Below, in pieces: positions 1 to 37,296 of a stretch of DNA of 37,296 nt. This DNA is from an uncultured Actinomycetes bacterium (GTDB taxonomy: Bacteria > Actinomycetota > Actinomycetes > Nanopelagicales > Nanopelagicaceae). Position 1 is the first letter of the stretch. Every line of letters starts with the position of its first letter. The position numbers were made by a program, and so were the translations under genes. The notes below the pieces were generated by a model. It had not been told where the DNA came from and made no database searches. It saw only the letters and a list, made by a program, of their open reading frames with translations. The DNA lies in assembly GCA_903821145.1 (NCBI GenBank), contig CAIJKC010000037.1, forward strand, positions 1 through 37,296, written 5' to 3'.

Positions 1-90
1 CACCAACCCCAACAGTGAAGGTAACCCCAACACCTTCACCAACCCCAACAGTGAAGGTAACCCCAACACCTTCACCAACACCTTCACCAA
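1..90 (+). repeat. 36-bp tandem repeat encoding a Pro/Thr linker
   Basis: Two copies of a 36-bp unit (1-36 and 37-72) are identical as far as visible. They are followed by two partial 12-bp units (73-84, 85-96). Each full unit encodes a 12-residue P/T/V/K/S block. The array continues out of the window on the left, so total copy number is unknown. It lies inside the reading frame, so copy changes would only alter linker length. Confidence 0.85.
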
Positions 91-701
91 CCCCTGTTAC
101 GGCAAAGAGCGCACAGACAATTACTTTTGCTCCATTACCGGCCACTGTTCAGATAGGGCCGGGGATTTTACTCAAAGCAAGTTCCTCATCTGGACTTCCA
201 GTGACATTTGTGGCGACCCCAACCTCTTATTGTCAGGTCTTACAGGCGACCGGTGGCACTTATTTGCAATTTGCTTTCAAGGTGAACTCTGTGACTGGTG
301 TTTGCACGGTAGCTGCTACGCAGGCAGGGAACTCTCTCTTTAATGCTGCACCGAATGTGATTCAGAATCTGTCGTGGGTCAAAACTGCGATGACTATATC
401 GACCACCCCACTCTCCAATCTTCCGGTTACTTCCACAGGCACGATTATCGCAAGTTACCTCGCCTCTACCCCAGCCCTCAATAGTGGGCTGACTGCGCTC
501 AATCAACTCATAACGGTTACCACATCAACACCAACCGTCTGCGCGGTAGCGAGTGCGGTGCAAATTACAACATCAGGTGGAATGCCAACACAGGTGCAGG
601 TAAAGGGCCTCAAGCCAGGTATATGTGATTTATCGTTTAATGTGCCATCAACGTGGGATCGAACATCTGCCATCGCTACAGCGATATTCTCAGTGCGCTA
701 A
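3..701 (+). CDS. Secreted Ig-like repeat protein, C-terminal part (5' truncated by window edge)
   Basis: The frame is open to the window edge, so the real start lies upstream; the GTG at 15 is an internal valine of a repeat. The visible part begins with a Pro/Thr/Ser-rich linker (PTPTVKVTPTPS units). A bacterial Ig-like repeat follows, with the typical opening QTITFAPLP, a 'SSGLPVTF' segment, two cysteines that could pair and an 'AATQAGNSLFNAAP' ending. A second, more divergent Cys-containing domain completes the protein. Such repeats are known from large surface or secreted proteins and usually act as stalks or adhesin modules. The last domain of the protein at 14725-15726 is of the same type. 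No sorting signal or membrane anchor is visible at the C-terminus, so the attachment mode is unknown. The ligand cannot be inferred. Confidence 0.75.
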   Translation, partial: PTPTVKVTPTPSPTPTVKVTPTPSPTPSPTPVTAKSAQTITFAPLPATVQIGPGILLKASSSSGLPVTFVATPTSYCQVLQATGGTYLQFAFKVNSVTGVCTVAATQAGNSLFNAAPNVIQNLSWVKTAMTISTTPLSNLPVTSTGTIIASYLASTPALNSGLTALNQLITVTTSTPTVCAVASAVQITTSGGMPTQVQVKGLKPGICDLSFNVPSTWDRTSAIATAIFSVR

Positions 702-703
702 TA

Positions 704-734
704 AAAAATTCCCCAGTTCTCACCGAGGGATTTT
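704..734. terminator. Possible bidirectional terminator between convergent genes
   Basis: An A-rich arm running into CCC (704-713) is complementary, with one bulge, to GGGATTTT (727-734). It is placed between the stops at 701 (+) and 754 (-). The GC part of the stem is only about three to four pairs, so this is a weak call made mainly on position and the flanking A/T tracts. Confidence 0.35.
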
Positions 735-753
735 CCTTGAAGTGCTGAGATTC

Positions 754-1065
754 TTAGAGCATGTGAATGCGCTCAGTGTCACTTACCATTTCGTCAATAG
801 GTGGGTTGGAGTACTTCTTCATGAACTCCTGCCAGGCGGAATTGGTGCGGTACGTATCGATGTATTTTCCATATGAAGCACCATCTGGGTAGGTGAAGAT
901 AAAGAGAAAGTTGCCGGCCTGAGGCCCGGTTTGAACTGCGCCATACGTGACATCACAGTTGAATTCCGACTTTCCGATAGCGACTAACTCCTTGCATGCC
1001 GCATCAAATCGCTCGCGTTGGCCTTCGACAAGCTTCCAGTAACTCTGCTCAACAACCTTGGTCAT
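754..1065 (-). CDS. Small protein, dimeric alpha/beta-barrel-like (function unknown)
   Basis: This is a 103-residue protein without signal peptide or membrane segment. The pattern of a first strand, an amphipathic helix (WKLVEGQRERFDAACKEL), further strands (NFLFIFTYPD) and a second helix ending in an aromatic/basic stretch (SAWQEFMKKY) resembles the dimeric ferredoxin-like alpha/beta barrel superfamily (NIPSNAP/ABM/EthD-like). That is an inference from pattern only. The start ATG has a strong Shine-Dalgarno sequence (AAGGAG, about 5 nt upstream), unlike the leaderless genes around it. It diverges from the MFS-Tmk operon and converges on the Ig-repeat gene. No substrate can be proposed. Confidence 0.7.
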   Translation of the reverse strand: MTKVVEQSYWKLVEGQRERFDAACKELVAIGKSEFNCDVTYGAVQTGPQAGNFLFIFTYPDGASYGKYIDTYRTNSAWQEFMKKYSNPPIDEMVSDTERIHML

Positions 1066-1220
1066 ACTCTCTCCTTCGATCTCTGGTGGATTGAAATTCG
1101 GATTACCAACCTACCTTCGCAGGTGCGCGGCTACAAGGGTTTGAGTGGGCAGAGAAAGGGCCCCCACGAGGAGATCAAAAGGGGGGATTTACGCCTAAAA
1201 CCCTGTCGGTAGGGTGCCGA

Positions 1221-1226
1221 TAGACT
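1221..1226 (+). promoter_or_regulatory. -10 element of the MFS-tmk operon (leaderless)
   Basis: TAGACT is followed by 6 nt (CCACCC) and the ATG at 1233. No Shine-Dalgarno sequence lies between, so transcription is expected to begin at or next to the ATG. No clear -35 is seen. Confidence 0.65.
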
Positions 1227-1232
1227 CCACCC

Positions 1233-3263
1233 ATGTCGCAATCGATGCCATATCCCGGGGCACCTGCCCAGGCGGATTCGCGCTCAGTCCTCTCTATTCC
1301 AGCCTTTCGTAAGCTCTGGAACAGCATGGCCTTCTCATCATTTGGTGATTGGCTCGGCCTCTTAGCAACGACCGCTCTTGCTCAACAACTTGCTGGTGGC
1401 AATTACTCCAAAGCGAACTTTGCAATCGCAGGCGTCTTTATCGTGCGCTTACTTCCTGCGGTGATTCTTGGACCGATTGCAGGTGTGATCGCCGATCGCT
1501 TTGATCGCAGACGTTTGATGATTATCTGCGACATTCTCCGTTTTGGTCTCTATCTCTCGATCCCACTCGTTGGCAATTACTTCTGGCTCTATACCGCAAC
1601 TGTTCTCGTTGAGTCTGTGACGCTTTTCTGGTCACCTGCGAAGGAGGCATCGGTTCCCAACCTTGTTCCTAAAAATAAGTTAGAGGCGGCGAACCAGGTA
1701 ACACTCCTTGCCTCGTATGGAACAGCGCCGATTGCTGCAATCGTCTTCTCACTCCTTGCACTCTTTGCAGGTGGTCTTGAGAAGTTCATTCCCCATCGCT
1801 ATGCATCGACTGCTGATCTCGCTCTCTATATCGATGCCGTTTCCTTCCTCTATACCGCCTGGGTTGTCTTTCAGATTCGCGGTCTGCAAAAAGGTGGTGT
1901 GGCAAAGAGTGCGACAAATGAGAATATCTTTGGTTCACTCGTAGCTGGCTTTAAATTTGTCTCGAAGTCCAAGATTATCTCTGGACTCATTCTCGGCATG
2001 CTCGGTGCATTCTTCGCTGCCGGTGCTGTTATTGGATTAGCCCGTACCTTTGTTGGCGATCTTCAAGCAGGTGATGCTGCTTATGGTGTTCTCTTCGGTT
2101 CAGTCTTCACCGGGTTAGCCCTTGGTATCTCTGTTGGTCCAAAGCTCTTCGGTCAGTTCTCCCGCCGTCGTATCTTTGGTGCATCACTCACTGTGTCATC
2201 TTTCTTCCTGCTTATTCTGGCAACGGTCACCAACCTGGTCCTTGCGATCTTCATCGTCATTTTGCTGGGCGCTTTTGCTGGCCTCTCGTGGGTCACCGGG
2301 TTCACCATGCTTGGCCTTGAGGTTGAAGATGAGGTGCGCGGGCGCACCTTCGCCTTCGTTCAGAGCCTGATCCGCATCTCACTGGTCTTGGTTCTGGCCA
2401 TCTCCCCTGTGATCGCCGCTGCAATCGGCCGCCATAGCTTCCACGTCAGCCGCTACACACTGACCTATAACGGAGCAGCCTTCACCATGTTCTTCGCCGG
2501 CGTGATCGGTGTGGTTGTCGGCATCGTCTCCTACCAACGGATGAAAGATCGACCATCGGTCTCACTCTGGTCAGATATTAAGAGTGCAGTGCGCGGTGAA
2601 CTCGGCGGCGTTACTGGTGCAACACAGGTTGGCATCTTCATTAGCTTTGAAGGTGGCGAAGGTTCAGGAAAATCTACTCAAACGCAGTTACTCAAAACGT
2701 ATTTGGAATCGATCGGTGAGACTGTTCTCCTTACCCGTGAACCAGGTGGAACAGATCTTGGTGTGAAGATCCGAGAGATCTTGCTTGCAAATGAGACTGG
2801 CCATATCGCACCGCGAAGTGAAGCCCTTCTCTATGCAGCAGATCGTGCCCACCATGTCTACTCATTGATCAAACCAGCACTCGATGCTGGATCAATCGTC
2901 ATCACTGATCGCTATATTGATTCCTCTATCGCCTATCAAGGTGCAGGTCGCGTACTCGCACCAGCTGAAGTTGCACGTATCTCGCGCTGGGCGACAGAGT
3001 CACTCACCCCAACCCTCACATTCATCCTGGATGTCCCAGCCGATATCGGCATCAAGCGCGCTGGCTCAAACTTAGATCGCTTGGAATCTGAACCACTTGC
3101 CTTCCATGAGAGAGTGCGCGGAGAGTTTTTGAACTTAGCCAATATCGATCCCGAGCGTTATGCAGTCATCGATGCTACGCAGACGATTGAGGCGATCGCG
3201 CACGAGATTCAAGAGCGCGTATCTCACATTCCCTTACTGAAGATCAACGCTAAAAAGAAGTAG
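1233..3263 (+). CDS. tmk: MFS transporter / thymidylate kinase fusion
   Basis: This 676-residue two-part protein has about 440 N-terminal residues forming an MFS transporter with about twelve hydrophobic segments and the loop GVIADRFDRRR after the second or third segment. The rest is a complete dTMP kinase: P-loop GGEGSGKS at residues 474-481, the TREPGGTDLG loop, and the DRY motif followed by SSIAYQGAGR. The kinase phosphorylates dTMP to dTDP for DNA synthesis; the substrate of the transporter half is unknown. Such fusions are known in other actinobacteria, so this is a lineage trait rather than an assembly error, and the linker is open throughout. It heads an operon with holB, 8 bp after its stop. 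The start is set by a -10 element 6 nt upstream. Confidence 0.93.
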   Translation: MSQSMPYPGAPAQADSRSVLSIPAFRKLWNSMAFSSFGDWLGLLATTALAQQLAGGNYSKANFAIAGVFIVRLLPAVILGPIAGVIADRFDRRRLMIICDILRFGLYLSIPLVGNYFWLYTATVLVESVTLFWSPAKEASVPNLVPKNKLEAANQVTLLASYGTAPIAAIVFSLLALFAGGLEKFIPHRYASTADLALYIDAVSFLYTAWVVFQIRGLQKGGVAKSATNENIFGSLVAGFKFVSKSKIISGLILGMLGAFFAAGAVIGLARTFVGDLQAGDAAYGVLFGSVFTGLALGISVGPKLFGQFSRRRIFGASLTVSSFFLLILATVTNLVLAIFIVILLGAFAGLSWVTGFTMLGLEVEDEVRGRTFAFVQSLIRISLVLVLAISPVIAAAIGRHSFHVSRYTLTYNGAAFTMFFAGVIGVVVGIVSYQRMKDRPSVSLWSDIKSAVRGELGGVTGATQVGIFISFEGGEGSGKSTQTQLLKTYLESIGETVLLTREPGGTDLGVKIREILLANETGHIAPRSEALLYAADRAHHVYSLIKPALDAGSIVITDRYIDSSIAYQGAGRVLAPAEVARISRWATESLTPTLTFILDVPADIGIKRAGSNLDRLESEPLAFHERVRGEFLNLANIDPERYAVIDATQTIEAIAHEIQERVSHIPLLKINAKKK

Positions 3264-3271
3264 TCAGAGAT

Positions 3272-4414
3272 ATGTCTATCTTCGACTCCTTGATCGACCA
3301 AGGCGAAACTGTCGCGATATTGCAACGTGCGCTCACGGCAGCGCGAGATAGCACTGATGAATCACAAGATATGACCCATGCCTGGTTATTTACTGGCCCG
3401 CCAGGATCAGGTCGCTCCAACGCTGCTATGGCCTTTGCCGCATCCCTGATCTGTAGGCAGGGTGGCTGCGGAAGCTGTCTTGATTGCCGAACAGCGCTCT
3501 CTGGCTCCCATGCCGATATAGAGCTGATCCAGACGCAGGGTTTATCGATCAAGATCGATGAGATCCGCGAACTCATTACCCGAGCCTCTTGGACCCCTTC
3601 GGTAGCCACCTACCGGGTGGTGGTGATGGAAGATGCTGATCGCCTCACAGAATCGGCCGCAAATGCCCTGTTAAAGGCGATTGAAGAGCCCTCCACACGA
3701 ACAATCTGGCTCCTCTGCGCCCCCACGGTCACCGATGTTCTCCCCACGATTCGCTCCCGCACCCGCAATCTGACCCTTCGGACGCCATCTGCCAAGGCTG
3801 TCTCAGCCCTGCTGCAGGGTGAGGGGATCTCAGTGAACCTTGCGACCTTCGCCGCCGCAGCCTCCCAAGGCCATATCGGCCGGGCCCGTTACTTGGCACG
3901 TGATCAAGTGGCCCGCGATATTCGAGGTGACATCTTGAAGCTGCCGACGACGGTAGTGGATGTGGCAAGTGCATTTGCTGCCGCTGCAAAGTTAGTCGAT
4001 GCCGCTAAATCACAAGCAGAATCTGATGCCGAGCGAAAGAATGATGCTGAGATCGCCTCCTTTAAAGAGGCATGGGGACAACAAGGGAGCAAAGTTGTCG
4101 CAGGTGGAGCGAAGGCGATTAAAGAGTTAGAGAAGGAACAGAAGTCTCGGCAAACTCGTATGGTGCGTGATTACTTGGATCGAGCTCTTCTTGATATTGC
4201 AACGCTCTATCGCGATGTTCTTCTCACCCAAGCAGGGGGAAGTGATGAACTCATTAACACTGATCTGGGGGATGTGATCAACCATCTGGCGCAGTCAACG
4301 ACTGCAGAGAAGACCCTTGCCAAACTTGAGATCATTATGAAGACGCGTGCAAATTTGCTTCTCAACGCCGCACCGCTCTTGGTAATCGAGGCGATGATGG
4401 TGCAACTTCGTTGA
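3272..4414 (+). CDS. holB: DNA polymerase III subunit delta'
   Basis: This 380-residue clamp-loader subunit has an AAA+ domain with GPPGSGRS at residues 42-49. Arg replaces the usual P-loop Lys, as is common in delta-prime subunits that do not hydrolyse ATP. A zinc-binding knot is formed by Cys61, Cys66, Cys69 and Cys72. It also has the sensor-like segments VVVMEDADRLTESAANALLKAIEEP and 'IRSRTRNL'. (The first segment is split here by residue chemistry: MEDADRL, then ANALLKAIEEP.) The C-terminal helical part is the clamp-loader collar. It lies 8 bp behind tmk, the usual bacterial neighbour, and overlaps the next gene by 4 bp. Confidence 0.93.
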   Translation: MSIFDSLIDQGETVAILQRALTAARDSTDESQDMTHAWLFTGPPGSGRSNAAMAFAASLICRQGGCGSCLDCRTALSGSHADIELIQTQGLSIKIDEIRELITRASWTPSVATYRVVVMEDADRLTESAANALLKAIEEPSTRTIWLLCAPTVTDVLPTIRSRTRNLTLRTPSAKAVSALLQGEGISVNLATFAAAASQGHIGRARYLARDQVARDIRGDILKLPTTVVDVASAFAAAAKLVDAAKSQAESDAERKNDAEIASFKEAWGQQGSKVVAGGAKAIKELEKEQKSRQTRMVRDYLDRALLDIATLYRDVLLTQAGGSDELINTDLGDVINHLAQSTTAEKTLAKLEIIMKTRANLLLNAAPLLVIEAMMVQLR

Positions 4415-5901
4415 GAAAGAAGATTCTGAGCACTGCGCTCGCTCTCCTCTTTGCAGTGACATCAACCATCACTGGTCTGGCATCTGCTACTGGATCAACT
4501 TTTGCCACACTCTCTGACTATCAGAACCAGAAGTTAGTGTGGAAAGACTGTAATGATGGGCTGCAGTGCGCAACGATGAAAGTCCCCGTTGATTATGCAC
4601 AGATCACTGCTGGTAAGTCCTTTACTCTCTTTCTCCTGCGACACGTGGCATCCAAGAAAGCAAAGCGACTTGGCTCCTTAGTAGTAAACCCCGGTGGCCC
4701 TGGAGGCTCTGGTGTTGAGTATGCAGCTGGCTGGGATTCGATTATCTCTCACGCAGTCTCTGATCGATACGACATCGTTGGCTTTGATCAACGCGGTGTG
4801 AACCTATCGGAGCCAATTAGATGCCTCACCGACTCCCAAGAGGATGCCTTCTTAAGTGCTGATGGCAAGGTCACCGATAAGGCCTCTTTAGCCTCCGCAA
4901 TAGCCTCAGCTAAGGACTTTGCGAATAAGTGCGCTCTTGCCGCAGGAAGCAAGTTAGCCCATTACTCCACACAGGATGGCGCGCGCGATATGGAGCTACT
5001 GCGCGGATTGCTCGGGGATACAAAGCTGAACTACATGGGTAAGTCCTATGGAACATATCTTGGAACGCTCTATGCCAACCTTTATCCCACTCACGTCGGC
5101 AAGATGATCTTAGATGGCGCAATTGATCCCAAGGAATCAGTTGTGAATTCCAACCTTGATCAAGCCAAGGGTTTTGAACTTGCCCTGACAAGTTTTGTTG
5201 CCTCTAATCCATCGATCACGATTTCGGCGATCTCTCGAGCCCTCGATAAGTTGCCAGCAAATCCATTGAAGCCTGAATCCGTCAAACGCACCTTAACTCA
5301 ATCACTTGCTCTTACCGGAATCGCCTTTGGTCTTTATGATAATCAGACTGGTTGGCCAGATCTTTACACAGCCCTTACAGCTCTCATCAGGTACTCCTCG
5401 CCTACAAAACTTTTAGCAATGGCTGATGATTACAACTATCGGGATAGCAATGGTCACTTTGCGAGTAATCAGAGCGATCTTCAAGGAGTGATCTCTTGTC
5501 TGGACTTTGCCGATCCACGTTCGATAGCGCAGATGAGCGCTGACCTACCAAAGTTTCTCAAAGTCGCGCCAACTTTTGGCCCCTATCTTGGGTATGCCGG
5601 ACTCTCCTGCAAGTTCTGGAAAGCGCCACCTGTTGTGACAAGTAATTTCACTTCATTGCTCTCAGTAACCCCCATCCTGGTGATTGGTGTGACTCGCGAT
5701 CCGGCGACACCGTATCAATCTGCCATCGCATTGCATCACTATTTTGCGAAATCGATTCTCTTGACCTTTGACGGCGATGGTCACACCGGCCATAACCGTG
5801 GCTCGAGCTGCATCGATACCAAGGTCGACTCCTACCTGCTCACTGGAGCACTTCCTGCCGCATCCCTCACCTGTAAAGCGGCTAATTCACGCACAATCTG
5901 A
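4411..5901 (+). CDS. Secreted alpha/beta hydrolase, tripeptidyl-aminopeptidase (TAP) type
   Basis: This 496-residue protein starts at a TTG that overlaps the holB stop (TTGA), giving MRKK followed by a hydrophobic signal peptide of about 25 residues. The alpha/beta-hydrolase features are complete: the oxyanion segment NPGGPGGSG at 93-101, nucleophile Ser212 in GKSYG, Asp430 in RDPATP and His458 in GDGHTGH. The last third matches the TAP C-terminal domain. Family members are exported peptidases or esterases; in the actinobacterial tmk-holB region a TAP-like hydrolase is a common third gene. It probably trims peptides or esters outside the membrane, but the substrate cannot be read from the sequence. 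Translational coupling to holB is likely because no separate promoter or Shine-Dalgarno sequence is apparent. Confidence 0.88.
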   Translation: MRKKILSTALALLFAVTSTITGLASATGSTFATLSDYQNQKLVWKDCNDGLQCATMKVPVDYAQITAGKSFTLFLLRHVASKKAKRLGSLVVNPGGPGGSGVEYAAGWDSIISHAVSDRYDIVGFDQRGVNLSEPIRCLTDSQEDAFLSADGKVTDKASLASAIASAKDFANKCALAAGSKLAHYSTQDGARDMELLRGLLGDTKLNYMGKSYGTYLGTLYANLYPTHVGKMILDGAIDPKESVVNSNLDQAKGFELALTSFVASNPSITISAISRALDKLPANPLKPESVKRTLTQSLALTGIAFGLYDNQTGWPDLYTALTALIRYSSPTKLLAMADDYNYRDSNGHFASNQSDLQGVISCLDFADPRSIAQMSADLPKFLKVAPTFGPYLGYAGLSCKFWKAPPVVTSNFTSLLSVTPILVIGVTRDPATPYQSAIALHHYFAKSILLTFDGDGHTGHNRGSSCIDTKVDSYLLTGALPAASLTCKAANSRTI

Positions 5902-5913
5902 GCCTGCTTTTGG

Positions 5914-5942
5914 CCACAGGATGGTAAAGAGCACCCCTGTGG
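5914..5942. repeat. Inverted repeat / hairpin upstream of the glyoxalase-like gene
   Basis: CCACAGG (5914-5920) and CCTGTGG (5936-5942) are perfect inverted arms. Inside them GGT (5923-5925) can pair with ACC (5933-5935), leaving a 7-nt loop and a 2-nt bulge. There is no T-tract after it, so a simple rho-independent terminator is not supported. The right arm ends 6 bp before the putative -10 element, so an operator is also possible. Confidence 0.5.
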
Positions 5943-5948
5943 ATGGTG

Positions 5949-5954
5949 CATTAT
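5949..5954 (+). promoter_or_regulatory. Weak -10 element of the glyoxalase-like gene
   Basis: CATTAT ends 6 nt before the ATG at 5961, matching the spacing of the better leaderless promoters here. The first base deviates from TANNNT. Confidence 0.4.
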
Positions 5955-5960
5955 TTGCAT

Positions 5961-6596
5961 ATGCGCCTCGACCACGTCTCTTACGTTGCCAGCCACGACC
6001 AGATCTCAGATGTGGTCCAGAGAATTGGGGCTCAGCTCGGAACCGCCTTTGTTGATGGTGGTATCCATCCACGTTTTGGAACACGTAACTTCACTGCTTC
6101 ACTTCTCAACGGCCAATATGTTGAAGTTGTCTGCCCACTTGATCATCCAGCAGCGGAGGCAACTCCATGGGGCAAGGCAGTTACCAAGAAGGCAAATGAG
6201 GGTGGCGGTTGGCTCACTTGGGTCTTCTCCACAAAAGATATCGCTCCTATTGAGGCAAAGTTTGGTCGCCCTGCAACAGCAGGCCAACGCAAGCGTCCTG
6301 ATGGTTCACAGCTTGAGTGGAAGCAGCTCGGGGTTATAGAGATTGCAGAACAACCAGAACTTCCATTCTTTATTCAATGGCTTTCAAGTGATCATCCATC
6401 AGTAGATGGCAAGGCACATACAGAAATCACAAAGATTGAGATCGCCGCAAAGGGCGAACTTGATGATTCATGGTTTAAAGATGATATTCATGCTGCACTT
6501 CGCGATCTCGATGTTTCTTGGGTTGATCCAGCAACTGTTGATGGCGAATCAGGAATCGTCTCTATCGCTTTTAGTAATGGCGCAGTAATTTCCTAG
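5961..6596 (+). CDS. VOC/glyoxalase-like domain protein
   Basis: This 211-residue soluble protein opens with MRLDHVSYVASHD, the typical first strand of a vicinal-oxygen-chelate module with its metal-ligand-type His. It continues with NGQYVEVVCPLDHP, the central strand with an acidic ligand-type residue. The overall length and order fit the single-chain 'glyoxalase-like' family. The start at 5961 is preferred over the in-frame ATG at 5943 because the domain begins directly and the leaderless spacing fits. Members are mostly uncharacterised; lactoylglutathione lyase, dioxygenase or resistance functions are not distinguishable here. It is followed 14 bp later by tRNA-Thr. Confidence 0.75.
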   Translation: MRLDHVSYVASHDQISDVVQRIGAQLGTAFVDGGIHPRFGTRNFTASLLNGQYVEVVCPLDHPAAEATPWGKAVTKKANEGGGWLTWVFSTKDIAPIEAKFGRPATAGQRKRPDGSQLEWKQLGVIEIAEQPELPFFIQWLSSDHPSVDGKAHTEITKIEIAAKGELDDSWFKDDIHAALRDLDVSWVDPATVDGESGIVSIAFSNGAVIS

Positions 6597-6610
6597 TAGT
6601 ACCGACATCG

Positions 6611-6685
6611 GCCTCAGTGGCTCAGTGGTAGAGCAGTCCACTCGTAATGGACAGGTCGCCGGTTCAATCCCGGCCTGAGGCTCCA
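6611..6685 (+). tRNA. tRNA-Thr (anticodon CGT)
   Basis: The cloverleaf is complete. The acceptor GCCTCAG pairs with CTGAGGC, and the D-arm contains AGTGGTAGA. The anticodon stem GTCCA/TGGAC holds the loop CTCGTAA with anticodon CGT at 6643-6645, reading ACG. The T-arm is GCCGG-TTCAATC-CCGGC, the discriminator is T and CCA is encoded (6683-6685). Confidence 0.97.
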
Positions 6686-6694
6686 CTACAACAA

Positions 6695-6907
6695 TTAATC
6701 ATCATCGTTTCGTGCAGCACCAGTGAGCTGTGGCTTTGTTGCTGAAGAGGCCTTTAATGAACTACCCGTTGTGTGAAGGGCGTTCGTTGATGAGTGTGAA
6801 AGGCTTGCGGAAGTAAGCAAGGCTGGCGCTGACGGATTGAGCTGCACATATGTGACAGCCGCTGTCATGGTGATTCCCAGTGCCAAGATCGATGCTTGTA
6901 GTTTCAT
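6695..6907 (-). CDS. Small secreted or membrane-anchored protein (unknown)
   Basis: This is a 70-residue ORF starting MKLQASILALGITMTAAVTYV, an uncleaved-anchor or signal-peptide-like N-terminus. It is followed by a Ser/Thr/Ala-rich, low-complexity tail ending in NDDD. The ATG at 6907 was chosen over the upstream in-frame start at 6934 because CATTCT lies exactly 6 nt upstream and the hydrophobic segment then begins near the N-terminus. It occupies the gap between tRNA-Thr and the divergent murT. There is no recognisable family; the alternative is a non-coding gap with a chance ORF. Confidence 0.45.
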   Translation of the reverse strand: MKLQASILALGITMTAAVTYVQLNPSAPALLTSASLSHSSTNALHTTGSSLKASSATKPQLTGAARNDDD

Positions 6908-6913
6908 GAGATG

Positions 6914-6919
6914 AGAATG
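6914..6919 (-). promoter_or_regulatory. Possible -10 element for the 70-residue ORF
   Basis: CATTCT on the minus strand is followed by CATCTC and then ATG, a 6-nt spacing as in other leaderless genes here. The first base is off consensus. Confidence 0.35.
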
Positions 6920-6987
6920 CACCGTGAAGTTCAACCGATGCAGTGGATAGCCTGAGAGCCAACTGCGGGTTTTTCGTATGGGCTAAG

Positions 6988-6993
6988 TAGACT
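6988..6993 (+). promoter_or_regulatory. -10 element of the murT-gatD operon (leaderless)
   Basis: TAGACT is followed by TCAGGA (6 nt) and the GTG start at 7000. The hexamer and spacing are identical to those of the MFS-tmk operon. Confidence 0.6.
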
Positions 6994-6999
6994 TCAGGA

Positions 7000-8157
7000 G
7001 TGAAGAGCCCTCGCCTGAGCCTTGCGATAACGATCGCACAGGCAACTGGCGCGCTCTCAAAGGCACTTGGCAGAGGATCTGGTGAAACCCTCCCGGGTCG
7101 TGTGCTCCTTGCACTGTGCCCCAATGCGATCGAACTTCTTTCACAATCACGGGTAGTAATTTTGGTATCAGGCACAAATGGCAAGACCTCAACGACGAAA
7201 GAGCTCGTTTCACAGGTTCGTACCGTTGGCACAGTAGTCACATCGGCCTCTGGCTCCAATCTCACCCGCGGTGTTGCAGGTGCACTGATGCAGGATTCAG
7301 TTTTTGCAGTTCTTGAAGTCGATGAGCTTCATCTGCCAGCAGTCGTTGCCGCAACGAATCCAGCTCTCGTCCTGCTCTTAAATCTCACACGTGATCAGTT
7401 GCACCGCATGCATGAAGTAAAAAGGGTTGCATCACGATGGCATGAGATGTGTGTGAGCGCTGATCCTTCAACGCTCTTTGTTGCAGATGTTGATGATCCC
7501 TTTGTGAACTACGCGATCACGGGCGCCGCATCTGCTGTTCGCGTCTCATTCGGTGGTGCCACAGGTGGGCGCCATCCAGATGGCGCGGTCTGTCCATCAT
7601 GTGGTCGATACCTTGATTGGAATGAAGGTAGGTATCACTGTGAATGTGGATTAAGTAATGAGTATGCCGATCATCGATTTGATGGCGGATCAGCCGGATA
7701 TCGAAACTTTGTCTTGGCATCTGTCGCCGCAGATTTAGTGGGCGTCCACAACTCATTGAGCAATATCGCACTTCGCACTGATTACCGCGGGATGGAGCGT
7801 GCGACTGAGAAGAACTTTGCAGGTGTTAAGGCGAGAATTCGTCTGACGAAGAACCCAGCATCGTGGACTGAAGCGCTCGCAGGTGTGACGGGAAGCAATG
7901 TGATCTTGGTGCTCAACGCTCGCGAAGTGGATGGCATCGATACCTCCTGGATCTGGGATGTCTCCTATGCATCCCTTGCTGGCAAGAAGGTCGTTGTTAC
8001 AGGGGAGCGTGGCGCAGACCTGGCGTATCGTCTTCATGTTGAAGGGGTCGAGAGCACATTGGTTGAGACCTTTGATCAGGCAATCGCAATCTTTGGACTT
8101 GGTTCTGTCGAAGTACTTGCCGCCTATACCGCCTTCTTTGGGTTGGTGAACCGATGA
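7000..8157 (+). CDS. murT: Lipid II isoglutaminyl synthase, MurT subunit
   Basis: This 385-residue Mur-ligase-like protein has the ATP loop GTNGKTST at residues 58-65, the segment VLEVDELHL, and LLLNLTRDQLHRMHE. A zinc ribbon built from Cys198, Cys201, Cys214 and Cys216 is the hallmark of MurT against other Mur ligases. The C-terminal MurT-specific domain follows. With GatD it amidates the alpha-carboxyl of D-glutamate in lipid II, using ammonia from glutamine, at the cytoplasmic face. The GTG start is supported by a -10 element 6 nt upstream. Its last codons overlap the gatD start (ATGA), giving the fixed stoichiometry expected of a heterodimer. Confidence 0.95.
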   Translation: MKSPRLSLAITIAQATGALSKALGRGSGETLPGRVLLALCPNAIELLSQSRVVILVSGTNGKTSTTKELVSQVRTVGTVVTSASGSNLTRGVAGALMQDSVFAVLEVDELHLPAVVAATNPALVLLLNLTRDQLHRMHEVKRVASRWHEMCVSADPSTLFVADVDDPFVNYAITGAASAVRVSFGGATGGRHPDGAVCPSCGRYLDWNEGRYHCECGLSNEYADHRFDGGSAGYRNFVLASVAADLVGVHNSLSNIALRTDYRGMERATEKNFAGVKARIRLTKNPASWTEALAGVTGSNVILVLNAREVDGIDTSWIWDVSYASLAGKKVVVTGERGADLAYRLHVEGVESTLVETFDQAIAIFGLGSVEVLAAYTAFFGLVNR

Positions 8158-8834
8158 AGATCGTACGCATCCATAATGAGCTCCTTGGTACGTATGGCGA
8201 TCGCGGTAATGGTGATGTTTTGGCCTACCGGGCATCTCTTGCTGGCATCAATGCCAGCGTTATTGATATTACTTATCGAGATGCGATCCCTCATGATGGT
8301 GATATCTATCTTCTTGGTGGCGCTGAAGATGCTGCGCAGATCCTTTCCTGCAATGCGCTAAGCGGCGGGGCGCTCCATGGCGCCGTCGAAAAAGGTGCGG
8401 TCGTTCTTGCGATCTGCGCTGGCTTCCAAATCTTGGGAAAGAGTTACTTTGCTCATGGACAAGAGCAACGCGGCCTTGGCCTGCTGAACATGGTGACAGT
8501 CCCAGGACCAGATCGCTATGTCGGTGATATCAAGATCCACTCTGAGCTCTTAGGAATCGATCTCACGGGCTTTGAAAATCACGGCGGTAAAACAATTCTT
8601 GGAGCGGGTACAGAGAGTTTTGGCAGAGTAAAGGTTGGATCTGGAAATGGTGATGGCGGGGTAGATGGCGCTATCTCTGGAAATATCTTTGGAACGTATC
8701 TGCATGGTCCGATCTTGGCCCGTAACCCTGAGTTTGCAGATCTCCTGCTCTCTCGTGCGCATGGTGCACCTGTAAAGGTGAGTGATCCTCTCGCTGATCG
8801 CTATGCCGCACTGCGCCGCGAAGTTGTGAAGTAG
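8154..8834 (+). CDS. gatD: Lipid II isoglutaminyl synthase, glutaminase subunit GatD
   Basis: This 226-residue class-I glutamine amidotransferase of the CobQ-like type has its nucleophile Cys88 in AICAGFQ, His184 in YLHGP, and N-terminal LLGTYGDRGN. It hydrolyses glutamine and passes ammonia to MurT. It overlaps murT by 4 bp and ends in TAGTG, shared with the start of the next gene. The acid partner of the catalytic dyad is not evident, as usual for GatD. Confidence 0.95.
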   Translation: MKIVRIHNELLGTYGDRGNGDVLAYRASLAGINASVIDITYRDAIPHDGDIYLLGGAEDAAQILSCNALSGGALHGAVEKGAVVLAICAGFQILGKSYFAHGQEQRGLGLLNMVTVPGPDRYVGDIKIHSELLGIDLTGFENHGGKTILGAGTESFGRVKVGSGNGDGGVDGAISGNIFGTYLHGPILARNPEFADLLLSRAHGAPVKVSDPLADRYAALRREVVK

Positions 8835-9460
8835 TGCTCTCCGTTATCCCAGCTTTCGCTCTCACAGCGCTCATTCTTGCGATGGTTCCAGGTCAAGGTG
8901 TCGCGATGATCTTGCGCCAATCTTTAGTGGGTGGACGCAGCGCCGCCTTCTATAGCGTTGCGGGAAATAGCACCGGCTTACTTATCTGGGGAGCACTCTC
9001 TGGCGTTGGACTCTCTGCCGTCTTTGCTCAGTCTCACTTTGCATTCAACATCCTGAAGTGGTGCGGAGTTATCTTTCTCGCCGCACTCTCCTTACAGACG
9101 CTCTGGCAATTGCGGAAAGAGTTTGGAAAATTTGATATTGATAGTGGGGCGAAGACCTCATTCTTTGGCGCATATCGACTTGGCCTACTTACCAACCTCA
9201 CAAATGTGAAGGCGGCCGTCTTTGCTGTTGCATTTATTCCACAATTTGTCCCTAAGAGCTTTAATTTGGGCTTTGGCATTTTTCTCCTTGCCTGTGTGCA
9301 ATCGATGACATCTGCCCTCTGGTACACATCACTCATCATGGCCGTTCACAAATCATCGGCATTTCTTGGTCGACCTGCTGTGCGCAGGACGCTGACTGCG
9401 ATATCTGCGATCGGAATCATCGCTTTAGCCGTAGGGCTTGCGGTAACTCACCCTCATTAA
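8834..9460 (+). CDS. LysE/RhtB family exporter
   Basis: This 208-residue membrane protein has about six hydrophobic segments. The N-terminal ALILAMVPGQGVAMILRQSL and the following glycine-rich segment are characteristic of LysE/RhtB amino-acid exporters. TNLTNVKAAVFAVAFIPQF is the conserved central motif (typically NPK-AxxFF). The GTG start overlaps the gatD stop by one base (TAGTG), so it is translated from the murT-gatD message. The exported compound is unknown; RhtB relatives move homoserine, threonine or other small amino acids. Linkage to peptidoglycan amidation may be merely genomic. Confidence 0.85.
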   Translation: MLSVIPAFALTALILAMVPGQGVAMILRQSLVGGRSAAFYSVAGNSTGLLIWGALSGVGLSAVFAQSHFAFNILKWCGVIFLAALSLQTLWQLRKEFGKFDIDSGAKTSFFGAYRLGLLTNLTNVKAAVFAVAFIPQFVPKSFNLGFGIFLLACVQSMTSALWYTSLIMAVHKSSAFLGRPAVRRTLTAISAIGIIALAVGLAVTHPH

Positions 9461-9479
9461 CACTGGTAAACTTGATCCA

Positions 9480-9497
9480 TTGTTGCCACTGCAACAA
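9480..9497 (+). other. Hairpin in the leader region of the DEAD-box helicase gene
   Basis: TTGTTGC and GCAACAA form a perfect 7-bp stem with a CACT loop. It sits 12 bp after a TAAACT hexamer (about 9467-9472) that could be a distal promoter. It is not followed by a T-tract, so it is unlikely to be a simple terminator for the exporter gene. The remaining 73 bp before the start codon hold a duplicated GGTATA (9554-9559 and 9562-9567), the second copy just before the ATG. Confidence 0.45.
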
Positions 9498-9570
9498 CCC
9501 CGAATGCGAGTCTTATTCAATAGCACCATCGAGACGCGCTTGATGTCCCGATTGGTATATAGGTATAACT

Positions 9571-11583
9571 ATGTCTTTTGAAAAACTTGGCGTTCACCCT
9601 GCGCTCGCGCAGGCTCTGGCTGATGAAGGTAAAACCACAGCATTTCCGATTCAGGAAGCGACTCTGCCTGAAGCAATTTCAGGACGCGACATTCTTGGCC
9701 GCGGTCAGACTGGATCAGGTAAGACTCTTGCCTTTGGTCTAGCAATGATGACTCGCCTTGCTGGTCGCACTGCCCGTCCACATCGCCCGCTTGGTCTCGT
9801 CCTTGCACCAACTCGCGAACTCGCTGTTCAGATCAGCGAAGTTATCGCACCACTTTCTCGCACCGTTAATCTCAACTCCCAAGTTGTTGCTGGCGGCATG
9901 CCATACATGCGTCAGATCCAAGCTTTGAAGCGCGGTGTGCCAATCGTTGTCGCAACACCAGGTCGTTTGATGGACCTACTCGATAAGGGTCACATTGACC
10001 TGAGCGAAGTAGAGATCACTGTTCTTGATGAAGCGGATCAGATGGCTGATATGGGCTTCTTGCCATCAGTGAAAGAGATCTTGGCGCTGACGAAAAAAGA
10101 TGGCCAACGCCTGCTCTTCTCAGCAACCCTTGATCGCGATGTCGACACACTCGTCAAAATGTTCTTAAAAAATCCCGTGACACACTCACTTGAAAACGAG
10201 AAGTCCACAGCTGGTCGCATGCTCCACCACATCTTGATCATGGATCAAGCTCATAAGGATCTTATTTCTACCCAGATTGCAGCACGTGAAGGTCGCACGA
10301 TCTTCTTCGTTCGCACCAAGCATGGCGCAGATAAACTCGCTGAGAAGATGCTCCGCGCTGGTGTTCCAGTCGGCGTCCTTCACGGTGGAAAGTCACAAGG
10401 TCAGCGCACACGCGTGCTTGCAGCCTTTAAAGATGGCAAGACCAATGCACTTGTTGCTACCGATGTTGCAGCTCGCGGTATCCACGTAGATGGCGTATCC
10501 CTCGTTGTTCACGTTGATGCACCAGCTGATCACAAGGATTATCTCCACCGCGCCGGTCGTACCGCACGTGCTGGTGAGTCCGGCACAGTCGTCACACTCG
10601 CTACCTCAAAACAGAAGAAGGGCATTCATGGGCTGGCATCTCGCGCAGCAGTGAAGCTCGCTGAAGTCTTTGTGAAGCCATCTGATCAAGAACTTATTCG
10701 CGTTACTGGCGCTCAGGAGCCTTCAGGTATTCCGATTCAAGCAGAGCCAGAGAAGCATGAGAGCTCACGTAAGCCTGGAAGCCGCAACCGCGGTGACCGT
10801 GGTGGTCGTGATGAGCGCCCTGCACGTAACCAAGATCGCCCAGATTATCCAAAGCGTGAACGTGCTCCTTACCGCGGTAATAGCGGCAGCGGTGGACGTG
10901 GTGGTTTTGTGAAGAAAGATAAGCCAGAGCAAGTAGTTGAATTCCGTAATAACGAACGTCCAGTTCGCGATTACGAACGTCCACAACGCAATGATCGCCC
11001 TGCACGTGCAACAGATCGTCCAGTAAGGGATGAGCGTCCAGCAACACGTTCATGGGATCGCAATGATCGTCCTGCACGTCCTGCTCGTGATGATCGCAAT
11101 GATCGTCCTGCACCCCGCAGTGATCGCAATGATCGCCCTGCACGGGATGAGCGTCCAGCAACACGTTCATGGGATCGCAATGATCGCCCAGCACGTCCTG
11201 CTCGTGATGATCGTAATGAGCGTCCGGCGCGTCCAGCACGTCCTGATTTTGATCCACGCGATCGCGCTCCTAAGAAGAAGTGGACACCTCAAGAGGTCCG
11301 CAATACAGAGCGTCCATCACGCGATGATCGCAGCGAGAGAGGCGAACGTCCTGCAAAGAAGAGCGCCGCAGCCAAGCCTTATCGCACAAATAAGTTTGAT
11401 CCCATGGCTGAAAAGCCAACGGATGGCTTTCGCGCGAAGTCTGCTGCTAAAAAAGTAGGAAAGAAGGCAGCACCTAAGACTTCAAAGCCAGGTCGTCCTG
11501 GTAAGCCAGCAGTAAAGAAGGCTGCAGGCAAAAAGGCAGCTGGTAAGAAATCTGTAGGCAAGAAGAAGCCTCGTACCAAGTAA
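9571..11583 (+). CDS. DEAD-box RNA helicase with long repetitive basic tail
   Basis: This is a 670-residue protein. Residues 1-375 form a full helicase core: Q-motif FPIQEA, Walker A GQTGSGKT 45-52, PTRELA 80-85, TPGR 129-132, DEAD 153-156, SAT 184-186 and HRAGRTAR from about 326. The tail (about 376-670) is very rich in Arg, Asp, Pro and Asn, with RNDRPAR/RDERPATRSWD blocks. It ends in a Lys/Ala-rich, histone-H1-like stretch. The core unwinds short RNA duplexes in ribosome assembly, mRNA decay or cold adaptation. The disordered tail should bind RNA and may promote condensate formation (inference). The promoter is ambiguous: a TATAGG-like hexamer near the ATG, or an upstream start with a structured leader. 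Confidence 0.95.
   Translation: MSFEKLGVHPALAQALADEGKTTAFPIQEATLPEAISGRDILGRGQTGSGKTLAFGLAMMTRLAGRTARPHRPLGLVLAPTRELAVQISEVIAPLSRTVNLNSQVVAGGMPYMRQIQALKRGVPIVVATPGRLMDLLDKGHIDLSEVEITVLDEADQMADMGFLPSVKEILALTKKDGQRLLFSATLDRDVDTLVKMFLKNPVTHSLENEKSTAGRMLHHILIMDQAHKDLISTQIAAREGRTIFFVRTKHGADKLAEKMLRAGVPVGVLHGGKSQGQRTRVLAAFKDGKTNALVATDVAARGIHVDGVSLVVHVDAPADHKDYLHRAGRTARAGESGTVVTLATSKQKKGIHGLASRAAVKLAEVFVKPSDQELIRVTGAQEPSGIPIQAEPEKHESSRKPGSRNRGDRGGRDERPARNQDRPDYPKRERAPYRGNSGSGGRGGFVKKDKPEQVVEFRNNERPVRDYERPQRNDRPARATDRPVRDERPATRSWDRNDRPARPARDDRNDRPAPRSDRNDRPARDERPATRSWDRNDRPARPARDDRNERPARPARPDFDPRDRAPKKKWTPQEVRNTERPSRDDRSERGERPAKKSAAAKPYRTNKFDPMAEKPTDGFRAKSAAKKVGKKAAPKTSKPGRPGKPAVKKAAGKKAAGKKSVGKKKPRTK
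11027..11222 (+). repeat. 117-bp in-frame direct repeat in the helicase tail
   Basis: A segment beginning GGGATGAGCGTCC at 11027 recurs at 11144, a 117-bp (39-codon) offset. About 75-80 bases are nearly identical in each copy, and shorter copies of the ATGATCG-type core lie in between. It encodes the DERPATRSWDRNDRPARPAR block twice. Confidence 0.85.
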
Positions 11584-11602
11584 TACTTTGTAACGAAGGT
11601 AC

Positions 11603-12205
11603 TTAAGAGAGATAAATATTCTCGTCGAAGTATTGTGCAATATGACCGGTGTTATGGCTAATAACCAGAACACCGGTCGTTTTGCTTAAGAGGGTAATGA
11701 GATCGAGAAGCTTCTGGGTGTACCCAGTATCTTGCGCGCTAAGTGGCTCATCCAGCAAGTAGTACTCAGCAGATTGAATCAGAGCGAGTGCAACGCTCAC
11801 ACGTTGTTGTTGACCTAGGGAGAGCTCGGTAACTTTGGCGCTAAACATGTCAAAGAGGTCGAGAGCTTCAAAGACCTCCCCAGCGTGAGCCGCGCGATTC
11901 TTTGGCTTCACAATCGCAAAAATTTCTTCAACAGTGAAGGCGAGTTCGAAGATTCGCCGTTGTGGGGCAATCGATCGTAATTGTGCCTGTTCTTTCGTCT
12001 TGAGCTTGGCAATATCGTGGCCATTTATCACAATAGAACCCGAGTCCGGTCTGTGAATTCCACCAATCAATTGCAGCAAGGTTGTTTTGCCAGAGCCATT
12101 TGGTCCACCCAGCAGCGTTGCGCACTTATTAGCGATAACAGTCGAAAAGTCATCGAAGACGTGGTTCTCTCCATGAGCGAAGGAGATCTGCTTAACCTCA
12201 ATCAT
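11603..12205 (-). CDS. hmuV: Haem/siderophore-type ABC transporter ATP-binding protein
   Basis: This 200-residue ATPase has Walker A GPNGSGKTT (34-42), Q-loop SIAPQRR, signature LSLGQQQR (128-135), Walker B YYLLDEP and switch His in ISHN. The start at 12205 (MIEVKQ) is chosen over longer in-frame starts because the first strand begins there. It overlaps the permease stop in an ATGATTGA junction. It is shorter than most family members, mainly at the C-terminus. It powers the importer formed with the two genes upstream. Specificity for haem is inferred from the binding protein; iron-siderophore or B12 are alternatives. Confidence 0.85.
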   Translation of the reverse strand: MIEVKQISFAHGENHVFDDFSTVIANKCATLLGGPNGSGKTTLLQLIGGIHRPDSGSIVINGHDIAKLKTKEQAQLRSIAPQRRIFELAFTVEEIFAIVKPKNRAAHAGEVFEALDLFDMFSAKVTELSLGQQQRVSVALALIQSAEYYLLDEPLSAQDTGYTQKLLDLITLLSKTTGVLVISHNTGHIAQYFDENIYLS

Positions 12206-13190
12206 GTGCCACCCACTGACTCTTCTGTGTGCGAAGCAAGATGATGAGCGCTGGTGCGCCAATCAAGCTGGTGATCAAACCAAGGGGGATCTCGTGAGGC
12301 TCAAAGAGTGTGCGAGCAAGGAGATCTGCGAGGAGAAGCAGGGTTGAACCAATCAAAGCGGAGAAAGTGAGCATTCTGCGGTGGGCTGGGCCCACGAGTA
12401 GGCGAACGATATGTGGCACCAAGAGACCTAAGAATGCGATCGATCCAACCGCACTCACTGAAGCCCCGACTAAGAATGCCATGCCCACAATTGCCAAAGC
12501 CCGAAGGCGCCTTGGGTTAATCCCGATGTAGTGGCTGCTGCTCTCACCGAGTGAGTAAGCATCAAGGCGACGTGAGACAAAGAATGAAATGATGATGCCC
12601 ACTTCAATAAACGGTGCGATCACTTGCACACTGTGATTTGTGAGCAAGGAGAGTGAACCAAAGTTCCAAAAGGAGAGACTTTGGATTCCTGGCTTAGGAG
12701 AGATCGCAATCATTAAGCCAGCCATTGCGGTCAATATCGCAGAGACCGCAATACCGGTGAGCAGAAATCCATAACCTTTATTTGGAGCTAAGAGTTGAAC
12801 GAGAAATGCGGCGATGATGGCGAAAAGGACAGCTGCTTCAGCATTGGTGCGCGAGCCATAGGCGGCAGCGCCACTGGATATCACCGCGATAGTTCCAAGG
12901 GTGGCACCACTAGATAATCCAATAAGTGTGGGTTCAGCCAGCGGATTACGGAAGATGCCTTGGGCGATTGCGCCTGCGATTCCAAGGCCAGCGCCAATGA
13001 TGACCGCACCAAGTGCGCGGGGGAAGCGAATTTGCCAGACTGTTGTGCCATCCACACCAGAGTGATGGGTGAGCAAGTTCCAGAGAGAGGTGTGAAGATG
13101 AACAATGCCGCTGCGAAGTGAGAGGGCGAAGAGCACTAAGGCGATTGTTGAAATGAGTATGTAGAGCGCTGCTTGCTTCACTGACTTCAC
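12198..13190 (-). CDS. hmuU: FecCD-type ABC permease (haem-type)
   Basis: This 330-residue protein has about nine to ten hydrophobic segments. It carries the FecCD landmarks RFPRALGAVIIGAGLGIAGA, QGIFRNPLAEPTLIGLSSGA, and the coupling region VGSIAFLGLLVPHIVRLLVG followed by the C-terminal LLADLLART. The dimeric permease forms the channel for haem, cobalamin or iron chelates. It overlaps the binding-protein gene by 4 bp upstream and the ATPase gene by 8 bp downstream, so the three genes are translationally linked. Confidence 0.92.
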   Translation of the reverse strand: MKSVKQAALYILISTIALVLFALSLRSGIVHLHTSLWNLLTHHSGVDGTTVWQIRFPRALGAVIIGAGLGIAGAIAQGIFRNPLAEPTLIGLSSGATLGTIAVISSGAAAYGSRTNAEAAVLFAIIAAFLVQLLAPNKGYGFLLTGIAVSAILTAMAGLMIAISPKPGIQSLSFWNFGSLSLLTNHSVQVIAPFIEVGIIISFFVSRRLDAYSLGESSSHYIGINPRRLRALAIVGMAFLVGASVSAVGSIAFLGLLVPHIVRLLVGPAHRRMLTFSALIGSTLLLLADLLARTLFEPHEIPLGLITSLIGAPALIILLRTQKSQWVAHD

Positions 13191-14086
13191 AGGGTAGATG
13201 CTTTCAGAATATCAGCGCGAAGTTTGGGAATGAGAGGGATAGTTCGTGGCCCAAATGAGAGCAGGAGTGAGTCATCCACTGTCACTACACGCTTATGTTG
13301 GCCTGCCACCGTCTGGGCGATACCTGGGAGCTGGGTTAGGCCGGCAATTCCACCCACGGAGGCAAGCCCCTTGGTCATCAATAAAATCACATCTGGATTG
13401 AGTTTTATCAACTCTTCAGCGCTCATAGCGCTAAATGGTTGGGAGAGATTGGCAGCGCCAACATCGGTAAAGCCCATCGCATGAATGAGTGAGTCTGCCC
13501 CACTGCCTTTGCCACCAATCAAATAAATACTTGATGTCCCACGAAGATAGAGAAAAACTACTGTGATCGGTTTGACTGGGTTATTCATTGATGAAATCTG
13601 CGAAACAAGAAGCTGCGCGGCTTTGGGCGTTCCAATTGCGGTAGCAACCGCATTCTCTTTCTCGGCAATTGTCGTGAGATCGAATGTTGAAGGAATCTTC
13701 ACAATCTTTATCCCAGATCCACCAAGGGTAGCTAGTGCCGATGCTGGTGATGTGTTGGAGTCAACGAGAATCAGGTCCGGCTTCTGAGCCAAGACCATCT
13801 CGGTAGATACATTATGACCCGGGTTATCGATGGGGACTGTAGAAAGTGATGGCATGGTAGATGCGACATCACGTCCTACCAGTATGAACTCATAGCCAAG
13901 TGCAGCGACGATCTCGGCTGAACCATTGGCGAGTGCAACAACACGGTGAACTGACGGGACTTCCCCTGAGTGCACGATCGGAAGTGTGATGTCGGTTGCA
14001 GAGATATCTGACACTAATGGAGTCGATGTAGTGCAACCTGTTAGAAAGAGAGCCGTGCATGCCAAGAGCACGCTCAATTTTTTCAT
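13187..14086 (-). CDS. hmuT: Haem-type ABC transporter substrate-binding lipoprotein
   Basis: This 299-residue protein begins with a lipoprotein signal ending LTGC (lipidated Cys18). Cluster-A-type binding-protein features follow: HRVVALANGSAEIVAALGY, KPDLILVDSN, and SSIYLIGGKGSGADSLI. The last resembles the hemin-binding HmuT subgroup more than ferrichrome or B12 binders. It should hold the ligand outside the membrane and deliver it to the permease. The usual haem-ligating residues were not verified, so specificity remains an inference. It heads the operon; 93 bp separate it from the divergent secreted-protein pair. Confidence 0.85.
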   Translation of the reverse strand: MKKLSVLLACTALFLTGCTTSTPLVSDISATDITLPIVHSGEVPSVHRVVALANGSAEIVAALGYEFILVGRDVASTMPSLSTVPIDNPGHNVSTEMVLAQKPDLILVDSNTSPASALATLGGSGIKIVKIPSTFDLTTIAEKENAVATAIGTPKAAQLLVSQISSMNNPVKPITVVFLYLRGTSSIYLIGGKGSGADSLIHAMGFTDVGAANLSQPFSAMSAEELIKLNPDVILLMTKGLASVGGIAGLTQLPGIAQTVAGQHKRVVTVDDSLLLSFGPRTIPLIPKLRADILKASTL

Positions 14087-14167
14087 GGGATCAGTGTTTC
14101 AGAACCATCAAAACCTTATGCCGACTTTGTGAGCCAAAGTGTCGGAAGCGCTGCGTAGAAATGGTCC

Positions 14168-14173
14168 TATATT
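14168..14173 (+). promoter_or_regulatory. -10 element of the secreted-protein pair (leaderless)
   Basis: TATATT is followed by CCATCT (6 nt) and ATG at 14180, with no Shine-Dalgarno sequence. It faces away from the hmuT-like gene, so the 93-bp gap carries divergent promoters and could hold a shared iron or haem regulator site. Confidence 0.6.
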
Positions 14174-14179
14174 CCATCT

Positions 14180-14692
14180 ATGCGCACAAGAGTAGTTATG
14201 GGACTGGCAGTAGTTGCCCTCTCAATGACTGTGCAGATGGTGCCATCAATGGCATCCTCAAACTCGGTCACCGGCCCACATGGCGAGAGTCTGAAAGTAT
14301 CAAAATCAACTGCTATCAAAAGCGGGGACTCTATTGTTGTTTCAGGCCAGCACTTTGATGAGACCGTCGGGATATATGTGGCGATGTGCAAGGTGGTGCC
14401 CAAGGGCCAGCTTCCGAGCCCATGTGGCGGCGGCGCGGACAAGACTGGCGTGGCAGGTGCGTCAGAATGGGTAAGTTCAAATCCACCAACATATGGCCTG
14501 GGTTTAGCTAAACCATACCTTCCAGGTGGTCGCTTCAGTGTGACACTCAAAGTTTCACCTTTGATCCCAGTACCTAAAGGCAAATCGATTGATTGTCGCA
14601 AAGTTGCGTGTGCGATTTATACCCGCGCAGATCACACGCGTGGGGATGATCGAGCATATGACATCGCGTTTCCACTTACTTTTAAAAAATAA
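14180..14692 (+). CDS. Secreted neocarzinostatin-like domain protein
   Basis: This 170-residue protein has a signal peptide to about residue 26 (cleavage near SMA-S). The mature part is all-beta in pattern: KSGDSIVVSGQHFDETVGIYVAMCKV, a long loop with Cys82, then FSVTLKV and DCRKVACAIYTRADHT ending in DIAFPLTF. Four cysteines (70, 82, 139, 144) could form two disulfides, as in the neocarzinostatin fold, where 'VxGxGF..G..Y.V..C' and 'VDC....C.V' recur. This resemblance is by eye and not tested. It is a paralogue of the next gene's N-terminal domain. It sits divergently from an hmuTUV-like importer, suggesting a role in ligand capture at the surface (inference). Confidence 0.75.
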   Translation: MRTRVVMGLAVVALSMTVQMVPSMASSNSVTGPHGESLKVSKSTAIKSGDSIVVSGQHFDETVGIYVAMCKVVPKGQLPSPCGGGADKTGVAGASEWVSSNPPTYGLGLAKPYLPGGRFSVTLKVSPLIPVPKGKSIDCRKVACAIYTRADHTRGDDRAYDIAFPLTFKK

Positions 14693-14724
14693 TTCACAAC
14701 AAAACCCAGATGAAAGCAGGAGAA

Positions 14725-15726
14725 ATGAAGCGGATAGTTTCAACAATCACAGCGGTAGCTGCAGTAGCACTCAGTGTTGCACTTGCACCACAAGCTCTTG
14801 CTGCAACCACGGTGCAAGGTGGTCCATACACTGGACTCTCATCAGATGCCCCAACCAATATTCATCTAGCGCTTTCAAACTATCCAACTACTCACGGACT
14901 CTATGTTCTTGAAGCGGTAAAGCCTGCAACTAGTGCACGCCCAATGACCACAAATGCGGCAACCCAACTGTGGCTATCAACTGATACCACTGGTGGAGCA
15001 AAATCAATCAAGGGTGATGTCGTGTTGGTTGTAGATAATGGCCATTCATGGGGCGCTGATTGCCTCCACCAGGAGTGTGGAATTTTTATTCGTCTTGACC
15101 ACACAGCAACAAGTGATACCTCCGAGGATCAGTTCATTCCACTCACCTTCGCAGCAAGCGCCGGAACGGGTAGCACCACACCAGCACCTACCTCTGGTGC
15201 AGCAACAGGGCTAGGCCCAGATCTCCTTACCGTGACAGCAAACGGCAAGGCTTTAGCTCAAAATGTGCCTGGAACAATCTCTTATCGCACGCCTCTCACC
15301 TTCGTCGTGACCACTGGTTCCGGTGTGAAGGCGACCCTCAAGTCATACACACCAGATCTTTGCCCAGTAACCGGCAATGTCGTTGATGCGCTCAAGGGAA
15401 CTGGCGCCTGCGATATCGCAATCACATCTGCAGGTGATGCCACACATGGCCCAATTACTGCTCACTTCCCCTTGATAGTCTCACCAGGAGTCCAGAGCAT
15501 CAAAATAACCTCTGCTTCACTGAAGATAGGGAAGAGTGCAACTCTCTCTGCGTTAACCGGATTCGGTGAGAAAGTTACATACAAGAGCGCATCAAAGAGT
15601 TGTTCAGTAAAGGGATCAGCTGTGAAGGCACTTGCTGTCGGAACATGTTCTGTGACTGCAACTGCTGCTGGAACTGCGAACTACGCAGCGCTGAGCACGA
15701 GTGTTGTCGTAACTGTGAAGAAGTAA
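14725..15726 (+). CDS. Secreted protein: neocarzinostatin-like domain plus two Ig-like repeats
   Basis: This protein has 333 residues from ATG 14725, which is preferred over 14710 because AGGAG lies 5 nt upstream of it. A signal peptide runs to about residue 27 (ALA). Residues 28-143 match the preceding protein: GLYV, then DC....CGIFIRLDHT (Cys113, Cys118) and FIPLTF, but the first disulfide pair is missing. A Thr/Pro/Ser linker follows. Two Cys-paired Ig-like repeats close it (Cys213/229 and Cys293/308), the last with TATAAGTANYAAL, the same repeat family as the gene at 3-701. It is probably co-transcribed with the upstream paralogue, 32 bp away. A surface-exposed adaptor or binding protein is plausible; the ligand is unknown. 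Confidence 0.75.
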   Translation: MKRIVSTITAVAAVALSVALAPQALAATTVQGGPYTGLSSDAPTNIHLALSNYPTTHGLYVLEAVKPATSARPMTTNAATQLWLSTDTTGGAKSIKGDVVLVVDNGHSWGADCLHQECGIFIRLDHTATSDTSEDQFIPLTFAASAGTGSTTPAPTSGAATGLGPDLLTVTANGKALAQNVPGTISYRTPLTFVVTTGSGVKATLKSYTPDLCPVTGNVVDALKGTGACDIAITSAGDATHGPITAHFPLIVSPGVQSIKITSASLKIGKSATLSALTGFGEKVTYKSASKSCSVKGSAVKALAVGTCSVTATAAGTANYAALSTSVVVTVKK

Positions 15727-15740
15727 GTTTTACACTTCTT
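15718..15740. terminator. Possible bidirectional terminator at a convergent junction
   Basis: AAGAAGT (15718-15724) and ACTTCTT (15734-15740) form a 7-bp, AT-rich stem spanning the two stop codons of the convergent genes ending at 15726 and 15739. The stem is weak, so the call rests on placement. Confidence 0.35.
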
Positions 15741-16347
15741 AAACGAGGGCTCGGAGTCCAGCAAGTGCGAATTTTGTAGCACTCTGGATTTCGAGCTCTG
15801 CATCATTTCCAGCATCAATGCGAACGGATGCAGCATCTGTAACACTTTGTAAGAAGGCCGCAGCAGACATCGGATCTGCAATTCCAGTTTCACTCAGCGC
15901 TTTGCGCAATGGTGCAAGTAATTTACGGTGTCCAAGGGCAATCTCTTCTTTGCGATATTCAGGTGCAGTGATCGTATTGAGAGACTTCACCAACATATGG
16001 CGACCATCGGCAACATAACGTAGGCCTTCAGCGATCCATTGTGCTATCTGATCAAAGGGATCTGTCACATCTTTAATAGCTGTAGCTAGACGTGCTGTGT
16101 AGTAATCAAGCTCTTCGATGACTAGATCTGCAACAAGGTCGGCAGAGCTTTCAAAGTATTCATAGACAGAGGAACGAGCAAGACCAGCCTTATTCGCCAC
16201 CGCAGCCACCGTGATGGCTGAAGCGCCTTCATTCATCGCAAGTTCCATCGCAGCGCTCATCAGTTGCTGACGGCGAAGCTCGCGGTGAGCTAGGAGAGTA
16301 GGGGCTTGAATCTTTGGCACGGGGTAATTATCGCTTGCGGCCTTCAA
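15739..16347 (-). CDS. TetR family transcriptional regulator
   Basis: This 202-residue protein has an N-terminal helix-turn-helix at about 30-70: RRQQLMSAAMELAMNEG, then ITVAAVANKAGLARSSVYEYFES, a textbook TetR recognition helix. The C-terminal ligand-binding part is helical and unassigned. It overlaps the 3' end of the DMT permease gene by 20 bp and is the third gene of the LCP-permease-TetR unit. It therefore may control that unit or the permease's substrate response. No operator could be assigned. Confidence 0.88.
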   Translation of the reverse strand: MKAASDNYPVPKIQAPTLLAHRELRRQQLMSAAMELAMNEGASAITVAAVANKAGLARSSVYEYFESSADLVADLVIEELDYYTARLATAIKDVTDPFDQIAQWIAEGLRYVADGRHMLVKSLNTITAPEYRKEEIALGHRKLLAPLRKALSETGIADPMSAAAFLQSVTDAASVRIDAGNDAELEIQSATKFALAGLRALV

Positions 16348-17248
16348 AATAGCGACCTAAGAGGATTGCGCCGATTGTCATGCCTACACCTGTTACGAGG
16401 TAGCTGCTGATGGAAGTGTGAGCCGCTGGCGCTAGCCAGTCGAGCAAGAGTGCGCCTATGAGCTGCCCAGTGACGCTCGCCAAGACAAAGTTGAGGATTC
16501 CCATCTGTTTCACAGTAAAGGCAGAGACAGAGATGAAGATAACGCCAATGGGGCCACCGGCGTAGAGCCAGAGATTGCCAGGCAAGTGGCCGATACTTCC
16601 ACCATTACCGAGATTAATCATGAGGGCGACCACAAGAACGATTGAGCCCATCACAAAGTTGAGGAAAGCAGTTGCAAGTGGCCTGGTTGCAACAACATTA
16701 ACGCGGCCATTGAGCGCCTGTTGGAATGAGATCACAACACCAACAACAAGAGTGAGCACAATAGCAAAGAGCGAGATTGTCGCATTCGAGAGATCGGGGT
16801 AGACCGCGATAGTGACTGCAAAGAGGGTAACGACCGCTGCAAATATTCGCGGAACCGTGATGTGTTTCTTCCCTGCTGGACTAATTCCCAATTTGTCTAC
16901 GAGAAGAGATGCGACAGTCTGACCACCAACTGTTGCAATAGTGAAGATCGCAACTCCAAGTTTGGGAACGGTAATAGATTGGGTTGCAACGAAGAACCCT
17001 CCACCCATTCCTCCAAGGATTTCCCACCGCTTCAAACGTCCCGAGAGCACTGCCTTCCAAATATTACGAAGCCCCGTACGTTCACTCTTGAGCCCAAAAC
17101 AGAGAATAATGAGCACAATCCAGCCAGTTCCAAAAGAGATAAGGGCGGCTGCAATACCGTTATGGATATCTTTAGATAATTGGCCATTGAGGCGCGATTG
17201 AATGGCAGTGAGAGCTCCGACAAATATTGCTAATGCTGGATAGAGCAT
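16328..17248 (-). CDS. DMT-family permease of the DUF606 (YdcZ-like) type, tandem
   Basis: This 306-residue protein has about ten hydrophobic segments arranged as two similar halves. Half one contains AIQSRLNGQLSKDIHNGIAAALISFGTGW. Half two contains SFQQALNGRVNVVATRPLATAFLNFVMGS. Each ends in a segment like GVAIFTIATVGGQTVASLLVDKLG or GILNFVLASVTGQLIGALLLDWL. (Each motif is a long one; key points are the duplicated Q-x-x-LNG and GQ-x-x-x-x-LL-D.) Such fused DUF606 proteins are known bacterial membrane proteins of poorly known substrate. The start codon overlaps the LCP stop (TAATG), so the gene is coupled to it. Confidence 0.82.
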   Translation of the reverse strand: MLYPALAIFVGALTAIQSRLNGQLSKDIHNGIAAALISFGTGWIVLIILCFGLKSERTGLRNIWKAVLSGRLKRWEILGGMGGGFFVATQSITVPKLGVAIFTIATVGGQTVASLLVDKLGISPAGKKHITVPRIFAAVVTLFAVTIAVYPDLSNATISLFAIVLTLVVGVVISFQQALNGRVNVVATRPLATAFLNFVMGSIVLVVALMINLGNGGSIGHLPGNLWLYAGGPIGVIFISVSAFTVKQMGILNFVLASVTGQLIGALLLDWLAPAAHTSISSYLVTGVGMTIGAILLGRYFEGRKR

Positions 17249-18387
17249 TAGTTAACGCACGGAATCTTTGATCCATCGACACTAGAACCATTAGCGAGAT
17301 GGCCGTAATTGATCTTGGCTGGTTTGGTCTTTGATGGTGAAGCAGAAGGTGATGCAGTTACCTTCGGTGGATTGAAGAGATCTTTGACAAACTTTCGCAC
17401 TGTTGGAAGATCAATCTTGTTTACTGACTGACCATTGATCGTGGCATAACCCTCGATAGGAAGAGTGTGGAAGGTGATATTTCCACCCGTGAGAGCCTTT
17501 GCCTGAGGTAAGAAGCCGAGCACATCCCACCCTGAATCGATGACTACATCCTTCTTCGCGACATTGAGGAGCGCTGAAAGTTTGCCGATATCCCCAAAAA
17601 TACCTTGAGTTCTAAATTTTGTGATCACGCCAGTAATGAAAGCCTGCTGGCGATGAGTTCGATCCAAATCCCCATTGGGCAGACCATGCCGTTGGCGAAC
17701 AAACTTCAGGGCGTCCACCCCAGTGATCGTCTGCAAGCCGGCTGGAAAGACTGCGCCAGAGTATTGGGAGTCATTGACTGCATGGTTAAGACACACTTGG
17801 ACGCCACCAACAGCATTAGCAAGATCATAGAAGCCAACTAAGTTGACTTCAGCGAAATGATCAATCGGAACCTGCAAAAGTGCGGAGATTGTCTTAATTG
17901 TCGCGGTGCGCCCTGCTTCACGGGAGAGAGCCTCGAGTTCTGGATTCTTCACGCCTTGCTTATAGAGGGCAGATTCAGATTGATATTTCGCATACCCATA
18001 AGCTTCTTTGATCTTCTTAGAACTCTGCCCTGGAACATCAACATAATCATCGCGCGGGATGGAGATTGCAATAGCCTTTTTCCCGTCGGCAGGTATGTGA
18101 ATTAAGATCATGGTGTTGGTGTTATAGCCACCCACTGAACTACTAGAGCCAACATGCAGGAGATCTAAGAGTTTACGTGGAAGGTCTGAGCCATCATTGG
18201 CTCGGCGTGAATCAAGACCAAGTAACAAGATATTGGTATCGCCACCTCCTGATTGCGCTGCACCTTTAAGGGCGTGGGAGCGAGGAATCGCAGAACCTGC
18301 GGTCTTTGCAAAGAGACCAAAGGCGAGGGAGAGAACGACAACGCCGATCGAAAGACCAGCAAATAACTTTGTAGGAAGCCCGCGCAT
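17248..18387 (-). CDS. LytR-CpsA-Psr (LCP) family cell-wall glycopolymer ligase
   Basis: This 379-residue protein, taken from ATG 18387, has a short cytoplasmic start, a membrane anchor at about 8-27 (LFAGLSIGVVVLSLAFGLF), and the LCP domain. Landmarks are NILLLGLDSRR, NTNTMILIHI, AISIPRDDYVD, VNLVGFYDLANAVGGV and FVRQRHGLPNGDLDRTHRQQ, which carry the conserved Arg/Asp residues that bind polyprenyl pyrophosphate. The enzyme attaches glycopolymers to peptidoglycan outside the membrane. A longer TTG-started form (18429) is possible, but TACAAT lies 7 nt before ATG 18387, favouring the shorter form. The C-terminal tail is Ser/Pro/Lys-rich. Confidence 0.88.
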   Translation of the reverse strand: MRGLPTKLFAGLSIGVVVLSLAFGLFAKTAGSAIPRSHALKGAAQSGGGDTNILLLGLDSRRANDGSDLPRKLLDLLHVGSSSSVGGYNTNTMILIHIPADGKKAIAISIPRDDYVDVPGQSSKKIKEAYGYAKYQSESALYKQGVKNPELEALSREAGRTATIKTISALLQVPIDHFAEVNLVGFYDLANAVGGVQVCLNHAVNDSQYSGAVFPAGLQTITGVDALKFVRQRHGLPNGDLDRTHRQQAFITGVITKFRTQGIFGDIGKLSALLNVAKKDVVIDSGWDVLGFLPQAKALTGGNITFHTLPIEGYATINGQSVNKIDLPTVRKFVKDLFNPPKVTASPSASPSKTKPAKINYGHLANGSSVDGSKIPCVN

Positions 18388-18394
18388 TTGAGCA

Positions 18395-18400
18395 ATTGTA
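18395..18400 (-). promoter_or_regulatory. -10 element of the LCP gene (leaderless)
   Basis: TACAAT on the minus strand is followed by TGCTCAA (7 nt) and ATG at 18387. It lies inside the longer TTG-started reading frame, and this decides the start choice. Confidence 0.6.
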
Positions 18401-18466
18401 GTGGGTGAGAACCAACTACCTGCACGCAAGCCGACGTGGAAGCCTGAGAATTAGGGGAAAGCGTCG

Positions 18467-18472
18467 TAATAT
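18467..18472 (+). promoter_or_regulatory. -10 element of the small membrane protein gene (leaderless)
   Basis: TAATAT is followed by CAGGGCT (7 nt) and ATG at 18480. It shows that the longer in-frame start at 18405 is not used. A weak TGAGAA lies 17 bp upstream as a possible -35. Confidence 0.65.
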
Positions 18473-18479
18473 CAGGGCT

Positions 18480-18863
18480 ATGAGCAGGATCGATAATTTC
18501 AATAGAAAACTAGCTGCGAAGATCACCAGCGGCGTTTCTACGATGTGGTGCGCTTATATCTTTGCAGCGATTGCGTTGATCTCATTGCCAGCGGCAATCA
18601 ATAGCCACAACCTCATCACAATCGTTGGCTGGATCGCCCAAACCTTTCTGCAATTGGTCTTGCTCTCCATCATCATGGTGGGGCAGAACGTGGCATCAGC
18701 ATCGGTTGAACAGAAAATCAATGAGACTCATACCGCATCACTTGGTGAATTTGAGTTAGCAAAAGAGGCACGTACTCTGGCTCATCAAGAATTAGCAGAA
18801 CTTAAGTCCCTTTCTGCAGATATCCACCGAGTCTTGAAGGATATTGAAGGCCGCGATAAGTGA
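18480..18863 (+). CDS. Small two-helix membrane protein, DUF1003-like
   Basis: This is a 127-residue protein. Residues 1-20 are basic and polar. Two hydrophobic segments follow (WCAYIFAAIALISLPAAI and ITIVGWIAQTFLQLVLLSII). Then comes a charged helical tail with many Glu, Lys and Leu residues, probably a cytoplasmic coiled coil. The order of parts and 'QTFLQLVLLSIIMVGQN' are reminiscent of the DUF1003 family, a weak match by eye. It overlaps the MFS gene start by 4 bp (GTGA), so the two are one operon. Function unknown. Confidence 0.65.
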   Translation: MSRIDNFNRKLAAKITSGVSTMWCAYIFAAIALISLPAAINSHNLITIVGWIAQTFLQLVLLSIIMVGQNVASASVEQKINETHTASLGEFELAKEARTLAHQELAELKSLSADIHRVLKDIEGRDK

Positions 18864-20080
18864 ATTCAGTGCGCGCGATTCTCTCGCGCCGCAATTTTCA
18901 AAGGTTTCTTGCGGCTCGATTAATCTCTAACTTCGGTAATGGAATGGGCACTATTGCTCTGGCCTTCGGTATCTTGCATATGCGGGGAGGCTCCGCGACT
19001 GAACTAGGAATTGTTGTCGGCTCAACATCCCTCACCTACTTATTTATTAGCCCCTTTGGTGGCGTCATCGCCGATCGATATGGCCGCATCCGCATGGCTG
19101 CACTCACCGATACCTGGGGCGGAATAGTCCTTCTCATTCAAGCGATCTGGTTTACCACAGGCCATGTTCCATTCTGGTTCTTACTCTTTGCGCAGGTGAA
19201 CTTTGGCGCGATGTGGGCGATCTTCTGGCCCGCACTTGCTGGTGTTGTCCCAGCACTCGTTGAAGAAGAGCAGCTGATGACCGGTAATGCCTTGACTCAG
19301 ATGACCTCCAACTTAATGTTGATTTTGGGCTCATCCATTGGTGGATGGATTATCGCAACCCATGGAAGTTCCACGGCGCTCATTATTGATTCGATTACCT
19401 TCATCATCTCAGGGATCACAGTATTAACGCTGCGACATCTCACAATTGCTCCGGAACCGACCGAGAACACTGTCTTTGATGACCTCATCCATGGCTGGAA
19501 GGTCTTCCTCTCATTTAGATGGATAGTGATTGTTGTCTTTGGTTTCTCATCTGTCTTCATGTGTTGGTCAGCGATCGATGCGGTCCTTGGCCCATTACTT
19601 GCAATTGAAAAGTTTCATGGCGCATCATCATGGGCAACAATTATTGCGGTGGAATTCTTCGGCTACCTCGCTGGATCACTCATCGCGATCAAGGTCAGAC
19701 CTAAATACCCCATGCGGTTCCTGTTACTCGGAACATATGCAATCTGTGGCTATCTTGTCGCACTGGCCTTTAGTAATTCGGTCTGGATCATCGCCATCTT
19801 TGCATTCTTCTTTGGAGTGAACTTTGATTTGTGGGGGGCTATCTGGAGTACTGCGTTGCAGAGAGAGGTACCAAAAGAGTCACTTTCGCGTGTCTCAGCC
19901 TTTGATGGGATGGGCACGCTTCTCACCCGTCCGATTGGTGTGGCACTCGCGGCGCCACTTGCAGGGGCTGTTGGTCTGCGCAGCACATTCCTAGCAATGG
20001 CGCTTCTCTGCGCAATCGTGATTACCGTAATGCTCTCCTTCCCAACGGTCTGGAAAATGCAGCTCACCGATCGCTCCTAG
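18860..20080 (+). CDS. MFS transporter, EntS/MefA-like exporter group
   Basis: This 406-residue protein has twelve predicted hydrophobic segments. The start FQRFLAARLISNFGNGM and the loop GGVIADRYGRIRMA are typical of the MFS_3 group, which includes enterobactin and macrolide exporters. The start is a GTG overlapping the stop of the preceding gene. Substrate unknown; the pairing with a small membrane protein might indicate an accessory subunit, but that is inference. Confidence 0.88.
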   Translation: MNSVRAILSRRNFQRFLAARLISNFGNGMGTIALAFGILHMRGGSATELGIVVGSTSLTYLFISPFGGVIADRYGRIRMAALTDTWGGIVLLIQAIWFTTGHVPFWFLLFAQVNFGAMWAIFWPALAGVVPALVEEEQLMTGNALTQMTSNLMLILGSSIGGWIIATHGSSTALIIDSITFIISGITVLTLRHLTIAPEPTENTVFDDLIHGWKVFLSFRWIVIVVFGFSSVFMCWSAIDAVLGPLLAIEKFHGASSWATIIAVEFFGYLAGSLIAIKVRPKYPMRFLLLGTYAICGYLVALAFSNSVWIIAIFAFFFGVNFDLWGAIWSTALQREVPKESLSRVSAFDGMGTLLTRPIGVALAAPLAGAVGLRSTFLAMALLCAIVITVMLSFPTVWKMQLTDRS

Positions 20081-20104
20081 TTCTTGAGTAAATCCCCAGC
20101 ACAC

Positions 20105-20110
20105 TAGACT
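20105..20110 (+). promoter_or_regulatory. -10 element of the first alpha-glucosidase gene (leaderless)
   Basis: TAGACT is followed by CGCCACT (7 nt) and ATG at 20118, with no Shine-Dalgarno sequence. The same hexamer is used by the MFS-tmk and murT operons. Confidence 0.65.
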
Positions 20111-20117
20111 CGCCACT

Positions 20118-21728
20118 ATGAGTAAAGAGGATGCCTGGTGGAGAGATGCGGTGATCTATCAGATCTATCCGCGATCATTCCGTGATGCCAATGGCGATGG
20201 TGAGGGCGATCTTGCCGGCATCATCGAAGGTCTTCCCTATGTAGCCTCACTCGGTGTTGATGCCATCTGGCTCTCTCCTATCTACCGATCACCTAATAAC
20301 GATGGCTTCTATGATGTTGCTGATCCGCGCGATATCGACCCGCTCTTTGGAACGCTGGCCGATGCTGAACTTTTGATCAAAGAGGCACACGAATGCGGAC
20401 TCAAGGTCATCTTCGACATCATCCCTAACCACTTCTCATCTGCTCACGTATGGTTCCAGGCAGCACTCGCTGCCGAAGCTAGCTCTCCTGAGCGTGCCCG
20501 CTTTCACTTCTATGATGGCAAGGGTGAGAACGGTGAGCTCCCACCTAATAACTGGAACTCACTCTTCACTGGGTCGGCGTGGAGTAGAACAGATGATGGG
20601 CAGTACTACCTGCACCTCTTTGATTCATCCCAGCCTGATCTCAATTGGGATAACCCGGAAGTCCATGCTGACTTTGAGAAGACGCTTCACTTCTGGCTCG
20701 GACGCGGCATTGATGGTTTCCGCATCGATGTCTCCCATGGTTTAGTCAAAGAGAATATCTTGGTCGATCATCGTGATCCCGATCTCCTGACCAAAGCACT
20801 TCGCATTGATACAAAAGATGTCACGGCAGAACAACGAGCAGAACTTCTCAGCGATATGCCCTTCTTTGACCGTGATGGGGTGCATGAGATCTATCGTGCA
20901 TGGCGCAAGATCTTTAATGGCTATAAGAATCGTATGACAGTGGGCGAAGCCTTCGTCTATCCAACTTCACGTCTTGCACATTATGTTCGACCAGATGAAC
21001 TTCATCAGATATTTAACTTCGACTTCTTATTGATTGAGTGGAATGCCGAGAAGATCCGAGAATCTGCCTCACGAGTGATCTCTGAACTTTCCACAGTTGG
21101 CGCACCTCCGACATGGGCACTGAATAATCATGATTCACCGCGTTTGGTCTCACGCCTTGGATCCGTGAAGAAAGCGCGTGCTCTCGCACTTCTCACAGCA
21201 GCACTGCCTGGCTCCCTCTATATCTACCAGGGAGAGGAACTTGGTCTGCCTGATGGAGATATGCCGTTGTCGGCGCGAAGAGATCCAATCGCCTTAAGGT
21301 CACAGGGCGCCGATCTCGGGCGCGATGGTTGCCGCGTTCCACTGCCTTGGGATGAGCACGCAGAGAACTTTGGTTTCACATCCGGTTCACCGTGGTTGCC
21401 ACAAATGGCAGGTTATGGCGACTATGCAATCGCCAGTGAAGTGCGAGATCCGGAAAGCTCACTCAATTTCTATAAGAGGACACTCAAGATCCGCCATGAT
21501 CATCCAGCGTTGGGCGGGGAAGGTTCGATCACTTTCTTAGATACCAAGCCAGGCATCCTTGGATTCACCAGGGTTCCAGGGCTCATCGTCTTCGCCAACA
21601 CCACTGATGAGCAAGCGCTTATTCCCATAGAAGCGCAATCACTTCTGCACCAATCAGGGGATGGCGTGAGCTTTGCAGCCGATCTTCTGACCCTGCCCGC
21701 CCACACAACCGTCTGGTTGCAGCGCTAA
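20118..21728 (+). CDS. GH13 alpha-glucosidase
   Basis: This 536-residue cytoplasmic enzyme has no signal peptide. GH13 regions are intact: DIIPNH, GFRIDVSH with nucleophile Asp204, VGEAF with acid/base Glu277 and LNNHDSPR with Asp339. The opening WWRDAVIYQIYPRSF and the later GRDGCRVPLPW place it with actinobacterial alpha-glucosidases and oligo-1,6-glucosidases, which cleave imported maltose-type oligosaccharides to glucose. It has its own leaderless promoter and converges on a LacI-type gene. Exact bond specificity (alpha-1,4, alpha-1,6, sucrose or trehalose) is not decided by these motifs. Confidence 0.93.
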   Translation: MSKEDAWWRDAVIYQIYPRSFRDANGDGEGDLAGIIEGLPYVASLGVDAIWLSPIYRSPNNDGFYDVADPRDIDPLFGTLADAELLIKEAHECGLKVIFDIIPNHFSSAHVWFQAALAAEASSPERARFHFYDGKGENGELPPNNWNSLFTGSAWSRTDDGQYYLHLFDSSQPDLNWDNPEVHADFEKTLHFWLGRGIDGFRIDVSHGLVKENILVDHRDPDLLTKALRIDTKDVTAEQRAELLSDMPFFDRDGVHEIYRAWRKIFNGYKNRMTVGEAFVYPTSRLAHYVRPDELHQIFNFDFLLIEWNAEKIRESASRVISELSTVGAPPTWALNNHDSPRLVSRLGSVKKARALALLTAALPGSLYIYQGEELGLPDGDMPLSARRDPIALRSQGADLGRDGCRVPLPWDEHAENFGFTSGSPWLPQMAGYGDYAIASEVRDPESSLNFYKRTLKIRHDHPALGGEGSITFLDTKPGILGFTRVPGLIVFANTTDEQALIPIEAQSLLHQSGDGVSFAADLLTLPAHTTVWLQR

Positions 21729-21740
21729 TAGCTCTTCCGG

Positions 21741-22745
21741 TCAAATCTTTTGGGTGGAACCTCTCACGATGAGCTTTGTTGGAAGAGTGATCTGGCGAGA
21801 GATGGTCTCAGGCTTCTTTAACTTCTCAAGAAGTTGATAGGCAGCGAGTTCACCAAGCTGGGTTACTGATTGGCGAATCGTGGTGAGATCGGCAAACTCA
21901 GACATTTCGTAATCATCAAAGCCAACGACCGAGATATCTTCTGGAACTCGTAAGCCATGTTTGCGAATAGAGTGAATGGCGCCGATTGCCATCTCATCAG
22001 ATTCACAAAAGACCGCTGTTGGTCGATCCTTGCGCGCCAGGAGAGTATTCATGGCATGGAGTCCCGTTGCTAAGGTGAAATCGCCGATTACCTCGTGGTT
22101 GGGGTTGCACTCCAAGCCATTTTCAGCGAGTGCTTCAAGGTAACCCTTGCGACGATTATCAGATACCGCAAAGTTAAAGGGATTATTTCGGGGGCCGGTA
22201 ATTAAACCGATTTTGCGATGGCCCTGATTAATCAAGTGCTGGGTTGCCGTCTTACCGCCAGCCACGTCATCAATGCTCACACTTGATTGGCCCTTATGCG
22301 TCACACCAATGAGAGATAACGGGATATCTAAGTTGAGAACAGCTTGGAACTCCTCCTCCGTCGGAGGCATACTCACGATTAAGAGCGCAACGACTCTACT
22401 CTGCTTAAGTTCAGCCTTGAAGAGTTTCTCCCGGCCACGCACTTGATCAAAGTTATAGAGAAGCAGGTTTAACCCTGCACTTCTCAGAGTTTGCTCAGCA
22501 CCAGCAATTGCATGGGAGAAGTACCAGCGATTAAGGAATGGTGCGATCACGCCGATGGCATTGACCTTGGTAGGAATGCCATCAAAATCTGGGTCGAGCG
22601 CATAGGGGCCATAGAGAAGTTCCTTCGCAGCAGCTCGAACGGCAGTCCTGGTCTCTCTCTTCACATGCGAAACATCACGCAGCGCACGCGAGGCAGTTGC
22701 CTCTGAAACGCCTGCGAGATCAGCGACCTCTTTTAAGCTAGACAT
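21741..22745 (-). CDS. LacI family repressor, MalR-like
   Basis: This 334-residue protein starts at ATG 22745, preceded by an AGAGGG Shine-Dalgarno sequence. The longer in-frame start at 22781 would put extra residues before the helix-turn-helix. The DNA-binding head is SSLKEVADLAGVSEATASRAL, with the hinge NAIGVIAPFLNRWYF. The periplasmic-binding-like core has VSIDDVAGGKTATQHLINQG and ISVVGFDDYEMSEF. It lies between two alpha-glucosidase genes, which suggests control by maltose-type sugars. Two CTTGCAG-like heptads in its own promoter fit autoregulation. Confidence 0.92.
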   Translation of the reverse strand: MSSLKEVADLAGVSEATASRALRDVSHVKRETRTAVRAAAKELLYGPYALDPDFDGIPTKVNAIGVIAPFLNRWYFSHAIAGAEQTLRSAGLNLLLYNFDQVRGREKLFKAELKQSRVVALLIVSMPPTEEEFQAVLNLDIPLSLIGVTHKGQSSVSIDDVAGGKTATQHLINQGHRKIGLITGPRNNPFNFAVSDNRRKGYLEALAENGLECNPNHEVIGDFTLATGLHAMNTLLARKDRPTAVFCESDEMAIGAIHSIRKHGLRVPEDISVVGFDDYEMSEFADLTTIRQSVTQLGELAAYQLLEKLKKPETISRQITLPTKLIVRGSTQKI

Positions 22746-22755
22746 TGAGCCCTCT

Positions 22756-22772
22756 CTGCAAATACCTGCAAG
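22756..22772 (-). promoter_or_regulatory. Putative MalR-type operator (two CTTGCAG-like heptads)
   Basis: On the minus strand CTTGCAG (22766-22772) and TTTGCAG (22756-22762) are direct repeats exactly 10 bp apart, one helical turn. They lie 11 bp upstream of the repressor start codon. From memory, CTTGCAG heptads are the sites of MalR/Reg1 in Streptomyces; that link was not looked up. Confidence 0.5.
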
Positions 22773-22820
22773 AAACCACAAGAAGATAAAGGTACGGTAA
22801 AGATTTCTGAAAGTGAACCC

Positions 22821-22848
22821 ACGCTCAATAATTCGGGGGTGTGAGCGT
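22821..22848 (+). promoter_or_regulatory. Inverted repeat before the second alpha-glucosidase gene
   Basis: ACGCTCA (22821-22827) and TGAGCGT (22842-22848) are perfect inverted arms 14 bp apart. The right arm abuts the -10 element at 22850, where a bound protein would block transcription. It differs from the CTTGCAG heptads, so a different regulator or a chance repeat is possible. Confidence 0.4.
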
Positions 22849-22849
22849 C

Positions 22850-22855
22850 TAGCAT
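22850..22855 (+). promoter_or_regulatory. -10 element of the second alpha-glucosidase gene (leaderless)
   Basis: TAGCAT is followed by CGCCCT (6 nt) and ATG at 22862. Confidence 0.6.
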
Positions 22856-22861
22856 CGCCCT

Positions 22862-24565
22862 ATGTTAAAAAAAGATGAAAACTGGTGGCGCCAAGCGGCC
22901 ATCTATCAGATCTATCCACGCTCTTTCAAAGATTCTGATGGCGACGGCCTAGGCGATATCAAGGGAATTACCGAGGGGGCTAAGTACCTCAAGTCATTAA
23001 GTCTTGATGCCGTCTGGCTCTCACCATTTTTCCCATCAGCTCTGGCTGATGGTGGGTACGACGTTGCTGATTACCGCAACGTTGACCCACGTCTTGGCAC
23101 ACTCAAAGATTTTGATGCGATGCTCAAAGCTTTGCATGCTGAAGGGATTCGCGTCTTCGTCGATATCGTCCCTAACCACTCATCAGATCAACATCTCTGG
23201 TTCCAGGAAGCACTCGCATCAAAGCCAGGATCGAAGGCTCGCGCTCGCTATATCTTCCGTGATGGCCGCGGAAAGAATGGTGAACTTCCACCGAACGAAT
23301 TCGTTTCACACTTTGCACCATCTGCCTGGACTCGTTCCAAAAACCCGGATGGCACATTAGGTCAGTGGTACTTCCATCTCTTTGCGCCAGAACAACCTGA
23401 CTTCAACTGGGATAACCGCGAAGTTCAACTCGACTTCCTTAAAACTCTTAAGTTCTGGTCTGATCGTGGTGTTGATGGTTTCCGCATCGACGTTGCCCAT
23501 GCACTCAAGAAAGATTTCTCTCGTTTTGGTCACGAGCATTCAAAGAAAGACACTATGACTATCACGACAACTGGTCGCGATATTCTCTTTGATCGCGATG
23601 AAGTCCATGAGGTCTACCGCGAGTGGCGCAAACTCTTCAACCAATACAACCCACCACGTGTGGCTGTTGCTGAAGCCTATGTTCCCTCTGTGCGCAGAAC
23701 TCTCTATGCAACACCCGATGAACTCGGTCAGGCATTTAACTTTGACCTACTCGGTGCCAAATACTCCTCAAAGGAGTTCAAGCGCATCGTCACCGAGAAC
23801 ATTGCGCTCGCAGCGCAATCGGGCTCATCATCAACGTGGGTGCTCAATAACCACGATGTGGTGCGTACTGTGACTAAATATGGCCTTCCAGATGGCACTG
23901 ATTTCAGCCAATACCTGCTCTCTGATGGCACATCAGCACCGCTCAATCTTGAGCTTGGCCAACGCCGAGCACGCGCTGCCGCGATGTTTATCATGGCCTT
24001 GCCAGGTTGCACCTATATCTATCAGGGTGAAGAGCTTGGCCTCTTTGAAGTTGCCGATCTCAAGCACGCCGATCTTCAAGATCCAACATGGAAGCGCAAC
24101 GTTGTGCTCAAGCGCCAACGTGTCTTCTTCAAGCGCAATAACAAATACATCAATGGTGTGGCAGAGATTCACCTTGAGAAGGGCCGTGATGGTTGTCGCG
24201 TTCCACTTCCATGGACATCCTCTGGACCATCATTTGGATTTGGAAGCGGCAAGGGACATCTACCTCAACCACTTGGATATGGACCGCTCTCGATGCAGGC
24301 TCAGTCAAAGATCAAGGGATCAACTCTTGATATTTATCGCACAGCACTCAAGCTTCGTAAGAAGCTTCAGACAACTGAAGAGTTTGAATGGATCAAAACC
24401 GGCGATCCTCAGGTTGTTCACTTCAGTCGTAAGAATGGCTGGCATTGCATTACCAACTTTGATGGCGCCGACTTCACCCTACCCAAGGGTGAGATCTTGC
24501 ATTCCAGCAGCCCACTCAAGGGTCGCAAGCTACCTAAGAACACAACAGTTTGGCTAAAGGCCTAA
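22862..24565 (+). CDS. GH13 alpha-glucosidase, second copy
   Basis: This 567-residue cytoplasmic enzyme is paralogous to the one at 20118. Catalytic residues are Asp210 (GFRIDVAH), Glu271 (VAEAYVP) and Asp332 (LNNHDVVR). It differs from the first copy by longer loops, including a basic insertion (VVLKRQRVFFKRNNKY) before the shared GRDGCRVPLPW motif, so the two may divide substrates. It is divergent from the LacI-type repressor and is the likeliest target of that protein. Its stop overlaps the tail of the tryptophan dioxygenase gene by 4 bp. Confidence 0.93.
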   Translation: MLKKDENWWRQAAIYQIYPRSFKDSDGDGLGDIKGITEGAKYLKSLSLDAVWLSPFFPSALADGGYDVADYRNVDPRLGTLKDFDAMLKALHAEGIRVFVDIVPNHSSDQHLWFQEALASKPGSKARARYIFRDGRGKNGELPPNEFVSHFAPSAWTRSKNPDGTLGQWYFHLFAPEQPDFNWDNREVQLDFLKTLKFWSDRGVDGFRIDVAHALKKDFSRFGHEHSKKDTMTITTTGRDILFDRDEVHEVYREWRKLFNQYNPPRVAVAEAYVPSVRRTLYATPDELGQAFNFDLLGAKYSSKEFKRIVTENIALAAQSGSSSTWVLNNHDVVRTVTKYGLPDGTDFSQYLLSDGTSAPLNLELGQRRARAAAMFIMALPGCTYIYQGEELGLFEVADLKHADLQDPTWKRNVVLKRQRVFFKRNNKYINGVAEIHLEKGRDGCRVPLPWTSSGPSFGFGSGKGHLPQPLGYGPLSMQAQSKIKGSTLDIYRTALKLRKKLQTTEEFEWIKTGDPQVVHFSRKNGWHCITNFDGADFTLPKGEILHSSSPLKGRKLPKNTTVWLKA

Positions 24566-25353
24566 AGCTGATCTCGTATCTGCCATAAATCTGGGAAGAC
24601 TGGATGAAAGAGAGTGCTGCTGAGGTAGCCAACTCCGGATGATCCACCAGTACCAGTTTTATGGCCGATCGTTCTCTCCACCATCTTCACATGGCGATAG
24701 CGCCACTCTTGCAGACCTTCATCAATATCAAGAAGGCGTTCACAGAGCATTGATCCTTCTGGGTCTGATTTATGCATAGCTACCAGTGCTGATTGCACCT
24801 CAGAGTTGGGTGTGTAGTGCTGAGAGAAGTCGCGCTCTAGATACTGCGTTGGGATCGTGAAACCCCTGCCATTGATATAGATCAGAGCCGAATCCCAGAG
24901 AGAGCGTCCCTGGGTGATCGAGGCGATAGCTGCCTGCTCATGTGGTGGCAAGTGCCCAGCCATCTTGGAATCTCGCCGACCAAAGAGCGCTTCCACCATA
25001 CGAAATTGCGCTGACTGAAAACCAGAGGAGGATGCGAGGCGATCTCTAAAGGAATTGAACTGCAGTGGAGTGAGCGTCTCGAGAATATCTACTTGAGAGA
25101 CGCAGACCTTAAGGATTGTTCGGATTCGACCAAGGGTGGCCAGCGCTGGATAGGTCGCACCTGCCTCCATATCGATTGCAGCTCTCTTGATCTCATGGAT
25201 CAGTTGTTTGAACCACAATTCATAGGATTGATGAATGACGATGAAGAGCATCTCATCGTGTTCTGGACCATCAGAGACGGGACGTTGCAGTGTGAGAAGT
25301 TCATCGACTGCCAGGTAGGAGGTGTAGGTGAGCGCTGCCTCGAAGTCACTCAT
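24562..25353 (-). CDS. kynA: Tryptophan 2,3-dioxygenase
   Basis: This 263-residue haem enzyme opens tryptophan to N-formylkynurenine. The family signature LFIVIHQSYELWFKQL contains His41 and Glu45. His221 in RYRHVKMVERTIG is the expected haem ligand, followed by TGTGGSSGVGYL, the substrate loop. The length is normal for the bacterial tetrameric enzyme. It overlaps the kynureninase gene by 4 bp and is expressed from that gene's promoter. No formamidase lies in the window to link the two reactions. Confidence 0.95.
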   Translation of the reverse strand: MSDFEAALTYTSYLAVDELLTLQRPVSDGPEHDEMLFIVIHQSYELWFKQLIHEIKRAAIDMEAGATYPALATLGRIRTILKVCVSQVDILETLTPLQFNSFRDRLASSSGFQSAQFRMVEALFGRRDSKMAGHLPPHEQAAIASITQGRSLWDSALIYINGRGFTIPTQYLERDFSQHYTPNSEVQSALVAMHKSDPEGSMLCERLLDIDEGLQEWRYRHVKMVERTIGHKTGTGGSSGVGYLSSTLFHPVFPDLWQIRDQL

Positions 25354-26633
25354 GAGACACGCTGTGACTCAACAGAGATCTTCTCGTATTGGCGCGTACT
25401 CACTAAATCTCGAAGACGTTGGAAGCCATCCCAGACCTCAACATAACTTGTAGGCAAGGGACTGATTGCAACACGAACTGAGTTTGGTTCGCGGTAATCA
25501 GGAATAACGTGGGCGAATTGGCGAAGTGCGACGGCTATGCGCTTTGCATCCGGGTGCACGAGGGAGATATGGCCACCGCGCTCCTTGGGGTTGCGTGAGG
25601 TGTTGAGCGTGAAACCAAGGGGTGCAAGCCAGGCATCAAAGAGCTCGATCATCATCTGTGTGCCCTTCGCTGATTTCGCAGCGATCGCATCTATGCCTGC
25701 CTCTTCAATAATTTCAAAGGAAGCCTTGATCGCGCGCAGCCCCATGATTGATGGACTTGCGATCTGGAAGCCACGAATATCGTTGCTCTTCTCAAAGGTA
25801 GCGCCCATTGCGAATTGATCCTTCTGAGCAAACCATCCTTGGATAGGCACTTGCAGCTCGGCTTGCATCCGCTTGGCAACATAGAGCCAAGCTGGGGCAC
25901 CAGGGCCTGAATTGCCATACTTATACGTGCAACCTACTGCGAGATCGACGCCAGTTGCATCAAAGTTCATCTCAATGGCTCCAACGGCATGGGATGCATC
26001 CCAGACGACGAGTGCGCCATGAGCGCGGCAGAGATCAGTGAGCGCTTTAATATCATTACGAGCACCGGAGCGATATTGGATAACTTCAAGGGTTACAACA
26101 GCAACATCATCTGTTAGGTGTTTTTCTAAGATCTCTGGCGTGATGCGCTCATGCGCGCAGTCACTACCATCTTCATTGTTGATGGTAATTAGTTTCAAAC
26201 CCAGGCTATCTGCATATCCCTGCAAGATATAGCGATCGGTAGGAAAGTTTGCCGCATCGACGATAATCGTCTTGCGATCTGGGCGAGCGCGAAGTGCTGC
26301 TCCAATTAGTTGGTAGAAGTTCACAGATGTTGTGTCACAGGCAAGAACTTGACCTTCTGCTGCACCGAGTGCTGCGCGGCCGATAAGATTTCCAGTGGGT
26401 TGAGCTTCATCGATCCAGTGTGACCACCCTTCAACGACTTCAGTTGCCCACTCATTGACTAAGAAGTCATTGACTACTGTCACCGTCTTCTTCGGCAATC
26501 GACCTAAGGAGTTGCCATCGAGGTAACAGATCTCAGGAGTGTTGTTGATGAACTCATCTCGGAACTTTCCGAGGGGATCATTTCTATCTAATTCGAGCGC
26601 ATATTCGCGATCTGTTACTAGTGGAGTAGCCAT
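25350..26633 (-). CDS. kynU: Kynureninase
   Basis: This 427-residue PLP enzyme cleaves kynurenine to anthranilate and alanine. It has YLDGNSLGRLP near the N-terminus, the PLP-phosphate region CDTTSVNFYQ, Asp212 in WDASHAVGA and PLP lysine Lys238 in CTYKYGNSGPGAP. It is the first gene of a two-gene unit with kynA. The ATG is 6 nt downstream of a TAGGGT hexamer; the spacer AAGGAA would be too close to the ATG to act as a normal Shine-Dalgarno sequence. The product anthranilate can be recycled to tryptophan or degraded. Confidence 0.95.
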   Translation of the reverse strand: MATPLVTDREYALELDRNDPLGKFRDEFINNTPEICYLDGNSLGRLPKKTVTVVNDFLVNEWATEVVEGWSHWIDEAQPTGNLIGRAALGAAEGQVLACDTTSVNFYQLIGAALRARPDRKTIIVDAANFPTDRYILQGYADSLGLKLITINNEDGSDCAHERITPEILEKHLTDDVAVVTLEVIQYRSGARNDIKALTDLCRAHGALVVWDASHAVGAIEMNFDATGVDLAVGCTYKYGNSGPGAPAWLYVAKRMQAELQVPIQGWFAQKDQFAMGATFEKSNDIRGFQIASPSIMGLRAIKASFEIIEEAGIDAIAAKSAKGTQMMIELFDAWLAPLGFTLNTSRNPKERGGHISLVHPDAKRIAVALRQFAHVIPDYREPNSVRVAISPLPTSYVEVWDGFQRLRDLVSTRQYEKISVESQRVS

Positions 26634-26639
26634 TTCCTT

Positions 26640-26645
26640 ACCCTA
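26640..26645 (-). promoter_or_regulatory. -10 element of kynU-kynA (leaderless)
   Basis: TAGGGT on the minus strand is followed by AAGGAA (6 nt) and ATG at 26633. It is 12 bp from the opposing -10 of the ABC-F gene. Confidence 0.55.
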
Positions 26646-26657
26646 CCCCCGCTCGAA

Positions 26658-26663
26658 TAGAAT
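26658..26663 (+). promoter_or_regulatory. -10 element of the ABC-F gene (leaderless)
   Basis: TAGAAT is followed by CCCCTA (6 nt) and the GTG start at 26670. The expected -35 region would fall on the kynU -10 element and start codon. Confidence 0.6.
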
Positions 26664-26669
26664 CCCCTA

Positions 26670-28448
26670 GTGGCCGTCAAGAATCTCATTAACCTAGAAG
26701 CGGTCTCCAAATCCTTTGGTATTAAGCCACTTCTGGAGAGCGTCTCTCTCGGGATCAATGCCGGTGAACGTATCGGTGTTGTCGGGCGAAATGGTGGCGG
26801 TAAGTCCACGCTCATGAAAGTGCTCGCTGGCATCGAAGATCCAGATGAGGGTCGCGTGGCTAAAGGATCTGCTCTTGCGATGGGCATCTTGAGCCAATCA
26901 GATAGCGCCGCTGAGGGCGCCACCGTGAGAGATGTTGTTCTCGGGCAGAAAGAGAAGCATGAATGGGCATCTAGCTCAGATATCCGAGAGATCTTCACTG
27001 GCCTCTTTGGTGGCTTTGATGATCACTTATTGGATCGCGACTTTCATTCACTCAGTGGCGGTGAACGTCGCCGTGTGAACCTTGCAAAGCTACTCGTTGC
27101 CGATCTCGACCTCTTGCTTTTAGATGAACCAACAAACCATCTCGATGTTGAAGGTGTCGCCTGGCTAGCTGAGCATATTAAGTCTCGTCCCGATCTAGCA
27201 GTGATGGTTATTACGCACGATCGCTGGTTCTTAGATGAGATATCTGAACAGATCTGGGAAGTTATTGATGGCCAGATCAAAACTTATGAAGGCGGCTACT
27301 CCGCCTACGTTCTTTCCAAGGCTGAGCGCTCGCGTCAGATGAGTGTGGAAGATAGCAAGCGCAATATGTTGATTCGTAAGGAACTTGCCTGGCTGCGCCG
27401 CGGAGCTCCTGCGCGAACTGCTAAACCAAAATTCCGTATTGAAGCGGCAAATACCTTGATTGCAAATGAACCACCACCTCGTAACGAGGCAGAGCTTCTG
27501 AACTTTGCTCAGAACCGATTGGGTAACACTGTCTATGAGCTCCACCAAGCAGATATCAACGCTGGTGATAAAGAGTTACTTAAAGATATTTATTGGAACC
27601 TTGGACCCGGTGATCGCATCGGCATTGTGGGTGTGAATGGTGCCGGCAAAACGACACTTATCCGCACACTCATAGGTGAGATCAAAGTAAAGGCTGGAAA
27701 GCTTGTTACAGGAGTCACCGTAAAGCCTGCCTATCTCTCTCAGCATCTCGAGGAGCTCGATCCCACCTGGCGGGTGCTCGAAGCTGTCGAGAAGGTTGCT
27801 AACCGAGTTCAACTTGGAAATGGCAAAGAACTAAGCGCATCACAGCTCTGTGAGCGCCTCGGGTTCTCCAAAGATGCGCAGTGGACACCTGTTGGCGATC
27901 TCTCTGGTGGTGAGCGCCGACGCCTGCAACTCACGCGCCTGTTGATGGATAGCCCGAACGTCTTGATTTTGGATGAGCCAACAAATGATTTCGATGTCGA
28001 GACCCTGACTGCACTTGAAGATCTCTTGGACTCCTTCGGTGGCACAATGCTTGTCATCTCCCACGATCGTTACTTCCTCGAACGAGTCTGCGATCGCTTT
28101 GTTGGCTTGCTCGGTAACCAGAGTCTTCGTGATCTGCCAGGTGGGGTCGATCAGTACCTTCAATTACGCCGTGCCAGCAAGAACCCAGCACCCATTGCCA
28201 AGAGCAGCTCAGGTGTTGGAAACGCTGCCCAGCAACGTGATCTGAAGAAAGAGATTACCAAGCTAGATCGCCAGATTGAGAAGGCACGGATCGAACATGC
28301 AAATCTTTTGGGTGAGCAAGCAGAATATTCGATGGATTATGAGAAGTTAGCGGCGGTATCTGCGCTGCTTGAAGAGAATCTGGCTCGTAGTAGTGAACTC
28401 GAAGAGCAGTGGTTGATCGCGACGACCGCTCTAGAAGAGTTGAATTAA
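26670..28448 (+). CDS. ABC-F ATPase, Uup-like
   Basis: This 592-residue soluble protein has two ABC domains and no membrane segments. Walker A sequences are GRNGGGKS from residue 40 and GVNGAGKT at 321-328. Both signature motifs read LSGGERRR, and both Walker B regions end in LDEPTN. An interdomain linker rich in Arg/Lys and a C-terminal charged coiled coil (LKKEITKLDRQIEKARIEH) fit the Uup subgroup. ABC-F proteins act on ribosomes, in translation quality control or antibiotic protection. Uup-like members are housekeeping, so drug resistance is not inferred. GTG start set by the promoter spacing. Confidence 0.93.
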   Translation: MAVKNLINLEAVSKSFGIKPLLESVSLGINAGERIGVVGRNGGGKSTLMKVLAGIEDPDEGRVAKGSALAMGILSQSDSAAEGATVRDVVLGQKEKHEWASSSDIREIFTGLFGGFDDHLLDRDFHSLSGGERRRVNLAKLLVADLDLLLLDEPTNHLDVEGVAWLAEHIKSRPDLAVMVITHDRWFLDEISEQIWEVIDGQIKTYEGGYSAYVLSKAERSRQMSVEDSKRNMLIRKELAWLRRGAPARTAKPKFRIEAANTLIANEPPPRNEAELLNFAQNRLGNTVYELHQADINAGDKELLKDIYWNLGPGDRIGIVGVNGAGKTTLIRTLIGEIKVKAGKLVTGVTVKPAYLSQHLEELDPTWRVLEAVEKVANRVQLGNGKELSASQLCERLGFSKDAQWTPVGDLSGGERRRLQLTRLLMDSPNVLILDEPTNDFDVETLTALEDLLDSFGGTMLVISHDRYFLERVCDRFVGLLGNQSLRDLPGGVDQYLQLRRASKNPAPIAKSSSGVGNAAQQRDLKKEITKLDRQIEKARIEHANLLGEQAEYSMDYEKLAAVSALLEENLARSSELEEQWLIATTALEELN

Positions 28449-29761
28449 CCGAACTTTCGCACGGCAGCAGCAACATCGTGCACTACGCGTGGATCAAAGA
28501 CGCTTGGGATGATGAAGTTAGCATTGAGCTGATCAGCTGAAACACATTCACTAATCGCATTTGATGCGGCAACGAGCATGGCGTCGGTGATCTTGGTAAT
28601 GCGCCCATCGAGTAATCCGCGGAATATTCCTGGGAAAGCTAAGACATTATTGATCTGGTTTGGCTGATCACTGCGTCCTGTGGCAACTACAGCAGCATAT
28701 TTTCGTGCAATCACTGGATCAATCTCAGGATCTGGGTTGGCAAGGGCAAAGACAATAGATCCGGGGGCCATCGATTTCACATCTTCTTCAGTGATGACAT
28801 TAGGTGCGCTCACGCCGATGAAGATATCGGCGCCACTCATGGCATCGTGGATACTTCCGTTGTAGTCACCAACAGCGCCTTCGATATCAAATGCTTGGAT
28901 GGTTGTGGCACCTGCTGTGCGAAGGAGGTTGGCGACGGCAGTGCCAGCTGCGCCAGCTCCACTCATAACAATCTTCACAGTAGCGAGATCCTTCTTCACA
29001 AACTTGAGCGCATTCTTTAACGCTGCAAGAACAACAATCGCAGTTCCATGTTGGTCATCGTGGAAGACTGGGATATCGAGCAAGTCACGCAGACGTGCCT
29101 CGATCTCAAAACAACGAGGTGCTGAAATATCCTCTAGGTTAATGCCGCCATAGACCGGAGCGATGATCTGAACGGTGCGAACGATCTCATCAACATCTTG
29201 GGTATCGAGGCAGACTGGCCAGGCATCGACATCTGCAAAGCGCTTAAAGAGCGCAGCTTTACCCTCCATCACAGGAAGGGCTGCAGCAGGACCAATGTTT
29301 CCAAGGCCAAGAACAGCAGAGCCATCGGTGACGACTGCGACAGTATTGCGCTTGATTGTCAGGCGGCGGGCATCAGATGGATCGTTAGCAATCGCTTGGC
29401 TAATGCGGGCAACACCTGGTGTGTAGGCGCGGGAGAGATCATCGCGGGTCTTGAGTGGCACCTTTGACTGAATTTCAATCTTGCCGCCTAGGTGTAGGAG
29501 GAAGGTCCGATCAGAGACTTTGCGGACGGTGAGATCTGGGCGAAGTGAAATAGCGGCGCTAATAGCATCCGCATGGTCAGCATCTATTGCATCGCAGGTA
29601 ACATCGATGACTACACGATCAAGATGAGATTCAACAACATCGAGGGCGGTAATGCTTGCACCGGCAGCGACGATCGCATTTGTTACTTCTGCAACGGGTT
29701 GCGCCGAAGGTGGACCTTCGACTCGGATTGTTATTCCATAACCCGGGCTTGTTGATGACAT
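28445..29761 (-). CDS. NAD(P)-dependent malic enzyme with N-terminal ACT domain
   Basis: In this 438-residue protein, residues 1-85 look like an ACT regulatory domain (YGITIRVEG, SITALDVVESH). The malic catalytic domain shows SRAYTPGVARIS, VVTDGSAVLGLGNIGP, GGINLEDISAPRCFEIE and FHDDQHGTAIV. It also has a nucleotide-binding Rossmann segment IVMSGAGAAGTAVANLL. It converts malate to pyruvate and CO2, feeding biosynthesis or NAD(P)H. ACT fusion suggests allosteric control by an amino acid. It starts directly after the upp stop (TAAATG), so both genes form an operon. It overlaps the ABC-F stop by 4 bp. Confidence 0.93.
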   Translation of the reverse strand: MSSTSPGYGITIRVEGPPSAQPVAEVTNAIVAAGASITALDVVESHLDRVVIDVTCDAIDADHADAISAAISLRPDLTVRKVSDRTFLLHLGGKIEIQSKVPLKTRDDLSRAYTPGVARISQAIANDPSDARRLTIKRNTVAVVTDGSAVLGLGNIGPAAALPVMEGKAALFKRFADVDAWPVCLDTQDVDEIVRTVQIIAPVYGGINLEDISAPRCFEIEARLRDLLDIPVFHDDQHGTAIVVLAALKNALKFVKKDLATVKIVMSGAGAAGTAVANLLRTAGATTIQAFDIEGAVGDYNGSIHDAMSGADIFIGVSAPNVITEEDVKSMAPGSIVFALANPDPEIDPVIARKYAAVVATGRSDQPNQINNVLAFPGIFRGLLDGRITKITDAMLVAASNAISECVSADQLNANFIIPSVFDPRVVHDVAAAVRKFG

Positions 29762-30400
29762 TTATACAACTCCGTATAAGCGATCTCCTGCGTCACCAAG
29801 TCCTGGGACGATGTAGCCGTGCTCGTTGAGTTTAGCGTCGACAGCTCCCGTTACCAATGTGATGTTGTGATCTTTATGCGCAAAAGCGGCTTCGACCGCC
29901 GCAATTCCTTCGGGTGCGCTCAAGATTGTGATCGCAATTACTTCTGTTGCGCCACGTTCGAAGAGAAATTCCATCGCTGCAATCAACGTTCCGCCAGTGG
30001 CGAGCATCGGATCCAAGATGAAGCATTGGCGGCCTTTCAGGTTTTCTGGCAGCCGATTGGCATACGTTGATGCCTGAAGAGTCACATGGTCTCGAACCAT
30101 TCCAAGGAATCCCACTTCAGCGGTAGGAATGAGGCGGACTATACCTTCGAGCATGCCAAGGCCGGCGCGAAGAATAGGAACAACAACGGGGCGAGGTTGG
30201 GCAAGTTGGATACCCTCGAATTGTGCTACCGGTGTCATCACGGTCGCGGGAACGGTCTTAATCTCACGAGTCGCCTCATACGCGAGCAGCGTGACGATCT
30301 CCTCTGTTAACTGGCGAAAGGTTGGCGAGTTCGTCCTCTCATCACGGAGAACTGTGAGCTTGTGGCCAATCAATGGGTGCGCTGCGATGTGAATCTTCAT
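29762..30400 (-). CDS. upp: Uracil phosphoribosyltransferase
   Basis: This 212-residue salvage enzyme converts uracil and PRPP to UMP. The PRPP loop [13 protein letters not shown] begins at Asp130. The N-terminal [13 protein letters not shown] and the C-terminal [23 protein letters not shown] (uracil-binding) are classical. The malic-enzyme gene follows without a gap. The ATG is 6 nt downstream of a -10 element that overlaps the opposing promoter of the TadA-partner gene. Confidence 0.96.
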
Positions 30401-30406
30401 ATTCTG

Positions 30407-30412
30407 AGCCTA
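30407..30412 (-). promoter_or_regulatory. -10 element of upp (leaderless)
   Basis: TAGGCT on the minus strand is followed by CAGAAT (6 nt) and ATG at 30400. Its first two bases (30411-30412) are also the first two of the opposing -10. Confidence 0.55.
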
Positions 30413-30416
30413 CTAT
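30411..30416 (+). promoter_or_regulatory. -10 element of the TadA-partner operon (leaderless)
   Basis: TACTAT is followed by GAGCAC (6 nt) and ATG at 30423. It overlaps the upp -10 by 2 bp. Confidence 0.6.
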
Positions 30417-30422
30417 GAGCAC

Positions 30423-30872
30423 ATGGCTAACGACATTGGTGTGGTTGCATGGCACGAAGATGGCCGCTGGTCGGTCGCCGAGCTTGCTACCGATGACCTG
30501 ACCGAGGTGATCGACAGGCTTAAGGGCCAGCGCACCAACGGTGGGGCAGTCGCGCTCATCTCTATTGATGAGGATTTCTTCATCGTAGCCCGTGCGCTAG
30601 GAACAACCCTTCAGATGATGATCAGCGATGTTACTTTCGCTCTGGAAAATGATCTTGCTGCAGATCTTGTTGATGTTTTAGACCTGCCATTCCCAGAAGA
30701 GGATGATGAATCACAACCTGGTGGAGATATCGATCTGCTCGTAGATCTTGGTGTGAATGTGATGGAGATCGAAGCACTCGCTTCTGACCCTGAACTCTTT
30801 CCTGATGAGGCGATCTCTGCAATCGCCCACCGCTTAGGTTTTGGTCCGCAATTCGACGAACTTTATGATTGA
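30423..30872 (+). CDS. tRNA adenosine deaminase-associated protein
   Basis: This 149-residue acidic cytoplasmic protein (many Asp/Glu, e.g. PFPEEDDES) opens with DIGVVAWHEDGRWSVAEL. It belongs to a family known almost only from actinobacteria and named for constant linkage to tadA. Its biochemical role is not established. The stop overlaps the tadA start in an ATGATTGA junction, so the proteins are made together, which supports a complex or chaperone role (inference). Confidence 0.85.
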   Translation: MANDIGVVAWHEDGRWSVAELATDDLTEVIDRLKGQRTNGGAVALISIDEDFFIVARALGTTLQMMISDVTFALENDLAADLVDVLDLPFPEEDDESQPGGDIDLLVDLGVNVMEIEALASDPELFPDEAISAIAHRLGFGPQFDELYD

Positions 30873-31317
30873 TTATAAGAAGGCGATGCTTGAAGCCCTT
30901 GAGGTTGCAGAGTCTGCAACTGCAAGTGGTGATGTCCCGGTAGGTGCGGTGGTCTTTAGCGCTGATGGTCAATTGGTTGGCGTCGGACACAACCTTCGTG
31001 AACGAGACTGTGACCCCACAGCACACGCTGAAATTATTGCAATGCGCGAAGCAGCTTTGAAAGCTGGCACCTGGCGCTTAGATAATCACACACTCGTTGT
31101 CACACTCGAACCTTGTGCGATGTGTGCTGGTGCAATAGCTCAATCACGTATGAAGACTCTGGTCTTTGGGGCATGGGATGAGAAGGCAGGCGCTGTTGGT
31201 TCGGTCTGGGATATCTTGCGTGATCCCCGCGCCTTGCACCAGGTCGAAGTGATATCAGGGATCATGGAAGCTGAATGTGCAGAGCTCTTAACGACCTTCT
31301 TTAAGCAACAACGTTAG
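30865..31317 (+). CDS. tadA: tRNA-specific adenosine deaminase
   Basis: This is a 150-residue zinc deaminase from ATG 30865, which is preferred over 30841 because MIDYKKAMLEAL begins the first helix and overlaps the upstream stop. The active site is His54-Ala-Glu56 (HAE) with Cys84 and Cys87 in PCAMC. It deaminates the wobble adenosine of tRNA-Arg(ACG) to inosine, which is essential in most bacteria. tRNA-Ser(CGA) follows 16 bp after its stop. Confidence 0.95.
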   Translation: MIDYKKAMLEALEVAESATASGDVPVGAVVFSADGQLVGVGHNLRERDCDPTAHAEIIAMREAALKAGTWRLDNHTLVVTLEPCAMCAGAIAQSRMKTLVFGAWDEKAGAVGSVWDILRDPRALHQVEVISGIMEAECAELLTTFFKQQR

Positions 31318-31320
31318 CTG

Positions 31321-31326
31321 TAGGCT
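31321..31326 (+). promoter_or_regulatory. Possible -10 element of tRNA-Ser(CGA)
   Basis: TAGGCT ends 7 nt before the mature tRNA 5' end at 31334, the same spacing that sets the leaderless mRNA starts. Read-through from tadA is the alternative. Confidence 0.35.
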
Positions 31327-31333
31327 CGCCCAT

Positions 31334-31423
31334 GGTGGCGTGTCTGAGCGGCCGAAAGAGCACGCCTCGAAAGCGTGAGTGGGGGAAACTCCACCGTGGG
31401 TTCAAATCCCACCGCCACCGCCA
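31334..31423 (+). tRNA. tRNA-Ser (anticodon CGA)
   Basis: This is a 90-nt class-II tRNA. The acceptor GGTGGCG pairs with CGCCACC. The anticodon stem CACGC/GCGTG holds the loop CTCGAAA with anticodon CGA at 31368-31370, reading UCG. It has a long variable arm (GTGGGGGAAACTCCAC), the T-loop TTCAAAT, discriminator G and encoded CCA. Confidence 0.97.
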
Positions 31424-31439
31424 GCTTTCTTTCTTTTGA

Positions 31440-31445
31440 TATTCT
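31440..31445 (+). promoter_or_regulatory. -10 element of the 73-residue ORF (leaderless)
   Basis: TATTCT is followed by AAGACCC (7 nt) and ATG at 31453. It is the main support for the small ORF being a gene. Confidence 0.5.
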
Positions 31446-31452
31446 AAGACCC

Positions 31453-31674
31453 ATGATTCGCTGGCGCTTTTGGCGCAGAAAAAAGCAAGTAAAAATCTCC
31501 GCTGACGAATTATTTCGGTTAAAGCGGGAAAATGAAGAGGCGCGAAGAGGACATGGAAACCCATTTGGTAACGGCGCAGATCCGTGGACCAAAACAATAA
31601 GAACAAACGCAGTAACAAATAGTTCAACTCCAATTATCGGCAATCCACTGACTAGTGAAGAAGAAATCGATTAG
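31453..31674 (+). CDS. Small basic/acidic protein, 73 residues (unknown)
   Basis: It starts MIRWRFWRRKKQ, a strongly basic and aromatic N-terminus, then continues KISADELFRLKRENEEARRG (a likely charged helix) and a polar Gly/Asn/Thr-rich tail ending TSEEEID. There is no signal peptide or membrane span. The longer in-frame start at 31375 lies inside the tRNA and is rejected. Support comes from the well-placed promoter and from its fitting exactly between tRNA-Ser and the convergent permease gene, with only 4 bp left. No family recognised; an RNA- or membrane-surface-binding role would be guesswork. Confidence 0.5.
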   Translation: MIRWRFWRRKKQVKISADELFRLKRENEEARRGHGNPFGNGADPWTKTIRTNAVTNSSTPIIGNPLTSEEEID

Positions 31675-31678
31675 TTGA

Positions 31679-34030
31679 TCATAAAATAAGTTCGTACGAA
31701 GGATTGAGGATCGTGAGCGCGCCATCTTCTTCGCCGACCATTCCTTCTGCGCAAATTGTTGCTCCAACATCGAGGCCAACGATCTGACGGCGCCCAAGGA
31801 ATTGAAGTGTGATTCCTCCAGTTTCATCCCAGACTTCTACTTCAACGCGTGGGGCACCACCTGATGGCGCAGTGCGAATTGATGAGACTGTTCCGCGGAT
31901 ATGAGCACGCTTGCGCCACGTGGCTTGATTAATGGCAATGCGATCTTCTGCGTAGTGCGAGATCTCACCGGTTGATTCAACGACTGGCTCATCAATTCGG
32001 CGAGTTGCAGCTCTTGGGGCCTGCTCAGTTTCTGCAGCAGTGAAGCCTTCTGGGTGAACGAGTTGAGTCTCACCAGAGATGATCTTCTCGACATCAAAAG
32101 GAACAATCGTTGCCACAACTCGCGAGAGTTGGGAGATTGGACGAGCAATCTCTTCAGCTGTTTGATCGTGCAAAAGGCGACCAAGGAATGGTGAATAGGA
32201 ACGCCGAGGAAGGAGAAGTGTGAGTTCAACATCTTGGGATGCTGTCGCTCTGATTGCATAATCCACTGCAGCATTTGCGATACGACGATCAGGGCAATCA
32301 ATGAATTCAATAGGGATATCAGCTAAGGCTGGGTTCTGAGCCCACTCTTCTTTAATGACATCAGCGCGAACATCATCGATGACAAAGTGAACCGCCGTGA
32401 GATCGCGCGGCTTGAGTGAGCGTGCGTAGCGAATAGAACCAACAGTTGCTACGTCGACGGCATCAACAAGCACTGCCACATCGTGACGTGAAATGGATGT
32501 TGCTCGAGCGGCTGTGTCACTGATACGCAGCGCTGCCTGTTCCAATCGATACTGACGATTTAATCGGATGAGTGCAAAGACGATAACCGGTGTGATCGCA
32601 AGGATCACCCAGGCACCTTCTGTGAACTTAACAACGGCGAAGATCACAATGATGGCGGCAGAGACGACACCTGATACCCAGTTGATCGCCACCTTATAGA
32701 CCCAGCCAGGACTCTTTTGATTGAGTGCTCGCTTGCCCATTCCAAATCCAACCAGCGCGAAGCCAGTGAATACCCCGAGCGCGTAGAAGGCAACGAGATT
32801 ATTTACCGAGCCTCCTGTGAAGAGCACCAGCGCTGTCGCACCCGTTGCAAGAACGATAATTCCATTTGAGAAGACGAGGCGGTGGCCGCGCTTGGTCAAT
32901 TGGCGTGGCAAGAAGCCATCATTGGCGACAAAGTTCACGAGGTATGGGAAGCCGGAGAAGGCAGTATTTGCACCGGTGATGAGAATCAACATCGTGGTTC
33001 CTTGAACCACATAGAACATCACCGTGCCAAAGCCCCCAGAACCAAGGGTTGCCTTAGCAATCTGAGAGATAACCGTTGGTGTGCCAGTCTCATAGGGCGT
33101 GGCCCAGGTGCGGTGAGCGAAGTAGGAGACGCCAAAGACGAGGGATCCCAGGATCGCAGACATGATGACCAGTGTTTTACGGGCATTCACACCCTCCGGT
33201 GCACGGAAGAGCTCGATGCCATTGGAGATAGCTTCGAGGCCAGTCAGAGATGAACCACCATTGGCAAAGGCTCGTAGCAAGATAAATATTGCAGCAAAGT
33301 TGAGTAAGCCCTTGGCATGACCAATGGCAACTGCGCCGTGGAGTGCGGTGGGATCAAATTTAGGAAGCGTTCCTTGAACCATTCGGTAGATACCCATACC
33401 GAAGACTGTGACGAGGGAGAGAACGAAGAGATAGGTCGGGAATGCGAAAGCTGCGCCTGCCTCCTTCACACCACGCAAGTTTCCAAATGTCAGTAAGAGA
33501 ATGACGGCAAGGGTCATCCAGACTTTATAGGATTGAAGAGCGGTGAAAGTAGAGATGATTGCATCGATACCCGCCGAGGATTGAATCGCCACCGTCACGA
33601 TGTAATCGAGCATGAGTGCAACTGCTGCAATTTGAGAGAAGATCGGACCAAGATTGTCACGAGAGACAACGTAGGCTCCACCAGATTTTGTATAGACCTG
33701 AACTTCCTCACGGTATGAGAAGGTGACGATGACAAGAACTGCCAGGACAACTGCTGTCATCGGCATCAAGATGTTGAATGCGGCTAATCCAAATGCGGGA
33801 AGAAGAGCTAAGAGAATCTGTTCAGAGCCATAAGCAGACGATGAGATGCAGTCCGAGGAGAGAATGCCTAGGGCGAAGGTCTTGCTTAGCCGTTGGTGGG
33901 AGAGAGAGTGACGGTTCAGCGGCTCACCGAGCAGCGTCTTCTTGATCCGGTATGAGAGCGAATCTTTCAGATGTGCATGTTCCTGCAAAGCTTGTGGTGC
34001 GGGGGCGTTATCGCTCCAAGATTGTGGCAC
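31679..34030 (-). CDS. APC-superfamily permease with C-terminal USP-like and OB-fold domains
   Basis: In this 783-residue protein, residues about 50-490 form an APC-type transporter with about twelve hydrophobic segments, opening FALGILSSDCISSSAYGSEQILL. Residues about 515-650 are alpha/beta, with DVAVLVDAVDVATVGSIRYA and LTLLLPRRS, resembling a universal-stress/nucleotide-binding domain. The last 90 residues (RGTVSSIRTAPSG, VEVEVWDETGGITLQFLGRR) are an OB-fold. In many actinobacteria a separate OB-fold gene lies near such a permease; here they are one chain. The GTG start has GAGG 7-10 nt upstream. Amino-acid or potassium transport is possible; not decided here. Confidence 0.85.
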   Translation of the reverse strand: MPQSWSDNAPAPQALQEHAHLKDSLSYRIKKTLLGEPLNRHSLSHQRLSKTFALGILSSDCISSSAYGSEQILLALLPAFGLAAFNILMPMTAVVLAVLVIVTFSYREEVQVYTKSGGAYVVSRDNLGPIFSQIAAVALMLDYIVTVAIQSSAGIDAIISTFTALQSYKVWMTLAVILLLTFGNLRGVKEAGAAFAFPTYLFVLSLVTVFGMGIYRMVQGTLPKFDPTALHGAVAIGHAKGLLNFAAIFILLRAFANGGSSLTGLEAISNGIELFRAPEGVNARKTLVIMSAILGSLVFGVSYFAHRTWATPYETGTPTVISQIAKATLGSGGFGTVMFYVVQGTTMLILITGANTAFSGFPYLVNFVANDGFLPRQLTKRGHRLVFSNGIIVLATGATALVLFTGGSVNNLVAFYALGVFTGFALVGFGMGKRALNQKSPGWVYKVAINWVSGVVSAAIIVIFAVVKFTEGAWVILAITPVIVFALIRLNRQYRLEQAALRISDTAARATSISRHDVAVLVDAVDVATVGSIRYARSLKPRDLTAVHFVIDDVRADVIKEEWAQNPALADIPIEFIDCPDRRIANAAVDYAIRATASQDVELTLLLPRRSYSPFLGRLLHDQTAEEIARPISQLSRVVATIVPFDVEKIISGETQLVHPEGFTAAETEQAPRAATRRIDEPVVESTGEISHYAEDRIAINQATWRKRAHIRGTVSSIRTAPSGGAPRVEVEVWDETGGITLQFLGRRQIVGLDVGATICAEGMVGEEDGALTILNPSYELIL

Positions 34031-34097
34031 TTTTCATCCTCTAGTTGACCCTATGTGGCACTTGCTGAGATCGCTATTTTAACTACTTACCCGGGCG

Positions 34098-34103
34098 TAT
34101 GCT
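34098..34103 (+). promoter_or_regulatory. -10 element of the aldehyde dehydrogenase gene (leaderless)
   Basis: TATGCT is followed by TGCCTGT (7 nt) and ATG at 34111. The -10 itself includes the upstream in-frame ATG at 34099, which therefore cannot be the start. Confidence 0.6.
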
Positions 34104-34110
34104 TGCCTGT

Positions 34111-35535
34111 ATGGAGTTGAAAACGGGCTTATATATTGATGGAAGTTGGGTTACGGGGGATGGAACCCTGGATGTCATCGATCCCAGCACAGGCGCTGTC
34201 ATTGCTGCAGTCTCAACCGCGGGAGATGGCGAGTGCGATGCTGCGGTAACCGCTGCCCACAACGCCTTCCCAGAATGGGCAAAAAGCGCACCTCGCTATC
34301 GCGCTGAAATCCTCCGCAAAGCCTTCGAATTGATGGTTGCAGAAGCTGATTACCTTGCAACGCTCATCTCGAAAGAGAATGGCAAAGTCTTTAGCGATGC
34401 CCGCGGTGAAGTCATGTATGCCGCCGAATTCTTCCGTTGGTTCTCAGAAGAAGCGGTCCGCACGCCAGGGGATTTCCGCAAGAGCCCAAGTGGGGATAAG
34501 CGGATCTTGGTGACCCATCAACCAATCGGTGTCTCATTACTCATTACACCGTGGAACTTCCCGGCCGGAATGGCTACTCGCAAGATTGGTCCAGCAGTTG
34601 CTGCTGGTTGCACAATGGTTTTGAAGCCTGCGGGTGAGACTCCACTTACTGCGCTCGCTATCGCAGATATCTTGGAACGTGCAGGTCTTCCTAAAGGTGT
34701 TCTCAATGTGATCTTGCCATCGAAGACTGGTCCAATGATTTCCAAGATTCTTCACGATCCACGAGTTCGCAATCTTTCATTTACTGGATCAACTGAAGTC
34801 GGCCGAGTACTTCTCAAAGAATCTGCAGATCTTGTTATTCGCACATCGATGGAACTCGGTGGCAATGCGCCATTTGTCATTCTTGATGATGCCAATATCG
34901 ATGAGGCTGTTAAAGGCGCGATGATCGCCAAGATGCGCAATGGTGGAGCAGCATGCACCGCAGCAAATCGCTTCTATGTTGCTCGCTCTGTTGCTGAAGA
35001 ATTTACCACAAAGTTTGCTGCAGCAATGGCATCCTTAAAGATGGATAACGGCCTCACCGAAGGAGCCCAACTTGGTGCTTCAGTCTCTCTGAAAGAGCGG
35101 AACAAGATTGCCGAACTCGTTGATGCTGCTGTAGCAACTGGCGCCACAGTTCACACAGGCGCAACTACCCCTGATGGTGTTGGCGCTTTCTACCCGCCCA
35201 CTGTTATCTCGGTAGATAAGAACAACGCCATCTTGCAGAACGAAGTCTTTGGGCCGGTCGCACCGATCGTCACCTTTGATACTGATGCCGAAGCGATCGC
35301 ACTCGCCAATGACACTCCCTTCGGACTCATCAGCTATGTCTACTCACAAGACCTTGCTCGCGCGATTCGTACAGCTGAGGCTCTTGAGGCTGGAATGGTC
35401 GCTATCAATCGTGGTGTGATCTCTGATCCTGCCGCACCATTCGGTGGCGTCAAGCAATCAGGGCTTGGCCGCGAAGGCGGTTTCGATGGCATTCACGAAT
35501 TCTTGGAGACTAAGTTCATCGGCGTAGAGATTTAG
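34111..35535 (+). CDS. NAD(P)-dependent aldehyde dehydrogenase, succinate-semialdehyde type
   Basis: In this 474-residue protein, catalytic Glu248 lies in MELGGNAPF and nucleophile Cys282 in GGAACTAANRFYV. Other landmarks are LLITPWNFP, KPAGETPLTALA and the C-terminal EVFGPVAP and PFGGVKQSGLGREGG. The set is typical of GabD-like succinate-semialdehyde dehydrogenases, though the Cys region (AACTA instead of the common GQTC) is divergent, so another aldehyde is possible. It oxidises an aldehyde to its acid. The start is corrected to 34111 from promoter position. The next gene's GTG overlaps its stop (TAGTG). Confidence 0.9.
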   Translation: MELKTGLYIDGSWVTGDGTLDVIDPSTGAVIAAVSTAGDGECDAAVTAAHNAFPEWAKSAPRYRAEILRKAFELMVAEADYLATLISKENGKVFSDARGEVMYAAEFFRWFSEEAVRTPGDFRKSPSGDKRILVTHQPIGVSLLITPWNFPAGMATRKIGPAVAAGCTMVLKPAGETPLTALAIADILERAGLPKGVLNVILPSKTGPMISKILHDPRVRNLSFTGSTEVGRVLLKESADLVIRTSMELGGNAPFVILDDANIDEAVKGAMIAKMRNGGAACTAANRFYVARSVAEEFTTKFAAAMASLKMDNGLTEGAQLGASVSLKERNKIAELVDAAVATGATVHTGATTPDGVGAFYPPTVISVDKNNAILQNEVFGPVAPIVTFDTDAEAIALANDTPFGLISYVYSQDLARAIRTAEALEAGMVAINRGVISDPAAPFGGVKQSGLGREGGFDGIHEFLETKFIGVEI

Positions 35536-36728
35536 TGTCAACGTTGCAGGTTCGTGCAACACATGCACGCAATTCCATTTGGGCACTCTTCTTCACCTTA
35601 GGTGTGCTGGCAATGGCTTGGGTCCCTCGAATTCCCGAGATAAAACTCTCGCTCGGCATTAACAATGGTCAGTTCGGATTACTACTTCTCACTTCATCGA
35701 CTGCCTCAATTTTTGGAACCCAATTCGTAGGTCGGTTGGTTCATCGCTTTGGAAGCAAGAGCATTCTGCGCTTTGTCACAATTGGGCTTCCGGTCGGGGT
35801 GGCTCTCATCTCGCGTTCAACTCACAGCGTGATAGCAATGGGCTTCTCACTCTTCTTTATGGCTTTCAATCTGGTCTCGATGGATTTGAGTATTAATGTG
35901 CAGGCAGTCGCGATTGAAAATCATCTTGGCCGCCGCTATATGTCGAGCTTTCACGGCATGTGGTCAGTCGGGGCACTCACATCGACTCTCTTTGGCGGGG
36001 CTGTAGCGCATTTCATCTCTCCCGAAACCAACTTGCTGCTCATAGCCGTCGCTGGAGTAATCGCTCATTTATATATTCTCCGCTTTGTTTTGGGCAATAA
36101 TGAGGATGGCCACGAAGGTGATGACGAGGCGACGAGCAAGATTTCGCTCTTTTCAAAGAAGTATTTCATCTTATGGTTATTCGGGTTTGGAATGATCGGC
36201 GCACTCTTGCCAGAAGGTGCAGTCAGTGATTGGAGCGCACTTCTCCTTAAAGAGAATATGGGTATTGGTAAGGGATTGAATGCGACAGGTTTTGGTTGCT
36301 TCGCACTAGCAATGGTCGCATCTCGCCTAACCGGTGACAAGATTTTGACTGCCCTCGGGCCAGAGAAAACTGTGAAGCTTGGCGGTTATATCGGTGGCCT
36401 TGGCATGGGTATTGGTATTGCAATTGGCGTTCCACTCTCACACCATCACCCAATGCCGGCTTTGATTATCGTCAATCTTGGTTTCATCTTGGCTGGTCTT
36501 GGTATCGGCCCAATGATTCCGGCGATGGTTGTCGCCGCTGCCGCAATTCCAGGTATCGCACCATCTGTTGCCCTGAGTCGAATCACCATCATTGGAATGG
36601 CCGCCTACTTTGTGGGCCCATCATTGATTGGTGGCTTGGCCCAATGGTTCAACTTGCCCTTGGCGATGTTCTTCCCGGTTGCAACACTGATCTTTGCAGG
36701 GTGGCTAAGTCGCTCGCTAAAGGATTAA
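35535..36728 (+). CDS. MFS transporter, YbjJ-like group
   Basis: This 397-residue protein has about twelve hydrophobic segments. The N-terminal LGVLAMAWVPRIPEIKLSLGI and the helix segment SSFHGMWSVGALTSTLFGG resemble the YbjJ/fucose-permease-like branch of MFS. The GTG start overlaps the dehydrogenase stop by one base. The two may form a small uptake-and-oxidation unit for an unknown compound. Its stop overlaps that of the next gene on the other strand by 4 bp (TTAA). Confidence 0.85.
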   Translation: MSTLQVRATHARNSIWALFFTLGVLAMAWVPRIPEIKLSLGINNGQFGLLLLTSSTASIFGTQFVGRLVHRFGSKSILRFVTIGLPVGVALISRSTHSVIAMGFSLFFMAFNLVSMDLSINVQAVAIENHLGRRYMSSFHGMWSVGALTSTLFGGAVAHFISPETNLLLIAVAGVIAHLYILRFVLGNNEDGHEGDDEATSKISLFSKKYFILWLFGFGMIGALLPEGAVSDWSALLLKENMGIGKGLNATGFGCFALAMVASRLTGDKILTALGPEKTVKLGGYIGGLGMGIGIAIGVPLSHHHPMPALIIVNLGFILAGLGIGPMIPAMVVAAAAIPGIAPSVALSRITIIGMAAYFVGPSLIGGLAQWFNLPLAMFFPVATLIFAGWLSRSLKD

Positions 36729-37054
36729 TTGGCAAATTCGAGGATCGCTCGTGATTCTGAATATGCAAACTCCCAAAATAAGGTGAATTCTTTCTTCCGC
36801 TTTGACCCTTCGAGCCTGCGTTCTCCTAGAACGTGGTAAGTACTCCCTTTATCAAGAGAGATTTCAGATTTACATCCGATTCCAGCAATAGAGTATTTAA
36901 TTAAAAAATCCCCAACAGAAACAATGAGTGATCCGGACTTTGTCAGACTCTCGGCCTGAGATTCGTAACGCGATCCATTCTTGGACGCAAGGTCTCCCAT
37001 GAATAGGAGTTGCACCTCATCTGGGTCAATCTCCGGGCTGACATTTAATTCCAT
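36725..37054 (-). CDS. Hypothetical soluble protein, 109 residues
   Basis: It starts MELNVSPEIDPDEVQLLFMGD and continues with a mixed beta pattern (SLIVSVGDFLIKYSI, GSTYHVLGERR) and no signal peptide or membrane segment. The ATG has a good Shine-Dalgarno sequence (GAGGA, 6 nt upstream) and a TAGCAT hexamer (37075-37080), so it appears to be a leadered gene. It lies next to a tRNA-Ser in a slightly AT-richer pocket with unusual codon choice, which may mark acquired DNA. No family recognised. Confidence 0.6.
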   Translation of the reverse strand: MELNVSPEIDPDEVQLLFMGDLASKNGSRYESQAESLTKSGSLIVSVGDFLIKYSIAGIGCKSEISLDKGSTYHVLGERRLEGSKRKKEFTLFWEFAYSESRAILEFAN

Positions 37055-37166
37055 TAATACTCCTCATGTTCCACATGCTAGTTTTTGAGCGAACGACCTT
37101 CTCCACGGCGCCCTGATAATCGGACCATCCGACTTTGGGCTCATCCGCATTCATATTATTTTTCAT
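37026..37166 (-). CDS. Possible micro-ORF, 46 residues
   Basis: It starts MKNNMNADEPKVGWSDYQG and ends KCQPGD. The start lies 7 nt downstream of TAACTT (37174-37179), matching the leaderless rule. Its 3' end overlaps the start of the 109-residue gene by 29 bp in another frame. It could be a real small protein, a leader ORF coupling translation of the next gene, or chance. Confidence 0.25.
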   Translation of the reverse strand: MKNNMNADEPKVGWSDYQGAVEKVVRSKTSMWNMRSINGIKCQPGD

Positions 37167-37173
37167 GAGGGTG

Positions 37174-37179
37174 AAGTTA
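37174..37179 (-). promoter_or_regulatory. Possible -10 element of the micro-ORF
   Basis: TAACTT on the minus strand ends 7 nt (CACCCTC) before the ATG at 37166. Confidence 0.25.
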
Positions 37180-37269
37180 GCCAAAAAGTCCGATTACACG
37201 CAGTAGATCTTTTGGGCCATTACGAATGAGCGGAGGATCTCCGAGCCATTGATGAGCGAGTGAAGCGAG
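37180..37269. other. Non-coding gap next to tRNA-Ser with short repeats
   Basis: GAGCGGAGGAT occurs at 37228-37238 and again at 37267-37277, where it covers the acceptor end of the tRNA. CGGAG/CTCCG (37231-37235 and 37239-37243) could form a 5-bp hairpin. Nothing else recognisable was seen. Confidence 0.4.
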
Positions 37270-37296
37270 CGGAGGATGAGGGATTTGAACCCTCGA
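37270..37296 (-). tRNA. Partial tRNA-Ser (3' part only)
   Basis: The minus strand shows the T-arm GAGGG-TTCAAAT-CCCTC, acceptor 3' half ATCCTCC and discriminator G at 37270. The 5' part lies beyond the window. The discriminator G favours serine over leucine; the anticodon is not visible. CCA is not encoded, unlike the two complete tRNAs here. Confidence 0.7.

Follow-up and report, generated by a model that had tools for sequence, protein, structure and literature searches.

The window analysed here, a 37,296-nucleotide stretch of DNA from an uncultured member of the Nanopelagicaceae, contains a locus that we consider likely to be a haem-acquisition module, in which two secreted neocarzinostatin-like proteins, NCS1 and NCS2, would capture haem and feed it to the lipoprotein HmuT of an adjoining ABC importer; we infer that they bind haem directly. 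The observations that bear on this reading are the gene content of the locus, the fold of NCS1, its co-occurrence and adjacency with HmuTUV deep into the actinobacteria, one species in which the genes have been lost and haem synthesis gained, and a dyad shared by the divergent promoters. Because pairing with a haem importer is found repeatedly in many actinobacterial families, the NCS proteins probably represent an unrecognised class of haem-capture protein, expected to bind haem. The open-access literature searched yielded no connection between neocarzinostatin and the uptake of haem.

The importer and its secreted neighbours

The initial annotation placed the locus at 11603–15726, with the importer genes on the minus strand and the two secreted proteins divergent on the plus strand, and both coordinates and layout are right (Table 1). 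The mechanical open reading frame of hmuV spans 11603–12262, and its likely start is an internal ATG at 12205 (MIEVKQ).

Table 1. Features of the locus and its regulatory surroundings, in window coordinates.
Feature	Position	Strand	Basis
HmuV, ABC transporter ATPase	11603..12205	-	PF00005, E = 3e-24
HmuU, FecCD-type permease	12198..13190	-	PF01032, E = 9.5e-80
HmuT, predicted haem-binding lipoprotein, LTGC lipobox	13187..14086	-	PF01497; solved relatives
Dyad CCGACTTTGTGAGCCAAAGTGTCGG (CCGACA-N13-TGTCGG), putative operator	14121..14145	.	Divergent hmuT/ncs1 promoter region
NCS1, secreted neocarzinostatin-fold protein (predicted), 170 aa, Sec signal	14180..14692	+	AF2, Foldseek, conservation, HmuT linkage
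NCS2, secreted divergent NCS1 paralogue with tail, 338 aa, Sec signal	14710..15726	+	NCS1 profile; alignment A4
NCS2, two C-terminal Ig-like domains (predicted), ~aa 171–258 and 259–338	15220..15723	+	AF2 strands, pLDDT
TetR-family regulator, syntenic neighbour	15739..16347	-	PF00440, E = 2.6e-9

Among proteins of solved structure, the best match of HmuT is CgHmuT (5az3, E = 2.1e-35), followed mostly by named haem-binding proteins. Moreover, His91, Tyr180 and Arg182 of HmuT align with His141, Tyr240 and Arg242 of CgHmuT, and all three are invariant (alignment A3); in CgHmuT, His141 and Tyr240 are axial and Arg242 supporting residues of the haem site (PMC4926363). These relatives and conserved residues bear out the earlier hmuTUV-like call and indicate, at the level of sequence, that HmuT, HmuU and HmuV are a genuine haem ABC importer. 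The best NCBIfam model for HmuV is also a haem ABC ATP-binding protein (1.7e-33, under the model's cut-off). It is very improbable, and largely refuted, that the importer takes up something other than haem (a siderophore, cobalamin or F420-0) or that its adjacency to the NCS genes is inherited synteny with no functional link. The highest-scoring NCBIfam permease models are those for F420-0/B12, under cut-off; however, the solved relatives of HmuT bind haem and the ligand residues are conserved, and on these grounds we rejected a non-haem substrate.

Both secreted proteins contain, exactly as first claimed, the motif DC....C.I..R.DHT with a closing PLTF (DCRKVACAIYTRADHT...PLTF in NCS1 and DCLHQECGIFIRLDHT...PLTF in NCS2). 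This common motif is not a chance resemblance, since a profile of the NCS1 family finds NCS2 (E = 2.6e-8), a result that also sustains the claim that the two are paralogues. The signature of NCS1 comprises W97-V/I-SSNPP-x-YG, C70/C82, C139/C144 and R149-x-D151-H152; both cysteine pairs are invariant (alignment A2) and, by homology, would form disulphides. In NCS2, the NCS-like domain covers approximately residues 32–150 (nt 14803–15159), in which His120 and His131 are invariant (alignment A4).

Structure prediction agreed with the neocarzinostatin-like assignment. All of the top 13 Foldseek matches of the NCS1 AF2 model (pLDDT 81.5) are neocarzinostatin-fold entries (TM to target 0.72–0.75), and the VIA Z is 12.6, versus 8.0 for the next fold. 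According to this model, NCS1 has the neocarzinostatin fold, a small β-sandwich with a cleft that, in its known relatives, is occupied by a flat hydrophobic ligand. The whole NCS2 model (pLDDT 72.5, pTM 0.44) returned only long multi-Ig surface proteins, because the tail dominates and the pTM is low; the evidence for an NCS-like domain in NCS2 is therefore the sequence profile. The NCS2 model does support the two Ig-like repeats described for the second protein, and this tail is missing from many genus-mates, in which NCS2 is a single-domain protein. The fold match alone does not reveal the ligand of NCS1.

The same fold occurs in antibiotic carriers, and NCS1 and NCS2 could in principle serve as chromophore apoproteins, for an enediyne or another antibiotic. 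Neocarzinostatin, macromomycin and C-1027 (PF00960) share with NCS1 the predicted fold and both disulphide pairs, and weak family matches point the same way. However, NCS1 is only ~18–24% identical to these chromoproteins, its match to Pfam Neocarzinostat (2.5e-4) reaches 21.4 bits against a gathering score of 25, and it scores 24.8 against the NCBIfam chromoprotein model, which has a cut-off of 86. NCS1 also differs in an inserted WISSNPPxYG segment and in a haem-uptake neighbourhood in place of an enediyne cluster: the flanks hold the importer, helicase, TetR, YdcZ and LytR genes and no biosynthetic genes, in a genome of 1.3 Mb. A chromoprotein role is thus extremely improbable, and we rejected it on family cut-offs and gene context.

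The best PDB sequence match of NCS1 is the soluble domain of C. glutamicum ThiX (E = 4e-4), which has the pattern DC....C...DHT...P.TF and, unlike NCS1, lacks WISSNPPxYG. ThiX is a lipoprotein bound to the respiratory bcc-aa3 supercomplex, in whose structure it is not resolved, and has no known haem role (PMC8795186). The DHT histidine, originally singled out as a candidate ligand, is indeed invariant, but it is not diagnostic: ThiX retains it, as do the Streptomyces-like members L185–L188, which lie away from hmuTUV. We therefore discarded it as a specific marker. By contrast, WISSNPPxYG is the block that is tied to hmuTUV linkage.

Linkage of NCS1 to HmuTUV

NCS1 loci were gathered by a scan for NCS1 only, with no reference to haem. 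NCS1 adjoins HmuTUV in 79 of the 80 loci, and the remaining locus is cut by a contig end. In a class sample of 395 genomes, HmuT is present in 62 of the 66 NCS1-positive genomes and lies within 5 kb of NCS1 in 58 of them, in several families and both gene orientations; outside the window's family, the corresponding figure is 39 of 47. Co-occurrence with hmuTUV, which the initial annotation had named as a check on the proposed module, is therefore nearly always adjacency, far outside the lineage. Gene order is fully syntenic inside the window's genus, as inherited synteny would have it, but the linkage recurs beyond the family, in divergent and co-directional arrangements and with differing neighbours.

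Haem import as such can do without NCS1, since 64 of the 126 HmuT-positive genomes of the class sample lack it (48 of these 64 carry HtaA). Elsewhere in the actinobacteria, the neighbours of NCS1 often include PF01126 haem oxygenase and/or HtaA, one NCS1 (L189) lies beside haem oxygenase alone, and HtaA and an NCS-like domain occur in a single reading frame in 19 genomes. These fusions are compatible with NCS1 and NCS2 acting in haem uptake as receptors or adaptors, which would attach to a protein that carries haem (cytochrome, haemoglobin-like protein or cell debris) or dock to HmuT, with haem bound only by HmuT and, where present, HtaA, because a protein-binding accessory domain could be fused to the haem-binding HtaA in this way. 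The Ig-like tail of the window's NCS2 and the strictly conserved SSNPPxYG block, which is not a classical haem motif, fit such a role too. We nevertheless regard it as unlikely: secreted, single-domain NCS1, with ~140 mature residues, is kept where HtaA is absent (33 genomes have NCS1 and HmuT but no HtaA), and the neocarzinostatin fold is known to hold small flat hydrophobic ligands in its cleft.

The preferred reading, direct haem capture, has a parallel in the Corynebacterium HtaA/ChtA CR-domain haemophores, secreted or surface proteins that are encoded beside hmuTUV, operate with HmuTUV and HmuO, and feed HmuT (PMC12494546); for the NCS proteins, this role is predicted. NCS1 and NCS2 are likewise secreted and encoded beside hmuTUV, which indicates likeness of working only. 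The fold is different, and the Pfam scan showed no homology to HtaA: neither protein matched the HtaA CR domain (PF04213). The absence of an HtaA pattern remarked on initially extends from the two proteins to the window genome and its 24 genus-mates, where HtaA domains and PF01126 haem oxygenase were each found in 0 of 25 genomes. As an analogue of HtaA, the pair qualifies in being hmuTUV-adjacent secreted partners; it is not simply an HtaA replacement, however, because elsewhere NCS1-type proteins share the locus with HtaA or NCS-like domains are fused to it. Two cultivable, non-pathogenic carriers of ncs1-type genes, Herbihabitans and Catenuloplanes, have HtaA as well. NEAT-domain (Isd) haemophores of the Bacillota are Ig-like β-proteins that collect haem and deliver it to an ABC importer. 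They belong to a different phylum, and neither NCS protein has a NEAT match in Pfam at E ≤ 1. NEAT and CR are the two known Gram-positive haemophore types (PMC12494546), and the chances are evenly balanced that NCS1-type proteins form a third such class, on an antibiotic-carrier fold, and do most of the haem scavenging outside the cell for many abundant freshwater actinobacteria that are auxotrophic for haem.

Probable haem auxotrophy and an exceptional genome

Ferrochelatase was not found in the 25 genomes of the genus, with the exception of one species, G011. Together with reports of haem auxotrophy in Planktophila and Nanopelagicales (PMC12381374, PMC10202952), its absence makes the window bacterium a probable haem auxotroph. 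Because neither ferrochelatase nor PF01126 haem oxygenase was found in the lineage, the haem taken up is probably used as a cofactor and not as an iron source. G011 lacks HmuT, NCS1 and the dyad. The five genes hmuTUV–ncs1–ncs2 are missing as a block from the syntenic site, and G011 has a hemHQYE/hemAC-BL haem-biosynthesis cluster with a TetR gene and an ncs2 stub as neighbours. Mis-binning of the haem-synthesis contig was judged unlikely, as its composition matches the other G011 contig and not the window (tetranucleotide profiles: r = 0.933 between the two contigs, 0.943 between the window halves and 0.716 between the haem-synthesis contig and the window). Two family members without ferrochelatase (G032 and G036) also lack HmuT and NCS1, so the module is not the sole answer to haem auxotrophy.

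These patterns also bear on a protective or sensing role of the NCS proteins towards haem outside the cell, in which they would trap toxic haem or reactive oxygen at the envelope and merely share their regulation with the importer. The shared divergent promoter region with its dyad and the haem oxygenase neighbours in other genomes would suit that role, but scavenging is the likelier need in haem auxotrophs and the genes are missing where haem synthesis is present, which makes it quite improbable. In the capture mechanism that we favour, NCS1 and NCS2 would be exported by Sec; once outside, they would bind haem or extract it from haemoproteins that have been released, and would then hand it to HmuT for import by HmuUV, and the cell would use the haem intact.

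In fresh water the Nanopelagicales (acI) are abundant, and they are reported as auxotrophic for haem. For their capture of scarce haem the NCS proteins are a concrete candidate, for which there is a cultivated carrier (isolate LanE-43, L129) as well as a signature motif and a fold. If the proposal is true, a set of secreted actinobacterial neocarzinostatin-like proteins would acquire a function, and a chromophore-carrier fold would be implicated in the handling of haem or porphyrins.

The shared promoter region

Of 76 distinct homologous regions, 59 contain exact CGAC-N15-GTCG, versus 0.19 expected by shuffling, and neither the window nor the whole genome has an exact copy other than the hmuT/ncs1 dyad. 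A sigma-70 promoter scan of the hmuT/ncs1 intergenic region found nothing. The two divergent transcription units would probably be switched together through this one operator, to which a regulator, perhaps the neighbouring TetR, would bind. TetR is an unproven candidate, and its link to the dyad is weakened by its persistence in G011, which has no dyad; beside the TetR gene in the window, no exact site was found. We therefore did not accept it as the proven reader. The TetR gene adjoins NCS2 in most Nanopelagicales-type loci, and one genome (G127) keeps the NCS2–TetR pair without HmuT or NCS1.

The importer and its secreted neighbours

The importer genes and the genes for two secreted proteins, NCS1 and NCS2, face each other on opposite strands, flanked by a DEAD-box helicase gene on one side and a TetR regulator gene on the other. 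The C terminus of the helicase (9571–11583) is a long, low-complexity tail of R/D-rich repeats, and the antisense ORFs that overlap the gene are probably artefacts of these repeats.

Coordinates of the importer, the NCS genes and the intervening dyad
Feature	Position	Strand or location
ABC importer ATPase	11603–12262	minus
ABC importer permease	12198–13190	minus
ABC importer lipoprotein	13187–14086	minus
CCGACT-N13-TGTCGG dyad	14121–14145	hmuT/ncs1 intergenic region
NCS1, secreted	14180–14692	plus
NCS2, secreted	14710–15726	plus

As judged from its sequence, the three-gene importer is a haem transporter, and the initial assignment as haem-type is upheld by the relatives and the haem-site residues of HmuT. 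Corynebacterium glutamicum HmuT was the first phmmer match of the window HmuT in the PDB (E 2e-35), and almost all later matches are named haem-binding proteins, such as Yersinia HmuT and HutB; generic family models were less specific for the substrate. His91, Tyr180 and Arg182 of the window HmuT, invariant in an alignment spanning several lineages, align with the haem-site residues His141, Tyr240 and Arg242 of the C. glutamicum protein (PMC4926363).

NCS1 and NCS2 are predicted to be secreted proteins of neocarzinostatin fold, and for NCS1 profile search and structure prediction agree with the neocarzinostatin-like character noted in the initial annotation. NCS1 matches Pfam PF00960 at 2.5e-4 only, under the curated score. 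Its AlphaFold model (pLDDT 81.5, core >90) retrieved neocarzinostatin-fold structures as its first 13 Foldseek matches, namely neocarzinostatin (including engineered mutants and one neocarzinostatin complex), macromomycin, C-1027 and kedarcidin, and VIA-align gave Z of 12.6 for such structures versus 8.0 for the next, unrelated fold. Residues invariant among distant NCS1 members are W97, SSNPP (99–103), Y105, four cysteines and R-x-DH-x-R..DR..D. The DC....C.I..R.DHT and PLTF motifs described as common to NCS1 and NCS2 occur in both, and the NCS1-family profile matches the window NCS2 at E 2.6e-8; the two are therefore divergent paralogues, as had been proposed. NCS2 retains an NCS-like domain with two invariant histidines and, as described, adds two Ig-like domains; many genus-mates have only a single-domain NCS2, so this tail is dispensable.

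The best PDB sequence match of NCS1 was the soluble domain of ThiX, a respiratory-supercomplex lipoprotein of C. glutamicum (PDB 7qhm chain M). The domain is unresolved in 7qhm; the match suggests that it may have a neocarzinostatin fold.

Linkage of NCS1 to HmuT

Gene order is unchanged among 27 genus-mates wherever the contig reaches far enough. An NCS1-motif scan of 84,980 species genomes, in which haem was not used as a criterion, yielded 267 relatives. HmuT adjoins NCS1 in 79 of the best 80, the remaining one being cut by a contig end; these are mostly freshwater Nanopelagicales-type genomes and include the cultured isolate LanE-43 (locus L129). A fairer test comes from 395 genomes sampled evenly across the class, with NCS1 scored at E 1e-40 or better. 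NCS1 is present in 66, of which 62 also contain HmuT (2×2 table 62, 4, 64, 265; Fisher p 9e-32, kinship ignored), bearing out the co-occurrence proposed as a check on the initial annotation. The two genes lie ≤5 kb apart in 58 of the 66, including 39 outside the window's family. They are divergent in the window and co-directional in Actinomadura, Nonomuraea and Catenuloplanes, and haem oxygenase lies between or beside them in Herbihabitans and several others; this variation indicates that NCS1–hmuTUV is not one frozen block.

The loose NCS1 signature matched 103 distinct proteins, 98 adjoining HmuT and 3 at contig ends. Another match, on the short locus L169, has HmuT ~2.4 kb off in its genome, and the sole clear unlinked match (L190) carries WITSHKP at the WISSNPP position. 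Streptomyces-like members apart from hmuTUV retain R-DH, but carry WIVPPGD, or WVNNTYG in a companion protein. The DHT histidine, initially suggested as a ligand, is indeed shared; it is not, however, specific to haem-linked members, being kept in the unlinked Streptomyces-like proteins and in ThiX, and is therefore general to the superfamily. By sequence comparison, SSNPPxYG, not this histidine, tracks the haem locus. The Streptomyces-like genomes (L185–L188) have an unlinked pair of NCS1-like proteins without the WISSNPP block, one with a long C-terminal region resembling a beta-propeller.

A shared dyad and an exceptional genome

Exact CGAC-N15-GTCG, with fixed spacing and variable core, occurs in 59 of 76 distinct hmuT/ncs1 regions, where shuffling predicts 0.19, and a one-base variant is present in several others. 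Within the genus a stronger form is almost confined to this region: the window genome has one copy, genome G001 has two sites, both in the region, and G003 and G006 have single extra sites. This conservation and near-restriction support joint control of the importer and NCS genes through the putative operator, with the neighbouring TetR a candidate regulator.

Planktophila has been reported to be auxotrophic for haem (PMC12381374), as has 'Ca. Nanopelagicales', in which the auxotrophy enabled stable cultivation (PMC10202952). Ferrochelatase was found in one of 32 genus genomes examined, G011 (99% complete), a haem prototroph, in which searches found no HmuT, NCS1 or dyad copy. At the syntenic position on its contig C7 (L230), helicase and TetR-YdcZ-LytR keep the order that they have in the window, and hmuTUV, ncs1 and ncs2 are missing as a block, leaving a cleanly empty site. 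Contig C21 (L229, 428–11966), of the same composition, carries a second TetR (86% identical), then a stub of the ncs2 C terminus (20/32 residues identical, with a stop), an MFS gene, hemH, hemQ, hemY and hemE; on the other strand are hemA, hemC, a gene in the hemD position that matches no family, hemB and hemL. The adjacency of haem-synthesis genes to remains of the import module, in one metagenome-assembled genome, is suggestive, and G011 has apparently exchanged haem import for haem synthesis.

Genome G127 (L231, 7956–8998) has an NCS2-like gene with a TetR neighbour, without HmuT or NCS1, which suggests that NCS2 or TetR can function independently of the importer. In other genera of the family, G032, G033, G035 and G036 (two of them <90% complete) have neither ferrochelatase nor recognisable HmuT/NCS1.

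Proposed role in haem capture

NCS1 and NCS2 very probably belong to haem acquisition. Gram-positive haemophores are of two known kinds, with CR or NEAT domains (PMC12494546). A search of the open-access literature found no paper linking neocarzinostatin to haem uptake or HtaA; open-access papers pairing it with hemin or porphyrin concern, by title and abstract, drugs, artificial enzymes or other unrelated subjects.

In genome G055, NCS1 has as neighbours a haem oxygenase (1e-51) and an LPxTG protein that combines a Neocarzinostat segment with two HtaA domains (7e-89), and in 19 genomes a single reading frame holds HtaA and an NCS-like domain. The neocarzinostatin fold has a known cleft for flat hydrophobic ligands. 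The main alternative is that NCS1 and NCS2 bind haem-carrying proteins as a receptor or adaptor; the cleft and the HtaA fusions favour direct binding, and we consider it reasonably likely that both proteins would capture haem themselves and then hand it to HmuT. In this role they would work like HtaA-type capture proteins, yet they are not members of that family. No HtaA pattern had been noted at the locus, and neither HtaA nor PF01126 haem oxygenase was found in the window genome or 24 genus-mates; 33 genomes of the 395-genome sample have NCS1 and HmuT without HtaA.
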